Source: Pedobacter arcticus A12 (GTDB lineage Bacteria > Bacteroidota > Bacteroidia > Sphingobacteriales > Sphingobacteriaceae). From it: DNA of 64,000 nt. The stretch covers positions 890,299 through 954,298 of the forward strand of contig NZ_JH947125.1 of NCBI RefSeq assembly GCF_000302595.1. The letters are read 5' to 3'. Below, one piece after another: positions 1 through 64,000 of the stretch. The position numbers and the translations under genes are program-made. Numbering within the stretch: position 1 is the first letter of the stretch; each line of letters opens with the position of its first letter. Under the pieces are notes generated by a model. That model was given only the letters and a program-made list of their open reading frames with translations. It was not told the DNA's origin and searched no databases.

Positions 1-271
1 ATAGTTTAACCGGGTCTGCAGAACTTAACACAGAAACTGCACTACCTAGTTTGATGGTTTTGGTAACTGTGGATGCTGCGGCCAAAACAATTTCAGGAAC
101 AGATACGGCATAATCTGGTCGGTGATGCTCACCGATACCAAAAAAATCAACCCCTAATTGGTCCATTAGCTTAATTTCTTCAATAATCTCTTGTAGTCTG
201 TCTTTTGCTGGCTGAATTTTCCCTGCCTTGTTGTGTTGCAGGTCGCCAAACATTCCAATACCTAGTTCCAT
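1..271 (-). CDS. Luciferase-like monooxygenase (LLM class), N-terminal part, runs off the window
   Basis: Reading the minus strand from an ATG at 271 gives about 90 residues beginning MELGIGMFGDL and including FFGIGEHHRPDYAVSVPE, with no stop before the window edge. The GIGEHH pattern followed by a PE(I/V)-VLAAAS helix and a KLGSAVSVLSS strand is typical of the first third of flavin-dependent LLM oxidoreductases, which form a TIM barrel binding FMN or F420. Bacteroidetes members of this group are usually annotated only as LLM class oxidoreductases, so the substrate cannot be assigned. The catalytic half lies outside the window. The start is the only good ATG and is followed by family-like sequence at once. 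Confidence 0.85.
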   Translation of the reverse strand, partial: MELGIGMFGDLQHNKAGKIQPAKDRLQEIIEEIKLMDQLGVDFFGIGEHHRPDYAVSVPEIVLAAASTVTKTIKLGSAVSVLSSADPVKL

Positions 272-363
272 AAATCGATTTTGAATTACAAATATAATGG
301 TGTTTAACCATCTATTTTTTAATACGGATGTAAAATTCGTCGGAAAAAGTTTTTTTAAACAAA

Positions 364-397
364 AAAAGCTACCTCTTTTAATGTTGAGGTAGCTTTT
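364..397 (-). terminator. Rho-independent terminator of the lipoprotein gene
   Basis: A perfect 12-bp inverted repeat (AAAAGCTACCTC and its complement) encloses a 10-nt loop. On the minus strand the stem is followed by a T-rich tract, and it lies about 20 bases past the stop of the lipoprotein gene at 416. Confidence 0.8.
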
Positions 398-415
398 AAA
401 TTAATTAAATTTTTG

Positions 416-793
416 TTATCGGCTACAATCGGCCGTCCAAACTTCGCCATCTTTAGTAAAGGCAATTTTTAACGTACTTTCATTAATCCTGATATATTTT
501 GATTCATCTGAACCAACAGAAATAGCTGTGTTTGCATCTTTTTCAAATTTAACGCCGTTCAGATTAGGGATACCGTCAGAAAACTGGAAGTTGTAATCGT
601 TTCCAGTTTTTATCACCGTAACCTTTCCGTTTTCTATTGTTTTTGAATCACCACCGTTTTTGTTGTAACTGATACTCCCCTTGTAAGTACCTACAAATAA
701 ATCGTTGTTTGCAGGGTCATCATCTTTACTACAAGCAGTAAAAACTGCGGTCATCATAAATAGCATTAAGGTTAATTTCAATAAGTTTTTCAT
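416..793 (-). CDS. Small lipoprotein of unknown function
   Basis: The protein is 125 residues from the ATG at 793. The longer frame upstream adds a non-signal-like stretch, so the start chosen is MKNLLKLTL, which gives a classic lipoprotein signal: lysine, a hydrophobic core, then the lipobox VFTAC with Cys21. The Asp-rich stretch SKDDD right after the cysteine resembles Bacteroidetes lipoproteins sent to the outer membrane. The rest is a short beta-rich domain (TYKGSISY, GKVTVIKTGNDYNF) like the small lipocalin-like or META-type domains of Bacteroidetes lipoproteins. I recognise no specific family. It is a single gene with its own terminator. Confidence 0.8.
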   Translation of the reverse strand: MKNLLKLTLMLFMMTAVFTACSKDDDPANNDLFVGTYKGSISYNKNGGDSKTIENGKVTVIKTGNDYNFQFSDGIPNLNGVKFEKDANTAISVGSDESKYIRINESTLKIAFTKDGEVWTADCSR

Positions 794-1014
794 GTCTTTT
801 TGTTTTATTAATAAGTAAATAGTTCGGGGAGAAATATGCAATTAGTGTTCCAAACCCCAAAATGGACTTGTTTTTTACAGAATATCGGCTTTGCTAGTGA
901 ATTAAAATGCTGTTAGCTAATGTGTTTGATTTTATTTTTTTGATGCAAATGCAATTTGTTAGGCGTAAATTTTGTTTAATAATATTCTAATTGTGAAACC
1001 AGTAAGAGTTGTTT

Positions 1015-1521
1015 ATGTCCAAGGCTTTGTATAAAAATCCATACGAAACTATAAAAGTTCCACGCTTTGAAGAATCAGAGGGGTTTTATACTACAAAAAA
1101 GCGTAGCAGAAACATGAGTAAGATTAGGGCGAAGGACAGTAAACCGGAGTTAGTTTTTAGAAAAGCTTTATGGAAACAGAATATTCGCTATCGCACCCAT
1201 GTAAAAACATTACCGGGTACGCCCGATCTAGCTATCACCAAATACAAATTAGCGATTTTTGTTGATGGTATTTTTTGGCATGGCTACCAATGGGATAAAC
1301 GGAAAAATCAGATTAAAACAAACCGTAATTTTTGGATCCCGAAAATTGAACGCAATATGCAACGAGATAGGGAAAACCGCGAAGCTTTAGAAAGTAAAGG
1401 CTACACGGTTATGCGGTTTTGGGAGCATGAAATTAAACAGAGTTTACAAGCCTGCATTAATCAAGTGGAACTGTATATAGAAACTGCTAAATCAGTTAAA
1501 ATCCCAGTCTCTTTAGGCTAG
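1015..1521 (+). CDS. vsr: Very short patch repair (Vsr)-type DNA mismatch endonuclease
   Basis: A 168-residue protein from the ATG at 1015; a TTG two codons upstream is possible but not needed. It carries the Vsr signature: SRNMSKIRAKDSKPEL, the GTPDLAI strand with the metal-binding Asp71, and VDGIFWHG containing the F-W-H triad at 87-89. Vsr nicks at T:G mismatches that arise from deamination of 5-methylcytosine. Compared with E. coli Vsr as I remember it, the cysteines of the structural zinc site are replaced (Ile86, Trp93, His138), so this copy may lack zinc. No cytosine methyltransferase lies beside it, although vsr is usually linked to one. Either it is an orphan, or it belongs to a related Vsr-fold group. 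Confidence 0.85.
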   Translation: MSKALYKNPYETIKVPRFEESEGFYTTKKRSRNMSKIRAKDSKPELVFRKALWKQNIRYRTHVKTLPGTPDLAITKYKLAIFVDGIFWHGYQWDKRKNQIKTNRNFWIPKIERNMQRDRENREALESKGYTVMRFWEHEIKQSLQACINQVELYIETAKSVKIPVSLG

Positions 1522-1523
1522 GT

Positions 1524-1655
1524 AATGAGTGAAGGATAGAATGAATGAGTGAATGATAGAATGAGTGAATGAATCAGTTGCTTTAGTTAATCGCTTGCTT
1601 AGCATTCAATCCTTCACTCATTCACTCCTTCAAAATTAATCTATTCAATCCTTCA
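1524..1655. repeat. Intergenic inverted repeat of the 'attcaatccttcactcattc' family
   Basis: A perfect 14-bp inverted repeat (AATGAGTGAAGGAT at 1524-1537, complement at 1609-1622) bounds a run of GAATGA/GAGTGA units. Further CAATCCTTC units follow to 1655. Positions 1603-1624 match 30316-30337 exactly over 22 bases, so this is one copy of a dispersed intergenic repeat. Confidence 0.7.
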
Positions 1656-1658
1656 AAA

Positions 1659-3455
1659 TTATCCAACCGTCATCCCGTTTTTTATCTCCATCAACTTAAG
1701 CTCAAATTCCTTTAAGTTATTTATAAAATCTGCTTTAGAGATATTGTTCAATTTCAGAAAATCAGAAGCTAAATCTCTGTAATAGTTTATGCCGTTCTGT
1801 AGTTGATTTACAAAATTATTGATGCTTTTCTCCTTTTTAGCATTCATAATCTGCAAGTTCGTTTCGATATCTTTTTTTAGATATTCGATATATAGCTTCA
1901 ACTCGTTTATAAACATGTGCGGTCTTTTAACACCTTCTAATAAATTCACCTTGCCGTAAATATGGTTAACCATTTGTTCTAAGCTGTAGGTGCCATTAAA
2001 GAACGCAATATTTGGTCCGGGGCAAATTGCCACTGCCTTATTTTCTTTGGGCTTTAGCATATTGTTTTTTGCATAGTAGGAGTTTACCAAACCTTCGCAC
2101 AAACAAATTTTTTCGGTAATTGCATCAAACTTTTGTTGGTACACTTCGGCATCAAGTGCTTCTTTATCTAATTCTTTAATTTTTAGACTTTGGTATTTTC
2201 TAGAAGCAGTGCAAATAGGTTGTTTGGTAAACTCGGTATTTGATACCAAAAACTTTTTGGTGCATGGACTTCCTGGTCGGCCTTCTGCTATTCGTTTTAA
2301 ACGTTGTTTTTCGGCACCACTTTTTTTGAAATTATTAAATGGAATCCCTAATGGAGATGAACCGCTAATGTAAAAGTCGTCTTCGGTTGCTAAAGCTAAA
2401 TCTTGTAGGGTCTCGTTATCAACCGCTGTAACTTGTGGTACCAATAAAAACGGACTTCCCCAGCCTGTTGCATCCATTTGGTAGTAACGCATTAAAAATT
2501 CGTTTTCATCTGCAGTACCAATCCCGCCTTGAACACAAATTTTTAGTGCTGGCGCAATAGCGATGTCAATTTCTTTGATTGCTAAAGCTTTTTGATAAAG
2601 TTCAAAAAGTTCGGTAACCATCTCTGCTCGTTTTTGTTTAAATTCTTCTAAAATTGGTCCTAATAAAAAACCTTCGGTAGCAAAAGCATGTCCGCCACAG
2701 TTTAAACCAGATTCTATCCTAAACTCAGAAATCCAGATTCCTTTTTTAGCTAAAAATTTTGCCTGTATAAAAGCGGATCTAAAATCGCTTACTTTTAAGA
2801 TTACTTTCTTTTTTAATTGCTGATGGCTATCAGGTAAGAAATCGGTAAAACTATCTAAATAGCTATATAAACGAGGGTTCATTCCTGCAGAAAGCACAAC
2901 AGACGAATTTAATCTGCTGTTTGCAAAGCCACGCAATGCAGCAAGCGCATCGCTATAGATTTCTTCCTTAATTTCGCCTCGGGCATCAACGTTCATTTTG
3001 TCCACTTTGGCCATAATGTTCACGTCAATCTCTCCTTTAGCCATCGAATTCCTTAATAGCTCTTGTAATTCTTGTTTTTTGGCAGGCACCGTTTCAATCA
3101 ACATCTGTTGATATTTTTGTGCCAGTGCACTTTCATTGGGTAAAAGCCTAAAGTAAGTCGTTAATTTACTGTCCTCACTAAAGTCAGCATTTTTTATCTC
3201 TTCAAATTCCTGATCTATCAAATCCTGCATCATATTTAGGTAAGCCGTAATTCTTTTGGCTCTTGAATCATCTTCTTTGATACTAATTTCTTCGTAGGGT
3301 TTGCCTATTTTATCAAAATAATAAGCTCTAATACGTTCTATGGCAATGTCATCAACAATTGATGCAACAGATGAAATACCGTAAGGCGCAACTTTAATTG
3401 GTGTATCAATGGTGTATCCTAAACCGAGTACGGGTATATGAAAGGTATGGCTCAT
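1659..3455 (-). CDS. Conserved protein of unknown function, possible flavin-type TIM barrel
   Basis: A 598-residue soluble protein with no signal peptide or membrane segment. I recognise it as a conserved Bacteroidetes hypothetical but know no proven function. Two segments recall nitronate monooxygenase/PfaD-type flavin barrels: GLNCGGHAFATEG (about 251-262) and KICVQGGIGTADENEF (about 306-320). This is suggestive, not proof. It has seven notable cysteines (253, 307, 398, 415, 451, 453, 478), among them a CLC and an ICPGPN motif, which could bind a metal or cluster. It is divergent from the FixL-type kinase gene and shares with it a 140-bp spacer holding a TGAT-N4-ATCA palindrome, so it may respond to oxygen. 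The gene call is firm; the function is open. Confidence 0.9.
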   Translation of the reverse strand: MSHTFHIPVLGLGYTIDTPIKVAPYGISSVASIVDDIAIERIRAYYFDKIGKPYEEISIKEDDSRAKRITAYLNMMQDLIDQEFEEIKNADFSEDSKLTTYFRLLPNESALAQKYQQMLIETVPAKKQELQELLRNSMAKGEIDVNIMAKVDKMNVDARGEIKEEIYSDALAALRGFANSRLNSSVVLSAGMNPRLYSYLDSFTDFLPDSHQQLKKKVILKVSDFRSAFIQAKFLAKKGIWISEFRIESGLNCGGHAFATEGFLLGPILEEFKQKRAEMVTELFELYQKALAIKEIDIAIAPALKICVQGGIGTADENEFLMRYYQMDATGWGSPFLLVPQVTAVDNETLQDLALATEDDFYISGSSPLGIPFNNFKKSGAEKQRLKRIAEGRPGSPCTKKFLVSNTEFTKQPICTASRKYQSLKIKELDKEALDAEVYQQKFDAITEKICLCEGLVNSYYAKNNMLKPKENKAVAICPGPNIAFFNGTYSLEQMVNHIYGKVNLLEGVKRPHMFINELKLYIEYLKKDIETNLQIMNAKKEKSINNFVNQLQNGINYYRDLASDFLKLNNISKADFINNLKEFELKLMEIKNGMTVG

Positions 3456-3502
3456 GCGTATTTTTTTAATTACGAAATAAGTCTTTTTAAAGCTTAAAAA
3501 AT

Positions 3503-3516
3503 ATGATGAACATCAT
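3503..3516. promoter_or_regulatory. Predicted FNR/FixK-type operator
   Basis: ATGATGAACATCAT is a perfect palindrome (ATGAT, 4 bases, ATCAT) of the FNR class, whose consensus is TTGAT-N4-ATCAA. It lies between two divergent genes, centred about 55 bp from the start of the 598-residue protein and about 86 bp from the kinase start. The likely ligand is the receiver-CRP protein encoded at 4820. Confidence 0.55.
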
Positions 3517-3595
3517 TCTAAGAATTGGTTTTTATCAAATAATCAGTTTCATTAGTGTTATTTTATTCTAGTAATTTCTGCTAATTTTAGCCCTC

Positions 3596-4780
3596 ATGGA
3601 AAAGCAAGCTTTATTAAACGCCATTATAGAAAATGCAATAGACGGAATTATCACAATAGATGATAGTGGGCTAATAGAATCTATTAATCCATCTGGATGT
3701 AGGCTTTTTGGTTACGAACCTGAGGAGGTGAAAGGCAAAAACATTTCGGTGCTAATGCCAGAGCCAGATAAATCCCGCCACGACGGTTATTTGGAAAGAT
3801 ATCAGAGAACCAGAAAGCCACATATTATAGGAATGGGCAGAGAAGTAACTGGACTTAAAAAAAATGGTGAAATGTTCCCGTTTAGGTTAGGAGTGAGCGA
3901 AGTGCAATACCAAGGGAGGATAATTTACACCGGATTTATCCATGATTTGACCCGAGAAAAATCTGCTGAAGAGCAATTGTTACTTTACACCAATAGGTTA
4001 GAGGTGCTGGTAGAAGAGCGGACGGTTGAGTTACAATCCTTAATTAGACAGATACAGGAAGCTAAAGAAGAGGTAAGCATTTCTTTAGAAAAAGAAAGAG
4101 AGCTTAGCCAGCTAAAAAGCAGGTTTGTTTCTATGGCATCGCATGAGTTTCGTACGCCTTTAAGCTCTATCCAACTCTCTGCTTCTTTAATAGAACGCTA
4201 TACACAGGAATTTGAGAATCCTAATGTTGTTAAGCATGTTAACAAGATAAAAAACGCAGTAGGTAATTTAACTACCATTTTGAATGATTTTTTATCGTTA
4301 GAAAGACTAGAAGCTGGTATTATTACGCCCAAACCAGAAGGTATAGATTTGGTGAAATTCTCTGAAGAGATTACCGAAGAATTACAGATGGTTGCTAAGC
4401 AAAACCAAAGCATCATTTACCAGCATACCGGTACAAAGCGTATGGTAAATATTGATATCAATTTGCTTAAAAACTGTATCATTAATCTCATAGCCAACGC
4501 AATAAAGTATTCTGGAGAAAATACCTTTATAGAATTTAATACAGAAATTACCGACGATAAATATTATATTACCATAAAAGATAATGGTATTGGTATTCCC
4601 GTTTCTGAGCAAAAACATCTTTTCGAAGCTTTTTTTAGAGCGCACAACACAGGCAGTATTCCCGGGACAGGTTTGGGGCTAAACATTGTAGATAGGTATA
4701 TAAAACTTATGTTTGGACAGATTGAGTTTAAAAGCGAAGAAAATAAAGGCACAACATTTACATTGATTTTTAATATTTAA
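3596..4780 (+). CDS. fixL: FixL-type oxygen-sensing heme-PAS histidine kinase
   Basis: 394 residues, no membrane segments. The N-terminal PAS domain (about 1-122) aligns without gaps to the FixL heme domain: LMPEPDKSRHDGYLERY then PHIIGMGREVTG, KNGEMFPFRLGV and TGFIHDLT. With an offset of 138 to Bradyrhizobium FixL (recalled numbering), axial His200 is His62, Arg206 is Arg68, His214 is His76, Ile215 is Ile77, Arg220 is Arg82 and Leu236 is Leu98. A coiled linker (about 123-172) leads to a HisKA domain with SHEFRTP (phospho-acceptor His183) and a HATPase domain with DNGIGIP and GTGLGLN. It should autophosphorylate when oxygen leaves the heme and pass phosphate to the receiver encoded 39 bp downstream. 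The resemblance is much closer than a generic PAS kinase. Confidence 0.9.
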   Translation: MEKQALLNAIIENAIDGIITIDDSGLIESINPSGCRLFGYEPEEVKGKNISVLMPEPDKSRHDGYLERYQRTRKPHIIGMGREVTGLKKNGEMFPFRLGVSEVQYQGRIIYTGFIHDLTREKSAEEQLLLYTNRLEVLVEERTVELQSLIRQIQEAKEEVSISLEKERELSQLKSRFVSMASHEFRTPLSSIQLSASLIERYTQEFENPNVVKHVNKIKNAVGNLTTILNDFLSLERLEAGIITPKPEGIDLVKFSEEITEELQMVAKQNQSIIYQHTGTKRMVNIDINLLKNCIINLIANAIKYSGENTFIEFNTEITDDKYYITIKDNGIGIPVSEQKHLFEAFFRAHNTGSIPGTGLGLNIVDRYIKLMFGQIEFKSEENKGTTFTLIFNI

Positions 4781-4819
4781 ATTCGTTTTTTTGAACGATA
4801 TTTTATCGATAAAATAGAT

Positions 4820-5866
4820 ATGAAGCAAACCATTTTAATCATAGAAGATAATACAGATATCCGCGAAAGCACTGCGGAAATTTTGGAGCTTGCAGGTTAC
4901 AATACCATTACTGCCGAAAACGGAAAATTAGGCGTTGAGATGGCTCAAAAGCAATTGCCGGCATTAATTATCTGCGATATTATGATGCCAGAACTCGACG
5001 GTTATGGTGTTTTGTATTTATTAAGTAAACAGCAAGATACCGCCGTAATTCCTTTTATATTTTTAACAGCCAAATCCGAAAGGATTGATATGCGTAAAGG
5101 TATGGAAATGGGCGCTGATGATTATTTAACCAAGCCTTTTGATGATATTGAATTGCTTAACGCGATAGAAAGCCGTTTATCTAAACAACAAAAAAGCCAA
5201 GAATTTTATACGCAAGGTTTAAAGAAATTAGAAGATTTTTCGGAAAGCATTACCAGTTTTGAAGGACTCAAAAATTTATTGGCAGGTAAAAAAGTGCGTA
5301 ACCTTAAAAAGGGCCAGCTTTTATATTTTGATGGCGACGCTTCACAGGGTATTTATTTAGTGCTGAGCGGTAAAGTGAAAATCAGTAAAATTACGGAAGA
5401 CGGACGCGAATTGGTTACTGCCATCCACTGTACTGATGAATATTTTGGGATGTACGATGCCATTGTTAACCGTACACACAGCGAAAATGCAGAAGCCATT
5501 GAAGATAGCAGTGTTTGTTTGCTTTACAAAGAACAGCTTGATGATATTTTAGAAAAGAATGCAGCTTTAGCCATGAAGTTTATCCATCTTTTATCAGAAA
5601 CCTTGCATCAAAAAGAAGAGCAATTGATACAGATGGCCTATCACTCGGTAAGGAAAAGATTGGCAGAAACCTTATTGCGTGTAAGCGAAATCAATAACAA
5701 CCCAACGTTTAAAATCTCAAGAAATGATTTGGCAGCTATGGCCGGCATGGCTACAGAAACCGTAAGCCGTACTTTAAGCGACTTTAAAGAAGAGGTTTTA
5801 TTAGATAAAAAAGGGGCCGAGATTACCCTGCTTTCTGTGGAGAAATTACGTAAAATGAAAAACTGA
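4820..5866 (+). CDS. Response regulator fused to CRP/FNR-type DNA-binding module (FixJ/FixK-like fusion)
   Basis: 348 residues. Domain order: receiver (1-120; acidic pocket Glu9-Asp10, phospho-acceptor Asp53 in CDIMMPELDG, Thr83, Lys105 in TKPF), linker, cyclic-nucleotide-binding fold (about 150-260, GxLLYFDGDASQGIYLVLSG), then HTH_Crp (about 275-345). The recognition helix TETVSRTL (312-319) places Glu313, Ser316 and Arg317 where E. coli FNR has E209, S212 and R213, predicting TTGAT-type half-sites rather than CRP TGTGA sites. It lacks the N-terminal cysteines of FNR, so oxygen sensing would come from the partner kinase just upstream. In rhizobia FixJ and FixK are separate proteins; here receiver and FixK-type effector are one polypeptide. 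Probable regulator of the cbb3, hemN and ldhA genes in this window. Confidence 0.9.
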   Translation: MKQTILIIEDNTDIRESTAEILELAGYNTITAENGKLGVEMAQKQLPALIICDIMMPELDGYGVLYLLSKQQDTAVIPFIFLTAKSERIDMRKGMEMGADDYLTKPFDDIELLNAIESRLSKQQKSQEFYTQGLKKLEDFSESITSFEGLKNLLAGKKVRNLKKGQLLYFDGDASQGIYLVLSGKVKISKITEDGRELVTAIHCTDEYFGMYDAIVNRTHSENAEAIEDSSVCLLYKEQLDDILEKNAALAMKFIHLLSETLHQKEEQLIQMAYHSVRKRLAETLLRVSEINNNPTFKISRNDLAAMAGMATETVSRTLSDFKEEVLLDKKGAEITLLSVEKLRKMKN

Positions 5867-5878
5867 TTTCAATCAGTT
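5861..5878. promoter_or_regulatory. Predicted FNR/FixK-type operator upstream of ldhA-hemN
   Basis: An 18-bp perfect palindrome, AACTGAT and ATCAGTT arms around TTCA, containing TGAT-N4-ATCA. It overlaps the stop codon of the regulator gene and is centred about 106 bp before the D-lactate dehydrogenase start. A weak hairpin role as a terminator is possible, but no long T run follows. Confidence 0.5.
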
Positions 5879-5975
5879 TTGCTACTGATAGCACTCACTA
5901 CAAAACTGCAAAGCTATAGCTAGTTTTGTTTATTGATGTAATACTAATGTATTGCATTTAATAAGCAGATAGGAT

Positions 5976-7028
5976 ATGAAGGCAGTTGTTTACAGTATAA
6001 AATCTTTTGAGAAAGAATACTTAGCGAAAGCTAATCAAAAGAAGCATGACATTACGCTAATATCGAACCCATTGGGGATAGATACTGTAGGCTTTGCACA
6101 AGGTAAGGATGCGGTAATTGTATTTACTAATGATGATGTTAGCGCACCCGTTATAAAAAAACTTAAAAAATTAGGAGTAAAATACATTGCAACACGGTCT
6201 GTAGGTACAGATCATATTGATTGCGAAACTGCCACAGCAGTTGATATCAAGATTGCAAACGTCCCTTCCTATTCGCCACAGAGTATTGCAGAACATGCCA
6301 TTGCACTGATGATGGCACTAAACCGTAAAATTTTTATAGCCATACAGCAGTCTAAAGAGCTTAGTTTTAAATTAGACGGTTTACAGGGATTTACCATGTA
6401 CGGCAAAACAGTTGGCTTAATAGGTTTTGGGCAAATTGCACAGTTTTTAGCTCGTATTTTAAATGGATTTGGTTGTAATGTGTTGGTTTATGATCCTTAT
6501 TGTAAAATATACCCTGACCATGTAAAGCGGGTTGAGCTAAGTGAACTGTATAAACAATCGAATATTATTTCGTTGAATGCTGCTTTAACGGATGAAACCA
6601 AGGATATGATCAATGCGGAAAGCATTTCGCAAATGCGCAAAGACGTGATGTTGATTAATACGAGTAGAGGCGCTTTGATTAACACCAAAGATTTGGTAGC
6701 AGCCTTAAAAAAAGGAAGAATAGCGTCTTTTGGAGCCGATGTGTATGAAAGTGAAAAAAACCTATCTTTTGAAGATGATCAGTTAGGTGAAGACAAAGAG
6801 AAGTCACTAAGATTACTAACCGACTTGCCAAACGTTGTGGTGACACCACATCAAGCATTTTTAACTACAGAAGCCTTACAGGATATTGCAGCACAAACTA
6901 TAAAGAATTTAGATTTATGGCAACTGGGACAATGCACCGGAGATGCTTGTGCCTGTACCACAGTTTGTGAGGAAAATTTGAAAAACAGAGAGAGTTTGGA
7001 CGACAGTACTGTTGATATTCTTTTTTAA
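5976..7028 (+). CDS. ldhA: D-lactate dehydrogenase (fermentative, LdhA-type)
   Basis: 350 residues of the D-isomer 2-hydroxyacid dehydrogenase family. Seen: RSVGTDHID, the NAD-binding GLIGFGQIA (about 147-155), substrate-binding Arg231 in NTSRGALIN, and catalytic His292 in TPHQAFLTTEAL, which is the LdhA-style ending. The enzyme would reduce pyruvate to D-lactate and re-oxidise NADH when oxygen is short. The C-terminus is odd: after the usual end it continues with cysteines at 320, 325, 327 and 331 (CTGDACACTTVC), which I do not recall from E. coli LdhA. It follows the FixL/RR-CRP genes, has a TGAT-N4-ATCA palindrome in its upstream region and is probably co-transcribed with hemN. Confidence 0.88.
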   Translation: MKAVVYSIKSFEKEYLAKANQKKHDITLISNPLGIDTVGFAQGKDAVIVFTNDDVSAPVIKKLKKLGVKYIATRSVGTDHIDCETATAVDIKIANVPSYSPQSIAEHAIALMMALNRKIFIAIQQSKELSFKLDGLQGFTMYGKTVGLIGFGQIAQFLARILNGFGCNVLVYDPYCKIYPDHVKRVELSELYKQSNIISLNAALTDETKDMINAESISQMRKDVMLINTSRGALINTKDLVAALKKGRIASFGADVYESEKNLSFEDDQLGEDKEKSLRLLTDLPNVVVTPHQAFLTTEALQDIAAQTIKNLDLWQLGQCTGDACACTTVCEENLKNRESLDDSTVDILF

Positions 7029-7110
7029 CAATTGCTAATCAGCAAATAAAATAGCCTATTGGAAATATCGGTTTGTGGCTTTAAGCTACAAACGCTCATC
7101 ATTACAAAAC

Positions 7111-8475
7111 ATGGATATCCAAGAATTAATACAGAAATACGCAGGCGCAGTACCCCGCTACACCAGTTATCCAACAGTACCCTATTGGGATTCAGAAACT
7201 TTTTCTAAGGATAAGTGGCTTAGTGCTGTAAAAGAGAGTTTCAATGCCAGCAATACCGTTAGCGGAATCAGTTTATATATCCATTTACCCTATTGCGAGA
7301 GCCTTTGTACTTACTGCGGTTGCAACACCCGAATTACCAAAAACCACGGTGTAGAGAAACCTTATATTAAAGCCGTGGCACAGGAATGGGAGCTTTATAA
7401 AGCTATTTTGGTAGATCAACCGATTATTAAAGAGCTACATTTAGGAGGTGGTACCCCAACGTTTTTTAGTCCAGAGCATTTAAAAAACTTACTCGAAGAG
7501 ATTTTAACAGGTTGTATTTTGCATACTGATGCTGAGTTTTCTTTTGAAGCACACCCAGCAAATACTACCGAATCACATTTAAATGTGTTGTACAATTTAG
7601 GGTTTAAACGTTTGAGTCTGGGGATTCAGGATTTTGATGTAAAAGTGCAGGAGATTATTAACCGTTACCAAACGGTTGAGCAGGTTTTTGAGGTTCACTC
7701 AAATGCTACAAGAATCGGTTATAACTCTATCAATTACGATTTGATTTATGGCTTGCCTTTGCAAACACTAAATGGTTTAGAAAAAACAATTTCAACAGTT
7801 ATAGATTTAAAACCCGATCGTATTGCGTATTACGGCTATGCCCATGTGCCCTGGGTAAAACCTGGTCAACGAAAGTTTACCGAAGCAGATTTGCCAAATA
7901 CTGAAGAGCGACAAGCTTTGTATGAGTTAGGACGTAAGATGTTGATTGAAGCTGGTTACAAAGAAATTGGGATGGATCATTTTGCGCTAGAAAGCGATAC
8001 TTTACACAAAGCACAACAAGAAGGGAAACTGCACCGTAATTTTATGGGCTACACGCACCATTATACGCAATTGATGATTGGTTTGGGTGTATCTTCCATC
8101 AGCGATACATGGAATGCCTTTGCACAAAACGTAAAAAAGGTTGAAGATTATTTAAAGTTGATTGCCCAAAATGAAATACCGGTTTTTAAAGGTCATGTTT
8201 TAACAGAAGAAGATCTTTTAATGCGCAAGCATATTTTGAACCTCATGTGCCGTAATCAAACAGCTTGGGGTGCTTTAGATTTGTTGAATGATAATTTTAA
8301 AGAAAGCTTGTTGCGTTTACCTGATTTGGAGGCAGATGGATTAATTGTACAATCTGAAAATTCCATTGAGGTAACCAAAATAGGGGAGCGGTTTTTACGG
8401 AATATTTGTGCTGTTTTTGATGCCCGCTTACACGCTAAGGATTTAGAACAGAATGTATTTAGTAAAGGAGATTAA
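7111..8475 (+). CDS. hemN: Oxygen-independent coproporphyrinogen III oxidase (radical SAM)
   Basis: 454 residues from the ATG at 7111, which begins MDIQELIQKYAGAVPRYTSY as HemN proteins do; a GTG at 7075 would add a non-conserved tail. The radical-SAM cluster motif is YCESLCTYCGC (Cys62, Cys66, Cys69, with Cys71). ELHLGGGTPTFF and the C-terminal HemN domain follow. It decarboxylates coproporphyrinogen III to protoporphyrinogen IX without oxygen, supplying heme in microaerobic growth. HemN is a standard FNR/FixK target elsewhere, which fits its place 82 bp behind ldhA and downstream of the oxygen-sensing pair. Convergent with glpF; I see no clear terminator in the 94-bp gap. Confidence 0.95.
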   Translation: MDIQELIQKYAGAVPRYTSYPTVPYWDSETFSKDKWLSAVKESFNASNTVSGISLYIHLPYCESLCTYCGCNTRITKNHGVEKPYIKAVAQEWELYKAILVDQPIIKELHLGGGTPTFFSPEHLKNLLEEILTGCILHTDAEFSFEAHPANTTESHLNVLYNLGFKRLSLGIQDFDVKVQEIINRYQTVEQVFEVHSNATRIGYNSINYDLIYGLPLQTLNGLEKTISTVIDLKPDRIAYYGYAHVPWVKPGQRKFTEADLPNTEERQALYELGRKMLIEAGYKEIGMDHFALESDTLHKAQQEGKLHRNFMGYTHHYTQLMIGLGVSSISDTWNAFAQNVKKVEDYLKLIAQNEIPVFKGHVLTEEDLLMRKHILNLMCRNQTAWGALDLLNDNFKESLLRLPDLEADGLIVQSENSIEVTKIGERFLRNICAVFDARLHAKDLEQNVFSKGD

Positions 8476-8569
8476 GATGCGTGGTCTAAAGTAATGGGTT
8501 CTTTTTGCTTGTTATTTGAGATTCGGATGGTAATAACGTTCACTTAGAACTTAGCATTAAAATAATATC

Positions 8570-9298
8570 CTAATATAGAAAAAGGACCAATAATGTTGCT
8601 GCAATTGCGCCCAAAAGTGGGCCCACGATGGGAACCCAAGCGTAAGACCATTCTGATTCGCTATTTTTATTGCCATATATAAAAGAGAATATGATCCGTG
8701 GACCTAAATCTCTGGCGGGGTTTATAGCATAGCCAGTTGTACCACCTAAAGAAAGTCCAATAGCCCAAACTAAAAAAGTAACTGGAATTGCTCCTATAGA
8801 GCCCAGACCCATAGGCGTTTTTGGGTTAGCTATTTCTGCATCTGTAAAATGAAAAATGACAAAAAGTAAAACAAAAGCTCCAAAAAACTCACAAAATAGG
8901 TTTCTTAATTTGTTAGGTATAGCGGGTGAAGTAAAAAAACATGCAGCTTTTAAGCTTGAATTTTCTGTTGCTTTAAAGTGATCTTTATAAAACAACCATA
9001 CGATTAAAGAGCCCGTCATAGCACCACCAAATTGCATTGCAACATACATTGGCAACTGTGCCCAAGGAAATTTACCTGCAATAGCTAATCCTAAACTCAC
9101 TGCCGGATTTAAATGTGCACCACTGTGAGGACCAGCGATTACAACGCCCACAAAAACAGCTAGAGCCCATCCAGTTGTGATTACCATCCATCCACTGTTT
9201 TGTCCTTTACTTTTATCAAGTAATACGTTAGCAACCACGCCATTACCTAAAATAATCATAAACATAGTGCCCAAAAATTCAGCTACGTAAAGGTTCAT
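8570..9298 (-). CDS. glpF: Glycerol uptake facilitator (aquaglyceroporin)
   Basis: 242 residues with six membrane segments and two NPA half-helices: HLNPAVSLGLA and AINPARDLGPR. The Asp after the second NPA-R marks the glycerol-conducting GlpF branch rather than water-only aquaporins. It allows glycerol to diffuse in and is trapped by GlpK. Last gene of a minus-strand run glpD-glpK-glpF (spacing 45 and 35 bp), so it should be co-transcribed with both and controlled by the divergent DeoR-type regulator. Confidence 0.93.
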   Translation of the reverse strand: MNLYVAEFLGTMFMIILGNGVVANVLLDKSKGQNSGWMVITTGWALAVFVGVVIAGPHSGAHLNPAVSLGLAIAGKFPWAQLPMYVAMQFGGAMTGSLIVWLFYKDHFKATENSSLKAACFFTSPAIPNKLRNLFCEFFGAFVLLFVIFHFTDAEIANPKTPMGLGSIGAIPVTFLVWAIGLSLGGTTGYAINPARDLGPRIIFSFIYGNKNSESEWSYAWVPIVGPLLGAIAATLLVLFLY

Positions 9299-9333
9299 CG
9301 TTATATTTATTTAGTAGGTTTAAATTAATGTAT

Positions 9334-10827
9334 TTAAAGCTTAGACCAGTAATTTACTGCATCTATTGCTTTTTGCCATTTAGTAATGTTAAGTTTCATA
9401 TCCTGATGGTTTTTTGAATAATAGCAAACTTCTATTTCCCACTGAGATCTAATTTCGTCTATATTTGACCAAAAACCTACAGCTAATCCTGCTAAATATG
9501 CGGCACCTATGGCAGTAGTTTCTGTGTTTTTTGGTTTAATTATTTTGGTGTCTAAAATATCTGCCTGAAACTGCATTAACAAGCTGTTTATAGAAGCTCC
9601 TCCATCTACTCTCAACTCTTTTATTTCGGTTCCCGAGTCTGCTTCCATTGCTTTTAGTATATCCATAGTTTGGTATGCAATACTTTCCAAGGCCGCTCTA
9701 GCCAGTTCAGCATCGGTAGTTCCTCTGGTTAAACCAAAAATTGTCCCTTTTGCATGGGGATTCCAATGGGGTGCGCCTAATCCGGTAAATGCGGGTACTA
9801 AATATACGCCTCCATTATCAACAGATTTTTCTGCTAGCTCGGTAACTTCTGTTGAGGAGTTGATAATCCCTAATCCATCTCTTAGCCATTGTACAATAGC
9901 TCCAGCCATAAAAACACTTCCTTCTAGCGCATAAGTGGTTTCGCCATTAATTTGCCATGCAACAGTTGTAATTAAGTTGTTTCTAGAAACAACAGCTTCT
10001 TTACCAATATTCATTAACATGAAACAGCCTGTTCCGTAAGTGTTTTTAGCCATTCCTGGTTGGGTGCACAGTTGCCCAAATAAGGCGGCCTGTTGATCCC
10101 CTGCAATTCCTGCAATTTCGATTTGTGTTTCAAACAAACCCTTAGCAGTAGCTCCGTAAACTTCGCTACATGATTTTACTTCGGGCAGTATCTGTTTTGG
10201 GATGTTGAAAATCTGTAACAGTTCATCATCCCATTTTAAATCGTGGATATTGAAAATCATGGTTCTGGAGGCATTGCTTACGTCGGTAACATGTGTTTCC
10301 CCATTTGTAAGCTTCCAGATTAACCAGCAATCTACAGTGCCAAATAGTAATTCGCCTGCATCAGCTCTCACTCTTGCTCCCGCTATATTATCAAGTATCC
10401 AACTTATTTTGGTTGCTGAAAAATATGCATCAATCAAAAGACCAGTTTTAGCTTGTACAAGTTCGGTTTTGCCTTCTTTTTTTAGCTGGTCACAAAAATC
10501 AGCAGTACGCCTATCTTGCCAAACAATAGCATTGCAAATGGGTATACCGGTTTTTTTATCCCAGATAATGGTTGTTTCTCTTTGATTAGTAATTCCGACT
10601 GCGGCGATATCTGTAGCACTAAGATTTTCTTGTTTTAAGGCTTCTTTTGCTACATGCAACTGGCTTTCCCAGATTTCTAAGGGATCATGTTCTACCCATC
10701 CTTTCTGGGGGTATATTTGATTGAACTCTTTTTGGCTGAGGCTTATCTGCTTGCCTTGTTTGTCAAAAATCATTGCTCTAGAGCTTGAAGTACCTTGATC
10801 AAGTGCTAAAATATACTTTTTACTCAT
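9334..10827 (-). CDS. glpK: Glycerol kinase
   Basis: 497 residues, full length for the FGGY family. The N-terminus [15 protein letters not shown] is the phosphate-binding strand, and [21 protein letters not shown] and [10 protein letters not shown] follow. The C-terminal FGGY half has [26 protein letters not shown] and [17 protein letters not shown]. It phosphorylates glycerol to sn-glycerol 3-phosphate with ATP in the cytoplasm. Middle gene of the glpDKF run. A His phosphorylation loop of PTS-regulated GlpK was not evident. Confidence 0.96.
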
Positions 10828-10872
10828 ATTGCCAGTTTACTTGTTATGAATTTTGTGTAGTTATTACTCTGA

Positions 10873-12447
10873 TTATTTGTTGGTTTCTAGCAGATACCTA
10901 GAAGCTAATGTATTGAAGTTTTGGAGCTGTTTGTTTTTCATATCCTCGCTTAAACCCAGTTCGGTTTGTATTAAATTGGCAACCACAGGAGCCATATCTA
11001 AGGCCGCTTGAGCATCTAAAAATAACACCCTTAGTCTACGGGCAAGTATATCTTCTATCGTTCTGGCCATCTCATTTTTCACTGCCCATACTACTTCACC
11101 TGTAAGGTAAGGAAATTTTGGATGTAGCAGGATCTGGAACGCTGGGTTTTCGTTAAGCATTTCTTTTAAGCGAGTTGCGTCGCTACCGTAATAATCGAAA
11201 TGATCTGCATTCTTTACGTGTGTACTTCCATGTATTGCCAGATTTTTGGTTACACATTTTCTAAACCCTAAATTAGTTTGTTTTAGCACTTGGTTAATGC
11301 TGTCTTCCGCCATTTTACGATAGGTTGTCCATTTCCCCCCTGTGATTGTAATTAGGCCGGTTTTGCTTAATATTATTTTATGGCTACGTGATATTTCTTT
11401 AGTTTTCCCAGTTTCTTTAGTAGGTGCAGCTAGCGGACGCAAACCTGCAAAAACACTAAGAACATCTTCTTTTTGTGGCTTGCGGTCTAGATATTCGCCT
11501 GCAGTTTGTAAAATGAAATCTACCTCTTCTTGCAACGCAATGGGTTCTAAGTTATGGCTATCAATGGGTGTGTCAGTAGTGCCCACTACTAGGTGATTAT
11601 GCCACGGAACTGCAAAAAGCACTCTCCCGTCAGAAGTCTCTGGAATCATTAAAGCACTCTCCGAAGGCATAAATGACCTATCTAGTACAATGTGTACTCC
11701 TTGGCTAGGCTTAACTAAAGGTTTAGATCCTGGCTTATCCATATCCAAAATATTATCCACAAATACTCCAGTGGCATTTATTACTGCTTTAGCTTTTAAA
11801 CTGTATTTTTTGCCAGTTTCGTTGTCTTGCGCTACCACACCAGAAAGTAAGCCATCTGTTTTTTCAAGGTCGCATACCGAAACATAGTTCAATACCGTTG
11901 CCCCCTGCTCAATAGCAGTTTGTGCTAAATTTAAAGCTAATCTGGCATCGTCAAATTGGCCGTCAAGGTATTCCACACCACCCTTTAGTCGGTCGCTATT
12001 AACGCCTTTTAAAGCTAGTTTCGCTTTGTTTTTGCTTAAAATTATCGATGGTCCAAAACTAAACTTGCCAGCTAACCAGTCATAAAGCTTTAAGCCAACA
12101 ACGTATTTTATTTTTTCGAAAGAGCTATAACATGGAATTACAAATGCTTGTTTTTTTACTAAGTGAGGCGCATTCTGTAACATTAACCCACGTTCTCTCA
12201 ACGCTTCGTAAACAAGTTGTACGTCACCCGCGGCCAAATACCTTACGCCACCGTGAACCAATTTTGTGCTTCTGCTTGAGGTTCCCTTAGCAAAATCAGA
12301 CTGCTCCAGTAACAATGTTTTTAAACCGCGAGATGCAGCATCTACTGCACAGCCTAAACCGGTTGCACCTCCTCCAATAATTATAACATCCCATTCTGCG
12401 GTTGTTGAAATGGAAACTAGCTGAGCATTTCTATCTTTTGTATTCAT
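10873..12447 (-). CDS. glpD: Glycerol-3-phosphate dehydrogenase (FAD, quinone-linked)
   Basis: 524 residues. The FAD-binding signature DVIIIGGGATGLGCAVDAASRG (residues about 20-41) is followed by GTSSRSTKLVHGGVRYL, a GlpD hallmark, and by TGGKWTTYRKMAED near the middle. The C-terminal DAO_C domain is complete. It oxidises glycerol 3-phosphate to dihydroxyacetone phosphate at the inner membrane and feeds electrons to menaquinone. First gene of the glpDKF operon; its upstream 194 bp, very A-rich on the plus strand, is shared with the divergent DeoR regulator gene. Confidence 0.95.
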   Translation of the reverse strand: MNTKDRNAQLVSISTTAEWDVIIIGGGATGLGCAVDAASRGLKTLLLEQSDFAKGTSSRSTKLVHGGVRYLAAGDVQLVYEALRERGLMLQNAPHLVKKQAFVIPCYSSFEKIKYVVGLKLYDWLAGKFSFGPSIILSKNKAKLALKGVNSDRLKGGVEYLDGQFDDARLALNLAQTAIEQGATVLNYVSVCDLEKTDGLLSGVVAQDNETGKKYSLKAKAVINATGVFVDNILDMDKPGSKPLVKPSQGVHIVLDRSFMPSESALMIPETSDGRVLFAVPWHNHLVVGTTDTPIDSHNLEPIALQEEVDFILQTAGEYLDRKPQKEDVLSVFAGLRPLAAPTKETGKTKEISRSHKIILSKTGLITITGGKWTTYRKMAEDSINQVLKQTNLGFRKCVTKNLAIHGSTHVKNADHFDYYGSDATRLKEMLNENPAFQILLHPKFPYLTGEVVWAVKNEMARTIEDILARRLRVLFLDAQAALDMAPVVANLIQTELGLSEDMKNKQLQNFNTLASRYLLETNK

Positions 12448-12641
12448 CTTTATAGCTGATGTTTTGAATGGGAGTGTGAATTAATAATTTTTAGTAAATA
12501 TAAGAAAGAAAAGAAATAAATAAAAATAAAAAGAAAGTATATATAAATAAAAAGATATAAGAGTGACTATTGCTTTGGTTTTTGTCTGATTACTTTTTTG
12601 TTGTAAATTGCAAAAAAGAAAATTACAGTTATTTAAGATAA

Positions 12642-13406
12642 ATGATCAATATTGCCGAGCGCCACCAGCTGATTTTGAATAAATTGGTGAAAGAAGATTT
12701 TGTGTCTGTTTTGGGTTTGTGTAAAGAATTAGATGTTTCACCGGTAACAATTCGTAAAGACCTTAAACTTTTAGAAGAAAAAAATCTATTGTTTAAAACG
12801 CATGGTGGCGCAACTTTACAAAATCCTTACACCATAGATAGGCCTGTTAATGAGAAAGAAGCAATCCGGTCATCAGAAAAGTTAAGAATTGGTGAGACTG
12901 CAGCAAAGCTTGTTAATGATAACGATAGCTTGATTATAGGTTCTGGTACTACGGTTTTGGCGCTAGCCAGATCATTGCAGACTAAACTAAATTTAACGGT
13001 GATTACCGCTGCGTTAAATGTTGCTATTGAACTTAATAGACATCCCAATATTGAAATACTGCAACTTGGAGGAACAATGCGCAAAAGTTCTTCATCTGTT
13101 ACCGGTAGTTACGCGGAGCAGATCTTGAGAGACTTTTACTGTAATAAATTGTTTTTAGGGGTTGATGGCATTGATCTAGAACACGGTTTAACCACTACTA
13201 ACTCTACCGAAGCTCAGTTGAACAGAGAAATGATAAAAGTTTCTCAAAAAACAATTGTACTGGTTGATTCTAGTAAGTTTGGAAAAAGAGGTTTCGGTAA
13301 AATATGTGCTATTGATGAAATTGATCACATTATTACAGATAGTGGGATTTTACCGAGTACACTAGCTGCTTTAGAGGGAATGGGCGTTAAGGTTACGGTG
13401 GTTTAA
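12642..13406 (+). CDS. glpR: DeoR-family transcriptional regulator, probable GlpR
   Basis: 254 residues. An N-terminal DeoR winged helix (about 5-60, HQLILNKLVKEDFVSV and VSPVTIRKDLKLLEEKNLLFKTHGGA) precedes a DeoR C-terminal sensor domain (IGSGTTVLALARSL, LFLGVDGIDLEHGLTTTNSTEAQLN, LVDSSKFGK), the fold that binds a phosphosugar. Divergent to glpDKF across 194 bp, so repression relieved by glycerol 3-phosphate is the natural inference. The name rests on context; the domain alone does not identify the ligand. No clean operator palindrome was found in the spacer. Confidence 0.85.
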   Translation: MINIAERHQLILNKLVKEDFVSVLGLCKELDVSPVTIRKDLKLLEEKNLLFKTHGGATLQNPYTIDRPVNEKEAIRSSEKLRIGETAAKLVNDNDSLIIGSGTTVLALARSLQTKLNLTVITAALNVAIELNRHPNIEILQLGGTMRKSSSSVTGSYAEQILRDFYCNKLFLGVDGIDLEHGLTTTNSTEAQLNREMIKVSQKTIVLVDSSKFGKRGFGKICAIDEIDHIITDSGILPSTLAALEGMGVKVTVV

Positions 13407-13425
13407 TTTTTCCTTAAAGCAGAAA

Positions 13426-13459
13426 AGGTTAAGAATATGCTTGCGCATCGTCTTAACCT
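13426..13459 (-). terminator. Hairpin between convergent genes, likely bidirectional terminator
   Basis: Arms AGGTTAAGA and TCTTAACCT pair perfectly with a second short ATGC/GCAT stem inside. On the minus strand the hairpin is followed by TTTTCTGC. It separates the DeoR gene from the convergent oxidoreductase gene. Confidence 0.6.
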
Positions 13460-13497
13460 CTTAATTTGATTGAAACTTCTTTACTAAATACCGGAGT

Positions 13498-14886
13498 TTA
13501 TACCTTTATATCCATTACTTTATTTGTTTTACGGCTTTCTTCTGCCATAAATCCCATAATATGACTTTCTATAGAGTCATCAATGGTTGAAGTCAAAATA
13601 TTTGGGTTCTGCTGAGAAACTGCCTGTACGAAATCTCGAGCTAATAGCCAATCTCCGCCACCATGGCCACTATTTTTATAGCCTTCTACATCTTCTGCTT
13701 TTGGTATAAATTTGAGTGTTTTTCCTGTTTTGAAATCGTTGATAACCAATTCGTTCATGTCTCCAACAATGTCGCCCATGCTTCCCATTATTCTTGTTCT
13801 TCTGCCATGGTAAGAGGTGAACGCTTCCATAGAAAAAGAGGCTGTAACACTATCGCCAAACTGTATGCTTGTTACATAATGATCGGGCTGGTCGTTATCC
13901 ATGCGGTAAACACACCTGCCATAATTAGTTGTTTTTAAATTTGCCATGATTGCTTCTGCATGCATTGCTTTATCTGCAGGTAAATCCATAACACTTAACC
14001 GTTTCCTCTTATCGTAATATTCTTTAATTGCAGAGTAGGGGCACTCTCTTTCAACTTTGCAACCATCTGTACATCTTGCGGTACTTCCTTCTGGTGCATT
14101 TTCTTTTTTAAACCACTTTAAATCGCCCATAGCTACAATTTTCTTTGCCGGTTTATTTATCACCCATTTTATAATGTCTAAATCGTGGCATGATTTGGCT
14201 AAGATAATTGGTGTAGTTTTTTTTGAGTTGTGCCAATTTCCTCTCACGAAAGAATGCGCCATGTGTGTATGTTCAATTGGCTCAAAGTGCTGTACACTTA
14301 TAATATCTCCAATTGCACCTTTTGCCACAAGCTCTTTCATTTTCACGAAATATGGAGCATACCTTAGTACATGGCAAACGGCAACAATTCTTCCTTTTTT
14401 CTTTGCCAATGCTAAAATTTCACGGCATTCTTTTTCTGTTGGTGCAATTGGTTTTTCAAGTAAAACATCATAACCCATTTCCAAAGCTTTCATACAAGGC
14501 GCATAGTGCATATTATCTGGGGTAGAAATAATTACAGCATCAGCAAACTTCGGTCTTTTAAAAACGTCTTCCCAGGTGTTAAATCTGTTTTTATCTTCAA
14601 TTTTATGAATTCTTGCATATCGGTCATTTCTGTATTTTACAGGCTCTGCGACTCCTATGATGTCCATTTCTTCTGCAAATTTAGCCGCGAAATTTCCGTA
14701 TACCATACCTCTGTTACCCGCACCAATAGTAATAACAGTTATCGCTTTTTTCTGTGGACGATGTAAAGAATTAGCAGGGTTGCTATATAAAAAAGAGTTT
14801 TTGCCAACTGACCCTAGCACTTCTGTACTGATGATAGAGGCTCCCAAGGAAAGACTTAGGGTTTTTAAGAGGTTTCTTCTGTTCAT
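13498..14886 (-). CDS. Gfo/Idh/MocA family oxidoreductase with Tat-type signal
   Basis: 462 residues. The N-terminus MNRRNLLKTLSLSLGAS is a twin-arginine-like signal, so export to the periplasm is likely. The Rossmann core starts at VITIGAGNRGMVYG (about 50-63), and the family motif LLEKPIAP (about 140) marks the NAD(P)-dependent GFO_IDH_MocA group. The C-terminal domain has SCHDLDIIKW and a Cys-rich insert ARCTDGCKVERECPY (about 266-280), which may bind metal. Exported members in Bacteroidetes include GH109-type glycosidases and sugar oxidoreductases; I cannot choose between these. It lies upstream of the DeoR hairpin and downstream of glpT on the same strand, so a link to glycerophosphodiester or sugar-glycerol use is possible. 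Confidence 0.85.
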   Translation of the reverse strand: MNRRNLLKTLSLSLGASIISTEVLGSVGKNSFLYSNPANSLHRPQKKAITVITIGAGNRGMVYGNFAAKFAEEMDIIGVAEPVKYRNDRYARIHKIEDKNRFNTWEDVFKRPKFADAVIISTPDNMHYAPCMKALEMGYDVLLEKPIAPTEKECREILALAKKKGRIVAVCHVLRYAPYFVKMKELVAKGAIGDIISVQHFEPIEHTHMAHSFVRGNWHNSKKTTPIILAKSCHDLDIIKWVINKPAKKIVAMGDLKWFKKENAPEGSTARCTDGCKVERECPYSAIKEYYDKRKRLSVMDLPADKAMHAEAIMANLKTTNYGRCVYRMDNDQPDHYVTSIQFGDSVTASFSMEAFTSYHGRRTRIMGSMGDIVGDMNELVINDFKTGKTLKFIPKAEDVEGYKNSGHGGGDWLLARDFVQAVSQQNPNILTSTIDDSIESHIMGFMAEESRKTNKVMDIKV

Positions 14887-15004
14887 TTGTTTAGGTTATT
14901 TTTATAATTTTTAGTTGTGATTGGTTTTTAAACATTCAATATTATAGTACATTTCTATTGGTTTATAGCTTTGGTAGTTTAGCAATTATCACATTTTTAG
15001 TAAA

Positions 15005-16339
15005 TTACCCTGTAGCCATTCGTTTAATTTCATCTTTCCAAGTAAACAGACTTAAAACTATGGTGAGTACACAGGCAGCAACAAGAACATAAAACCCGCC
15101 ATCCCAGCCAAAGGCGTCTACAATGTAACCTATTGCAATATTTGCAAAAACGGCTCCGCCCAAATAACCGAATAAGCCTGTAAAGCCCGCAGCAGTGCCC
15201 GCCGCTTTTTTTGGAACCATATCCAAAGCCTGTACACCAATTAACATTACTGGACCATAAATTAAAAATCCAATTACAATAAGGGATGCAGTATCAATCA
15301 TCGGGTTTCCGGGTGGATTTTTCCAGTACACCAGCACCGCAACTAAAACTAATGCCATAAATACAATAGTAGCCGGCACTCTACGTCCGTTAAAAACCTT
15401 ATCGCTAATCCATCCGCACAAAAGCGTTCCGGGTATGCCTGCATATTCGTAAGCAAAGTATGCCCAGCCAGATTCGCTCATAGAGAAGCCCTTTTCTTCT
15501 TTTAAATAAGTAGGTGCCCAATCTAAAACCCCGTATCTAACTAGGTATACAAATACGTTGGCTAAAGCAATAAACCAAAGCGCTTTGTTAAAAAGCACAT
15601 AGTCTACAAATATTTGTTTAGCGCTTAATTCCTGCTCTTTCTCAGGACTTACCAAACCATCTTTTTTATAGACTTCTATTGGGGGTAAGCCACATGACTG
15701 AGGAGTATCTCTAACTAAAAAATAGGTGGCTATTGCAATTATTAAAGCGATAATACCAGGGAAGTAAAAGCTACTTTGCCATGCGCCAAATATGGTTAAA
15801 CCAACAATCGCTAAAGGACCAATAAGTCCGCCACCAACATTGTGAGCAACATTCCAGATAGACATTTTTACCCCACGCTCTTTTTTTGAAAACCAGTGAA
15901 CCACAACTCTTCCGCAGGCAGGCCAGCCCATTCCTTGAAACCATCCGTTTAAAAACAGTAGAACAAACATGATGGTGATTGAGCTAGTTGCGAAGGGGAA
16001 TACACCCATTGCAATCATACAAATAGCTGAAAGAATAAGGCCTAAGGGTAAGAATTTACGGGCATCACTCCGGTCAGAAACGTTGCCCATCAAAAACTTG
16101 CTTAATCCATAAGCAATAGAAACTCCTGATAATGCCAAGCCTAATTCTCCTTTAGAAAAGCCCTGCTCTATTAAGTACGGCATGGCTAACGAGAAATTTT
16201 TACGAACTAAATAATAGCCTGCATAACCAATAAAAATTCCTAAAAAAACCTTCCATCTTAATTGTTTGTAGGTGGGGTCTATCTGACTTTCGTCTACTAA
16301 GGGTTTGTGTAATGGTGGGTCTAAAAAGGAGAATTTCAT
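15005..16339 (-). CDS. glpT: Glycerol-3-phosphate transporter (MFS, organophosphate:phosphate antiporter family)
   Basis: 444 residues with about twelve membrane segments. The start of the transporter ([33 protein letters not shown]) and [41 protein letters not shown] and [15 protein letters not shown] match GlpT/UhpT transporters. These exchange organophosphate for inorganic phosphate across the inner membrane. Position next to a glycerophosphodiester phosphodiesterase points to glycerol 3-phosphate rather than hexose phosphate. The phosphodiesterase gene lies 35 bp upstream on the same strand, so the two likely form one transcript. Confidence 0.9.
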
Positions 16340-16374
16340 GTACTGTAATTGATTTTTATTTGGTGAAAACTAGA

Positions 16375-17229
16375 TTAAAATAGATTAGGATAGTCTGTTA
16401 TAATGCCATCTACACCCATAGTTTTTAAACTTTCTATTTCGGATTTAGTGTTTACCGTCCATGGTAAAACTTTAATGCCAAGCTTTTTACAGGATGCAAC
16501 CAATTCTGAAGTAACTAATTTATACGTAGGGCTATAAATATCAGGCTTGAAAGATAATTTTTTCAAGTTTTCCTCTAATTCGCCACTAGAAACTAAGTAT
16601 GCAGTTTTTACATTTTTGTATTTTTTATGGATTATTTCTAAAGAACGAGTATCAAAAGATTGGATAATAACCCGGCTCTCTATATTTTTATTCTTGATTA
16701 CACGCATTAATCTTTTAACAAATTCTTTAGGTTCTGGATGGAAAATATTGTCGCCACTTTCTTTCATTTTGGTTTCCATGTTGTAATGTGGCGCTGGATA
16801 GTTCTTGATTTTAGCGTAATGTTCTACAGTATCAATTAAATCTGCAAGTAGCGGGATTTGCGCTTTTATCTTTTTTTGTTGTGGGAATGCCTTATGAAAT
16901 TTTGAACCAACATCGTATTTCTTGATGTCTTTATAATCCATTTTATAAATGTTTGCATCTTTTCCTTTCGGAAGTTCCTTTCCTTCCGGATCTAAAACAA
17001 ACAGGCTGTTCATCCATTGGTCATGAGAAACCAACACTTTTTTGTCCTTGCTAAAGGTAATGTCCATTTCTAACGTGTTACCATAATCCAATGCTAGTTT
17101 CATAGCCGGAATGGTGTTTTCGGGCATTAAACCTCGGCCACCCCTATGTGCCTGTTTGTCAAAAATTTCCTGTGCACACATGGTTTGATAACTTAATACG
17201 GTTAGAATCAACACGCTTAATTTTTTCAT
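16375..17229 (-). CDS. glpQ: Exported glycerophosphodiester phosphodiesterase
   Basis: 284 residues from the ATG at 17229; the upstream extension of the frame is not signal-like. MKKLSVLILTVLSYQTMCAQ is a signal peptide ending near residue 19-20. The GDPD fold follows: catalytic His28-Arg29 in AHRGGRG, PENT, Glu54 and Asp56 in LEMDI, His69 in VSHD, and a C-terminal GVDGIITDYP. It hydrolyses glycerophosphodiesters in the periplasm to glycerol 3-phosphate, which GlpT (next gene, 35 bp) would import. The symbol is by function; an UgpQ-like relationship is also possible. Confidence 0.9.
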   Translation of the reverse strand: MKKLSVLILTVLSYQTMCAQEIFDKQAHRGGRGLMPENTIPAMKLALDYGNTLEMDITFSKDKKVLVSHDQWMNSLFVLDPEGKELPKGKDANIYKMDYKDIKKYDVGSKFHKAFPQQKKIKAQIPLLADLIDTVEHYAKIKNYPAPHYNMETKMKESGDNIFHPEPKEFVKRLMRVIKNKNIESRVIIQSFDTRSLEIIHKKYKNVKTAYLVSSGELEENLKKLSFKPDIYSPTYKLVTSELVASCKKLGIKVLPWTVNTKSEIESLKTMGVDGIITDYPNLF

Positions 17230-17601
17230 TTGCTTATAATTGGTATTCACAATAGTACATAAATGGAAATAAAAATGCAAGTTATAAAACACAAATAGTT
17301 ATAATTCGAAATAAAAAGTAATATTTATATGCTAAAATTTGATAATATGGGATAATCAGAATTTTAAAAGCTATGGAAATAGTGTTGGTTAGTAAGGGTT
17401 GTAGTAAATTTTATTAGAGATCCGTTCAAAGTAAAAATAGTTAGTGCTAATTGATACTCATATTAGGATAATGAGTACAAAATCTATAGTTTGTTGTGAA
17501 CTTATTTTGCTAAACCCAAAGGGTAGGAGGGTTTGGGTTTTATTTTATTTTATTGAGAACCAAAGAAAGAGGTAACAACTGCTATTGAATTTTATTAAAA
17601 A
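17230..17601. other. Non-coding spacer between the glpQ promoter side and the end of the cbb3 operon
   Basis: A 372-bp AT-rich stretch without a convincing gene. It should hold the minus-strand promoter of the phosphodiesterase-glpT transcript at the low end and the end of the cbb3 transcript at the high end. The one clear structure is the hairpin at 17512-17540. Confidence 0.5.
17512..17540 (-). terminator. Candidate terminator of the cbb3 operon
   Basis: Arms AAACCCAAA and TTTGGGTTT pair perfectly across an 11-nt loop, about 60 bp past the last cbb3-linked gene. A TATTTTATTTTAT tract follows on the plus strand and an AT-rich tract on the minus strand, so it could work either way. Confidence 0.5.
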
Positions 17602-18291
17602 CTAATGGCAAATTACTCCATTAGTGCCCGTGATTTTAGGGCTTAAATAAGGGATATCTAAGTTTAAACCTCTTAATATAAACCAGAGCCCTAAACACAA
17701 AGTTACGTAAGGTAAAATCTGGTTTATTTTTTGTCTAAAAGTAGGTTTGCTAAAATTGACACCAAGCATTGCCAATAGCATTAGCGGTGTAGTGCCTAAG
17801 CCAAAAACAAGCATGAACAATGCAGATTGGTACGCGTTACTGGTATTGATTGCCGTTGCTAATCCTAAATAGACAAAGCCACAAGGTAAAAAACCGTTTA
17901 GTAAACCTAAATATAAATGTCCAGCTTTGTTTTTAATTGCTTTGCCAATCAGTTTGTTAACTGATTGTGTAAAACGGTTTGGAACATAATTTTGTGATTT
18001 TCGGTACTTGATGATTTGCGGTGCAACTGCCACAATTATTAAAATGCCACTTAAAATACTAATGCCTTGTTGTAATCCAGCCAGCCAAAGTTGCTTACCT
18101 AAAAGCCCAATCAACAATCCTAAAAAAGAGTAGGAGATTGCTCTTCCGATATTATAAGATAGCTTTTTAAATAATGTAATCCATTTTGATTCTGATTGCT
18201 GTGGAATAGCGAAAGCTAGTGGTCCGCACATTCCTACGCAATGCAAACTGCCAAATAACCCAATAACAAATGCCAGTTGCAAGTGGTTCAT
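17602..18291 (-). CDS. SafE/UreH-like membrane protein of the cbb3 cluster
   Basis: 229 residues, about six membrane segments. The first helix carries SLHCVGMCGPLAF with Cys18 and Cys22, and a later helix has LNGFLPCGFVYLGLA; these conserved cysteines and glycines are typical of the SafE/UreH_2 branch of TauE/SafE-annotated proteins found at the end of cbb3 oxidase operons. The family is thought to handle copper or support oxidase maturation; the sulfite-exporter name should not be taken literally. Its start overlaps the end of ccoH by 4 bp, which suggests translational coupling. Confidence 0.82.
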   Translation of the reverse strand: MNHLQLAFVIGLFGSLHCVGMCGPLAFAIPQQSESKWITLFKKLSYNIGRAISYSFLGLLIGLLGKQLWLAGLQQGISILSGILIIVAVAPQIIKYRKSQNYVPNRFTQSVNKLIGKAIKNKAGHLYLGLLNGFLPCGFVYLGLATAINTSNAYQSALFMLVFGLGTTPLMLLAMLGVNFSKPTFRQKINQILPYVTLCLGLWFILRGLNLDIPYLSPKITGTNGVICH

Positions 18292-18701
18292 CGCAAAAAT
18301 AAATTGGTTTGGTAAAGATATTTTTTATCACCAGCTGTCCACCTAATTTCAATTCGCCACTCGCCTTTTTCAAAATCATCTTTTGTAAACTGTAAATCTT
18401 TTTGATTGAAAGAGAACAGCTGATCTTTCTTGCTATCGGATGGGCGCTTAAAGTTCACCGAACCACTATCAGCGACAGCGAAATTAATGGTTACATAGTT
18501 TTGAGTTTGCTTAACAATGGGTTGAACTTTGTCTGCAATAACTTGTTGCATTTGGTTGTAATCAATGTCGTAAGCTAAACCTCTTTCGTAATAGTCCTTA
18601 TCAAAATTGTCTTCGGCCGTTCTAAACATCAACACAACCAGCACCGTAATGAAAATCATAAACGATGCTAAACCTATAACTAATCCTTTTCCCCAATTCA
18701 T
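18288..18701 (-). CDS. ccoH: CcoH/FixH, cbb3 oxidase assembly protein
   Basis: 137 residues. One N-terminal membrane anchor (GKGLVIGLASFMIFITVLVV) is followed by a periplasmic domain with DKDYYERGLAYDIDYNQ, the FixH pattern, and an Ig-like end (EKGEWRIEIRW). FixH helps assemble the cbb3 oxidase and has been linked to copper delivery. It lies between ccoG (6-bp gap) and the SafE-like gene (4-bp overlap). Confidence 0.85.
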   Translation of the reverse strand: MNWGKGLVIGLASFMIFITVLVVLMFRTAEDNFDKDYYERGLAYDIDYNQMQQVIADKVQPIVKQTQNYVTINFAVADSGSVNFKRPSDSKKDQLFSFNQKDLQFTKDDFEKGEWRIEIRWTAGDKKYLYQTNLFLR

Positions 18702-18707
18702 TTTTAT

Positions 18708-20099
18708 TTAATTTACAGGTCCTAAAAAATTTGTTTCAATATGATCAATTACTGCTCCATCCTGTAACACTTGCAATGCTACCGATGTTTTTGTTTTTTT
18801 AATTTCTGACTGTGGCACTAACAAAAAGAAAGTGACTTTTGCAGTTGCTTCTGGCGCCAAACTGTCAATTGGTTGTACCCACTGTATTTTATGTGTCTTA
18901 CTTTCTGGAGCAAAATCAATTTTAACAGGTTTAGCAGATTTATTTACCACTTCTGCAGTGTACAAATTACTCACAAAATTATTTGGCTGTTCTTGGTACA
19001 TAGTTCCGGCCGCTCGTAAAACGCTTACATCTATGTCTTTTTTAGAGAGAATGAAGTAAGTGGAAACGCCAATCATAATTAAAATGATGATTCCGTAAGC
19101 TTTCATACGTAAGGTAAGCTTTGGTGCTCTTTCGTCATTTTTGATCATCTCTTCAGAATAGTAGCCAATCAAATTTCTTGGACGGTTAACTTTATCCATA
19201 ACTTGGTTACATGCATCTATACATGCAGTACAGTTTACACACTCTAATTGTGTCCCCTCTCTAATATCAATACCAGTAGGGCAAACCGCAACGCATAAGT
19301 TACAGTCTACGCAATCTCCTAAAGGTTGAGGGTTAACCTCATTCTTTTTAATACGCCCTCTGGGTTCGCCACGTAAATAGTGGTAAGCAACAACTAAGGA
19401 ATTTTTATCCAGTAAAACGCCTTGCAATCTGCCATAAGGGCAAGCTACAATACAAACTAATTCCCTAACATGAGCAAACACATAATAAAAAGCGGCAGTA
19501 AAAAGCCAAATGCTAATAAAACCTACCAAATGTAAAGTAATGGGTTCGGTCATTATCTTCCAAAGCTCTTCTGTTCCTATAACATAGGCTAAAAAAGTGT
19601 TGGCTATAAAAAAAGATATCAGTACATAAATAATGTGCTTACTTGTTTTTTTGATGATTTTATCCTGAGTCCAAGGGCTGTTATCTAGTTTTTTCCGGGC
19701 TGCGGGTTCACCTTCAATCCAAACTTCAATCCGCCTGAAGACCATTTCCAAAAAAATGGTCTGCGGACAAACCCAGCCACAAAATATTCGTCCGAATGCG
19801 CTGGTAAATAAAACGATCCCAACCAAACCGGTTAACATCATCAATACAATAATGAAGAAATCTTGAGGCCAAAAAACCTGCCCGAATAAAATAAACTTAC
19901 GCTCAATAATGTTGAATAAAAGAAATTGATGTCCGTTAATTTTAATGTAAGGCGCTGCAAACAAAAAACCTAATAATACATAAGCAACAACGCTCCGGTA
20001 TTTGTACCAAAAGTCAATCCTAATTAAAGGATAAAGCCACTTTCGCTTTCCGTTTTGATCTACAGTTTGATGGTAATATTTTATTTCTTCTTCAGCCAT
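18708..20099 (-). CDS. ccoG: CcoG/FixG, cbb3 oxidase accessory iron-sulfur protein
   Basis: 463 residues with about five membrane segments. Two 4Fe-4S ferredoxin motifs appear, CVDCNLCVAVCPTG and CVNCTACIDACNQ, plus GRIFCGWVCPQTIFLEMVFRRIE and CIVACPYGRLQG. The C-terminal Ig-like FixG_C domain (about 350-463) is periplasmic. CcoG is a copper reductase needed for cbb3 maturation. Within the cbb3 operon it is separated from ccoP by 266 bp of repeat-rich DNA, an unusual gap inside an operon. Confidence 0.95.
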   Translation of the reverse strand: MAEEEIKYYHQTVDQNGKRKWLYPLIRIDFWYKYRSVVAYVLLGFLFAAPYIKINGHQFLLFNIIERKFILFGQVFWPQDFFIIVLMMLTGLVGIVLFTSAFGRIFCGWVCPQTIFLEMVFRRIEVWIEGEPAARKKLDNSPWTQDKIIKKTSKHIIYVLISFFIANTFLAYVIGTEELWKIMTEPITLHLVGFISIWLFTAAFYYVFAHVRELVCIVACPYGRLQGVLLDKNSLVVAYHYLRGEPRGRIKKNEVNPQPLGDCVDCNLCVAVCPTGIDIREGTQLECVNCTACIDACNQVMDKVNRPRNLIGYYSEEMIKNDERAPKLTLRMKAYGIIILIMIGVSTYFILSKKDIDVSVLRAAGTMYQEQPNNFVSNLYTAEVVNKSAKPVKIDFAPESKTHKIQWVQPIDSLAPEATAKVTFFLLVPQSEIKKTKTSVALQVLQDGAVIDHIETNFLGPVN

Positions 20100-20125
20100 T
20101 TTTTATAGTATAGCGTAGTGCGATT

Positions 20126-20306
20126 GGAGTATTGAGTGTTGGTATTGAGATTTGAGTATTGAGAACTTTTAGAAAGTATCAAGATATAAGTATCAAGATC
20201 TCGCTTAATTGAAAATTATAATCTGTTAATTATACTCAACTACATCTTCATCAATTATTCTCATTATTCTTTCAAAAGTTCTACTGTTTCTCAATCCTAA
20301 TACTCC
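20126..20306. repeat. Dispersed inverted-repeat element without an ORF, 'gtattgag' family
   Basis: The left arm (20126-20175) contains repeated GTATTGAG units and GAGAACTTTTAGAAAG; the right arm (20270-20306) reads in reverse as GGAGTATTAGGATTGAG with CAGTAGAACTTTTGAAAG. The exact 19-mer gtattgagaacttttagaa (20156-20174) recurs at 61292-61310 beside the S23 gene. It lies in the ccoP-ccoG gap and has no coding potential. Confidence 0.65.
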
Positions 20307-20320
20307 AAACAAACCACAAA

Positions 20321-20363
20321 ATAAGCAAGTCCTTCTCCTTTGGAGAAGGATTTAGGATGAGGC
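20321..20363. repeat. 43-bp dispersed hairpin repeat, copy 1
   Basis: Contains TCCTTCTCC and GGAGAAGGA arms around a 2-nt loop, inside a 43-bp unit that recurs at 63121-63163 with one base changed in the loop. It ends 2 bp from the ccoP stop codon and could act as a processing or attenuation hairpin in the cbb3 transcript. Confidence 0.8.
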
Positions 20364-20365
20364 TC

Positions 20366-21241
20366 TTATTCCTTGTCTCCTTGCGGTGCTTTTGGATTTG
20401 CGGGATTTGTACCTTTTAAAGATTCAATATAATTAGACACGTCTGAAATCTGCTTTGGACTAAGTTGTTTTTCCCAAGCAATCATTCCCTTTTCTGGTAC
20501 ACCGTATTTAATGGTTTTAAACACGCTGGCAATTTTTCCGCCATGCAACCAATAATCATCTGTTAAGTTTGGACCAACAACACCTTCGCCATTTTGACCG
20601 TGACAAGCTACACAGTTCTGCGTGTAAACAGCTTTACCCGCATCTAAAACTGGAGCAGACTTATCAATTTTAACGCTGTTTTCGTCAATAGCGTTTCCTG
20701 ATTTTACTAAATAAGCTTCTTTTGCAACGTCGGCCTGTTTCATTTCTATCACATACTCCTCATCTTGTAATTTTCCGAGTTTAAATACGTGGTAGTTTAA
20801 CATATAAACCACAGCAAACACAACAGAACCATAAAACAACCAATTAAACCATGCTGGTATTGGGTTGTCAAGCTCTTGAATCTCATCATAATCATGCATG
20901 ATTAAAAGCTCTTTCTCTTGCGACATAGGCTTTAACGATAATAATTTTTGCCACATCGTTTGTTTGTGAACTTCTGGAGTTTCATGCTCGTGAGTTGATG
21001 CTTTTTCTCCTAAAACGGTACTGCTTTTAACGGCTTGTGGCGCTGAAGGTAATACAAATGCAGTAAGTACCTTAAAAGTATGTAGCAGAACAAAACATAC
21101 AACAACAATTAATAACAAGGTTAATATGATTGCACCTAAGGCAATCCCATTCATTATCTCGGTATTAGTAGCTGCATAGGTGCCAGCTGTACTTAAAAGA
21201 AATACGGCGATGGCTAAAAATATGGTGTTTCTTAAACGCAT
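20366..21241 (-). CDS. ccoP: cbb3 oxidase subunit III, mono-heme CcoP
   Basis: 291 residues. An N-terminal hydrophobic segment (about 8-24, possibly a signal or anchor) and a second one (33-54) precede the FixP N-terminal motif DYDEIQELDNPIPAWFNW with its own membrane helix (about 130-150). A single cytochrome c domain follows with CVACH (Cys210, Cys213, His214) and a likely axial Met near 254. Proteobacterial CcoP has two c hemes; here only one CXXCH exists. The subunit passes electrons to CcoO/CcoN. Confidence 0.93.
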   Translation of the reverse strand: MRLRNTIFLAIAVFLLSTAGTYAATNTEIMNGIALGAIILTLLLIVVVCFVLLHTFKVLTAFVLPSAPQAVKSSTVLGEKASTHEHETPEVHKQTMWQKLLSLKPMSQEKELLIMHDYDEIQELDNPIPAWFNWLFYGSVVFAVVYMLNYHVFKLGKLQDEEYVIEMKQADVAKEAYLVKSGNAIDENSVKIDKSAPVLDAGKAVYTQNCVACHGQNGEGVVGPNLTDDYWLHGGKIASVFKTIKYGVPEKGMIAWEKQLSPKQISDVSNYIESLKGTNPANPKAPQGDKE

Positions 21242-21252
21242 AATAATATAGG

Positions 21253-21429
21253 TTAATTATATGTTTCTGTTTTATCTTCCAAAGGGATATTACTCATGTA
21301 GTTCAAATGATTTTTCTTCATCTTCATAAGTGCTATGGTAGCACCTATAAAGAAAAGAAAGAAGATTGAAAGTGAGATGAGCATGAAAACTTCGTCGCCC
21401 TGTAATGTGTTTACGAATTGTTTGAACAT
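21253..21429 (-). CDS. ccoQ: CcoQ-like small cbb3 oxidase subunit
   Basis: A 58-residue frame read directly from the minus strand: ATG at 21427-21429, stop at 21253-21255. The product begins MFKQFVNTLQGDEVFML, has one membrane helix (LISLSIFFLFFIGATIAL) and ends in a charged tail. Size, topology and position between ccoNO (12-bp gap) and ccoP (11-bp gap) identify it as CcoQ, which stabilises the complex. The sequence itself is too short for firm homology. Confidence 0.75.
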   Translation of the reverse strand: MFKQFVNTLQGDEVFMLISLSIFFLFFIGATIALMKMKKNHLNYMSNIPLEDKTETYN

Positions 21430-21441
21430 CTTTTATCCGTT

Positions 21442-23559
21442 TTAATTTTTGTTTTTGATATCAGTACCTAAGCGCTGTAAATAAGCGATAATGGCAATAA
21501 TTTCTTTGTCTTTACTAACCTTAATTTTATCAAATGATAAGTTCTCCGCAATAGCTGCTGCTTGCTTATCTAAATCCTCATTTGCAATGGCATCATAACC
21601 TTTTGGATAAGGAACACCCAAGGTTTGCATTGCTCTAATTTTTGCACCAGTTGTACTGATATCTAAATCCTGATCTAATAACCAATCGTAATTAGGCATA
21701 ATACTTCCTGGAGACATTGTTCTTGGATCCATCATGTGGTTGTAATGCCAAGCGTTGCTGTACTTCCCGCCTTGGCGATGCAAATCCGGACCAGTACGTT
21801 TTGATCCCCAAAGGAATGGATGATCATAAACAAATTCGCCAGCTTTACTGTATTCGCCATAACGCTCTGTTTCTGAACGGAACGGACGCACAGTTTGTGT
21901 ATGGCAGTTTACACAGCCTTCGCGGATGTATAAATCTCTACCGTGTAACTCAAGAGGTGTATATGGTTTTACACTTGTTATAGTTGGTATGTTTGATTTG
22001 ATAAAGAAAGTAGGCAGCATCTCTACAGCACCACCAATTACAATAACAATTAAGCTCAACACCAACATAACCATTGGCTTACGCTCAATTCTTCGGTGCC
22101 AAAATTCTTTTTTACTATCTGCTGGTAAAGCTGGTAATGGTAATGCCTCAGCATATTCATTACTAACCAACTTGCCCGATTTGGCAGTTTTAACCAAGTT
22201 ATAAGCCATTACAATTACGCCGGCTAAGTACATTGCGCCACCAATAGAACGCATAATGTACATTGGTAAAATACGGGTAACAGTTTCTAAAAAGTTAGCG
22301 TATTTTAATAAACCTTCTGGGGTAAATTCTTTCCACATTAAGCCTTGGGCAAACCCAGCCCAATAAAGTGGAATAGCATAAAAAAGAATTCCTAAAGTGC
22401 CAATCCAAAAGTGGAAAGATGCCAGTTTATTAGAGTAAAGCTTGGTTTTGTAGATTCGAGGAACCAACCAATACATTACGCCGAAAGTTAAGAAACCGTT
22501 CCAGCCTAATGCACCAACGTGAACGTGTGCTACTATCCAGTCGGTAAAGTGAGCAATAGCATTAACGCCTTTTAATGAAAGCATTGGGCCTTCAAACGTA
22601 GCCATACCATAAGCGGTTAATGCAACCACCATAAATTTTAGGGTAACGTCATCCCGTACTTTATCCCAAGCACCACGTAGGGTTAACAAACCATTGATCA
22701 TACCGCCCCAACTTGGTGCAATAAGCATAATAGAGAATGCCACACCTAAAGATTGAGCCCAGCCAGGTAAAGAAGTGTATAATAAATGGTGAGGACCAGC
22801 CCAGATGTAAATAAAAATTAAAGCCCAGAAGTGGAGAATACTTAATCTGTAAGAGTAGATTGGACGATTGGCCATTTTAGGTAAGAAGTAATACATCATT
22901 CCCAAATAAGGCGTAGTTAAGAAAAACGCAACTGCATTGTGCCCGTACCACCATTGTACCAGTGCATCTTGCACCCCAGCGTAAATATAATAGCTTTTAA
23001 AAGCAGAAATTGGTAACTGAAGAGAGTTAACAACGTGTAAAACGGCTATTGTAATAAATGTAGCGATGTAAAACCAAATGGCCACATATAAGTGGCGTTC
23101 TCTTCTTTTAATAATAGTACCAAACATATTGACACCAAAAACTAACCATATCACTGTGATAGCAATATCAATTGGCCACTCTAGTTCTGCATATTCGTGA
23201 GAAGAAGTAAGTCCGAGCGGTAGAGTAATTACGGCTGCAACAATAATTAATTGCCAGCCCCAAAAATGTACTTTACTTAATGCATCACTAAACATTCGGG
23301 CTTTTACCAAGCGTTGTAAAGAGTAGTAAACACCCATGAAAATGGCGTTTCCAACAAAGGCGAAAATCACCGCGTTGGTGTGTAATGGCCTAATTCTACC
23401 AAATGTGGTGTATTGGTTGCCAAGGTTCATGGATGGGCTAAAAAGTTGGGTAGCTATCAGTAAGCCAACTGTCATCCCTATAATCCCCCAAACCAACGTC
23501 GCGATCGCAAAATCTCTAACGATTTTGTTATCATAATAAAATTTGTCTGCTTGCATCAT
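21442..23559 (-). CDS. ccoNO: cbb3 cytochrome oxidase, fused subunits I and II (CcoN-CcoO)
   Basis: About 705 residues from the ATG at 23559 (MMQADKFYYDNKIVRDF); the frame is open further upstream but that part is not conserved and runs into the predicted operator. Residues about 1-480 are CcoN with twelve membrane segments and the heme/copper histidines (RPLHTNAVIFAF, WWYGHNAVAFFLT, GPHHLLYTSLP, IVAHVHVGALGWNG). After a linker and one membrane helix, the CcoO part carries CVNCHTQTVRPF (c heme, near residue 547) and GPDLHRQGGKYSN. It reduces oxygen with high affinity. The N-O fusion is known in Bacteroidetes. No ccoI or ccoS precedes it. Likely activated from the palindrome at 23643-23658. 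Confidence 0.95.
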   Translation of the reverse strand: MMQADKFYYDNKIVRDFAIATLVWGIIGMTVGLLIATQLFSPSMNLGNQYTTFGRIRPLHTNAVIFAFVGNAIFMGVYYSLQRLVKARMFSDALSKVHFWGWQLIIVAAVITLPLGLTSSHEYAELEWPIDIAITVIWLVFGVNMFGTIIKRRERHLYVAIWFYIATFITIAVLHVVNSLQLPISAFKSYYIYAGVQDALVQWWYGHNAVAFFLTTPYLGMMYYFLPKMANRPIYSYRLSILHFWALIFIYIWAGPHHLLYTSLPGWAQSLGVAFSIMLIAPSWGGMINGLLTLRGAWDKVRDDVTLKFMVVALTAYGMATFEGPMLSLKGVNAIAHFTDWIVAHVHVGALGWNGFLTFGVMYWLVPRIYKTKLYSNKLASFHFWIGTLGILFYAIPLYWAGFAQGLMWKEFTPEGLLKYANFLETVTRILPMYIMRSIGGAMYLAGVIVMAYNLVKTAKSGKLVSNEYAEALPLPALPADSKKEFWHRRIERKPMVMLVLSLIVIVIGGAVEMLPTFFIKSNIPTITSVKPYTPLELHGRDLYIREGCVNCHTQTVRPFRSETERYGEYSKAGEFVYDHPFLWGSKRTGPDLHRQGGKYSNAWHYNHMMDPRTMSPGSIMPNYDWLLDQDLDISTTGAKIRAMQTLGVPYPKGYDAIANEDLDKQAAAIAENLSFDKIKVSKDKEIIAIIAYLQRLGTDIKNKN

Positions 23560-23893
23560 ACTTATTAACGAATAGATTTTTTTTGATGGACCAAAAATAG
23601 TCCGATTTACGTGACAATATAATGACCAAGATAGCAATGTTGAGTGATTAAAATCACTTTTCGTTTAAATAACCGTCTTCAGTGGTATTTAATGCAGGTT
23701 GTGGCTGATGTGTTTCTGATAGTAATTATCGATAAACTAATGAATGTTCGATGGATTGCTACATGTCAAGGTTCTGGATGATAGCAGTCATATTTTTAGC
23801 GCACATCTGTATTTAGATTTGTTTTAAATAACCAGACTCATTGTTAATGCTCGTTATTTCATGTATCACTCATCATAAAAAAAGCATACAAAA
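23560..23893. other. Divergent regulatory spacer between cbb3 operon and di-iron repair gene
   Basis: 334 bp with no gene. Apart from the palindrome at 23643-23658 it contains a degenerate TGAT-N4-GTCA at 23779-23790, nearer the plus-strand gene. Both divergent promoters should lie here. Confidence 0.6.
23643..23658. promoter_or_regulatory. Predicted FNR/FixK-type operator of the cbb3 operon
   Basis: AGTGATTAAAATCACT is a perfect 16-bp palindrome with the TGAT-N4-ATCA core, centred about 91 bp before the ccoNO start. cbb3 operons are classic FNR/FixK targets, so this is the best supported of the four such sites in the window. Confidence 0.7.
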
Positions 23894-24838
23894 ATGGAAA
23901 CTTTAGATGTTACACAGATAGAACCTCGTTTTAAACATCCAACAATATTTGAGAAATTTGATAACCTGGCAGACGGTGGTGCGTTTATTATTAATAATGA
24001 TCACGATCCAAAACCTTTGTACTATCAACTGCTTGCGGAACGTGGGCAAATTTTTACATGGGAGTATTTAGAGAACGGACCAGAAGTATGGAAAGTTAAA
24101 ATTGACAAAAGACCACCGAATGCTGATGAAACTATTGGAGAGATGGTGACAAAAGACTTTAGGAAAGCACAGGTGTTTAAAAACTTTGGAATTGATTTTT
24201 GTTGTGGTGGAAAGAAAACTTTGAAAGAGGTTTGTGACAGAAAAGGTATTGATGCAACGCTAGTTGAAACCGAGCTTAGTGCTTTTAAAGAAGAAGAAAA
24301 TACCTATTTCGATTTTGATACTTGGGAGTTGGATTTTTTAGTAGACTATATTATAAATACCCACCACAAATACGTTAAAGAAAGTTTGCCATTTATGGTA
24401 GAACTTTCAAATAAAGTGGCAACAGTACATGGCGGTAGCCACCCCGAGTTAGTAGAGATTTCCAAAATCTTTAGCTTGCTGGCTAAAGATTTTAAACTGC
24501 ATTTGTTAAAAGAAGAAAATATTTTGTTTCCGTACATTAAAGAATTGGTGCAAGCAAAAAAAACGTCGCAAAGCCTTTCTTTAGCTCCATTTGGCAAGGT
24601 TGATACCCCAACACAAATGATGGAAACTGAGCATGAAAAGGCAGGAGAGGATATGCAGGTGATAAGGGAGCTTAGTAATAATTTTGAACTACCTTCTGGA
24701 GGGGCGTGTAGCTCGTACCAGATTTTGTTTAAAAAGTTTGTTGAGTTCGAGAACGATTTGTTTAACCATGTACACCTGGAAAATAATATTTTATTCCCTA
24801 AGGCTATAGCACTAGAGAAGGAAATTGTGTTTGATTAG
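23894..24838 (+). CDS. ric: Di-iron Fe-S cluster repair protein (RIC/ScdA/YtfE family) with DUF2249 domain
   Basis: 314 residues. An N-terminal DUF2249-type segment (about 18-72; FEKFDNLADGGAFIINNDHDP, YYQLLAERGQIFTWEYL) precedes the ScdA_N motif (about 86-120) with NFGIDFCCGG (Cys103, Cys104), then a hemerythrin-like four-helix bundle with metal-ligand candidates His157/His158, His203, Glu207/208, HEKAGED and HVHLENNILFP. RIC proteins repair iron-sulfur clusters damaged by nitric oxide or oxidants. Divergent from the cbb3 operon and followed by two oxidase-like membrane proteins, which fits a role at the aerobic-anaerobic boundary. Confidence 0.92.
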   Translation: METLDVTQIEPRFKHPTIFEKFDNLADGGAFIINNDHDPKPLYYQLLAERGQIFTWEYLENGPEVWKVKIDKRPPNADETIGEMVTKDFRKAQVFKNFGIDFCCGGKKTLKEVCDRKGIDATLVETELSAFKEEENTYFDFDTWELDFLVDYIINTHHKYVKESLPFMVELSNKVATVHGGSHPELVEISKIFSLLAKDFKLHLLKEENILFPYIKELVQAKKTSQSLSLAPFGKVDTPTQMMETEHEKAGEDMQVIRELSNNFELPSGGACSSYQILFKKFVEFENDLFNHVHLENNILFPKAIALEKEIVFD

Positions 24839-24938
24839 TTTGTTGGTTTTAACCGCGTGGTATTTATTATCTCGCGGTTAATAGCCATTAAAAGCTATTG
24901 CATTTTAATCATAGAAAAAAATATTGGTAGAACTATAA

Positions 24939-26219
24939 ATGGAAAGTACCAGCACTGTTATCAAGCAAAACCGCGGGTTGTACAAAATTGTAACCACCCA
25001 CTACCTAGTTGCTGGTTTTACTTTTCTGGCGTTGATACCAATGCTCTTTTTTAGTGCTCAAGATTTTGGATCTCATTATTTTCAGCCTCATTTACTTGCC
25101 ATTACTCATGCCGTGGCCTTGGGTTGGGCCAGTATGATTGTTATTGGGTTGTGCTATCAGTTGGTACCATTGCTTTTAAAGGCAGAATTATACAGCTACA
25201 AGTTGGCTTGGTTTGCCTTGGTTGCTTTTTACTTAGGACTTATAGATTTAGTCTACAGCTTCTGGGTTTTTGAACCCGGCCTGCACATGCAATGTGGAAG
25301 TCTGCTGCTGTTGGTTGGTATTTCTTCTTTCGCTATTAACATTACCCTCACTGCAAAAGCAATCAAAAAACCAGATATCCATCAGGATTTTTTGCTTACA
25401 TCATCTATTTGGTTACTTTTTACAGCAATTTTAGGTGTGCTTATGGTGTTCAACTTTCGCTATGCGTTTTTACCAAAAGATCATCTGCTATTTTTAAAAA
25501 TCCATGCCCATTCGGGGATAGTAGGTTGGTTTTTACTTCTTGTTATTGGGTTAAGCACCAAGCTTTTGCCTCTGTTTTCTTTTAAAGCAAAGGGAAATGT
25601 TGTTTTGCTGAAATGGAGTTATTATCTGCTAAATTTTAGCTTAATAGTGTTTTTTGTAAATACTTATATTTTTGATTTAAATACAGCAACTTACCTTATT
25701 GCGTTAGTGGCTTTATCTGGAATAGTTTGCTGGTTACTTTACGTTTACCAATGCGCTAAAGCTTGTGGTTCTTTAAAAATTGATGCTTCCATTCTACATA
25801 TTTTATTAGCGGGCTTATTGTTGTCGGGTGCGATTTTTTTATTGCCATTCATTATTTTTTATCAGCTTAAAGCAGATGCGCTGGCAATTAGGTTAACCAC
25901 TATTTATGGTTCTTTGTTGCTTTTAGGGTGGATTAATTCTTTGTTGTTAGGTCAAACTTTTAAAACTTTCCCGTATATTTTGGGAGGTCAAAAAGATCTT
26001 TCGTTGGGTATAAAGCTTTATAACAGTAAAGCATTGAATCTTCAGTTTTTATCGTTTTTAATATTTATTACAAGCTTTAGTTTAGGCTTGGCCTTTTCTA
26101 TAAAGTGGTTGGTGTATTTTGGGATAACGTGTTTCTCGGCAACGGCGGTGTTGTATATCAGCAATATTTTTATTGTATTATTTAAAATAAAAAAGAATGA
26201 GATTAACAGCGTTTTGTAG
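24939..26219 (+). CDS. Heme-copper-oxidase-subunit-I-like membrane protein, function unknown
   Basis: 426 residues, about twelve predicted membrane helices. Helix 2 has LLAITHAVALGWASMIVIGLC and a later helix has FLKIHAHSGIVGWFLLLVIGL, both resembling His-bearing helices of cytochrome oxidase subunit I and NO reductase. The full set of heme/copper ligands of a working oxidase is not visible, so it is probably a non-catalytic relative, perhaps heme-binding. It follows the RIC gene by 100 bp and pairs with the similar protein at 26400. A NO or heme-related role is inferred from neighbours only. Confidence 0.75.
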   Translation: MESTSTVIKQNRGLYKIVTTHYLVAGFTFLALIPMLFFSAQDFGSHYFQPHLLAITHAVALGWASMIVIGLCYQLVPLLLKAELYSYKLAWFALVAFYLGLIDLVYSFWVFEPGLHMQCGSLLLLVGISSFAINITLTAKAIKKPDIHQDFLLTSSIWLLFTAILGVLMVFNFRYAFLPKDHLLFLKIHAHSGIVGWFLLLVIGLSTKLLPLFSFKAKGNVVLLKWSYYLLNFSLIVFFVNTYIFDLNTATYLIALVALSGIVCWLLYVYQCAKACGSLKIDASILHILLAGLLLSGAIFLLPFIIFYQLKADALAIRLTTIYGSLLLLGWINSLLLGQTFKTFPYILGGQKDLSLGIKLYNSKALNLQFLSFLIFITSFSLGLAFSIKWLVYFGITCFSATAVLYISNIFIVLFKIKKNEINSVL

Positions 26220-26400
26220 AAGATATTTAACCCAAGAAACTCAGTTTGTGAAAATTTTCGAGAACTTGATTTTTAATAACGGCCTATCCATATTCGCTGT
26301 GGTTTACGCCCTGCTATACCAGGAGTTATTACCAAGTACTATTCTTGTAAAATCAGTAAATCGCGTAGGTTTAAAAAAGCAGCATGTTAATTATTTATAA
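26197..26400 (+). CDS. Possible small membrane-associated protein, doubtful
   Basis: A 67-residue frame starting inside the end of the upstream gene and stopping in a TAATG overlap with the next start (stop at 26398-26400, ATG at 26400). It has one moderately hydrophobic stretch (GLSIFAVVYALLYQELL). The stop-start overlap favours a real coupled gene, but there is no recognisable family and the composition could equally be chance. It fills the only 180-bp gap between the two oxidase-like genes. Confidence 0.3.
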   Translation: MRLTAFCRRYLTQETQFVKIFENLIFNNGLSIFAVVYALLYQELLPSTILVKSVNRVGLKKQHVNYL

Positions 26401-27638
26401 TGAGCAGTTTTTCCACTTACATATCACGCAAAGTAAATTATCCGGTTTGGATACTGCTTAATTTTGTTGTTTTAGCAATTGCTGGAGCACTTTTGCGCTA
26501 TATGCATGTGTTTACAATGAAAGGCGTTAACTACCAATTTCTGTTACATGCTCATTCGCATTTTGCCTTCGCCGGATGGATGTTTTTAGCCATTATACTA
26601 CTATTTTTTTATTATTTTAGAACTGATATTATAAAGCTCAAAACCCAATTTACGCAGATTTTTTTGTTAACAACTGTAGTGAGTTTTGGGATGTTAATTA
26701 GTTTTTTTTTAACAGGTTATCAGTCAGTTTCTATTATTTTATCAACCTGTTTTATATTTATCAGTTACTGGTTTGCCTTCGTAGTTTTTAAATCTCAAGC
26801 ATTAAAAAAATCAAACCACGCTCCGGTAAATATTCTGTTAAAATACAGTTTGGTTTTTTTAGTGATATCTTCCTTCGGACCATTTTTTTTAGGTTATTTA
26901 AAAGGTTCGGGATTTAAAGATATGGCCTTGCAACAAAACTCCATATACTTTTATCTCCATTTTCAGCTCAACGGATTTATGCAACTTGCCTTACTAGGTT
27001 TGTTCTTTAAAAGCTATTTAACAACTGATTTAAGTGCCACCAAAAGTGTTGTGTTTTGGATCAAAGTATTTGCTATTTCAACTTTGCCTTTATACGCCAT
27101 GTTTACTTTATGGACAAAGCCTGCAAACTGGGTTTACGCAGTGGTTTTTGTGTCGGCGTTTGCACATCTGTTAGCTTGGGTAATATTAATTTTAAGGCTT
27201 AAGCCCCAATTTAAGCCTTTAAGTTTTTTAGCAAAAACAGCTTTACTGGCAGTAAGTTTACAGTTTGTATGCCAACTGTTAATCGCAGTCCCTCAAATTG
27301 GAAACTGGGCTTTTAGTAGCCGAAACTTAATTGTTGGGTATATTCATTTATTAACGTTGGGCAGTTTATCTCCCTTAATTATTGATTTATTTAGCAGAGC
27401 AGGTTTTTGTAGATCCACACCTAAATTAAATTATATTTTTACGGCAAACGTGGTGATTTACTTAGTGATTTTGTTTGGATCGGCATTTTTAACCGTGTTT
27501 AGCATTTATATTCAACACTTACCACTTTACCTCTTTTTGGTAAATTTAACATTGCCTTTCATTGGTTTGGCATATCTTATCAATACAATTCATTATCAAA
27601 AGCAGAAACGAACAGCTGAAATAGCCAACAATATTTAA
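26400..27638 (+). CDS. Second oxidase-like polytopic membrane protein, function unknown
   Basis: 412 residues with about twelve hydrophobic segments. FLLHAHSHFAFAGWMFLAIILLFFY near residue 50 gives a HxHxH pattern in a helix, and FYLHFQLNGFMQLALLGLFF and VGYIHLLTLGSLSPLII add more membrane histidines. This recalls the heme-copper oxidase fold like the protein at 24939, though sequence similarity between the two is weak by eye. Next gene, a CoA-transferase, begins 10 bp later, so the run 23894-28932 looks like one transcript. Confidence 0.75.
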   Translation: MSSFSTYISRKVNYPVWILLNFVVLAIAGALLRYMHVFTMKGVNYQFLLHAHSHFAFAGWMFLAIILLFFYYFRTDIIKLKTQFTQIFLLTTVVSFGMLISFFLTGYQSVSIILSTCFIFISYWFAFVVFKSQALKKSNHAPVNILLKYSLVFLVISSFGPFFLGYLKGSGFKDMALQQNSIYFYLHFQLNGFMQLALLGLFFKSYLTTDLSATKSVVFWIKVFAISTLPLYAMFTLWTKPANWVYAVVFVSAFAHLLAWVILILRLKPQFKPLSFLAKTALLAVSLQFVCQLLIAVPQIGNWAFSSRNLIVGYIHLLTLGSLSPLIIDLFSRAGFCRSTPKLNYIFTANVVIYLVILFGSAFLTVFSIYIQHLPLYLFLVNLTLPFIGLAYLINTIHYQKQKRTAEIANNI

Positions 27639-27648
27639 TTATAACAAT

Positions 27649-28932
27649 ATGACAAAGACAAATTACATCACTGCAGAAGAAGCAGTTAAAATGGTTAAAT
27701 CTGGGGATCGGGTTTTTTTACATGGCAGCGCAGCAACACCAACTATCGTAATCACTGCTTTACAGAATCGTTATCAAGAATTAAGGAATGTTGAACTGGT
27801 AAGTATCACCACTTTGGGTGATAGTAATTTTAACGATGAAAAGTACAATGACAGCTTTTTCTTCAACTCTTTGTTTGTTTCTGCAAACTCACGAGCGGCG
27901 GTAAATAGTTCACACGGAGATTATGTGCCGGTTTTTTTAAGTGAGATTCCACTTTTATTTAACGATGATTTTTTACCTATTGATGTTGCCATTCTTCAGG
28001 TTTCTGAACCGGATAAACACGGATATTGCACTTTAGGAACCTCCGTTGATGTTGCAAAGGCCGCATTGGATAATGCAAAAAAAGTAATTGCGCAGGTAAA
28101 CCCAAATATGCCACGTACCCATGGCGATGGGTTTATACATACCAGTAAACTTGATGCAATGATTTGGCATAAAAGTGATTTGCCAGAGGTAGATTATTCA
28201 TCTAAAGCAAACGATGCTATTGTGGCAATCAGTAAAAACGTAACTTCTTTGATTGATGATGGTTCAACCTTGCAGTTAGGTATTGGAAGTATTCCAGATC
28301 AGGTTCTGAAAAATTTAACCAACCATAAAAACTTAGGTTTACATACAGAAATGTTATCAGACGGGGTAATTCCTTTAATAGAAAGCGGTGTAATCAACAA
28401 CATCAACAAAAAATTGAACAAGGGGAAATCCGTAACGTCTTTTATGGTTGGCACCAAAAAACTTTATGATTTTGTGGATGATAATCCATCCATCAGGGTA
28501 ATGAATATCAATTATGTAAACGATACAAGTATAATTCGACAAAATCCTAAAGTGATAGCCATTAACAGTGCGATTGAACTTGATTTAACCGGCCAGGTTT
28601 GTGCCGATTCTATTGGTACTTTCCAGTATTCTGGAATTGGTGGACAAATGGATTTTATTAGAGGTGCGTCTTTATCGCCAGGCGGAAAACCTATTATCGC
28701 TTTACCATCGGTTACCAATAAGGGGATTTCTAGAATCACCCCGTTTTTAAAACAAGGCGCCGGCGTTGTTACCACGAGAGGTCACGTACATTGGGTGGTT
28801 ACAGAATATGGTAAAGTAAACCTATTTGGTAAAAGCTTAAAACAAAGGGGGAAAGCTTTAATTGAAATTGCCCATCCAGATCATCGCGAAAGCTTGGAGA
28901 AGGCGTTTTTTGAAAGATACGGTTCGTTTTAA
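27649..28932 (+). CDS. Acetyl-CoA hydrolase/CoA-transferase family protein
   Basis: 427 residues of the family containing 4-hydroxybutyrate and succinyl-CoA:acetate CoA-transferases. Seen: GDRVFLHGSAATPT at the N-terminus, LQLGIGSIPDQVL and HTEMLSDGVIPLIESG mid-protein, then AIELDLTGQVCADSIG and SGIGGQMDFIRGASLSPGGKPI. The catalytic Glu should be the one in NSAIELDLTG. It moves CoA between acyl groups, for example acetate and succinate or butyrate, in fermentative metabolism. Substrate cannot be fixed from sequence. It closes the run that starts with the RIC gene and has a strong terminator after it. Confidence 0.87.
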   Translation: MTKTNYITAEEAVKMVKSGDRVFLHGSAATPTIVITALQNRYQELRNVELVSITTLGDSNFNDEKYNDSFFFNSLFVSANSRAAVNSSHGDYVPVFLSEIPLLFNDDFLPIDVAILQVSEPDKHGYCTLGTSVDVAKAALDNAKKVIAQVNPNMPRTHGDGFIHTSKLDAMIWHKSDLPEVDYSSKANDAIVAISKNVTSLIDDGSTLQLGIGSIPDQVLKNLTNHKNLGLHTEMLSDGVIPLIESGVINNINKKLNKGKSVTSFMVGTKKLYDFVDDNPSIRVMNINYVNDTSIIRQNPKVIAINSAIELDLTGQVCADSIGTFQYSGIGGQMDFIRGASLSPGGKPIIALPSVTNKGISRITPFLKQGAGVVTTRGHVHWVVTEYGKVNLFGKSLKQRGKALIEIAHPDHRESLEKAFFERYGSF

Positions 28933-28940
28933 ATTTTATC

Positions 28941-28970
28941 AGCCATCAGTATTTTTCTGATGGCTTTTTT
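28941..28970 (+). terminator. Rho-independent terminator after the CoA-transferase gene
   Basis: Stem AGCCATCAG with CTGATGGCT, a 7-nt loop and a run of six T, starting 9 bp past the stop. Confidence 0.9.
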
Positions 28971-28993
28971 ATATCCATAATCAACAAAACCCG

Positions 28994-29431
28994 ATGAAAA
29001 AGGACTTGACAGAATTTATCGATGAAAATAAAATTGCTACGATTTGTTATTTAGATGTTCAGGGCAAACCTTATTGTTTTAACTGTTTTTACGCATTTGA
29101 ACCTACGCAAAAACTCTTGTTCTTTAAGTCATCTGCAAATACTCTTCATGCCCAATCTTTAAAAATAAATGCAGAAATCTCGGGTACTATCCTCCCTTCA
29201 AAAAGTAATATTTTAGCTTTAAAAGGATTGCAGTTCACCGGTGTTGTATTGTATGATGATTTTCCGTTGACGGTGTCGCCAGCCAGCTATTATCATCAAA
29301 GAAACCCAATGACTTTAGCAAAAGCGGGCGAGGTTTGGTGCATACAGCTCACTAAAGCTAAAATGACAGACAGTACGCGAGTGTTTGGCGAGAAATTAGT
29401 TTGGGAGAAGCTATCAGAGGAAATCCTTTAA
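28994..29431 (+). CDS. Pyridoxamine-5'-phosphate-oxidase-like flavin-binding protein
   Basis: 145 residues forming a split-barrel fold: FIDENKIATICYLDVQGKPYCFNCFYAF, LLFFKSSANTLHAQSLKINAEISGTILP and a C-terminal WCIQLTKAKMTDSTRVFG. The pattern fits the PNPOx-like/YhbP group that binds FMN or related cofactors; true PdxH residues are not evident. Exact activity unknown. It is a single gene downstream of a terminator. Confidence 0.75.
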   Translation: MKKDLTEFIDENKIATICYLDVQGKPYCFNCFYAFEPTQKLLFFKSSANTLHAQSLKINAEISGTILPSKSNILALKGLQFTGVVLYDDFPLTVSPASYYHQRNPMTLAKAGEVWCIQLTKAKMTDSTRVFGEKLVWEKLSEEIL

Positions 29432-29512
29432 ATTTCAATTAATTTATGATGATTGTCATTTCGTTAGAAAATGTATTAAGCCATTTTTGTGCTTTAAATA
29501 CAACTTTCAAAA

Positions 29513-29875
29513 ATGATTATTTACAAACAGTTTACCTTCGACGCCGCACATTACCTACCCAATGTTTCAGAAAGTCATAAATGCCGTAAAATACACGGGC
29601 ATACGTATCATCTTACTTTGTTTTTTGAAGGTGAAATAGCTTTAGACAAAGGTTGGATAATAGATTTTAGTGAAATAAAAAATATTGTAAACCCAGTTTT
29701 GGATTTAATAGATCATCAGTTTCTTAACGAGGTAGAAGGTTTGGAAAACCCAACTTGTGAATTGATGGCTGTTTGGTTATGGGATAAAATTAAGCCACAA
29801 ATTACTCAACTAAAGCGTGTGGAATTAAAGGAAACCCCTACTTCCGGTGCAATTTACGAGGGAATTAGCATTTAA
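29513..29875 (+). CDS. queD: 6-carboxy-5,6,7,8-tetrahydropterin synthase
   Basis: 120 residues, the usual size. FDAAHYLP (His13), CRKIHGHTYHL (Cys24, His28, His30) supply the catalytic cysteine and the three zinc ligands of the QueD/PTPS fold; DFSEIKNIV, DHQFLNE and VELKETPTSGAIYEG complete the active site. It converts dihydroneopterin triphosphate to carboxytetrahydropterin in queuosine precursor synthesis. The next pathway enzyme, QueE, is encoded at 36560, not adjacent. A degenerate TGAT-N4-GTCA lies about 60 bp upstream. Confidence 0.92.
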   Translation: MIIYKQFTFDAAHYLPNVSESHKCRKIHGHTYHLTLFFEGEIALDKGWIIDFSEIKNIVNPVLDLIDHQFLNEVEGLENPTCELMAVWLWDKIKPQITQLKRVELKETPTSGAIYEGISI

Positions 29876-29898
29876 AATTTTTATCTAAATACAAGAAT

Positions 29899-30264
29899 GT
29901 GAAAATAGATGATAAACCTTTGGTGTATTCTTGTTCTGGCTGTTCGAACGCGGCACAGATGGCGAATCATATCGCTGTAAAGTTAGACCGATCGCAACAA
30001 GCGGAAATGTCATGCATAGCTGGAGTTGGCGGAAACGTAAAAGCGCTGGTGAAAGTTGCAAAAGCTAATCGGAAAATAGTGGTGATTGATGGTTGCCCGC
30101 TTGCCTGCGCAAAGGCCTGTTTAACCAATCTCGGGATCCCGCCAACGCTTCATATCAAACTTTCTGATTCGGGGATTAAAAAACAACAACATGTTGACTT
30201 TGATTTAGAGGAAGCCGAATATTTATATCAAGGTATCGCCACAAAAATTAGAAATTTGGGTTAA
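29899..30264 (+). CDS. DGC-domain putative zinc-binding protein
   Basis: 121 residues from a GTG at 29899; an ATG two bases earlier is out of frame and stops at once. The cysteines lie in YSCSGCSNAAQMAN, MSCIAGVGG and IDGCPLACAKACL; the DGC triplet gives the family its name. Members are small cytoplasmic proteins thought to bind zinc or other metals, often near respiratory or detoxification genes. Role here is unknown. It follows queD by 23 bp on the same strand. Confidence 0.85.
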   Translation: MKIDDKPLVYSCSGCSNAAQMANHIAVKLDRSQQAEMSCIAGVGGNVKALVKVAKANRKIVVIDGCPLACAKACLTNLGIPPTLHIKLSDSGIKKQQHVDFDLEEAEYLYQGIATKIRNLG

Positions 30265-30315
30265 TCTGTTTGGTTGAATTAGTTCATTAGTCATTAGTTG
30301 GATCGGTCCACTAGT

Positions 30316-30356
30316 CATTCAATCCTTCACTCATTCAAAACTTACTCATTCAATCC
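30316..30356. repeat. Dispersed 'attcaatccttcactcattc' repeat, second locus
   Basis: Positions 30316-30337 repeat 1603-1624 exactly; a further CATTCAATCCTTTCCTCC copy follows to 30356. The stretch between the DGC gene and trxB (258 bp) has no gene. Confidence 0.7.
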
Positions 30357-30522
30357 TTTCCTCCTTTGCCAATTGCAAAGTCCTAATGAACCAATGGTTT
30401 GGACTGCTCTGCCTTCAAAATTCACTCGTCTCATCATTAATAAGCAATATCTATCTAGCTATCACTAATATCATTTGGCAATAGCGTTTGCGAATACTAA
30501 ATTTGCCACACAATATTTTAAC

Positions 30523-31470
30523 ATGACAGAAGAATTAGAACACGTTCAGTGCTTAATTATAGGTTCGGGCCCAGCAGGTTACACTGCGGCTATATACGCA
30601 GCCAGAGCAGATTTAAAACCAGTAATGATTACTGGCATGCAGATGGGCGGGCAATTGACCCAAACCACTGATGTTGAGAATTTTCCAGGTTACCCGGGTG
30701 GTGTAATGGGACCAGAGATGATGGAAGACTTTAGAAAACAGGCAGAACGTTTCGGTACAGATATCCGTTTTGGTTATGTTTCTGGAGTTGATTTTAGCGG
30801 TCCTATCCATAAAGTAATAGTTGATGAAACTAAAACCATTTTAGCTGACACAGTAATTATTTCTACAGGTGCTTCTGCAAAGTGGTTAGGCCTGCCTTCC
30901 GAAGAAAAGTATAATGGTTTTGGAGTTTCCGCTTGCGCTGTTTGCGATGGTTTTTTCTTTAAAAACCAAGATGTAGTAATTGTTGGAGCAGGAGATACCG
31001 CGGCAGAAGAAGCAACCTATTTGGCTAAGCTTTGTAATAAGGTAACCATGTTGGTTCGTAGAGACGAGTTTAGAGCATCAAAAGCGATGGTTAACCGAGT
31101 ATTGAATACTAAAAACATCGAGATTTTATACAATAGCGAAACCAAAGAAATATTAGGCGACGGTAAATCTGTAACCGGAGTAAAGGTTGTTAACAACCAA
31201 ACTCAAGAAGAAACGGATGTGCCTGCAACAGGTTTTTTTGTAGCTATCGGGCATAAGCCAAATACCGATATTTTTAAAGATTGGTTGAAAATGGACGAGG
31301 TTGGTTACTTAATTACCCATCCAGATAGTACAGCAACAGACATTGAAGGTGTTTATGTTTGTGGAGATGCGCAAGATAAAATTTACCGCCAGGCAGTTAC
31401 TGCTGCAGGTACTGGGTGTATGGCAGCATTGGAAGCCGAACGTTATTTAGCCGCTAAAGAAGATCAATAA
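30523..31470 (+). CDS. trxB: Thioredoxin reductase
   Basis: 315 residues from the ATG at 30523; a TTG 16 codons upstream adds an unrelated tail. FAD-binding GSGPAGYTAAIYAARA (15-30), GGQLTQTTDVENFPGYP, the redox-active pair SACAVCDG (Cys138, Cys141), NADPH-binding GAGDTAAEEA and the C-terminal VCGDAQDKIYRQAVTAAGTGC are all present. It reduces thioredoxin with NADPH. Single gene with a terminator 30 bp beyond its stop. Confidence 0.97.
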   Translation: MTEELEHVQCLIIGSGPAGYTAAIYAARADLKPVMITGMQMGGQLTQTTDVENFPGYPGGVMGPEMMEDFRKQAERFGTDIRFGYVSGVDFSGPIHKVIVDETKTILADTVIISTGASAKWLGLPSEEKYNGFGVSACAVCDGFFFKNQDVVIVGAGDTAAEEATYLAKLCNKVTMLVRRDEFRASKAMVNRVLNTKNIEILYNSETKEILGDGKSVTGVKVVNNQTQEETDVPATGFFVAIGHKPNTDIFKDWLKMDEVGYLITHPDSTATDIEGVYVCGDAQDKIYRQAVTAAGTGCMAALEAERYLAAKEDQ

Positions 31471-31499
31471 GAAAGTTTATTCTTATCAAACTATAGAAA

Positions 31500-31525
31500 G
31501 ACTTGTGGGTACACAGGTCTTTTTT
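31500..31525 (+). terminator. Terminator of trxB
   Basis: Stem GACTTGTG and CACAGGTC (one G-T pair), 4-nt loop and a T run. Confidence 0.85.
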
Positions 31526-31585
31526 ATGCACTTAATGTTGCTAATTATATTTTTTTAGCTTTGTTAAAACCTAATTATTCTTTCA

Positions 31586-33895
31586 ATGAGATATAAGCTA
31601 TTTACCATGTTGATGTTTTTTACATCATTTGTATTTGCACAAGCCAATAATCCAAGTTTAGGGATTATACCCGCTCCACAATCTGTTATTCTGAAACCGG
31701 GGTTTTTTAAGCTTACGGAAACAACTGCATTACAATACGAAACCGAAGCGGATAGGCAAACAGCAGAGCTTTTTAAAAGCATCGTAAAAGAGAAACAAGG
31801 ATTTGAGCTGGTTTTAGCCAAGAATTTTATCCAAGCTCCCGAAAGTATGATTTCGTTTAACTCAGCTAACCCTGCAGGTTTTGCGCCAGAAGCTTATGTT
31901 TTAGACGTAAACGCAAACCGCATACAATTAACTGGAACCAGTAAGGGTGTTTTTTACGCAACACAGAGTTTAATTCAGCTTTATTTAAACGGGTTAGAAA
32001 ACCACCAGATCCAGCAATGTAAAATTGTAGATCAGCCTCGTTACGCTTACCGCGGATTACATTTAGACGTTGGACGGCATTATTTCCCTGTTGATTTTAT
32101 CAAAAAATATTTGGATTTAATGGCAATGTACAAGCTTAATAATTTCCATTGGCATTTAACAGAAGATCAAGGCTGGCGTATCGAAATTAAAAAATATCCA
32201 AAATTAACGCAGGTAGGTGCCTACAGAGCGCAAACTATTATTGGTAACTACCATGATAGAAACCCACAGTGGTTTGATGGAAACAGCTATGGTGCGTTTT
32301 ACACCCAAGAAGAGGTTAAGGATATTGTTGCATATGCTACTAAAAAATACATCAATGTAATTCCAGAAATTGAAATGCCTGGGCATGCGGTGGCCGCTTT
32401 AGCATCATACCCCGAATTAGGCTGCGGTATAAATCCTGGTCCATATCAAGTTGAACAGAAATGGGGCGTATTTCCAGATATTTATTGTGCCGGTAAAGAG
32501 CATACTTTCGACTTTTTAGAAGATGTATTAACGGAAGTAATGGCACTTTTTCCATCACAAAACATTCATATAGGTGGCGATGAGGCACCAAAAACCAGGT
32601 GGAAAACTTGTCCGTTTTGCCAGAAACGAATGAAGAAAGAAAAACTTAAAAACGAAGAAGAACTTCAGTCGTACTTTATTCATCGCATAGAAAAATTTGT
32701 GAATAAAAAAGGTAGATCAATAATTGGTTGGGATGAAATTTTGGAAGGTGGTTTAGCACCAAATGCAACCGTTATGAGTTGGAGGGGAGTACAGGGCGGG
32801 ATTTCAGCTGCAAAGCAGAATCATTACGTAATTATGTCGCCAAGTACAGATGGACTTTATTTAGATCATACGCAAGGTTTGTCATCTTTAGAACCTGTAA
32901 GCATTGGTGGTGATGGAAGAATTCAGAAAATTTACGATTATAACCCTACACCATCGGTTTTGCCAGTGGCACAGCAGAAATATATTTTAGGTGTACAGGC
33001 CAATTTATGGACAGAATATATTACAACGCCTGCGCATGCAGAATATATGTTGTTACCGCGTTTATTTGCGCTAGCAGAAACAGCTTGGACCAATCCTAAC
33101 AATAAAAATTATAAAAATTTTAGCGAAACCCGCGTTCCCGTTCACCTATCATGGTTAGATGAAACGAATACGCTTTATCGTGTTCCAACAGTGATTGGAG
33201 CAAAGGATACAACCATAAATGTAAGTAGTAATTATACCTTCAATTACGCACCATCTGTAAAAGGAGCTAAAATTTATTATACCATTGATGGTTATCAGCC
33301 ATATGAAACCACAACTTTATACAACCAGCCTTTTACGGTGAATGTTCCAAAAGGAGAGTACAGACCGGTAAAATCGGTAGTGATTACACCATCGGGTAAG
33401 CGAAGTGCAGTTACTACAACCATTTTACGTAATATGGATACGCTCAAAGCAGTTTCCAATACCGGCAACTTAAAGCAAGGCGGACTTAAATACCATTATG
33501 TTCCCGGCAAGTTTAAATACAGCTCAGAAATTGATACAGCTTTGGCCACTCAACGTGGTATTGCTCCGCAGATTTCCTTTGTTAAAGGATTGACCAGGGC
33601 AAGGGAATACGGAATGGTTTTTACTGGCTACATCAACGTAAATGAAAATGCAACTTTTGAATATTCACTTTACAGCGATGATGGCAGTAAGCTATATATT
33701 GATGATGAGTTGATTATTGATAACGATGGAGAGCATGCCCGTTACGAGAAATCGGCTGGCGTAGCTATGCAGGCTGGTTTGCACAAAATAAAAGTTACTT
33801 ATTTTGATAATGGGCCTGGGTCAACTTTAAAAGTTTATGTAAAAGGAACAGATGGTAAGAAAATAGAAATACCGTCTGTGATGTTATTCAACTAG
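31586..33895 (+). CDS. Beta-N-acetylhexosaminidase (GH20) with C-terminal PA14 domain
   Basis: 769 residues. A signal peptide (MRYKLFTMLMFFTSFVFAQA) precedes the GH20b domain (about 25-150), the GH20 barrel (about 150-500) with the catalytic pair Asp332-Glu333 in HIGGDEAPKTRW, and GVQANLWTEYI. A Fn3-like/chitobiase C-terminal segment (about 540-620) and a PA14 domain (about 640-769; YSDDGSKLYIDDELIIDNDG) follow. It removes terminal GlcNAc or GalNAc from glycans in the periplasm or outside the cell; PA14 probably binds carbohydrate. The lipoprotein gene starts 2 bp after its stop. Confidence 0.94.
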   Translation: MRYKLFTMLMFFTSFVFAQANNPSLGIIPAPQSVILKPGFFKLTETTALQYETEADRQTAELFKSIVKEKQGFELVLAKNFIQAPESMISFNSANPAGFAPEAYVLDVNANRIQLTGTSKGVFYATQSLIQLYLNGLENHQIQQCKIVDQPRYAYRGLHLDVGRHYFPVDFIKKYLDLMAMYKLNNFHWHLTEDQGWRIEIKKYPKLTQVGAYRAQTIIGNYHDRNPQWFDGNSYGAFYTQEEVKDIVAYATKKYINVIPEIEMPGHAVAALASYPELGCGINPGPYQVEQKWGVFPDIYCAGKEHTFDFLEDVLTEVMALFPSQNIHIGGDEAPKTRWKTCPFCQKRMKKEKLKNEEELQSYFIHRIEKFVNKKGRSIIGWDEILEGGLAPNATVMSWRGVQGGISAAKQNHYVIMSPSTDGLYLDHTQGLSSLEPVSIGGDGRIQKIYDYNPTPSVLPVAQQKYILGVQANLWTEYITTPAHAEYMLLPRLFALAETAWTNPNNKNYKNFSETRVPVHLSWLDETNTLYRVPTVIGAKDTTINVSSNYTFNYAPSVKGAKIYYTIDGYQPYETTTLYNQPFTVNVPKGEYRPVKSVVITPSGKRSAVTTTILRNMDTLKAVSNTGNLKQGGLKYHYVPGKFKYSSEIDTALATQRGIAPQISFVKGLTRAREYGMVFTGYINVNENATFEYSLYSDDGSKLYIDDELIIDNDGEHARYEKSAGVAMQAGLHKIKVTYFDNGPGSTLKVYVKGTDGKKIEIPSVMLFN

Positions 33896-33897
33896 GT

Positions 33898-34458
33898 ATG
33901 GTTAGCGTTCGTAATATTTGTTTTTTGTTAGGGATTTGTTTTCTGCTTTTTTCATGTAGAGAACAACAGCAAACTGATAACTCCAAAAAGAAAGTCGTTA
34001 CAACGGAGCTGTCTGCTCCGTTTAAAAAGCATCTGAAAATTGAGATTGGTCCAGAGATTATTTTTGATGTTTTTGCTTGGGGCAGAGGTTCAGATTCATC
34101 CTCATCAATGTTAATTCTTCGTTCAGATTCTTTAAAGAATGATTTTACTGTTGCTTCCACCGATAATTTAGACGGTCATTTAGAGGAAGTTTTTAACACA
34201 GATATGGATAAAGACAGCAATCCAGAAATTGTAGTCTACTTTACCAAAAATGATAAATACCACACAGCTGACGTTTTTTGTTACGAGTTTAATGGCAAAA
34301 ATGTCAACAAAATCACTTTTCCAGATTTAACATCAAAAACTCAAAAGCAGTACCGTGGAAATGATAAGTTTTATGTGAAAGAGGGAGAACTTTACAGAGA
34401 ATTTAACGTCTTCGCTGATGCGGATAGTGCAAGTAAACCCAGTGGTAAAAGCTTTTGA
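33898..34458 (+). CDS. Lipoprotein of unknown function
   Basis: 186 residues. The signal NICFLLGICFLLFSC ends in lipobox LFSC with Cys20. The mature part has a Ser-rich stretch and VFNTDMDKDSNPEIVVYFTKND, like one FG-GAP/VCBS-style calcium-binding blade, plus TADVFCYEFNGKNVNKITFP. I know no specific family. It lies 2 bp behind the GH20 gene, so it is probably co-translated. Confidence 0.8.
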   Translation: MVSVRNICFLLGICFLLFSCREQQQTDNSKKKVVTTELSAPFKKHLKIEIGPEIIFDVFAWGRGSDSSSSMLILRSDSLKNDFTVASTDNLDGHLEEVFNTDMDKDSNPEIVVYFTKNDKYHTADVFCYEFNGKNVNKITFPDLTSKTQKQYRGNDKFYVKEGELYREFNVFADADSASKPSGKSF

Positions 34459-34516
34459 AATACTTTTTAAAAGGAAATAAATTCGCTCTGGAAGAAATAG
34501 AATAGGTTAAATTGAG

Positions 34517-34552
34517 AAAACCGCGAGATTATCGCAAAATCTCGTGGTTTTT
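34517..34552 (+). terminator. Strong hairpin terminator between convergent genes
   Basis: Near-perfect 14-bp stem (AAAACCGCGAGATT with AATCTCGTGGTTTT, one G-T or mismatch position), 7-nt loop, T-rich on both sides. Serves the lipoprotein gene and probably the convergent OmpA-like gene too. Confidence 0.85.
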
Positions 34553-34621
34553 ACTTTTATTAACGGGCAACAAGCTAAGAATTACAGAGATTTATACCTT
34601 AGAATAAGTAGATTGAACCAA

Positions 34622-36529
34622 TTATTTCCCAATACTGGTAATCGTAAACTCAGTTCGTCTATTATTAGCCCTTCCTTCTTCCGTATTATTATCAGCCATC
34701 GGTGTTGATTCGCCGTAACCTTTATAAGTTAATCGCTTGCTGTTTATGCCGTTGCTTATTAAGTAATTGTAAACAGCTTTAGATCTGTTCTGAGACAAAA
34801 TCAAGTTGGACTGATCATTCCCGATATCATCAGTATGTCCACTAATCTCAATCTCCGTTTTTGGGTTTTCTTTTAAAAACTCAATTAACTTTTGTAATTC
34901 TGTTTTAGATGCTGGCTTTAAATCGAACTTATTGCTATCGAAAAATATATTCTTAAGCACTACTTTTTTACCAATAGCAATTTTTTGTAAAGGCACTTCA
35001 ATTATAATAGGTTTGCCAATCTGATTCTTTTCTATCGAAAAATTCTCGGAATAAAACAGGTAGCCATCTTTAGAAACATTGATGCTATATTCTTTCCCGG
35101 TTGATAGGGTAGTCAAAAATGTACCGTCAATTCTATCAGAATAAGAGATGTGCAAAGTTTTCTCATCTTGTAAATCACTAATATCTACTAAAGCACCCAG
35201 CCTTACTTTTGTTTCTGCATCAAAAACAACTCCTTTTACGTAGTTAACCGCAACCGGACGGATGTTTTCGGGTAAAGGGAATGAATAAATATCAAAACCA
35301 CCGTAGCCGTTAAAATTATCAGACGAGAAATAAGCTTTTGTGCCACTGGCGTTAATCGTAAGGCCACTTTCTTCGCCATAAGTGTTAATGGGGTAACCCA
35401 AGTTTTTGGGCAAACCCCAGTTGCCAGCAGTGTCTAATCTCGAAATGAATAAATCTTTATTACCTAAACCTACCCAACCGTTTGAAGAAAAGTAAAGTGT
35501 TTGATTATCGGGATGTATAAATGGCGATTGCTCATCGTAAGGAGTATTGATGTTAGGACCTAAATTTACGGGCATTGCCCATTTTCCTTCCTCATCAATA
35601 TCACTTTTCCAAATATCGTAACTTCCAAAACCGCCACGTCTATCACTTACAAAATAAAGCGTTTTACCGTCTGCAGATAACGAAGGTTGAGATTCCCACC
35701 CTTTGGTGTTGATTGGAAATCCTAAATTAACGGGCTTGCTCCAACCTTCACCTTCTTTTTGCGAAACGTAAATATCACACCTGCCCAAACCATCGGGTCT
35801 GTTGCAACCGGTAAAAAATAAAAATTGTCCGTCTGGCGATAAACATTGTGCGCCTTCGTTGTACGACGGTGTATTGATGTTATTACTTAAATAAGTAGCT
35901 TTTGTCCAGCTGTCCCCATTTTTATAGCTTCGATAAAAATCCTCATTACGGTTAATCTGGCGGGTGAAAATCAAGGTGTTTTCGTCGGTGGTGATTGTTG
36001 CTAAGTATTCTTGTTCTGCCGTATTTACGTTCGGACCCAGGTTTTCGGGTTTGAAAGGAACAGGGTTTTTTAGCGCTTCTATTGCAAACTCACAGTCTTT
36101 AATATACTTGTCAGCCAGTACAATCCGCTCAATAGATGGATTCCCTTGACTTTTATAAAGTTTATAGTGGTTTAATGCCTGCTCATAATCGCCGGTTTTT
36201 AGCTCACTTTCTGCAAAATAGTAATAACGCTCTGGCGCAAAATTCGGGTTAATTTTAAATGCTTGTTTATAGTTTTCTTTGGCTTTTAAATAATTAAACG
36301 TTACCCGATAAACATCTGCCAACAGTAAATGTGCTTCTATAAATTCTCCATCTTGTTTAATCGCAGCGATGAGTTCACTGCCGGCTTGTTCAAATTCGTT
36401 TAAATCTAATAATGACCTCGCTTTTTCGTAGCTTTTTATTGCATTTCTGCTGTTAGATGAATATTTAGTTTGTGACGCACCAACTTGGAAAGCTAAGAGT
36501 AAGATTACTAGGTGAGCGAGGCGTTTCAT
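34622..36529 (-). CDS. OmpA-family outer membrane protein with TPR and WD40-like repeats
   Basis: 635 residues. After a signal peptide (MKRLAHLVILLLAFQVGAS) come TPR-like helices (about 25-150), then PD40/WD40-like beta-propeller repeats (about 170-400; FFTGCNRPDGLGRCDIYVS, LYFVSDRRGGFGSYDIWKS, LYFSSNGWVGLGNKDLF, AYFSSDNFNGYGGFDIYSF), a carboxypeptidase-regulatory-like segment (about 415-500), and the peptidoglycan-binding OmpA domain (about 520-632; FFDSNKFDLKP, EISGHTDDIGND, GRANNRRTEF). This architecture is very common in Bacteroidetes outer membranes. It anchors the outer membrane to the wall; the propeller partner is unknown. Confidence 0.93.
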   Translation of the reverse strand: MKRLAHLVILLLAFQVGASQTKYSSNSRNAIKSYEKARSLLDLNEFEQAGSELIAAIKQDGEFIEAHLLLADVYRVTFNYLKAKENYKQAFKINPNFAPERYYYFAESELKTGDYEQALNHYKLYKSQGNPSIERIVLADKYIKDCEFAIEALKNPVPFKPENLGPNVNTAEQEYLATITTDENTLIFTRQINRNEDFYRSYKNGDSWTKATYLSNNINTPSYNEGAQCLSPDGQFLFFTGCNRPDGLGRCDIYVSQKEGEGWSKPVNLGFPINTKGWESQPSLSADGKTLYFVSDRRGGFGSYDIWKSDIDEEGKWAMPVNLGPNINTPYDEQSPFIHPDNQTLYFSSNGWVGLGNKDLFISRLDTAGNWGLPKNLGYPINTYGEESGLTINASGTKAYFSSDNFNGYGGFDIYSFPLPENIRPVAVNYVKGVVFDAETKVRLGALVDISDLQDEKTLHISYSDRIDGTFLTTLSTGKEYSINVSKDGYLFYSENFSIEKNQIGKPIIIEVPLQKIAIGKKVVLKNIFFDSNKFDLKPASKTELQKLIEFLKENPKTEIEISGHTDDIGNDQSNLILSQNRSKAVYNYLISNGINSKRLTYKGYGESTPMADNNTEEGRANNRRTEFTITSIGK

Positions 36530-36559
36530 AAAATTGGTTTAACAATAAAGCTAAAAATT

Positions 36560-37189
36560 TTAAGGGATATTTAAGAATTTATGCGTTTGTAAAGATATTT
36601 CCCATTTGGGGTTGTTCATTACGTAGTCAATAATTAAGGGTGTCATCTCCGACGATTTAGACCACTCTGGCTGTAGGTACAATTTACAATTTGGTGATAC
36701 CATTTCGGCATGCTCCTCTGCCCATAAAAAATCGCTTTTATTAAAAACAATCACTTTTAATTCATTTGCGAAAGGTGCAATATCTTTTCTAGGAGCTTTA
36801 AATTTCTTTGGCGATAAACAGATCCAGTCCCAAAATCCAGAAAGCGGATAAGCGCCCGAAGTTTCAATAAACGTTGCGATACCTTTCGCTTTAAGTTGTT
36901 GGGTAAGGTTGTCTAAATTATATAACAATGGTTCGCCTCCGGTTACTACAACAGCTTTTCCTGGATGTTTATCAGCGTTTTCAACAATGGTTTCTATAGG
37001 AGTAAGTGGGTGCAAATCTGCATCCCAGCTTTCTTTAACATCACACCAGTGGCAGCCTACATCGCAACCACCAAGTCTAATAAAATAGGCTGCTTTTCCA
37101 GAGTGGTAACCTTCTCCTTGTATGGTATAAAACTCTTCCATTAAAGGAAGCAATGTCCCGTCTTCAGGGATTATATTTTTCGTTTTCAA
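36560..37189 (-). CDS. queE: 7-carboxy-7-deazaguanine synthase
   Basis: 209 residues. EEFYTIQGEGYHSGKAAYFIRLGGCDVGCHWCDVKESW holds the radical-SAM cysteines Cys42, Cys46 and Cys49; VVTGGEPLLYNL is the SAM-binding GGE motif. It turns carboxytetrahydropterin into carboxydeazaguanine in queuosine biosynthesis, following QueD (gene at 29513). The palindrome at 37223-37236 is centred about 40 bp from its start codon, so it may be affected by the oxygen regulator. Confidence 0.94.
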   Translation of the reverse strand: MKTKNIIPEDGTLLPLMEEFYTIQGEGYHSGKAAYFIRLGGCDVGCHWCDVKESWDADLHPLTPIETIVENADKHPGKAVVVTGGEPLLYNLDNLTQQLKAKGIATFIETSGAYPLSGFWDWICLSPKKFKAPRKDIAPFANELKVIVFNKSDFLWAEEHAEMVSPNCKLYLQPEWSKSSEMTPLIIDYVMNNPKWEISLQTHKFLNIP

Positions 37190-37222
37190 TAGTACAAAGA
37201 TAGGTTATTTTATAAATACAGG

Positions 37223-37236
37223 ATGATTAGCATCAT
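37223..37236. promoter_or_regulatory. Predicted FNR/FixK-type operator near queE and a candidate RNA
   Basis: ATGATTAGCATCAT is a perfect palindrome with TGAT-N4-ATCA, the same type as at 3503-3516. It could act on queE (minus) or on a plus-strand transcript ending at 37562. Confidence 0.45.
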
Positions 37237-37339
37237 TTTTTGACATAATGTTACAAAACATAAAAGCTGATTATAGGTGCGGTTAGCCATAAATGACGTG
37301 TATTTTTTGTTGAACCTCGAAAACCTGGTAAACAATGTT

Positions 37340-37562
37340 TGCCTATCCATAATAGCAACAATACTTTACGGAGGTATTGACAAGCGATATAGGATACTTG
37401 CGAATGCATTTTACCAAACTTCGGTAAGAGATGGGAGGTAAAGCATTAAGGCGATGGATAAGAATTCGCCATATGTACAAGAAATGGCTGGGGTAAATTT
37501 ACGGAAAAGTAGCATGAGTTAAACCAACAGCGATTCTACCGTTGGTTTAACTAATTTTTTTT
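37340..37562 (+). ncRNA. Candidate structured non-coding RNA of unknown class
   Basis: The 400-bp gap between queE and the YhcH-like gene has no plausible protein, yet ends in a strong plus-strand terminator although no plus-strand gene precedes it. The stretch folds by eye: an outer stem TATCCAT (37344-37350) with ATGGATA (37454-37460) encloses hairpins CAATAC/GTATTG (37359-37364 with 37374-37379), CAAG/CTTG (37381-37400) and an 11-bp stem with a 2-nt bulge (37403-37415 with 37437-37447). GGCGA/TCGCC (37450-37470) competes with the outer stem. A weak promoter-like TTG...AATGTTTG lies at about 37312-37340. It does not match rnpB, tmRNA or SRP RNA signatures I know; 6S RNA is not excluded. Ends are estimates. 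Confidence 0.4.
37517..37562 (+). terminator. Plus-strand terminator with no upstream plus-strand gene
   Basis: Perfect 12-bp stem (AGTTAAACCAAC with GTTGGTTTAACT), 12-nt loop, then AA and eight T on the plus strand. The minus-strand side continues CATGCTAC, which is not T-rich, so the hairpin fits plus-strand transcription. Confidence 0.8.
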
Positions 37563-37589
37563 AGGCAAAAAAGATCGTCTGGCGCAATC

Positions 37590-38168
37590 TTATTCTGCTA
37601 CCCTAATCTTTATCACTAGTTTCTTTACTTTCTCTTGGTTTACCATAATGCTGGGGCGGTGTGTGGTGCCTGGGAAAAATAAATAGAAAGTACTTGAATC
37701 TGCTACATAAAATTTTCCGCCATTAATGTCAAAAATGGCAATATCATGCGCCGCATCATAAGGGCGGATTACTTTCTCATTTTCAAAAGATGCTTCTCCC
37801 ATTTTTTCTTTTCCGCGGATAATATACTGCAGATCAATATATTTTTTATGCGCTTCCCATTTAGTGTCTTCAAACCGTTTGTCCACAGATTCCGTAATGG
37901 ATGCAAAAACGTTTTCGCCATCAATCGGGTATTTCCCCGGAGCTAATTCTTCTAAATTATGCGTCGCCATAAACTGAAATGCTTTGTCCCAAGTGCTTTT
38001 GTTTGCATAATATTGTTTCTGAAATTCTGTAAGGTCTACATCTTTGTAAACTACAGGTTTTAAAGTCATTGCAGATGGTTGCTTTTTAAGCCAGTGTTGA
38101 GCTTTGTTTGTACTACAGGCAGCTAGTAGGGTAGTTGCTAATAAAATAGCGGATATTTTGAGTCTCAT
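37590..38168 (-). CDS. YhcH/YjgK/YiaL-family (DUF386) protein with lipoprotein signal
   Basis: 192 residues. The signal MRLKISAILLATTLLAAC has lipobox LAAC with Cys18. The mature part is a DUF386 cupin-like domain: ENVFASITESVDKRFEDTKWEAHKKYIDLQYIIRGKEKMG, then FYLFFPGTTHRPSIM and KKLVIKIRV, with the family's conserved His, Glu and Asp residues. Cytoplasmic members act on sugars such as sialic acid; export as a lipoprotein is less usual and suggests glycan handling outside the inner membrane. Single gene; 188 bp of unannotated spacer precedes the divergent fabG. Confidence 0.85.
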   Translation of the reverse strand: MRLKISAILLATTLLAACSTNKAQHWLKKQPSAMTLKPVVYKDVDLTEFQKQYYANKSTWDKAFQFMATHNLEELAPGKYPIDGENVFASITESVDKRFEDTKWEAHKKYIDLQYIIRGKEKMGEASFENEKVIRPYDAAHDIAIFDINGGKFYVADSSTFYLFFPGTTHRPSIMVNQEKVKKLVIKIRVAE

Positions 38169-38356
38169 AATTGTGTATTTCGGTATTAAAAGTACGACGA
38201 AATGTATTTAATATTTTAAATTTCTTCATTTTAATTGTGTAAATCTTTTTGAATGGCCACATCATTGTGAACAACTCGATAAGCCCAACGCAATTCTAAT
38301 TGTTGGTGATATTTGTAAAAATTAGTTAATTTCACGATTTATAATAATATTTAAGC

Positions 38357-39100
38357 ATGAAATTGTTGGAAGGAAAAACTGCTCTAATTACCGGAGCTTC
38401 TAAAGGAATTGGTCGTAAAATCGCTGAAAAATTTGCAGAACATGGAGCAAATGTTGCTTTCACGTATCTATCGTCTGTTGAAAAGGGTTTGGCTTTAGAA
38501 GAAGAGTTGAAATCTTTTGGAACGCAGATTAAAGGTTACCGTTCTGACGCTTCAAAATTTGCAGAGGCAGAACAATTGATTAATGATATTGTTGCAGATT
38601 TTGGCACTTTAGATATCGTAATCAATAACGCAGGGATTACAAAAGATGGATTGCTAATGCGTATGAGCGAGCAAAATTTCGACGACGTAATTGAAGTGAA
38701 CCTGAAGTCCGTTTTTAATACTACAAAAGCGGCTTCGAAAATAATGATGAAGAACCGTAAAGGTGTATTTATCAATATGAGCTCTATTGTTGGTGTTCAA
38801 GGAAATGCCGGTCAAGCTAATTATGCGGCTTCAAAAGCCGGTATTATTGGTTTTACAAAGTCAGTAGCTAAAGAATTAGGTTCAAGAAACATTAGGGCAA
38901 ACGTGGTTGCGCCAGGGTTTATTAAAACCGAAATGACAGAAGTTTTAGATCCTAAAGTTGTAGAAGGTTGGGAGAAAGATATTCCGTTAAAAAGAGCTGG
39001 AGAAACAGAGGATATTGCAAATGTATGCGTGTTCTTAGCGTCTGATATGAGCGCTTACGTTACCGGGCAAGTACTTAGTGTTTGTGGCGGAATGCTTTAA
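38357..39100 (+). CDS. fabG: 3-oxoacyl-[acyl-carrier-protein] reductase
   Basis: 247 residues, a classical short-chain dehydrogenase. GASKGIG (13-19) binds NADPH, NNAG follows at 90-93, and the catalytic residues are Ser143, Tyr156 and Lys160. The C-terminus VTGQVLSVCGGML is typical of FabG. It reduces 3-oxoacyl-ACP in fatty acid synthesis. It stands alone with its own terminator rather than in a fab operon. Confidence 0.9.
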   Translation: MKLLEGKTALITGASKGIGRKIAEKFAEHGANVAFTYLSSVEKGLALEEELKSFGTQIKGYRSDASKFAEAEQLINDIVADFGTLDIVINNAGITKDGLLMRMSEQNFDDVIEVNLKSVFNTTKAASKIMMKNRKGVFINMSSIVGVQGNAGQANYAASKAGIIGFTKSVAKELGSRNIRANVVAPGFIKTEMTEVLDPKVVEGWEKDIPLKRAGETEDIANVCVFLASDMSAYVTGQVLSVCGGML

Positions 39101-39144
39101 GCTAAGAAGCAGAAAGTTAAAATCTTTCTGATAATCGGAAATAA

Positions 39145-39179
39145 TAAAAAGAGCAAAGTACTAAATTTTGCTCTTTTTA
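39145..39179 (+). terminator. Terminator of fabG
   Basis: Perfect 13-bp stem (TAAAAAGAGCAAA and complement) with a 9-nt loop and T run. Confidence 0.85.
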
Positions 39180-39208
39180 GTTTTAGAAGTAATTATTAAA
39201 TTTATAAA

Positions 39209-39928
39209 ATGAAAAACAGATTTATATTACCAGCAATAATTATGGGCGTTTCGGCTATTATCGTTGCTTTTGTACTCGCCAAAGGGTTGAAAAACATTAA
39301 ATCGGACCAAACAATAAATGTAACTGGTTCGGCAAAGCAACTTATTGTTTCTGATTTGGGGATATTAAAAGGTAATTTTAATATCGAAGCGTCAACAGCT
39401 CCGGAAGCATATAATGAATTGTCTCGTCAGCGACCATTAGTGGTGCAGTTTTTAAAATCGAAAGGGTTTAAGGATGCAGATATTGATCTAAAAACAATTA
39501 ATGTTTATCCGCAATATAATTACAATAATGGCGGGCAACAGCTAGGAGTGAGGGCGTATAGTATAAACCAGTCTCTAGAAGTTAGTTCAACTGATGTGAA
39601 CAAAATTAAGGATGTTTCAATAGCTATTGCTTCCTTGTTTGCGCAAGGTTTAAACTTTAATGTTAACGCACCAGAATATTATTATACAAAACTGAGCGAT
39701 GTTAAAGTGGATATCCAAGCGGCTGCGGCAAAAGATGCAATGATCCGTGGAGAAAAAGTAGCCGAAGCAACAAACCGAAGTTTAGGAACTTTAACAAATG
39801 CGAGAATGGGCGTTTTACAAATTACTCCAGAGAATTCAAACATGACTTCTGACTATGGGATAAATGATGTGAGCTCTATCCGTAAAGAAATTACAGCGGT
39901 GGTTAATGCCAATTTTGAGATTGAGTAG
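39209..39928 (+). CDS. SIMPL-domain protein (DUF541)
   Basis: 239 residues. An N-terminal membrane anchor or signal (FILPAIIMGVSAIIVAFVLAKGL) precedes the SIMPL domain: INVTGSAKQLIVSDLGILKG, AYNELSRQRPLVVQFLKSKGF, SINQSLEVSSTDVNKIKDVS and the helix AAAAKDAMIRGEKVAEATNRSLG. Members are periplasmic or envelope proteins such as E. coli YggE, linked to oxidative stress, with no fixed biochemical role. Single gene. Confidence 0.88.
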   Translation: MKNRFILPAIIMGVSAIIVAFVLAKGLKNIKSDQTINVTGSAKQLIVSDLGILKGNFNIEASTAPEAYNELSRQRPLVVQFLKSKGFKDADIDLKTINVYPQYNYNNGGQQLGVRAYSINQSLEVSSTDVNKIKDVSIAIASLFAQGLNFNVNAPEYYYTKLSDVKVDIQAAAAKDAMIRGEKVAEATNRSLGTLTNARMGVLQITPENSNMTSDYGINDVSSIRKEITAVVNANFEIE

Positions 39929-39937
39929 TTTTTTTAG

Positions 39938-40150
39938 TTAGTCGACTCTACTGTAAAGTCTGCATTGACAAACAATTTTAATGTGACAGTAATTTCAGAT
40001 GGACACACTACAGCAGACAGACCATCTCTAACAGCCAAGCAAGTTATTGCACATTATAATTGGGTTTGGAAAGAGATGACACCTGCGAGAGGACAAATTG
40101 AAATAATTACCTGTAATGAATATTTAGAAAAAAGCAAAAACGTTCTATAA
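39938..40150 (+). pseudogene. C-terminal remnant of an isochorismatase-family cysteine hydrolase
   Basis: The frame reads LVDSTVKSALTNNFNVTV and then ISDGHTTADRPSLTAKQVIAHYNWVW, which is the last third of isochorismatase-like hydrolases. A stop (TAG) sits immediately before Leu at 39938, exactly where the catalytic Cys-Val-Asp would begin, so Asp, Lys and Cys of the active site are all missing. The preceding 9 bp separate it from the SIMPL gene. It is best seen as a 5'-deleted gene whose upstream part was lost, perhaps in the event that brought the SIMPL gene next to it. Expression as a 61-residue protein from TTG at 39965 is unlikely. Confidence 0.8.
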
Positions 40151-40289
40151 ACATAGGTTCGAATCATTTCGGGCCATAACTTTCAATCCGTTACTTCTTT
40201 TTATTGAATTTTGCCAGCAGACACAGGTTCTGCATTAAAATTACAATTTTTCAAACCTTCCAATCGTTTGGTTCTTCTCATAAAAAACG

Positions 40290-40326
40290 AAAAGCCCTCA
40301 AATTGATTATTCGTCCGAGGGCTTTT
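40290..40326 (-). terminator. Bidirectional hairpin terminator after the alcohol dehydrogenase gene
   Basis: Stem AAAAGCCCTC with GAGGGCTTTT, 17-nt loop, A-rich and T-rich flanks. It lies 22 bp past the minus-strand dehydrogenase stop. Confidence 0.8.
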
Positions 40327-40347
40327 TAATTTTGAAGCTAAGCTTTT

Positions 40348-41397
40348 TTAATTTTTTAAACTCGCCATATCAATTACAAATCGGTAATGTACATCACCAT
40401 TTAATGTGCGCTCATAAGCTTCATTAACCTGGTCAATATTAATCAGTTCAATATCCGAAACAATATTATGCTCGGCACAGTAATCCAGCATTTCTTGGGT
40501 TTCCTTAATTCCGCCGACTAAAGATCCAACTAAACTTCTGCGGCCTAATATTAAACTAAATGCCGAAACAGGTAACGGTTCTGGTGGCGCACCCAACAAA
40601 ACCATAGTTCCGTTAGTTTTAAGCAAGCTCAAATATTCGTTGTAATCATGTTTGGCAGATACGGTATTTATAATCAGATCAAATGAACTTGCCATTTTCT
40701 CCATATTACCTTTATCGGTGGTCAGTTTAAAATGGTGTGCACCTAGTTCTCTTGCATCCTTTTCTTTTTCTGGAGAACGGCTCAACATGGTAACTTCTGC
40801 ACCCATAGACGATGCAATTTTAACTGCCATATGTCCTAAACCACCCAAACCTACAACAGCTACTTTATCCCCTTTTTTACAGTTCCAATGCTTTAATGGC
40901 GAGTAAGTGGTGATCCCAGCACACAAAAGCGGTGCAACAGCTGCTAAATCTAACTTGTCAGAAACTTTTAAAACAAATTTTTCTGTCACTACAATATGGC
41001 TCGAGTATCCACCGTAAGTAATCGTTTTTTTATCTTGTAAATGGGAATTGTATGTCTGCGAATGACCATTTTCGCAATACTGTTCTAAATCATCTTCGCA
41101 ATTTCCACAATGCCCGCAAGAATCTACAAAGCAACCAACACCCACTGTATCACCAATCTTATGCGATTTAACTTTTGAGCCTATTTTGCTTACTTTTCCA
41201 ACAATTTCGTGACCTGGAACTACAGGATACATTGTTCCGCCCCATTCATTACGGGCAGTATGAATATCGGAATGGCAAACGCCACAAAATAAAATTTCAA
41301 TTTCCACGTCATTTTCGCTTACACCTCTTCTGTCTAGCTGAAAAGGGGCTAATGGTTTATCTGCTTTCTCAGCAGCATATGCTTTTACTTGAGTCAT
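40348..41397 (-). CDS. Zinc-dependent alcohol dehydrogenase, NAD(P)-type (YahK/CAD-like)
   Basis: 349 residues of the medium-chain dehydrogenase family. Catalytic zinc ligands include Cys41 in CGVCHSDIH and His63-Glu64 in PGHEIVG; the structural zinc site is CGHCGNCEDDLEQYC. NAD(P) binds at GLGGLGHMAVKIA. The residue pattern GVCHSD and ELGAHHF matches the cinnamyl/YahK aldehyde reductase group, which reduces a range of aldehydes with NADPH. Single gene. Confidence 0.9.
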   Translation of the reverse strand: MTQVKAYAAEKADKPLAPFQLDRRGVSENDVEIEILFCGVCHSDIHTARNEWGGTMYPVVPGHEIVGKVSKIGSKVKSHKIGDTVGVGCFVDSCGHCGNCEDDLEQYCENGHSQTYNSHLQDKKTITYGGYSSHIVVTEKFVLKVSDKLDLAAVAPLLCAGITTYSPLKHWNCKKGDKVAVVGLGGLGHMAVKIASSMGAEVTMLSRSPEKEKDARELGAHHFKLTTDKGNMEKMASSFDLIINTVSAKHDYNEYLSLLKTNGTMVLLGAPPEPLPVSAFSLILGRRSLVGSLVGGIKETQEMLDYCAEHNIVSDIELINIDQVNEAYERTLNGDVHYRFVIDMASLKN

Positions 41398-41545
41398 AAA
41401 TCTTTTGTTATACTTTTAAAACGTTTAAATTGGGTTTTAGTTTTTCTGATGTGAATAAAAAGGAGCGGTAAACGCAAACTCCTGTAAAATTGAATACTGC
41501 GAAACTTTATTTATCAATACTAAAGCCGCATCTTTACAGTCAGAT

Positions 41546-43630
41546 ATGCCTTTACTGTTTTCTTTAGTTTTTAACGATTTAAGCGTTTGGTGGCTAATAC
41601 CTTGTGTTGGCTTAGGCTTTCTTTACGCTTGGCTTTTTTATCAGAAATCGGTGATAGAAAATCGAGCGTTGAAAAATTCACTGTTTATAATGCGATCGGT
41701 TACGGTGGGTTTATTGGCTATTCTGTTACTCTCCCCTTTAATAAAAACCGTTAAACAACGTTTACAAAAGCCGTTGATATTCATCGCTCAAGATGCGTCT
41801 GCGTCAGTAGCTTTACTACAAAAAACCGGCTTCGATTCAATAGCTTATCATCAAAATCTACAGCATTTAGCCAAAAAATTAAGTGATGATTATGAGGTGA
41901 AACTCCTGAATTTTAGCGACCAAGCTAAAGCTGGTTTTAATTTTGAACAAAGCGGAAAGCAAACAGATATTTCAAGCGTTCTGGATTTTATTGATGGGCA
42001 AAGTCCAGATCAAAATATCGGTGCATTGATATTAGCCACAGATGGCATCTACAATAAGGGCAAAGATCCTATCACACAAATTTCTGATAAGCGATTTCCC
42101 ATTTATACGGTAGCCTTAGGCGATACCATTTCCAAGCGAGATCTGGTGTTGATGCCTCCCACTTATAACCAATTGGTTTATTTAGGCAACAGCCACGAAG
42201 TTGAAATTTCTGCCAAAGCCTTTGGTGTAAAAGGTGTAGCTACAACGCTAAAAGTAAGCACTAATGATGGGCAGTTAAAACAGCAACAGGTGTCTTTTGG
42301 TAAAGATGACGAAACAAAAACCTTTAAATTTACGCTTGACGCGAAAAAGAAAGGCATTCAGAAAATAACACTTTATTTAACGCCTATAGCTAACGAGGTT
42401 TCAACGGAAAACAATAAACAAACGATATATGTTGAAGTATTAGATGGTAGAGAAAAGGTTTTGCTTATTGCTGATGCACCACATCCAGATATCAGCGCTT
42501 TAAAGCAAGCAATATCAACGAATAAGAACTATGAAGTAAACGTCGCTTTCGCTGATGATTTTCCCGCGACAATAACAGATTATGGTTTGATTATCTTACA
42601 TAATCTACCTTCTACCACACATAATATTGGCGCTTTTTTAAACAGTATTAAACAAAAAAGTAAATGGTTTATTATTGGAACGCAGACTGATATAAATACC
42701 TTAAACAAGCAACAGTCCGTTTTAGAAATATCCGGAGGCAATCAGACACAAGCCTATTCCTCCATTCTAAATCCTGATTTTTACGCGTTTACGTTGAGCG
42801 CCGGTACTCAAAGTAATTTACAAAGCCTTGCACCCATTTTTGCCCCTTTTGCAAATTATAAGCTTAAATCGGCTGGCAAAACACTGTTGAAACAACAAAT
42901 TGGTAATGTAGAAACCGAGGCGTCTTTATTGGTTTTTGATGATGCAGGTGCAACGAAGACTGCAATATTAACAGGTGAAGGAATTTGGCGCTGGAGAATG
43001 GAGGACTTTGAGCGCAATAACAATACGGAGGCTTTTGATGAGTTGATTAATAAATCTGTACAGTATTTAAGTGCAAAAGAAGACAGACGTAAATTTAGAG
43101 TGCAAAGCAATGAAAGTAGGTATTTGGAAAATGAAGCTGTTTTGCTGAATGGCGAGCTTTACAATGATGCTTACGAACTTGTTAATGAACCCGAAGTAAG
43201 TTTAGAGCTAAAAAGCGCCGAAGGTAAAAAATATAGTTATGTGTTTTCTAGAGTTGGCAATGCTTACGAATTGAATACAGGATTTTTGCCCGTAGGAGCA
43301 TATGATTTTGTAGCGAAAACAAAACTGGGCTCTATGTCATATACTGCAAAGGGTGGTTTTTTAGTAGAGGCCTTAAATGTTGAGTTAATGGAAAGTAGAG
43401 CAAACCATCAATTGCTATACAATATAAGTGAAACAACAGGCGGGATAATGGTTTATCCTGAGGATATGATGAGCTTGATTGAAAAGATTAAGACCAACGA
43501 AAAGGTGAAAACGATAAGCTATCAGGAGAAAAATTACGACCCATTAATTAATTTGAACTGGATTTTTGCATTGATTATAATATTGCTGAGCTTTGAGTGG
43601 TTTTTGAGAAAAAGAAATGGAGCAGTATAA
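41546..43630 (+). CDS. Membrane protein with vWA-like MIDAS domain
   Basis: 694 residues. Two membrane helices at the N-terminus (about 12-28 and 45-62) and one at the C-terminus (LNWIFALIIILLSFEWFL) enclose a large periplasmic region. The stretch LIFIAQDASASVALL has the DxSxS MIDAS motif (about 80-84) and ILATDGIYNKG a later vWA signature, so this is a divergent vWA domain. A glutamine-amidotransferase-like or Ig-like middle follows. Bacteroidetes encode such proteins near BatA-type genes; no function is established. Its last 14 bases overlap the next gene. Confidence 0.8.
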   Translation: MPLLFSLVFNDLSVWWLIPCVGLGFLYAWLFYQKSVIENRALKNSLFIMRSVTVGLLAILLLSPLIKTVKQRLQKPLIFIAQDASASVALLQKTGFDSIAYHQNLQHLAKKLSDDYEVKLLNFSDQAKAGFNFEQSGKQTDISSVLDFIDGQSPDQNIGALILATDGIYNKGKDPITQISDKRFPIYTVALGDTISKRDLVLMPPTYNQLVYLGNSHEVEISAKAFGVKGVATTLKVSTNDGQLKQQQVSFGKDDETKTFKFTLDAKKKGIQKITLYLTPIANEVSTENNKQTIYVEVLDGREKVLLIADAPHPDISALKQAISTNKNYEVNVAFADDFPATITDYGLIILHNLPSTTHNIGAFLNSIKQKSKWFIIGTQTDINTLNKQQSVLEISGGNQTQAYSSILNPDFYAFTLSAGTQSNLQSLAPIFAPFANYKLKSAGKTLLKQQIGNVETEASLLVFDDAGATKTAILTGEGIWRWRMEDFERNNNTEAFDELINKSVQYLSAKEDRRKFRVQSNESRYLENEAVLLNGELYNDAYELVNEPEVSLELKSAEGKKYSYVFSRVGNAYELNTGFLPVGAYDFVAKTKLGSMSYTAKGGFLVEALNVELMESRANHQLLYNISETTGGIMVYPEDMMSLIEKIKTNEKVKTISYQEKNYDPLINLNWIFALIIILLSFEWFLRKRNGAV

Positions 43631-44234
43631 TCTTTTGATTGGTGACGTAATTACCATTTGTGGTACATTCTCTTTTGCCGTTTCGGGTGCTTTTGCAGCC
43701 ATGCAAAAGCGTTTAGATGCATTTGGAGTTTTGATTGTTGCCTTTGTAACAGCCGTTGGTGGTGGTACATTGCGAGATTTGTTGATAGGCGCTACGCCGG
43801 TATTTTGGTTAAAGGATGCAAATTATTCTTTGCTGATTATTGTTACCGCAATTGTAGCTATGATTTTTTGGAAGCGAATAAAATCCCTTAAAATCACTTT
43901 GTTTCTGTTCGACTCTTTAGGTTTGGGGTTCTTTACCATATTGGGTGTACAAAAAGGCTTAACTTATGATTTGAGTCCCGGAGTATGCGTTGCTTTAGGT
44001 ACAGTTACCGGCTGTTTTGGTGGTATAACCCGTGATATTTTACTGAATAATATTCCCTTAATCTTTAGAAAAGAAATTTATGCAACTGCCTGTATTTTAG
44101 GAGGTGTGATGTTTTTGATATTAAGATACTGGGGAGTTGATGATACCGTCGTAAAAGTGACATCTGTTGCGGTAGTTTTTCTGATTAGGATAATCGCTGT
44201 AAAGTATAAATTATCCCTACCTCGTATTTATTGA
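43617..44234 (+). CDS. TRIC-type cation channel family protein (UPF0126)
   Basis: 205 residues, seven hydrophobic segments in two repeats. Repeat marks: GTFSFAVSGAFAAMQKRLDAFGVLIVAFVTAVGGGTLRDLLIG and GVCVALGTVTGCFGGITRDIL, with the glycine-rich GGGxxRD motif in both. Bacterial TRIC proteins form trimeric potassium channels; physiological role in bacteria is unclear. Its start overlaps the vWA-like gene by 14 bp, implying a shared transcript. The stop lies 3 bp from the convergent divIC-like gene. Confidence 0.88.
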   Translation: MEQYNLLIGDVITICGTFSFAVSGAFAAMQKRLDAFGVLIVAFVTAVGGGTLRDLLIGATPVFWLKDANYSLLIIVTAIVAMIFWKRIKSLKITLFLFDSLGLGFFTILGVQKGLTYDLSPGVCVALGTVTGCFGGITRDILLNNIPLIFRKEIYATACILGGVMFLILRYWGVDDTVVKVTSVAVVFLIRIIAVKYKLSLPRIY

Positions 44235-44237
44235 CAG

Positions 44238-44540
44238 TTACTGCTTTGCCAGTTTATCATCCATAACTACATATACGTCTTCGTTCTCACGTTTCATATA
44301 ATAACGCTCACGGGCAAATTTCTCTAAACTTTGAATGTTGGTGGTTAATTCTTTAAGTTCAGTGTCTGCTTTTGTAATTTCTGAGGTATAAAATTCTTTT
44401 TCTTCTTCTAGCTTTTGCACCCTGGTACGATATTCATATTGCGAGGCTAAGTCATTTCTATCAAAGAAAAGCATCCAAACTATAAATGCCATCCCTGCTA
44501 TGAAAAACTTGTTTTTAAGAAGATTTAATAAATTTTTCAT
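44238..44540 (-). CDS. FtsB/DivIC-family septum formation initiator
   Basis: 100 residues: short cytoplasmic start, one membrane helix (FFIAGMAFIVWMLFF), a coiled coil (about 35-75; YEYRTRVQKLEEEKEFYTSEI) and the conserved end FARERYYMKRENEDVYVV. This is the DivIC/FtsB form, which links FtsL and FtsQ in the divisome. It is in an isolated position with no eno or fts neighbours here. It is convergent with the TRIC gene. Confidence 0.88.
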   Translation of the reverse strand: MKNLLNLLKNKFFIAGMAFIVWMLFFDRNDLASQYEYRTRVQKLEEEKEFYTSEITKADTELKELTTNIQSLEKFARERYYMKRENEDVYVVMDDKLAKQ

Positions 44541-44578
44541 TGTTTAAAAAAGACGGCTAATTTTTACAATTCAATAAT

Positions 44579-44622
44579 TTAAAGCAATTGATATTAACAA
44601 TAGTCGCTATCAATTGCTTTAA
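44579..44622. terminator. Hairpin downstream of the small membrane protein gene
   Basis: A 13-bp perfect stem (AAAGCAATTGATA and complement, extended by TT/AA) with a 14-nt loop, 20 bp beyond the stop of the 82-residue gene on the minus strand. No long T run, so termination strength is uncertain. Confidence 0.5.
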
Positions 44623-44641
44623 TAATATGATGTTAAATTCC

Positions 44642-44890
44642 TTATAAAGTGTGTGCTGGTGCATGCACTTCTTCCTGGTCTTTAGTGGAGATTAACGCAC
44701 AAAGAGCAACCAAAACACATAAAGCCACTAAAATCCAAAACCAATTAGTGTTCAAAAGCTCTGCACCACCTAAATTTGTAAGCGATGATCTGGAAACATA
44801 TACATCTGGAATTTTTGCTGATGCAAACGATAGGCTGTTTGTTAAAACTAAAGCAAAAAACAACATTGCAGATTTCAATAACGTTTTCAT
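44642..44890 (-). CDS. Small membrane protein of unknown function
   Basis: 82 residues. An N-terminal signal or anchor (LLKSAMLFFALVLTNSLSFASA) and one C-terminal membrane helix (NTNWFWILVALCVLVALCALI) with a charged tail. No family recognised. It has its own start region and hairpin, which supports a real gene. The protein may be exported and anchored by the second helix. Confidence 0.65.
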   Translation of the reverse strand: MKTLLKSAMLFFALVLTNSLSFASAKIPDVYVSRSSLTNLGGAELLNTNWFWILVALCVLVALCALISTKDQEEVHAPAHTL

Positions 44891-44969
44891 ATAATATTTT
44901 ATTAAGTGATTTTACGATTAATATTCCAAAAATAGTAAGCTTTAGGCAATATTAGAAGTTTAATTCAAA

Positions 44970-46679
44970 TTAATCTTCTAATTTCTCTAATTCCAATTTT
45001 ACAAAATCCATCAGTTCTTTAATATAAGTTGCGCTGAAATTAAATTCGATGCCTGCGGTTTTATAAATTTCTTTAATGTTTTTAGTATAACCCAATTTTA
45101 AAGCAGCAATGTAATTTGCTAAACCTTTCTCTGGATTTTGTTTGTAGTTTTTCCACATTGCAATAGCACCTAATTGAGCAATTGCATATTCGATATAGTA
45201 AAAAGGAACTTCAAAAATGTGCAATTGCTTTTGCCAAAGGTTTTCTAAAGCTTCCTGGTGGTCTGTCCAGTCCACAAAGTTTGCACCGAAGCGGTTGAAA
45301 ATCTCAGTCCAAGCTTTAGTTCTTTCGGCAGTTGTATGCGTTGGGTTGGTGTAAATCCAATGTTGAAAAGCATCTACAACAGCTACCCAAGGCAAGGTTT
45401 TTAAAACGTCACGTAATTGGTAGCGTTTTGCTCTTTTTAATTCCTCGGGGTCTTTAAAAAACTCATCCCAATGATCCATAGAAATCAACTCCATACTCAT
45501 TGATGCCAATTCTGCAACTTCAGACGGGCAATGTTTAAAGTCGTTCAACTCTAAATCAGCGGTTAAAAAAGTATGTACTGCATGGCCACCTTCATGCACC
45601 ATAGTGGTTAAATCTCTAAAAGAATTTGCCGAATTCATGAATATGAAAGGTGCACCAGTTTCTGCTAATGGATAATTATATCCTCCTGGAGCTTTTCCTT
45701 TTCTGCTTTCTACATCAAAAAGTCCATTAGCTTTCATGATTTCTAAGCGAGAACCCAAATAAGCATCCAATTTATTGAAGCACTTAGTCGATTTTTCGAT
45801 GAGCTCTTCGCCATTGTTAAATGGTTTCAACGGATTTTTTCCAGAAGTATCAACTTCGGTATCCCAAGGCTTTAACTCCTGTAATTTTAAAAGCGTTTTT
45901 CTTTCTTCCGCTTGCGCTGATAATAACGGAACAACTTCCTTTTCTATGGCATCATGGAAATCGAAACAATCTTTAGCAGTGTAGTCAAATCTGCCTAAAG
46001 CGGCAAACATATAATCTCTAAAATTATCGAAATCGGCGTTTACTGCAACTTGGTGACGTAGCGTTTTTAGCTTGTTGAATAAATCGTTTAACGCGTCCTT
46101 ATCATGCAAACGTCTTTCTGTAATGCTTTCCCAAGCTTCTTGCCTAACGTTGCGGTTTAAATCTTTTAAAAAATTAGCAGCCTGTTCTAATGTATATTCC
46201 TGCCCGTTTAAAGTAACAGACATGGCGCCGGTTATCCCTTGGTATTTTTGCTGTTCAACTTGTAACTCTGTTTGTAAGGGAATGTTTTTCTCTCTAAAAA
46301 GCTCAAGCGATTTTTTTATGGCTCGCAGGTAAACAAAATATTTTTCTTGGTTCAGTTCTTTTACGTAATCGCAATCAATCAGTTTTTTGTTAAGCTCATT
46401 TGCGATAGGTGCAATTTTAGGCTCAATTTCCGTCGCAAAATATTGGAACGATTTTACTAAATCGTCATTTGCAGTGTCGCAGCTCATTTTTATGTATCGC
46501 CATGCAAAATCTTCTTCTAAAGCAGCTTCAACTTCACTTTTATCTTTTAGCCATTTTTCTAATTCTATTACAGAATTTATTTTTCTGTTTAATAGTTCAT
46601 TTAATATAGGTTCTAACGTATCCCAGTCTATGTTTATATTTTCTGAGAGATAATTTCTTTGGGCTTTTTGTAAAATCAT
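44970..46679 (-). CDS. M3-family oligoendopeptidase
   Basis: 569 residues. The zinc motif MVHEGGHAVHTF has HExxH at about residue 362, with the third ligand Glu expected in CPSEVAELASMSMELI. The N-terminal helical domain (VMSVTLNGQEYTLEQAANFLKD) is typical of PepF-like oligoendopeptidases. Cytoplasmic digestion of short peptides is the family role. Its start overlaps the ubiA-like gene by 4 bp on the same strand, although the two proteins have no obvious link. Confidence 0.92.
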   Translation of the reverse strand: MILQKAQRNYLSENINIDWDTLEPILNELLNRKINSVIELEKWLKDKSEVEAALEEDFAWRYIKMSCDTANDDLVKSFQYFATEIEPKIAPIANELNKKLIDCDYVKELNQEKYFVYLRAIKKSLELFREKNIPLQTELQVEQQKYQGITGAMSVTLNGQEYTLEQAANFLKDLNRNVRQEAWESITERRLHDKDALNDLFNKLKTLRHQVAVNADFDNFRDYMFAALGRFDYTAKDCFDFHDAIEKEVVPLLSAQAEERKTLLKLQELKPWDTEVDTSGKNPLKPFNNGEELIEKSTKCFNKLDAYLGSRLEIMKANGLFDVESRKGKAPGGYNYPLAETGAPFIFMNSANSFRDLTTMVHEGGHAVHTFLTADLELNDFKHCPSEVAELASMSMELISMDHWDEFFKDPEELKRAKRYQLRDVLKTLPWVAVVDAFQHWIYTNPTHTTAERTKAWTEIFNRFGANFVDWTDHQEALENLWQKQLHIFEVPFYYIEYAIAQLGAIAMWKNYKQNPEKGLANYIAALKLGYTKNIKEIYKTAGIEFNFSATYIKELMDFVKLELEKLED

Positions 46680-47536
46680 AGGTGTGTACGGTAATAAATA
46701 TCAAATAAGAAAGATACAGCAAAAGCTACAGACGCTATGCCATTTGTAGTCATAAAAGCAAAGTTTACCCTGCTTAAATCATTTGGTTTAACTAACTGGT
46801 GCTGGTAAATCAACATTCCAATAAAAATTAATAAACCAATATAATAAGGCCAGCTTAAAGGGGTGAAAAATAAGGGAGCGATTACAAAAAGTGCGGCAAA
46901 AACATGTAATATGTTACTTGCCAATAATGCGTTTTTTTTACCCAAATAGGAGGGGATGGAGTGCAGGTTTTCTTCCCGATCAAAATCTTCGTCTTGCAAT
47001 GCGTAAATAATATCAAATCCGCTCACCCAGCATAAAACAGCCAGAGAGAACAAAACGGGTAGTAAAGCAAACTCGCCTGTGACCACCAGATAAGCGCCAA
47101 TTGGTGCTAAAGACAACCCTAAACCTAAAACCAAGTGGCACAAAGCGGTAAAGCGTTTGGTTACGCTATAACCTAAAACCACCAATAAGGCAATTGGTGA
47201 AAGCATAAAGCACAGGCTGTTGATAAAGTACGTTGTAACTATAAATAGTAAGCAATTGATAATGGTAAAAACCAAAGCATTTTTTGCAGTAATTCGCCCG
47301 GCGGGGATATCTCTTACTTTTGTGCGAGGATTTTTGGCGTCAATATCTCTGTCAAGATACCTATTAAAGGCCATTGCCGAGTTGCGGGCAAATACCATAC
47401 ACAAAACCATAAACAACAATTTATACCATAAAAAAGGTTCATTTGTAGTGTTTATCGCCAAAAAAAAGCCAATAAAGGCGAAAGGCATTGCGAAAATAGT
47501 ATGCGAGAATGTGACTAATGAAAGGTATTTTTTCAT
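46676..47536 (-). CDS. UbiA-family prenyltransferase
   Basis: 286 residues, about eight membrane helices. The first Asp-rich motif NRYLDRDIDAKNPRT binds the prenyl diphosphate through magnesium, and the second one is DIIYALQDEDFDREENLHS. The group resembles 4-hydroxybenzoate polyprenyltransferase (UbiA/MqnP); Bacteroidetes use menaquinone, so a menaquinone step (futalosine-type MqnP) is more likely than ubiquinone. A MenA role is less likely from the motifs. It lies between engB and the M3 peptidase. Confidence 0.88.
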   Translation of the reverse strand: MKKYLSLVTFSHTIFAMPFAFIGFFLAINTTNEPFLWYKLLFMVLCMVFARNSAMAFNRYLDRDIDAKNPRTKVRDIPAGRITAKNALVFTIINCLLFIVTTYFINSLCFMLSPIALLVVLGYSVTKRFTALCHLVLGLGLSLAPIGAYLVVTGEFALLPVLFSLAVLCWVSGFDIIYALQDEDFDREENLHSIPSYLGKKNALLASNILHVFAALFVIAPLFFTPLSWPYYIGLLIFIGMLIYQHQLVKPNDLSRVNFAFMTTNGIASVAFAVSFLFDIYYRTHL

Positions 47537-47548
47537 TCAGTAAATAGC

Positions 47549-48178
47549 TTAGTCAAATGTTTTATAATCTGGAATTTCAAAAACCTGATTGATTTGATCA
47601 ACCAGTTTCAAAATCTCATCTTTTCCCTGTTTGTTTTCTGCTGAAGTTAAAATCATCTCTGGCACTTCCTCAAAATATGCAGACAGTTCTTTTTTAAACT
47701 GTGCCATGTGCTGTTGCGATTTAACCTGACCTTGCTTGTCAGATTTGGTGAAGATTAAAAAGAACGGAATTCCTTTCTCTCCTAACGAACAGCAAAACTC
47801 GATATCTATTTTCTGAGGTTCTAATCGGCTATCTATCAATACAAAAACGCATTGCAAACTTTCCCGCTTTTCTAGATAATGTTTGATGAATTTCGCCCAT
47901 TCCAGGCGGTTGCTTTTTGAACTTTTAGCGTAACCGTAACCGGGTAAATCAACGATATACCAGCTTTTATTAATCAAAAAGTGATTGATCAATTGTGTTT
48001 TTCCGGGTTTTTGGGATGTTTTAGCTAAGCCTTTTACATCAACCAGCATATTTATTAAAGAAGACTTCCCTACGTTTGAACGGCCAATAAATGCGTATTC
48101 TGGCAATTGGGGAACAGGAAGCTTGCTTATTTTTGTATTACTAACAGTAAATTCTGCAGATTTTATAATCATGCCCAA
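47549..48178 (-). CDS. engB: Ribosome-biogenesis GTP-binding protein
   Basis: 209 residues. G1 motif GRSNVGKSSLINML (about 32-45), G2 region PGKTQLINHF, G3 DLPGYGYAKS, G4 TKSDK and G5 TSAEN are in order, with the YihA/YsxC spacing. It assists assembly of the large ribosomal subunit. A second ATG two codons in is an equally possible start. Divergent to the DUF3078 gene. Confidence 0.95.
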   Translation of the reverse strand: MGMIIKSAEFTVSNTKISKLPVPQLPEYAFIGRSNVGKSSLINMLVDVKGLAKTSQKPGKTQLINHFLINKSWYIVDLPGYGYAKSSKSNRLEWAKFIKHYLEKRESLQCVFVLIDSRLEPQKIDIEFCCSLGEKGIPFFLIFTKSDKQGQVKSQQHMAQFKKELSAYFEEVPEMILTSAENKQGKDEILKLVDQINQVFEIPDYKTFD

Positions 48179-48256
48179 AATTACGATTATTTATAGTTTA
48201 CAGGTAAATAAGTTTTTGCCTTTGAATAAGAAGCTATTATCTTCGCCAAAAAAGAT

Positions 48257-49126
48257 ATGAGAAAGTATATTACATTAGTTTTAGCGATTTTAGCTGTAAC
48301 ATACGGTTTTGCACAAGACAAAGTTGAAGAGAAAAAAGATGGTTGGGTAAAGAATGGGAATTTCTCTTTCCTGCTGAACCAATCTACTTTTAGCAACTGG
48401 CAAGCCGGTGGCGAGAATAACTTGTCGGGTAATCTTGGTGTTAATTACGACTTTAATTATAAAAAAGGCGATTTAAACTGGGACAATAAGGTGATAGCAT
48501 CTTACGGACTGGTTAAGACAAAAACGAGTGCTTTTACACAAAAAACTGATGACCGGATGGAGTTTAATTCTCTAATTGGTAAAAAAGCGACTGGTAATTG
48601 GTTTTATTCAGGGATTTTAAACTTTAAAACGCAGTTTACAAAAGGTTATAACTATAGCAAAGTAGCAGGGGTTGAAACACGAACTGCTTATACTAACTTT
48701 TTTTCTCCGGCATATTTAAACGTAGGTCCGGGTATGTTATGGAAAAAGTCAGACAATTTGAAAGTGAATATATCTCCGGCATCGTCTAAATTTATTTTCG
48801 TGGATAAAGCTTTTACGCTACCAAACGCTGCATATTTTGGTGTTGATGAAGGGAAAAGTTTTAGGTATGAGCTTGGTTTTTACACCTCGGCTTATTACAA
48901 GTTTAACATTATAGAAAATGTATCAGTCGAAAATATATTGAACTTATATTCTAATTATTTAGAAGATCCTCAGAATGTTGATTTAGATTATCAATTAAAC
49001 ATTGTATTGAAAGTGAACAAGTATTTATCAACCAACATTGCCTTCCAAACGATATATGATGACAATGCTTTTGCAGGTTTTCAAACTCGGCAGGTTTTTG
49101 GTTTAGCTGCGAATATTAAATTTTAA
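48257..49126 (+). CDS. DUF3078 outer membrane beta-barrel-like protein
   Basis: 289 residues. Signal peptide MRKYITLVLAILAVTYGFAQ; mature part begins DGWVKNGNFSFLLNQSTFSNWQAGGENNLSGN, the DUF3078 pattern, then alternating aromatic beta strands (LNWDNKVIASYGLVKT, NWFYSGILNFKTQF) and a C-terminal strand ending in Phe. Restricted to Bacteroidetes; probably an outer membrane barrel of unknown function. Single gene. Confidence 0.9.
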   Translation: MRKYITLVLAILAVTYGFAQDKVEEKKDGWVKNGNFSFLLNQSTFSNWQAGGENNLSGNLGVNYDFNYKKGDLNWDNKVIASYGLVKTKTSAFTQKTDDRMEFNSLIGKKATGNWFYSGILNFKTQFTKGYNYSKVAGVETRTAYTNFFSPAYLNVGPGMLWKKSDNLKVNISPASSKFIFVDKAFTLPNAAYFGVDEGKSFRYELGFYTSAYYKFNIIENVSVENILNLYSNYLEDPQNVDLDYQLNIVLKVNKYLSTNIAFQTIYDDNAFAGFQTRQVFGLAANIKF

Positions 49127-49174
49127 AGCTATTCGAGATAATTTAGACTTATATTTGGGTCTAGATTATTGTTT

Positions 49175-49258
49175 ACCCAGGTGGCGAAATTGGTAGACGC
49201 ACCAGCTTGAGGGGCTGGCGCCCTTATGGGTGTGGGAGTTCGAATCTCCTCTTGGGTA
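49175..49258 (+). tRNA. tRNA-Leu (anticodon GAG)
   Basis: An 84-nt cloverleaf: acceptor ACCCAGG pairs with CTTGGGT (one G-T), D arm GGCGAAATTGGTAGACGC, anticodon stem CCAGC/GCTGG with loop TTGAGGG (anticodon GAG), a long variable arm (CGCCCTTATGGGTG) of class II tRNAs and T arm GGGAGTTCGAATCTCC. No CCA is encoded. A hairpin terminator follows at 49270. Confidence 0.95.
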
Positions 49259-49269
49259 CTAAAAAATAT

Positions 49270-49305
49270 AAAAACAGCGTTTAAATTAGTTTAAACGCTG
49301 TTTTT
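49270..49305 (+). terminator. Terminator of tRNA-Leu
   Basis: A perfect 16-bp stem with 4-nt loop (AAAACAGCGTTTAAA and complement), ending in five T, 12 bp after the tRNA. Confidence 0.9.
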
Positions 49306-49415
49306 GGTTTTAAATTATTTTTTTAATAGTTCTCTTAAACCTATTGAAGGACGTTTTCTTAAAGATGTTTCCTAATTTAAACCAAAAAACAGAAACATTA
49401 AACTGTATTTATTTT

Positions 49416-49448
49416 ATAAGATAATCGGAATATTTCCGATTATCTTAT
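49416..49448. promoter_or_regulatory. 33-bp perfect palindrome, probable AbiE operator
   Basis: Arms ATAAGATAATCGGAA and its exact complement (15 bp each) around TAT, ending 13 bp before the first codon of the antitoxin gene. AbiEi antitoxins bind inverted repeats in their own promoters, so autoregulation is a natural reading. Confidence 0.7.
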
Positions 49449-49461
49449 TTATTTTATACAT

Positions 49462-50106
49462 TTGATTGTGGATTTAATAGAGAACCTTCGTTTATATAAA
49501 AATCAGCCAATTACTCATCAGTTATTGATGGATTCTCTGGCGGAATATAAAAGGCCAAACGACAAAGTTTACGAGCTGCTTAAAAGTGGCGTTTTAAAAG
49601 CTGTAAAGAGAGGGATATATTTGCCAGGTCCGATTTTAGGAAATCAGCAACCAGAGCCCTTTTTATTGGCAAATCATATTTTAGGGCCAAGCTATGTTTC
49701 TTTTGATGCTGCACTTGCCTACCATGGCTTAATTCCCGAACGGGTTTTTGAAGTATCTTCTGCAACTACTAAGGCAACCAGAAAATTTAATACACAGGTT
49801 GGCGTGTATAGCTATATACATTTACCACTTCCTTATTATTCGTTTGGAATTAATCATGTAGCTTTTGGAGATAAACAATATGGAATGGTGGCCTCGCCAG
49901 AAAAAGCCTTATTTGATAAAATAATTGGTTCTGCTGGTGTTGTGTTAAGAAGTGCTGTAACTGCCTATGATTATTTACTGGAAAGCTTACGAATGGATGA
50001 AGAAAGGTTAAAAGAACTTAATATAGATGAAATGGAGAGTTGGTTGCCAAATTCTCCAAAAAAAGAAAGTTTATTGATGATTATTAAAATGATTAAAGCC
50101 TTATGA
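49462..50106 (+). CDS. abiEi: Type IV antitoxin, AbiEi-like
   Basis: 214 residues from TTG at 49462 (GTG at 49468 is an alternative; there is no nearby ATG). The N-terminal winged helix (about 8-55; LLMDSLAEYKRPNDKVYELLKSGVLKAVKRGIYLPG) and the C-terminal part (PSYVSFDAALAYHGLIPE, ASPEKALFDKIIG) match the AbiEi antitoxin group. It represses its own operon and counters the nucleotidyltransferase toxin encoded next, with which it overlaps by 4 bp. Confidence 0.88.
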   Translation: MIVDLIENLRLYKNQPITHQLLMDSLAEYKRPNDKVYELLKSGVLKAVKRGIYLPGPILGNQQPEPFLLANHILGPSYVSFDAALAYHGLIPERVFEVSSATTKATRKFNTQVGVYSYIHLPLPYYSFGINHVAFGDKQYGMVASPEKALFDKIIGSAGVVLRSAVTAYDYLLESLRMDEERLKELNIDEMESWLPNSPKKESLLMIIKMIKAL

Positions 50107-50954
50107 TAAAGGAATGGTTGGATAGTTACGAGCCAGCAAATCAATATGATGCATTACAGGCTTTACGAGAAATTATGCAAGAAATTGCTCTTGCCGGATT
50201 ATATAGGGCGGGTTTTTTTGAGAAAGCGGCTTTTTACGGAGGGACAGCTTTACGTATTTTTCATAAGCTTGACCGATTTTCTGAGGATTTGGATTTCTCT
50301 TTGTTAGTGCCCAATGAAGATTTTTCACTCGCGAAATATTTAGATGCAATTCTGGTAGAATTCGCCTCGCAAGGAATGGAAGTATCTGTAAAAGAAAAGA
50401 AAAAATCTGTACAGACCAATATAGATTCTGCGTTTTTAAAGTCGGAAACTATTTGGAAGGAACTGGTTTTAGAAGGCATTATTCCACAAAGTGGTATAAA
50501 ACAGATTGCCAATATTAAAATTAAGCTCGAAGTTGATAAAAAGCCACCTTTGGGTTTTACAACAGAAGAGAAGCTGTTGCTGCGCCCGTTTTCATTTTAT
50601 GTAAAATGTTTTGTAATTACCGATTTATTTGCGGGTAAAATGCATGCTTTACTTTTTAGAAAATGGGGCGAAAATGTGAAAGGAAGGGACTGGTATGATA
50701 TGGAATGGTATATCAAAAAAGGTGTCGCTTTAAACCTTGATCATTTTTTGTTGCGAGCAAAAGATAGTGGAGATTGGCAACAGGAAAATATTACAGAGTT
50801 AGAATTTAGGGATTTATTGTTAACCAAGATTGATTCGGTTAATATGCAACGTGTAAAGGCCGACATCAGTAGATTTATAGCAGATCCAGATTCTTTAAAT
50901 ATATGGTCTGATGATTATTTTAAGGATCTGATAAATCACCTTAAAGTTGGTTAA
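50103..50954 (+). CDS. abiEii: Type IV toxin, AbiEii nucleotidyltransferase
   Basis: 283 residues. The nucleotidyltransferase signature FYGGTALRIFHKLDRFSEDLDFSLL has the GG(T/S)xLR loop and the ExDxDxS metal site (about 40-60); a conserved KVKI-like region (ANIKIKLEVDKKPP), LFAGKMHALLFRKWGENVKGRDWYDMEWY complete the domain. AbiEii toxins modify tRNA or nucleotides and can block phage growth. The antitoxin is immediately upstream. A hairpin terminator follows. Together with tRNA-Leu at 49175 this looks like a small defence insertion beside a tRNA. Confidence 0.88.
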   Translation: MIKEWLDSYEPANQYDALQALREIMQEIALAGLYRAGFFEKAAFYGGTALRIFHKLDRFSEDLDFSLLVPNEDFSLAKYLDAILVEFASQGMEVSVKEKKKSVQTNIDSAFLKSETIWKELVLEGIIPQSGIKQIANIKIKLEVDKKPPLGFTTEEKLLLRPFSFYVKCFVITDLFAGKMHALLFRKWGENVKGRDWYDMEWYIKKGVALNLDHFLLRAKDSGDWQQENITELEFRDLLLTKIDSVNMQRVKADISRFIADPDSLNIWSDDYFKDLINHLKVG

Positions 50955-50976
50955 AGCATTTAGCGAAACAAAAGTA

Positions 50977-51018
50977 AAACAAAAAAAGCTATTCATTATT
51001 GAACAGCTTTTTTTGTTT
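50977..51018. terminator. Bidirectional terminator between AbiE and the signalling cluster
   Basis: Stem AAACAAAAAAAGCT with AGCTTTTTTTGTTT, 14-nt loop, with A/T tracts on both strands; it separates convergent transcripts. Confidence 0.8.
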
Positions 51019-51029
51019 CACGAGTAAAT

Positions 51030-51386
51030 TTAAATCAAGGATTTTATGAGTGTTTCTAACTCTTCCAAATCAAATGGTTTTGCTAAATGTGCATCAGCAC
51101 CCGCTTTTTCGGCTAAACTTTTAATATCGTTGTTTGCAGAGAAGTAGATTACCGGGATGTGGTTAAACTGTGGGTTTTTCTTAAGAATTCTAGTGGCTTC
51201 TATCCCTCCAATGTCCGGAATCCAGTTGTCCATTAAAATAACATCCGGATTTGTTTCTGTAACTTTTTCTATAATATCGTGTGACGTTTCCGATGTTGCA
51301 ACCTCATAACCACACTCCGTTAAAATAATAGAACATAATTCTAAAATATTTACGTCGTCATCAAAAATTAGTACTGTTTTTTTCAA
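51030..51386 (-). CDS. Single-domain response regulator
   Basis: 118 residues, a lone receiver (CheY-like). DDD at 9-11, phospho-acceptor Asp52 in VILMDNWIPDIGG, Ser83 and Lys103 in HLAKPFDLEEL. It has no output domain, so it must act through a partner, probably one of the hybrid kinases or CheR/CheB upstream in the same strand. CheB begins 17 bp upstream of it. Confidence 0.9.
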   Translation of the reverse strand: MKKTVLIFDDDVNILELCSIILTECGYEVATSETSHDIIEKVTETNPDVILMDNWIPDIGGIEATRILKKNPQFNHIPVIYFSANNDIKSLAEKAGADAHLAKPFDLEELETLIKSLI

Positions 51387-51403
51387 GGATAAAAAATTGG
51401 GGG

Positions 51404-51982
51404 TTAAAAATTATTTATAGCGGCTATAATTTCGTCAACGTTAGCTATAAAGTCAGGTTTAAATAATTTTAAAGCTTCTTTAGGCATTGTATCTATCTCC
51501 GAACTAACTGGATCTTGTACAATAGTTGTTCCATTTTTCTGATTAACATATAATAAACCTTCGGCACCGTCAGAATTTGCGCCCGAAAGTAGTATAGCTG
51601 CCATTTTATCCCCGTATAAATCTGCTGCAACTTTAAAAGTAACATCTATAGATGGTCTGGAATAGTTCATTTTTTCAGAATAATCTAAAGAAAATGTATG
51701 GTCGTTTTCAATTAAAAGGTGGTAATCTGCTGGTGCAAAGTAAATATTGCCCGCAATAATAGGGTCTTTATCCTCGCACTCAAAAACATTGATTTCTGTT
51801 TTTAAGTTGAAAACTTCGCTAATACTTGTAGTTGATCCGCTTTTGCGATGCAAAACAACAATTATAGCAAAATTGATAGGGGTTTTAAGTTTTGGTATGA
51901 GTGCTAATAGTACGTTGAAAGAACCCGCAGAACCCCCAATTACCAACAGTTCAATTTTACTTTTTAGGTCACTTTTCTCCAT
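51404..51982 (-). CDS. cheB: Stand-alone CheB-type methylesterase domain
   Basis: 192 residues without a receiver domain. The catalytic triad is Ser18 (IGGSAGSF), His45 (VVLHRKSGS) and Asp138 (GANSDGAEG); FAPADYHLLIE and PSIDVTFKVAADLYGDKMAAILLSG are typical CheB. It would remove methyl groups from glutamyl esters. There are no chemoreceptors or CheA/CheW nearby. It overlaps cheR by 19 bp, so the two are likely translated together. The target is probably not a classical chemoreceptor. Confidence 0.9.
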   Translation of the reverse strand: MEKSDLKSKIELLVIGGSAGSFNVLLALIPKLKTPINFAIIVVLHRKSGSTTSISEVFNLKTEINVFECEDKDPIIAGNIYFAPADYHLLIENDHTFSLDYSEKMNYSRPSIDVTFKVAADLYGDKMAAILLSGANSDGAEGLLYVNQKNGTTIVQDPVSSEIDTMPKEALKLFKPDFIANVDEIIAAINNF

Positions 51983-52788
51983 ATCTTTTCTTTTTCGATT
52001 TGCTGATAGCGATTTTCAAGCTCCGAAAATTTGATTGTTTCTTTTGAACCCAGCGCTAAATAACCCAAACTTTCTAAGCTTGAATCAAATAACTTGAAAA
52101 CCTTTTCTTGTAAATTTTTATCAAAATAGATCAAAACGTTACGGCACAAGATAAGTTGAAACTCATTGAAAGAACTATCTGATACTAAATTATGAGTGGC
52201 AAAAATCATGCGCTCTCTTAATTTGCCAATAAACCTTACGTGGTCATAATTTGCAGTGTAATAAGTGCTGAAATCAGTTGTTCCCCCGCTGTTGATATAG
52301 TTTTCTGAGTAGTTGCGCATTAAACCAATTGGATAAACGCCGTGTTTGGCGGTTTCTAATACGCTTGGATTAATATCTGTAGCATAAATTATAGCTTTGT
52401 GTGCTAAATTTGCTTCATGTAATAAAATAGAAAGTGAATAAGCTTCTTCACCGGTAGAGCAACCTGCCAACCAAATTTTAATGTAAGAGTTTACGCCAAG
52501 CTGAGGGATTATTTGTTCCCTTAAAGTTTTGTAGAAATGCCTATCTCTAAACATTTCTGTAACGTTTACCGTAATTTCTTCAACAAACCTTCCGAAATAA
52601 TTTTCATCGTTGGTTATTCTGTAACGTAGTTCCGCAAAGCTGGTGAACTTATCTAAAGCACACAGCCTGTTTACTCTTCTTTTAATTGATGCTTTGCTGT
52701 ATTCTGTAAAATCGTACCCGTACTTGTTGGCTACATCATTTAGTAAAATCTCTAGCTCCTCATCGTCAACTAAATTGTAACCAAGCAT
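51964..52788 (-). CDS. cheR: CheR-type methyltransferase
   Basis: 274 residues from the ATG at 52788 (MLGYNLVDDEELEILL); the open frame upstream overlaps the next gene. N-terminal CheR_N helices, then the SAM-binding IWLAGCSTGEEAYSLSILLHEAN, IIYATDINPSVLETAKHGVYP and FQLILCRNVLIYFDKNLQEKVF. It methylates glutamates on a signalling protein, opposing CheB. It starts 1 bp after the end of the upstream receiver gene. Confidence 0.92.
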   Translation of the reverse strand: MLGYNLVDDEELEILLNDVANKYGYDFTEYSKASIKRRVNRLCALDKFTSFAELRYRITNDENYFGRFVEEITVNVTEMFRDRHFYKTLREQIIPQLGVNSYIKIWLAGCSTGEEAYSLSILLHEANLAHKAIIYATDINPSVLETAKHGVYPIGLMRNYSENYINSGGTTDFSTYYTANYDHVRFIGKLRERMIFATHNLVSDSSFNEFQLILCRNVLIYFDKNLQEKVFKLFDSSLESLGYLALGSKETIKFSELENRYQQIEKEKIWRKVT

Positions 52789-52789
52789 T

Positions 52790-53152
52790 TTATAGGTATT
52801 TTTCAATATAAACCATAAGGTGGTCAATATTAACCGGTTTTGCAACGTACCCGTCTGCACCTGCTGCGATACATTTTTCTTTATCGCCTGTCATAGCTTG
52901 CGCTGTAAGGGCAATTATAGGTATTTCACTGCCTTCTTTTTTTAATAGATCAATAGCTTGATAGCCATCCGTTTCTGGCATCATCATATCCATCAAAATC
53001 AACGCAACATTATTGTTGGCATTCAAAATCTCTTTTGCGTCTTTAAAACTTAACGCCGTTTGGCACTGAAGCTTTCTTGCTTGAAGAACCATCTTTAACG
53101 CAAAAATGTTTCGGTAATCATCATCAATGATTAATATTTCTTTTTTGTGCAT
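52790..53152 (-). CDS. Single-domain response regulator
   Basis: 120 residues, lone receiver: IIDDDYRNIFALKMVL, Asp54 in LILMDMMMPETDGYQ, Thr82 and Lys104 in YVAKPVNIDHLMVY. Its sequence resembles the last receiver of the large hybrid kinase encoded 7 bp upstream (DDDVRNIFSL), suggesting duplication and a shared phosphorelay. Confidence 0.9.
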   Translation of the reverse strand: MHKKEILIIDDDYRNIFALKMVLQARKLQCQTALSFKDAKEILNANNNVALILMDMMMPETDGYQAIDLLKKEGSEIPIIALTAQAMTGDKEKCIAAGADGYVAKPVNIDHLMVYIEKYL

Positions 53153-53159
53153 AAAAAAA

Positions 53160-56100
53160 CTAGCCTTTATATAACCACACTCTTAGTAAAGACAATAATT
53201 GGTCGATGTCAACCGGTTTAGAAATGTAATCCGACGCACCAACCTTAATACATTTTTCTCTGTCGCCAATCATCGCTTTAGCGGTAACCGCAAAAATTGG
53301 CAAATTTTTATACTTCGGATTTTCTCTAATTGCGCTTATAGTTTCGTAGCCATCCATCTCAGGCATCATAATATCCATCAGAATAATATCAACCTGTGGG
53401 TTTTCTGCTAACTTTTCAATCGCTTGCTTTCCATCAATAGCACTTATAACTTTCATGCCATTTTTCTCCAGCGCTTTTGACAGCGAGAAGATATTTCTTA
53501 CATCGTCATCAGCAATTAAAACCGTTTTGTTTTTAATCACTTCAGTTAGAGTTCCTAATCTCACCGTGGAGTTCTCTTTTTTAGGTTTTTTACTTTCATC
53601 TATCAGGTGTAAAAATAAACCAACCTCATCTAGTACTCTTTGGTAGGAGTGCGCTGTTTTGATGATGATAGAGTCAGCATACTTTTTGATTTTCAGTTCC
53701 TCAACCTTGGAAATGTTTTTTCCGGTGAAGATAATAATCGGCAAACTCTCTAAACCAGGGTTTTTTCGAATGGTTTCTAGTGTTTCGTAAGCAGTTTCAT
53801 ACGGAACGCCCATATCTAATATTACACAGTCAACAGCTTCTTGCTGTAATGCATCGGCACTTTCAGAAATGGTGGTTTTTATCTCTGTACTGATGTCAAA
53901 GTTGCCTAAGAAATAAGAAAGTGCATTCGCATGCTTATTGTTTTCCTCGATAATAAGCACCTTTCTTGATCCTTTATTTAACGCATCTTCAATCTTCTTA
54001 AATACATCGCCCATCTCTGAAATAGCGAACGGTTTGTTTATGAAATCTACAGCACCTTTCAGTAAACTTTCTTTTTTCGCCTGTAAAGACGACATAATGT
54101 GTACCGGGATATGCTTGGTTTGTGCATTGGATTTTAATTGGTCCATCACCATCCAACCGTCCATAATTGGTAACTGGATATCTAAAAGTATGGCTTTGGG
54201 ACTAAACTCTAACGCCGCTTTTAATGCGAAATCTCCCTGTACTACTACTACGCCTTTATAATTTTGCTTTCTAGCAAAACTTAATAGTGTTTTTGCAAAA
54301 ACGGTATCATCTTCAACAATTAAAATAACATTGTCTTCTTCTTTAATGGAAGCTCTATCATCGTCTACTTGAGCCGGAATAATATCAATCACGTAATTGG
54401 AAGGTGCGTAGTTTACATGCTGACTCTGTAATAGCTCAGGTTGAGGCGTGGTCAATACAGTTTCGATAACAATGTCTTCTTTGTTTAGCGGAAAACTGGC
54501 TGTAAACCGACTTCCTTTTCCCAAATTACTTTCCACACTTATTTTACCACCTAAAAGCTTTACTAGTTCGCGACTAATTGATAAGCCTAAACCTGTGCCA
54601 CCGAATTTTCTCCGGGTAGTGCCATCCGCTTGCTGAAAAGCTTCGAATATGATCCGTTGTTTATCTTCTCGTATCCCAATACCAGTATCTGTAACTTTAA
54701 ATACAATATTTTTGTTTTTATCGCTAATATCTAAGGTTACACTTCCTTTGTCGGTGAATTTAATGGCATTAGAAATAAGGTTTTTAAGTACTTGGCCTAA
54801 CCTTACAAAGTCCGTATCTATTTCTTTTAATTCTGTGTTTTTATTGATTATGAAATCAATGTTTTTGTCTTTGGCTGCAGGTGCAAAGAGGTTTTTCAGT
54901 TCGGTAGTAATCGTACTTATTGGCGTTGGCTCAATATGTATATCCATTTTTCCCGACTCTATTTTAGATAGGTCAAGTATTTCGTCAATTAAGGATAATA
55001 AACCGTTTCCTGAGCTCTGGATTACTTTAGCCGATTCAATTTGGTCTTCATTTAAGTTCCCGTCTGGATTTTCGGCCGTTAATCTGGAAAGTAAAAGAAT
55101 AGAGTTTAGCGGTGTTCTTAGCTCGTGAGACATGTTTGCTAAAAACTCTGATTTATACTTTGTACTTAGTTCAAGCTGTTCTGCTTTTTGCTGGATTTCA
55201 TTATTCCTTTCTATAATTTCAGAATTTTTTTCTTCCAATTGTGTAGAACGTTCTTCAAGCTCTTTGTTTGATTGTAGCAATTCTTCTTGTTGTACTCTTA
55301 ATTCTTCTTCAGATGCTTGCAGTTTTTGAGTTTGCGCTTCTAATTCAGTGTTTAAGTTCTCCAATTCACTGTGTTGTGATTGCAATTCCTCGGTTTGACT
55401 CTGAGTCTCTTCTAGTAAATCTTGTATATGTCTGCGAGATTTTGCACTGCTTATTGAAACTCCAATATTTTCTGCAACTCGTAAATGAAATTGCATATCA
55501 ACATCAGTAAAACTGTCGGTGCATCCTATTTCAATTACGCCAATAGGGGTATTCTCAATCATTATTGGGCAAATCAACAGGTTTGATAGTTCGATGACCC
55601 CGCTGGCTGTAGCTATGGTATAGCTTTTATCTAGGTTACTTAAAACTTTTGGCTGCTTATCCTTAAAAACCTGCCCAATTAAACCTTCTCCTTCGTTAAA
55701 GAACGGTTTCATAAAAGCTTCATGTGCATAAGCCTTTCTCATAACTAATTTTCCGTCTTCGTAAAGGTAAATGGCACCGTTTGCACATTGCCCATATTGC
55801 ACCATATGGTTAATGGTTTCTTGGCAAATGATATCAACGGTTTTGTTGCCGCTCAACTTTTCGTTTAGGTCTACTAGGCCTTTTTGTAGCCACTCGTTAT
55901 CGTTCAGTTTATTGAACGATGTTTCTAACGAAGCCGCCATGTCATTTAATGAGTTGCTTAACTTACTCAATATGCCTAAGTTTTCGCTTACTACTCGCGT
56001 ACTATAGTTTCCTAGAGAAATCTGGTCAGCAATTTCTGCTATTTTTAATATACTATCGCTAGTGTCTTTGTCTTTATTAATTAAAGTAGCTTTTAATTTC

Positions 56101-56726
56101 TCTCGCTCTGTAAAATCATCTTTAATTCTGATGTAGAACACAAGCGTAATGATCAAAGAAATTATTGCTGATATGAGTAAAAGTATGGGCGTAAGGGTAG
56201 AAGACTGCTTACTGGCCAAAAGCCGTTCTTCTAACAAATCTCGTTCAACGGCTTTCATTCTAATGATTTGCACTTGAACACGTTCCATTAACTCCCGACC
56301 AAGGTCAATTTGTGCAGCGGTGTTAACTATGCGGTTTTCCGTGTGATTAATCAATCCCTCTAAAATTGCATCATAATCCGAAAACTGGCTCGAAAGAAGC
56401 TTTAAATTTTCGACCTGAACAGAATTATCAGATATTTGGGAACCCAGTGAATTCAGTAAAGAATCTTTTGAAAGTTTGCTTGCATAGTATGGTCTTACAT
56501 ATTTTTCGTTCTTAGTTAACAAAAAACCTCTCATACCTATCACTTTGTCTTTCAGGTTTAGATGCACATCGTCTAGGGTTTTTATAACATTTAGAGAGTG
56601 CTTAACCCATCCTTGGTTGTCAACTAATTTTGTAATTGAGAAGTAAGATGCACTAGAGCTAATGATTAATAGTATGAAAGATACTGTAAAGCCTATTTGC
56701 AAATTTCTAATAAACTTAGATGCCAT
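53160..56726 (-). CDS. Hybrid histidine kinase: CHASE3-HAMP-like-GAF-coiled coil-HisKA-HATPase-three receivers
   Basis: 1188 residues. Membrane helix 1 (about 11-29) and 2 (about 180-199) flank a periplasmic CHASE3-like helix domain (VHLNLKDKVIGMRGFLLTKNE). Then a HAMP-like linker (about 225-275), GAF domain (about 285-430), a long Glu/Gln coiled coil (about 432-520), HisKA with His534 in MSHELRTPLN, HATPase (DTGIGIRED, GTGLGLSISRELV), receiver 1 (ILLDIQLPIMDGW), receiver 2 (less conserved, DMGVPYETA, divergent after the Asp) and receiver 3 (ILMDIMMPEMDGYE). Probably the core sensor of the cluster with CheB and CheR. Stimulus unknown. Confidence 0.93.
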   Translation of the reverse strand: MASKFIRNLQIGFTVSFILLIISSSASYFSITKLVDNQGWVKHSLNVIKTLDDVHLNLKDKVIGMRGFLLTKNEKYVRPYYASKLSKDSLLNSLGSQISDNSVQVENLKLLSSQFSDYDAILEGLINHTENRIVNTAAQIDLGRELMERVQVQIIRMKAVERDLLEERLLASKQSSTLTPILLLISAIISLIITLVFYIRIKDDFTEREKLKATLINKDKDTSDSILKIAEIADQISLGNYSTRVVSENLGILSKLSNSLNDMAASLETSFNKLNDNEWLQKGLVDLNEKLSGNKTVDIICQETINHMVQYGQCANGAIYLYEDGKLVMRKAYAHEAFMKPFFNEGEGLIGQVFKDKQPKVLSNLDKSYTIATASGVIELSNLLICPIMIENTPIGVIEIGCTDSFTDVDMQFHLRVAENIGVSISSAKSRRHIQDLLEETQSQTEELQSQHSELENLNTELEAQTQKLQASEEELRVQQEELLQSNKELEERSTQLEEKNSEIIERNNEIQQKAEQLELSTKYKSEFLANMSHELRTPLNSILLLSRLTAENPDGNLNEDQIESAKVIQSSGNGLLSLIDEILDLSKIESGKMDIHIEPTPISTITTELKNLFAPAAKDKNIDFIINKNTELKEIDTDFVRLGQVLKNLISNAIKFTDKGSVTLDISDKNKNIVFKVTDTGIGIREDKQRIIFEAFQQADGTTRRKFGGTGLGLSISRELVKLLGGKISVESNLGKGSRFTASFPLNKEDIVIETVLTTPQPELLQSQHVNYAPSNYVIDIIPAQVDDDRASIKEEDNVILIVEDDTVFAKTLLSFARKQNYKGVVVVQGDFALKAALEFSPKAILLDIQLPIMDGWMVMDQLKSNAQTKHIPVHIMSSLQAKKESLLKGAVDFINKPFAISEMGDVFKKIEDALNKGSRKVLIIEENNKHANALSYFLGNFDISTEIKTTISESADALQQEAVDCVILDMGVPYETAYETLETIRKNPGLESLPIIIFTGKNISKVEELKIKKYADSIIIKTAHSYQRVLDEVGLFLHLIDESKKPKKENSTVRLGTLTEVIKNKTVLIADDDVRNIFSLSKALEKNGMKVISAIDGKQAIEKLAENPQVDIILMDIMMPEMDGYETISAIRENPKYKNLPIFAVTAKAMIGDREKCIKVGASDYISKPVDIDQLLSLLRVWLYKG

Positions 56727-56744
56727 AATTTTTTTATTGGGATT

Positions 56745-58208
56745 TTAGTTAATTGGGATAGAGAAATAAAATTCTGAGCCGTTTGCTGGCGAACTGTTTA
56801 CTCCAACGTTGCCATTGTGTTTTTTGATGATTTCTGCAGAAATATAAAGCCCAATGCCTAAACCTTGAAACTTTAGTGAAGATTCTTCAACTCTGTAAAA
56901 TTTAGAGAAAATATCTTTTTGTTTGTCTGCCGGGATTCCAATTCCGCTGTCTTTAACTTTTACTATTAAATTGTTATCGGCAGTTTCTCTACTTACCCGT
57001 AAAAACTGGCTTTCTGGGGAGTATTTGAGAGCGTTGGTGAGGTAATTGATCAGCACCTGCTCAATCCGGTTTTCGTCGCCGTTGATGAGTAAAGGGCTTT
57101 CATTGCCTACAACTTCAAGTGTGAAATTATTGTGTGTTTGCTGTATGGTTTCAATGCAAGATTCAATGAGTTTTTTTGCGTCAAACGGTTGCTTATTTAG
57201 CTTTAGCTCTCCGTTTTCAATTTTAGAAACATCCAACAGATCAGATATAAGTTCGTTTAATTTTCCAACCTGTAGGTGAGCTTTTTCTATATAGCCCTTA
57301 ACCTGTTCAGATTCGTGGTTTTTTAAAGATCGTGAAAGTAACTGAATATAAGCTTTAACGCTGGTTAAAGGCGTCTTTAACTCATGGCTGGTGATACTCA
57401 GAAACTCATCTTTCTTTTTCTCGATTTGTTTTCGATCTTCAATATCGGTGAATGTGCCAATCCATTTAGAAACCTTTTTATTTTCAAAAATCGGTACAAT
57501 ACGTAAAAGATGATACTTGTACTTAGCACTGTTTAATTCTTTAATGCGTACCTCAAGCTCCAAATTCTGCTTTTTGGGGATTATCTGATGCCAAGCTTCT
57601 GCAATATTTATTTCATTATCAAAAGTTTGCGGAAACTGATCAGTTGTTAAAGAATAATTAAACCACTTTTGATTTACAAATTCAATTTCTCCTTTTTCAT
57701 TAGCGGTGAATGCAATTAATGGGAGTGCCTCTAACGTATATTGTAATTCTTCCACCCGTTCTTTAAGTTCCGACTGAACCTTTTTTCGGATATCTATTTC
57801 TGCCCGTAAAGCGTGTTGTGTATCTTGTAGTTCTTTGGTTTGTTTATAAAGCCGAACAAAAGTGTTCACTTTTAGTAACAAAATTTCTGGATCAAAGGGT
57901 TTTACTACGTAATCAATTCCGCCAGACTCGTACCCTTTATTGATAAACTCATTATTGGTGTTTACGGCAGATAAAAATATGATTGGTATATCTTTTGTTT
58001 TGTTAAAACCACTTAAAGTTTCGGCTACCTCAAAACCATCCATGGATGGCATTTGAACGTCCAAAATTATTAATGCATAATCTGTATTAAGCACTTTTTT
58101 TAAACCTTCTTCCCCAGATAGTGCGGTATCAACGCTAAATCCCTTTGATTCTAGTAGTTTTTTTAAAGAATAAATATTCTCTTGTTTGTCATCAACTATT
58201 AGGATCAT
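56745..58208 (-). CDS. Receiver-PAS-histidine kinase hybrid
   Basis: 487 residues. N-terminal receiver (1-120; VDDKQENIYSLKKLL, Asp53 in ALIILDVQMPSMDGFE, Lys104 in YVVKPFDPEI), coiled linker, PAS domain (about 155-275), HisKA (SITSHELKTPLTSVKAY) and HATPase (DSGIGIPADKQ, GLGIGLYISAEII). Such receiver-first kinases are driven by another kinase's phosphate as well as the PAS signal. It is the first gene of the minus-strand run ending at 51030, so it probably leads the transcript. Confidence 0.92.
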   Translation of the reverse strand: MILIVDDKQENIYSLKKLLESKGFSVDTALSGEEGLKKVLNTDYALIILDVQMPSMDGFEVAETLSGFNKTKDIPIIFLSAVNTNNEFINKGYESGGIDYVVKPFDPEILLLKVNTFVRLYKQTKELQDTQHALRAEIDIRKKVQSELKERVEELQYTLEALPLIAFTANEKGEIEFVNQKWFNYSLTTDQFPQTFDNEINIAEAWHQIIPKKQNLELEVRIKELNSAKYKYHLLRIVPIFENKKVSKWIGTFTDIEDRKQIEKKKDEFLSITSHELKTPLTSVKAYIQLLSRSLKNHESEQVKGYIEKAHLQVGKLNELISDLLDVSKIENGELKLNKQPFDAKKLIESCIETIQQTHNNFTLEVVGNESPLLINGDENRIEQVLINYLTNALKYSPESQFLRVSRETADNNLIVKVKDSGIGIPADKQKDIFSKFYRVEESSLKFQGLGIGLYISAEIIKKHNGNVGVNSSPANGSEFYFSIPIN

Positions 58209-58308
58209 TTAAAATTTCGTATTTGTAAAATCAATATAAAGTTTATTTTAAATCAATAGCATAGTGCATCAATAACTACACCAGAAATTGCTATGATTTT
58301 TGTTTTTT

Positions 58309-58344
58309 TCTTTAATTTATTATGCTTGCATAATAAATTAAAGA
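58309..58344. promoter_or_regulatory. 36-bp palindrome upstream of the marR-fad operon
   Basis: Arms of 17 bp (TCTTTAATTTATTATGC and complement) around TT. A second, shorter inverted repeat ACTAC-N7-GTAGT sits at about 58364-58380. Both lie upstream of the MarR gene at 58421 and are good operator candidates for it. Confidence 0.55.
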
Positions 58345-58420
58345 TTTCTATATTTGGAATGCTACTACGTTAAGTGTAGTAAGCGCAAATCAACCTAAAA
58401 ACTTAAAAGTATCAAATTTA

Positions 58421-58852
58421 ATGAAACATCAGGAAACGATTGATTATCATTTAAAAATAACATGGCAAAATATTGCCAATAGATATAATCAGTTAGCGTC
58501 AGAATTTGGGATTACCCAATCAATCGGTTACCTGTTAATGAATATTGACGAAGAGAACGGGACTACAGTTTCTGAAATGGCTGCATTACTGGGATTAAAA
58601 TCTACTAGCTTAAGCAGAATGCTTAACAATTTAGAAGTAATCGGTCTAATTTATAGAGAAGGGCATTTAACAGATAAAAGATCAGTTAAATTATATCTCA
58701 CAGATTTAGGAAAAGAAAAAAGGCACCTTGCTAGGGTGGTGGTTAAAAAGTTTAATGATTATTTAGATCTTAACCTTAGCGATGATGATAGAATGCAATT
58801 AGTTAAGTCTTTAAAGTTAATTAACGAGTTAACTACCAATTACAAACCTTGA
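58421..58852 (+). CDS. MarR-family transcriptional regulator
   Basis: 143 residues with the MarR winged helix: ENGTTVSEMAALLGLKSTSLSRMLNNLEVIGLIYREGHLTDKRSVKLYLTDLGKEKR, where DKRSVKLYLT is the wing motif. It sits 13 bp ahead of the FadN-like gene on the same strand, so it is likely part of the operon and may sense an acyl-CoA or fatty acid. The palindrome upstream would be its operator. Confidence 0.9.
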   Translation: MKHQETIDYHLKITWQNIANRYNQLASEFGITQSIGYLLMNIDEENGTTVSEMAALLGLKSTSLSRMLNNLEVIGLIYREGHLTDKRSVKLYLTDLGKEKRHLARVVVKKFNDYLDLNLSDDDRMQLVKSLKLINELTTNYKP

Positions 58853-58865
58853 TATTTTAATTTTT

Positions 58866-61271
58866 ATGAAAAGATCAATCAAAAAAGTAGCAGTACTGGG
58901 ATCCGGAATTATGGGCTCTCGGATCGCTTGTCACTTTGCAAATATTGGAGTAGAAGTTTTGCTTTTGGATATCGTACCAAAAGAATTAAATGATAAAGAG
59001 CAAGCGAAAGGTTTAACCTTAGCTAGTCCATTGGTGCGCAACAGAATTGTAAACGATGCTTTAATATTCGCTGCAAAATCTAGTCCTTCACCGGTTTATA
59101 ACAAAGAAGTTTTAAATAAAATAAAGACTGGGAATTTTGAAGACAACATGAAAGATATTGCCAGTTGCGACTGGACGATTGAGGTTGTAGTTGAAAATTT
59201 AAAAATAAAAAAGATTGTTTACGATCAAGTAGAGCAGTTTAGAAGACCTGGGACCTTAATCACCTCAAATACTTCGGGAATTCCGATTCATTTAATGGCA
59301 GAAGGCCGTTCAGATGATTTTAAAAAGTATTTCTGCGGAACGCATTTTTTTAATCCACCACGTTATTTACGTTTATTAGAGATTATCCCAACACCAGATA
59401 CCGACAAAGAAATCATTAATTTCTTAATGCATTATGGAGATAAATTTTTAGGTAAAACTACAGTTTTATGTAAGGATACTCCGGCTTTTATCGCAAATAG
59501 AGTCGGCGTTTATTCTATCATGGCATTATTGCATTTGGTAGAAAAAATGGATCTAACGGTTGAAGAAGTAGATAAATTTACCGGTCCAGCTTTAGGCCGA
59601 CCAAAATCTGCTACTTTCCGTACTACGGATGTTGTTGGTTTGGATACCATGATTAATGTAGCCAATGGTTTGTCTGAAAATGCACCTAACGACGAGCAAA
59701 AAGAAGTTTTTGTTTTGCCGGATTATGTAAAGAAAATGCAGGAGAACAAATGGCTGGGTGATAAAACTGGTCAGGGTTTCTATAAAAAAACAAAAGATAA
59801 AGAGGGTAAAACAGAGATTTTAGCTTTAGACTTAAAAACTTTAGAATATCGTCCACAAAATAAAATAAAATCAGCGACGCTTGATGCGACAAAGCCTATA
59901 GAAAATCTGCGTGAACGAATGAAGGTTTACGCGGCCGGAAAAGATAAAGCAGCAGAGTTTTTCAGAGTTTCTTTTTCAGGATTGTTTGAATATGTGTCGA
60001 ACAGAATTCCAGAAATTTCTGATGAAACATATCGTATTGACGATGCCATGCGAGCTGGTTTTGGCTGGGAATTAGGCCCATTTGAAGTTTGGGATGCTTT
60101 AGGAGTGAAAGAAGGAGTGGAGATGATGAAAGCCAATGGCAAAACTCCAGAAAAATGGATAACCGAGATGCTGGAAGCGGGAAATACTTCATTTTATAAA
60201 ATAGAAAACGGCAACAAAACCTATTACGATATCCCATCAAAATCTTACAAAGCAGTTCCTGGTCAGGATGCGTTTATTGTTTTGGATAACATTAGAGCGA
60301 GTAAAACCATTTGGAAGAACTCAGGAACTACCTTAACTGACTTAGGCGACGGTATTTTAAACTTAGAATTCCATACCAAAATGAACACTATCGGTGGCGA
60401 AGTTTTAGCTGGAATTAACAAAGCCATTGACATTGCCGAGAAAGATTACCGTGGTTTAGTCATAGGTAATGATGGAACCAATTTCTCTGCCGGAGCAAAC
60501 GTGGGGATGATTTTTATGATGGCGGTTGAGCAGGAATGGGACGAGGTGAATATGGCAATTAAAATGTTTCAAAATACTTCCATGCGGATTCGTTATTCTT
60601 CCATCCCAGTGGTAGTTGCACCACACAATTTGACTTTAGGCGGTGGTTGCGAGTTTGCTTTACATGCCGATCACGTTCAGCTAAATGCAGAAACTTATAT
60701 GGGTTTGGTTGAGTTTGGCGTCGGGTTAATTCCTGGTGGCGGCGGAACCAAAGAAATGACTTTGAGAGCATCAGACGAATTCCATGCGGAACAAATTGAG
60801 CAAAACGTGTTAAAAGAAAAGTTTTTGACGATTGCAATGGCAAAAGTTTCTACATCAGCTTTAGAAGCATATGATTTAGGTTATTTATTGAAAGATAAGT
60901 TCTCTATTTCGATGAATAGAAGTAGGCTTATCGCCGATGCAAAAGAGAAAGCTTTAGAACTCGCTAACGCAGGATATACCCAACCAGTGCGGAGAAGCGA
61001 TATCAAAGTTCTTGGTAAATACGGATTAGGGATGGTTTACGCCGGAGCAAACACCATGCGTTCTGGAAACTACATTTCGGACCACGACCAAAAAATCTCT
61101 CAGAAATTAGGTTACGTAATGTGCGGAGGAGATTTATCTGCACCAACTTTAGTGACTGAACAATATTTATTGGATTTAGAGAGAGAGGCATTTTTGAGTT
61201 TGTGTGGAGAGAAGAAAACATTGGAGAGAATTCAGAGTATCATAACTAAGGGAAAGCCGTTGCGTAATTAG
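58866..61271 (+). CDS. fadN: 3-hydroxyacyl-CoA dehydrogenase/enoyl-CoA hydratase (FadN-type)
   Basis: 801 residues. The N-terminal 3-hydroxyacyl-CoA dehydrogenase half has VAVLGSGIMGSRIACHFANIG (about 8-28) and SNTSGIPIHLMAEG, FCGTHFFNPPRYLRLLEIIP and the substrate-binding part. The C-terminal enoyl-CoA hydratase/isomerase half holds GTNFSAGANVGMIF, LGGGCEFALHADHVQ and GLIPGGGGTKE. This order (dehydrogenase first) is as in Bacillus FadN. It does two steps of beta-oxidation, with thiolase and acyl-CoA dehydrogenase downstream, matching a fadN-fadA-fadE arrangement. Confidence 0.93.
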   Translation: MKRSIKKVAVLGSGIMGSRIACHFANIGVEVLLLDIVPKELNDKEQAKGLTLASPLVRNRIVNDALIFAAKSSPSPVYNKEVLNKIKTGNFEDNMKDIASCDWTIEVVVENLKIKKIVYDQVEQFRRPGTLITSNTSGIPIHLMAEGRSDDFKKYFCGTHFFNPPRYLRLLEIIPTPDTDKEIINFLMHYGDKFLGKTTVLCKDTPAFIANRVGVYSIMALLHLVEKMDLTVEEVDKFTGPALGRPKSATFRTTDVVGLDTMINVANGLSENAPNDEQKEVFVLPDYVKKMQENKWLGDKTGQGFYKKTKDKEGKTEILALDLKTLEYRPQNKIKSATLDATKPIENLRERMKVYAAGKDKAAEFFRVSFSGLFEYVSNRIPEISDETYRIDDAMRAGFGWELGPFEVWDALGVKEGVEMMKANGKTPEKWITEMLEAGNTSFYKIENGNKTYYDIPSKSYKAVPGQDAFIVLDNIRASKTIWKNSGTTLTDLGDGILNLEFHTKMNTIGGEVLAGINKAIDIAEKDYRGLVIGNDGTNFSAGANVGMIFMMAVEQEWDEVNMAIKMFQNTSMRIRYSSIPVVVAPHNLTLGGGCEFALHADHVQLNAETYMGLVEFGVGLIPGGGGTKEMTLRASDEFHAEQIEQNVLKEKFLTIAMAKVSTSALEAYDLGYLLKDKFSISMNRSRLIADAKEKALELANAGYTQPVRRSDIKVLGKYGLGMVYAGANTMRSGNYISDHDQKISQKLGYVMCGGDLSAPTLVTEQYLLDLEREAFLSLCGEKKTLERIQSIITKGKPLRN

Positions 61272-61281
61272 TAGTGAGATA

Positions 61282-61310
61282 TGAGTATTGGGTATTGAGA
61301 ACTTTTAGAA
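61282..61310. repeat. 'gtattgag' repeat, left flank of the S23 gene
   Basis: Contains gtattgagaacttttagaa, exactly as at 20156-20174. It lies 10 bp after the fadN stop and 18 bp before the four-helix-bundle gene. Confidence 0.7.
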
Positions 61311-61327
61311 TTGATTAAAGAAATAAA

Positions 61328-61681
61328 ATGCACAACATTAAGGAATTGAAAATCTGGAATAAAGCAATGGATTTAGCGGTTAAAGTTTATGAACTGTCTG
61401 CTAAGTTTCCTTCAGATGAAAGATTCGGTTTAACCTCGCAAGTGAGAAGATGTGCAGTTTCGATTCCATCAAATATTTCAGAAGGAGCTGGAAGAAATAC
61501 AAAAGGTGAATTTAAGCAATTTTTAGGAATCGCAAATGGTTCAGCTTACGAATTACAAACTCAACTCATTATTGCGCATAAGTTGAATTTCATTGATGAA
61601 AGCTCTACTAATGAGATTTTGGAAAGCATTGATGAAATTCAGAAAATGAATTATAGACTTCAATTATCATTAAGTAAATAG
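61328..61681 (+). CDS. Four-helix-bundle protein of the S23 (23S rRNA intervening sequence) family
   Basis: 117 residues: IKELKIWNKAMDLAVKVYELSAKFPSDERFGLTSQVRRCAVSIPSNISEGAGRNTKGEFKQFLGIANGSAYELQTQL is the diagnostic core (Ile-Pro-Asn-Ile-SEG and GSxxELxTQL). The family was first seen in insertions within 23S rRNA genes and is related to the Avd accessory protein of diversity-generating retroelements. Here it has no rRNA and no reverse transcriptase near. It splits the fadN-fadA pair and is flanked by copies of a dispersed repeat. Function unknown. Confidence 0.9.
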   Translation: MHNIKELKIWNKAMDLAVKVYELSAKFPSDERFGLTSQVRRCAVSIPSNISEGAGRNTKGEFKQFLGIANGSAYELQTQLIIAHKLNFIDESSTNEILESIDEIQKMNYRLQLSLSK

Positions 61682-61696
61682 AATATAGTAATACGA

Positions 61697-61775
61697 TTTG
61701 AGTATTGGTTAACGAGAACTTTTAAAATGGGAATAAGCAAGTCATCTCAATACTCAATACGCTCTACTCAATACT
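61697..61775. repeat. 'gtattgag' repeat, right flank of the S23 gene, in both orientations
   Basis: TTTGAGTATTGGTTAAC and GAGAACTTTTA (61697-61724) repeat the left flank directly with changes; TCTCAATACTCAATACG and CTCTACTCAATACT (61745-61775) repeat it inverted. It ends 13 bp before the thiolase start. Confidence 0.65.
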
Positions 61776-61788
61776 AAACGAAAAAAAT

Positions 61789-62964
61789 ATGGAAGCATAC
61801 ATCATAGCAGGATACAGAACAGCAGTTGGGAAAGCGCCAAGAGGTGTTTTTCGTTTCACACGGGCAGACGATTTAGCAACAGACGTTATTAAAGCATTAA
61901 TCGCATCACTCCCAAACCTCGATCCAACTCAAATCGACGATGTTATCGTAGGAAATGCTACACCAGAAGCAGAGCAAGGTTTAAACATTGCCCGCATGAT
62001 TTCGTTAATGGCTTTGGATACTGATAAAGTTCCGGGCGTAACTGTTAATCGTTATTGTGCATCAGGTTTGGAAACCATCGCGACAGCCGTAGCTAAAATT
62101 AAAGCTGGAATGGCAGATTGTATTGTTGCCGGTGGGGTAGAAGTAATGAGCGGAATGCCTTTCGGTGGATGGAAAGTGGTTCCAAACCCAGAAGTCGCGG
62201 TAAAAAATCCGGATTGGTATTGGGGAATGGGCTTAACCGCAGAAGCAGTTGCTAAAGAATACAATGTAACTCGCGAAGACCAAGATGAGTTTTCATTCAA
62301 ATCTCACCAAAAAGCAATTGAAGCTATTAAAAACGGTCATCTAAAAGACGGAGTTTTACCAATCACGGTTAAGGAAAACTATTTGGATACCAACATGAAA
62401 AAGAAAACCCGTGAATATGTGGTTGATACCGACGAAGGACCGAGAGCGGATACTTCTTTGGCTGCGTTAGCTAAATTGAAACCTGTTTTTGCAGCCGGAG
62501 GCTCAGTAACAGCGGGGAATTCTTCTCAAACTTCAGACGGTGCTGCTTTTGTTTTAGTGGTTTCAGAAAAAATGTTGAAGCAATTAAATGTAGAGCCTAT
62601 CGCAAGGTTGGTAAGCTATTCCGTTGCAGGTGTTCCTCCACATTTGATGGGAATTGGTCCAATAGAAGCTATACCAAAAGCGTTGAAACAAGCCGGAATG
62701 AGTTTAGATAAAATCGATTTAATCGAGTTGAACGAAGCATTTGCATCACAGTCTTTAGCCGTCATCAGAACCTTAGGTTTAGATAAAGAAAAAGTCAATG
62801 TTAATGGTGGCGCAATAGCCTTAGGCCATCCGCTGGGTTGTACCGGAGCAAAACTATCCGTTCAAATTTTTAACGAATTAAAAAGAACAAATCAAAAATA
62901 TGGAATGGTTACCATGTGCGTAGGTAGCGGACAAGGTGCAGCGGGGATATTTGAGATGTTGTAA
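61789..62964 (+). CDS. fadA: Acetyl-CoA C-acyltransferase (3-ketoacyl-CoA thiolase)
   Basis: 391 residues. The nucleophile is Cys90 in NRYCASGLETIATAVAKI. NEAFASQSLAV, GGAIALGHPLGCTGAK with the catalytic His near 352 and CVGSGQGAAGIF with Cys near 382 follow. It completes beta-oxidation by cleaving 3-ketoacyl-CoA with CoA. Probably co-transcribed with fadN despite the inserted S23 gene, and followed by acyl-CoA dehydrogenase. Confidence 0.95.
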   Translation: MEAYIIAGYRTAVGKAPRGVFRFTRADDLATDVIKALIASLPNLDPTQIDDVIVGNATPEAEQGLNIARMISLMALDTDKVPGVTVNRYCASGLETIATAVAKIKAGMADCIVAGGVEVMSGMPFGGWKVVPNPEVAVKNPDWYWGMGLTAEAVAKEYNVTREDQDEFSFKSHQKAIEAIKNGHLKDGVLPITVKENYLDTNMKKKTREYVVDTDEGPRADTSLAALAKLKPVFAAGGSVTAGNSSQTSDGAAFVLVVSEKMLKQLNVEPIARLVSYSVAGVPPHLMGIGPIEAIPKALKQAGMSLDKIDLIELNEAFASQSLAVIRTLGLDKEKVNVNGGAIALGHPLGCTGAKLSVQIFNELKRTNQKYGMVTMCVGSGQGAAGIFEML

Positions 62965-62967
62965 GGA

Positions 62968-63097
62968 GTCTCTCACCCAACCTCTCCGAAGGAGAGGAGT
63001 TAGCATGGAAAGCTGGATTACATAAAAAAAGTATAAAAATAATATTACACCATCTAGGTAAGTCCCTGTTCGAAGGAGAGGGATTTTGGGTGGGGCA
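62968..63097. repeat. Two divergent copies of the hairpin repeat
   Basis: ACCTCTCCGAAGGAGAGG (within 62968-63003) and TCCCTGTTCGAAGGAGAGGGA (within 63059-63097) are hairpins of the same style as the 43-bp repeat that follows, each with a flanking GGTGGG/CACCC-type tail. Together with the copy at 63121 they form a tandem group of three between fadA and the acyl-CoA dehydrogenase gene. The orientation of the flanks alternates. Confidence 0.6.
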
Positions 63098-63120
63098 AAT
63101 AAATTTAATATTCACATAAT

Positions 63121-63163
63121 ATAAGCAAGTCCTTCTCCTTCGGAGAAGGATTTAGGATGAGGC
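63121..63163. repeat. 43-bp dispersed hairpin repeat, copy 2
   Basis: Identical to 20321-20363 except one base in the loop (C for T). Its end is 3 bp from the acyl-CoA dehydrogenase ATG, so the repeat's AGGATGAGG forms the leader just upstream of the start codon. Confidence 0.8.
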
Positions 63164-63166
63164 AAT

Positions 63167-64000
63167 ATGAAAAAATCAACAAAAGGTGGGGAGTTCATCA
63201 TCTCCGAAACTAGCTATCAGGATGTGTTTATCCCTGAGGAATTTGATGAAGAACAGTTAATGATCCAGAAAACCTGTGAAGATTTTTTGGCTGCGGAGGT
63301 TACTCCTAATCTGGAAAGAATCGACAAGCAAGAAGAAGGCTTGATGGAATCTTTGATGGATAAGGCAGGAGAATTGGGGCTATTAGCTGTTTCCATTCCA
63401 GAAGAATATGGCGGTTTTGGAAAAAATTTCAATACGTCCATGTTGGTAACAGATGCAATTGGTGCGGGACACTCTTTTGCGGTGGCACTTTCGGCACATA
63501 CCGGAATTGGTACTTTGCCAATTTTGTATTATGGAGATAAGGAACAGAAAGATAAATACATCCCAAAATTAGCTTCGGGCGAGTGGAAAGCAAGTTATTG
63601 CTTAACCGAACCCAATGCCGGTTCTGATGCCAACTCTGGGAAAACCAAAGCAGTTTTGAATGCTGAAGGAACGCATTACATCATCAACGGACAAAAAATG
63701 TGGATCACCAATGGTGGTTTCGCCGATATTTTTATTGTCTTCGCTAAAATTGATGATGATAAAAACCTTTCTGCATTTATTGTGGAGAAAGGTTTTGGTG
63801 GCATAACCATGAATCCCGAAGAACATAAAATGGGGATCAAAGGCTCTTCTACACGTCAGGTTTTCTTTAACGATTGTCCGGTGCCAAAAGAGAATCTACT
63901 TTCAGAACGAGAGAACGGTTTCAAGATAGCGGTAAATATCCTAAATATTGGTAGAATTAAGTTAGGTGCTGCTGCAATTGGTTCTTCACGTAAAGTGTTG
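63167..64000 (+). CDS. fadE: Acyl-CoA dehydrogenase, N-terminal part, runs off the window
   Basis: 278 residues seen from ATG at 63167 to the window edge. The N-terminal helical domain (FDEEQLMIQKTCEDFLAAEV, MDKAGELGLLAVSIPEEYGG) and FAD-binding middle domain (KASYCLTEPNAGSDANSGKTKA, INGQKMWITNGGFADIFIVF, EEHKMGIKGSSTRQVFF) are clear. The catalytic Glu lies in the missing C-terminal part. It makes the first oxidation step of beta-oxidation and passes electrons to ETF. The start is fixed by the repeat immediately ahead of it. Confidence 0.93.
   Translation, partial: MKKSTKGGEFIISETSYQDVFIPEEFDEEQLMIQKTCEDFLAAEVTPNLERIDKQEEGLMESLMDKAGELGLLAVSIPEEYGGFGKNFNTSMLVTDAIGAGHSFAVALSAHTGIGTLPILYYGDKEQKDKYIPKLASGEWKASYCLTEPNAGSDANSGKTKAVLNAEGTHYIINGQKMWITNGGFADIFIVFAKIDDDKNLSAFIVEKGFGGITMNPEEHKMGIKGSSTRQVFFNDCPVPKENLLSERENGFKIAVNILNIGRIKLGAAAIGSSRKVL

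Follow-up and report, generated by a model that had tools for sequence, protein, structure and literature searches.

The locus considered here raises the question of why, in Pedobacter arcticus A12, a gene for an S23 (four-helix-bundle) protein stands between fadN and fadA with repeated sequence on both of its sides, and whether gene and repeats belong together. The sequence-only reading of the window (the whole stretch of DNA analysed, 64,000 nucleotides) had placed the S23 gene between these two genes, and the open reading frames and profile matches bear this out:

58866-61271, plus strand: fadN-like (FadB/FadN-like) gene, 801 aa, the co-directional upstream neighbour of the S23 gene
61328-61681, plus strand: S23 (four-helix-bundle) gene, 117 aa, matched by the PF05635 and TIGR02436 profiles
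61789-62964, plus strand: fadA-like acyltransferase gene, 391 aa, the co-directional downstream neighbour

Between fadN and fadA, the S23 gene is the sole ORF that reaches 60 aa. Its product belongs to the family, with 142.2 bits against PF05635 (curated cut-off 33.8), which is its sole Pfam match above cut-off, and 130.6 bits against TIGR02436 (cut-off 24). The genome has seven PF05635 genes, of which this is the one inside the window. The gene is under purifying selection: a finite dN/dS estimate was obtained for 11 of 15 ortholog pairs and lies at 0.04-0.14, dS being high (0.7-2.7). A related four-helix-bundle protein is the DGR accessory protein Avd. However, the window protein stays below the Avd cut-offs (24.5 bits against PF22296, bAvd, cut-off 40; 31.2 bits against NF033474, cut-off 80) and the genome's six RVT_1 matches all fall outside the window, so the locus does not qualify as a DGR. 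In addition, RVT_1 is without a match in 11 of the 18 genus genomes while S23 is present in all 18, and a reverse-transcriptase origin was rejected as not needed.

The repeats around the gene, and their counterpart elsewhere in the window, are as follows:

61269-61311, plus strand: 5' arm, copy 1, a degenerate array of GTATTGA-type heptads whose inward strand is G-rich (repeat search)
61686-61728, plus strand: 5' arm, copy 2, in the same orientation as copy 1 and 81% identical to it (repeat search)
61745-61777, minus strand: 3' arm, inverted GTATTGA-type heptads, TCAATAC on the plus strand (repeat search)
61686-61780, no strand: nested complete ORF-less hairpin (arm, AACTTTTA loop, arm), resembling the ORF-less fadN-fadA form of genome G014
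20113-20318, no strand: ORF-less hairpin of the GTATTGA word class between ccoG-like and ccoP-like genes, with a 19-mer in common with 61292-61310

The flanks had been read as sharing units in direct and inverted copies. Such pairs were found, one direct (61269-61311 with 61686-61728, 43 nt, 81%) and one inverted (61268-61300 with 61745-61777, 33 nt, 79%), but the unit had been misread and is really a heptad of about 7 nt, GTATTGA. The motif GAGAACTTTTA, proposed as the dispersed repeat, failed: the 13-mer TTGAGAACTTTTA has three exact copies in the genome and, with at most one mismatch, 14 places against 17 for its reversed pattern, and a single dispersed repeat around AACTTTTA was therefore rejected. 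Two tandem GTATTGA words with at most one mismatch occur at 12 places in the genome against two for the reversed control. The stop codon of fadN forms the first bases of the 5' arm, copy 1. The 5' arm thus occurs in two copies, the stretch 61686-61780 being a complete ORF-less hairpin in its own right. The arrays of this S23 copy are degenerate, with a best lag-7 score of 19 of 28, and the 3' arm is the only lag-7 array of the window at this threshold.

The ORF-less version between ccoP and ccoG was confirmed, the exact 19-mer GTATTGAGAACTTTTAGAA being found at 61292-61310 and 20156-20174 and at no other window site (0 expected from 100 shuffles). The arms of this hairpin lie at 20115-20133 and 20299-20317, and it encloses two AAGTATCAAGAT units (20174-20199) that belong to a different word class, so that classes can occur in combination. 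Another dispersed palindrome, AAGTCCTTCTCCTTTGGAGAAGGATTTAGGATGAGG, was observed at 20327-20362 and 63127-63162 with one mismatch between the copies; the one adjoins the ccoG-ccoP hairpin and the other sits downstream of fadA, where some relatives carry heptad hairpins.

The seven S23 genes of the genome have flanks that differ by gene, each bracketed by inverted quasi-repeats (GTATTGA, AAGTTTA, AGTATCA, GGTCGAT, CAAGAAG and others). An arm score was defined by comparing the upstream flank with the reverse-complemented downstream flank, with a threshold of at least 30. With 220-nt flanks, six of the seven genes reach it and one scores 29. As six of the seven carry words other than GTATTGA, no single terminus is shared among S23 genes, and S23 genes elsewhere do lack these flanks as far as the motif is concerned; they do not lack the architecture. 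In the genus set (62 of 91 entries, comprising 61 S23 genes in 60 stretches; the arm statistics exclude G010-G015 and G017 entirely, together with four genes of G016, three of G008 and one of G002), the threshold is reached by 32/61 same-locus pairs against 29/1200 swapped pairs with 220-nt flanks, and by 31/61 S23 genes (51%) against 5/291 other ORFs of the same stretches (2%) with 200-nt flanks (Fisher p 2e-22); 30 of the 61 loci stay below it. Autocorrelation in the genus S23 flanks (91 flanks of at least 40 nt) is 0.412, 0.372 and 0.375 at lags 7, 14 and 21 over a baseline of about 0.30, and the lag-7 value of 0.412±0.011 compares with 0.318 in 240 control intergenic regions. As a set, these flanks show the tandem 7-nt units in intergenic DNA that define STRR-type heptamer repeats. 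The genus arrays are degenerate and strongly periodic windows are scarcer here, being found in 14/122 S23 flanks against 18/582 other flanks, and lag 7 leads in both.

Beyond the genus, one genome per species was scanned in 84,980 species, which returned at least 575 confirmed relatives, and the best 80 were kept. These best 80 span many bacterial phyla and include one archaeal MAG; 77 of their loci were usable, three being dropped for short flanks. Arms of at least 30 bracket 50/77 of these cross-phylum S23 loci (65%, among the best 80 of at least 575) against 11/350 other ORFs (3%), so that the suspected tie between repeat and S23 is general, not local. Arms swapped between loci reach the threshold in 43/1905 cases (2%) and arms compared in direct orientation in 5/77, and 27/77 loci lie below it (again among the best 80 of at least 575). 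Periodic windows were found in 53/154 cross-phylum S23 flanks (best 80 of at least 575) against 35/700 flanks of other ORFs; their period is 7 nt in 41 of the 53, 8 nt in nine, 9 nt in two and 4 nt in one, and 7 nt in 27 of the 35 controls. Furthermore, in a set of eight named genomes (27 of 45 entries used, 26 usable), arms reach 30 in 16/26 S23 loci against 18/650 swapped pairs; eight of the 26 were already among the cross-phylum 80, and 10 of the 18 new loci reach the threshold.

Five of 35 records of plasmid-borne S23 genes were read as examples. Inverted arrays of GGGAACA were seen in Nostoc edaphicum, of GGGTGTA in Calothrix brevissima, of a TCAGAAT type partly overlapping the ORF end in Trichormus variabilis and of the 8-nt unit GGGCAGGA in Gemmatirosa, while the plasmid S23 gene of Anabaena sp. 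90 (L141, 2995-3363) has inverted GGTGACA/GGGAACA arrays and occupies the cas6-cas4 interval of a type I-D cas operon. A Nostoc S23 gene is bracketed by GGGGAGT-type words. The inverted heptad-array architecture around S23 genes is present in many phyla. A similar S23 protein in Anabaena UHCC 0204 (L419) goes with the word GGTGACA, as in Anabaena sp. 90.

The word itself was compared with the protein in 13773 pairs of loci in different contexts (169 of 170 loci). Arm similarity of at least 30 was found in 69/7439 pairs below 40% protein identity, in 9% of 663 pairs at 50-60%, in 30% of 47 pairs at 60-75% and in 11/11 pairs at 75% or more, the last coming from six cyanobacterial loci only. The comparison in opposite orientation stayed low, at most 6%, and the observed difference was reached in 0/2000 permutations; neither pairs nor permutations are corrected for phylogeny. 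With one tblastx-linked pair removed, arms match in 24 of the 57 pairs with at least 60% identity. Two S23 genes of one genus genome share a word in 2/156 pairs. In the genus no S23 pair in different contexts exceeds 60% identity, so the linkage of protein and word within the genus is largely vertical. Arm words tend, before any correction for phylogeny, to track the relatedness of the S23 proteins.

The occupancy of individual sites was followed across genomes. The fadN-fadA site was compared in 15 of the 18 genus genomes, those with a FadA match:

S23 gene with GTATTGA words: G000, G009, G006, G005, G003 and G008 (open), G007 and G017 (broken)
S23 gene of another subfamily (48-51% identity) with GTATCAA words: G016, with arm scores of 19-30 to seven of the others
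ORF-less hairpins: G014 (GTATTGA), G002 (AGTATCA), G004, G001 and G015 (AGGAACA)
15-nt spacer: the distant G012, after a 54%-identical FadN, the sole candidate empty site

Directly 3' of fadA, the following forms are found:

ORF-less GTATTGA hairpins: G009, G006, G017 and G003
ORF-less AGTATCA hairpins: G014 and G002
full S23 gene with AGGAACA words: G004, G001 and G005
other palindromes: G000, G016 and G007

The metH-metF site was compared in 10 of 16 genomes, those with metH found within about 1.5 kb:

S23 gene with AGTATCA words: G000, G016, G008 and G002 (frameshifted)
S23 gene with AGTAGAA words and a further gene before metF: G004 and G007
truncated S23 gene with GTTAG words: G005
ORF-less GTATTGA hairpins: G009 and G017, both with a GTATTGA S23 gene at fadN-fadA (broken in G017)
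another palindrome: G006

As full, broken and ORF-less forms and their words differ at the same sites, the fadN-fadA and metH-metF sites turn over. The suggested comparison of fadN-fadA spacing thus yielded full, broken or ORF-less forms in 14 of the 15 genomes, while the candidate empty site is confined to the distant G012. ORF-less words often match an S23 gene of the same genome, although this was not seen for G014 and G015. In G009 and G001 the fadN-fadA site has tandem partial duplications. Inspection by eye revealed no target duplication at fadN-fadA or metH-metF; the arms at these sites are degenerate, and a close empty allele was not encountered. Of the proposed mobile unit with full and empty forms, the differing occupancy of the same intercistronic sites by full and ORF-less forms between species speaks for it, while target duplication and directly observed movement are missing.

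Counts over whole genomes go in the same direction. GTATTGA pairs number 8-68 per genome where that S23 class is present against 1-31 where it is absent (reversed control 0-3), and AGTATCA places 11-53 against 0-22 (reversed control 0-1 except in G016, which has 20 places against 11 for the control). The excess with a matching S23 gene has one-sided p values of 0.003 for GTATTGA and 0.005 for AGTATCA, ignoring phylogeny, and of 0.03 and 0.01 without G010-G013; all word classes were assigned by eye, for G010-G015 and G017 from part of their S23 genes. G005 and G009 have 22 and 10 AGTATCA places though none of their S23 genes has this word. Lag-7 arrays were counted in 72 stretches of 20 kb at chosen, not random, positions, and amount to 23 in 800 kb of nine S23-bearing family genomes against four in 640 kb of seven S23-free genomes (one-sided p 0.001 if arrays are independent), with six against four at lags 5, 8, 10, 11 and 13 together. 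This excess has the expected direction but is uneven between genomes and depends on the threshold: three of the four arrays in S23-free samples belong to G023, four of the nine S23-bearing genomes (G008, G078, G077 and G039) have none, and the counts become 30 against 7 at the laxer 19 of 28, with at least one array in 5/7 S23-free genomes, and 10 against 1 at 22 of 28. An S23 gene (L324), the sole one in the 72 stretches, is located near one of the 23 arrays, in the same stretch.

Two side observations concern copying of another kind. At G000:C4:423398-423694 five AGTATCGAGTATCAAG copies follow each other with a 62-nt spacing, and a sixth 48 nt on, a minisatellite apparently grown from a heptad array. 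In Calothrix PCC 7103 (G083, L446-L452), direct multi-copy transposition of the element was considered and rejected, as the repeated S23 copies ride as passengers in an insertion sequence of about 2.6 kb, with five copies more than 99% identical and two about 83% over 1.3 kb. This insertion sequence has a CTGCCCT heptamer array near its 3' end, and the ORF upstream of S23 is presumably a piece of an ISL3-type transposase.

The arrays have a fixed polarity. Among the 112 of 170 loci with an arm score of at least 26, the inward-reading strand has more G than C in 104, more C than G in seven and equal numbers in one, and the two-strand ORF-less AGTATCA sites among the hits listed for five genomes are inward in 20/20, with 58 further sites being one-strand hits. 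The matched arm has a median of 31 nt (IQR 25-38, 126 loci). The polarity, mismatch, word-protein and co-direction counts include 24 family loci out of 196 matches outside the genus. Arm mismatches taken in the sense RNA comprise 119 of the G-U-compatible type against 161 of the opposite type, and pairing of the sense RNA as the force that keeps the arms alike was rejected as unsupported by any G-U excess. The S23 protein had been suggested to act on its RNA or DNA; since the inward arrays at both ends are equivalent and the mismatches do not have the look of RNA pairing, the data lean to recognition of DNA ends.

Several known systems share parts of this architecture. Intervening sequences with an S23 ORF occur in the 23S rRNA of Coxiella and Leptospira. 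In Coxiella, the intervening sequence has an S23 ORF, inverted arms and direct GACAGAT heptamers before the ORF, whose number varies between strains (PMC4990558). The S23 ORF inside inverted arms is found here too, but the window element lies between two protein genes and not in a helix loop of 23S rRNA, and S23-heptad elements have many word classes and many ORF-less derivatives. RAYT/REPIN systems consist of one protein-coding form and many short ORF-less hairpin relatives in intercistronic positions. S23 elements resemble them in having a coding form and intercistronic ORF-less hairpin relatives, but they have no Y1 nuclease, their ends are heptad arrays and the word varies with the protein. 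The STRRs of Calothrix and Nostoc and the repeats GGGAATC of Xanthomonas, TAACTGA of Beggiatoaceae and GATAGRA of Chloroflexus likewise have a 7-nt unit and are mostly intergenic. Heptamer repeats are described, in the accessible portions of these papers, for Xanthomonas and Nostoc, with 70 and 75 instances of paired convergent sites in Xanthomonas (PMC4692102), for Beggiatoaceae, Cyanobacteria and Bacteroidetes (PMC4679880) and for Chloroflexus (PMC6749651). Unlike the arrays described here, they are reported in those portions apart from S23: the words S23 and helix bundle have no match in PMC4692102 and PMC4679880, nor has S23 in PMC6749651. In the open-access literature searched, as far as its accessible text goes, the Coxiella intervening sequence is the one case that links S23 genes to heptamer arrays (PMC4990558).

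An explanation has to cover the architecture, the dominant 7-nt period, the inward G-rich strand, the ORF-less relatives with the same word and the turnover of word classes at the same sites, all of which were observed. We regard it as somewhat probable that the S23 gene represents the coding, full form within a family of small elements ended by inverted arrays of a word of about 7 nt, with S23 recognising the end arrays and ORF-less derivatives depending on it. The protein would bind the end arrays, each heptad being contacted by one subunit and each arm containing about four to five heptads, and would act as a word-specific end-recognition factor. The S23 relatives PDB 2gsc and 2rld have five chains each, and 2gsc is described in the Coxiella report as a homopentameric toroid (PMC4990558); such five-chain assemblies and arms of four to five heptads would be compatible with each subunit taking one heptad. 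ORF-less arrays with the word of an S23 protein may be bound by it and spread or maintained in trans, much as REPINs rely on RAYTs, and the cutting or copying enzyme would lie outside the element, as a host or other trans-acting enzyme. Against the element reading it counts that no transfer event, target duplication or clean ancestral empty site was found.

The chief alternative, an RNA element resembling the rRNA intervening sequences, is one that we consider unlikely. Here the arms would pair in the transcript and be cut by RNase III, and S23 would be an RNA-binding regulator or protector of the processed mRNA, for instance as a TRAP-like ring on the 5'-arm heptads of its own message. The Coxiella intervening sequence has the same parts, namely an S23 ORF, 28-bp inverted arms cut by RNase III and heptamers, and its authors favour the RNA, describing reductive evolution of the S23 ORF and holding the RNA more relevant than the protein (PMC4990558), which counts against the element reading. 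S23 also lies in sense between two co-directional genes, in 57/61 genus loci against 97/145 control genes and in 50/67 cross-phylum loci with both neighbours seen (among the best 80 of at least 575 relatives) against 58/135 controls; the transcript of the S23 element folds with its ends paired (z -2.5), and AG is enriched in the 5' arm (65% of 7-nt windows, 47% in shuffles), together with TAG and CAG. However, the mismatch counts given above go against RNA pairing, the same inward G-rich strand at both ends would not be needed by a reader of the sense RNA only, and for the two ORF-less hairpins of the window, folding beats that of shuffles by only a small margin (z -2.0 and -1.7).

Passive growth, by which slippage and hairpin template switching would make heptamer arrays and keep the arms alike, with S23 as a passenger or a tolerant gene, is in our judgement quite improbable. 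It would fit the arrays far from S23 and in S23-free genomes, mainly in G023, and the tandem partial duplications of G009 and G001 look like growth by slippage, but it does not account for the bracketing of S23 in many phyla and only rarely of other genes, nor for the dominance of 7 nt, the fixed polarity (104 against 7) and words that track the protein. Mobilisation of the element through its terminal hairpins by Y1 transposases of the RAYT type, with S23 as a mere accessory, seems to us very improbable. The hairpin ends, the intercistronic position and the full and ORF-less forms are as in RAYT/REPIN, and one broken S23 gene of G002 has a Y1 gene two genes upstream. Y1_Tnp genes are present in all 18 genus genomes, as this rival needs, and for that very reason their co-occurrence is uninformative; none of the Y1_Tnp matches of the P. 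arcticus genome falls in the window, and apart from G002 no Y1 gene lies within 5 kb of any listed genus S23 gene. The word variety usual for one Y1 transposase is seemingly far smaller than that among S23 elements. The frameshifted S23 gene downstream of this Y1 gene in G002 (L453, G002:C1:799612-801201) has arms with a GTTATCAGTTG-type word of its own S23 subfamily.

Returning to the reading of S23 as the coding form of an element, a wider version may be put forward tentatively, as possible rather than probable. S23 genes and heptamer arrays would be the halves of one widespread two-component element, in which an S23 pentamer would read inverted arrays in a word-specific manner and would propagate them with the help of a host polymerase or nuclease; the unexplained heptamer repeats of cyanobacteria, Xanthomonas, Beggiatoaceae and Bacteroidota would be its ORF-less progeny, and the rRNA intervening sequences would be members that came to lie in rRNA. 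Genes for S23 (four-helix-bundle) proteins have been annotated widely without a known function, and for the spread of heptamer repeats one report, in its accessible part, finds no mechanism evident (PMC4679880). Should every S23 clade read a heptad word of its own, the two puzzles would merge into one that is directly testable, and S23 proteins would be a natural family of modular readers of short repeats. The heptad bracketing of S23 genes in many unrelated bacteria suggests an overlooked family of small gene-plus-repeat elements.
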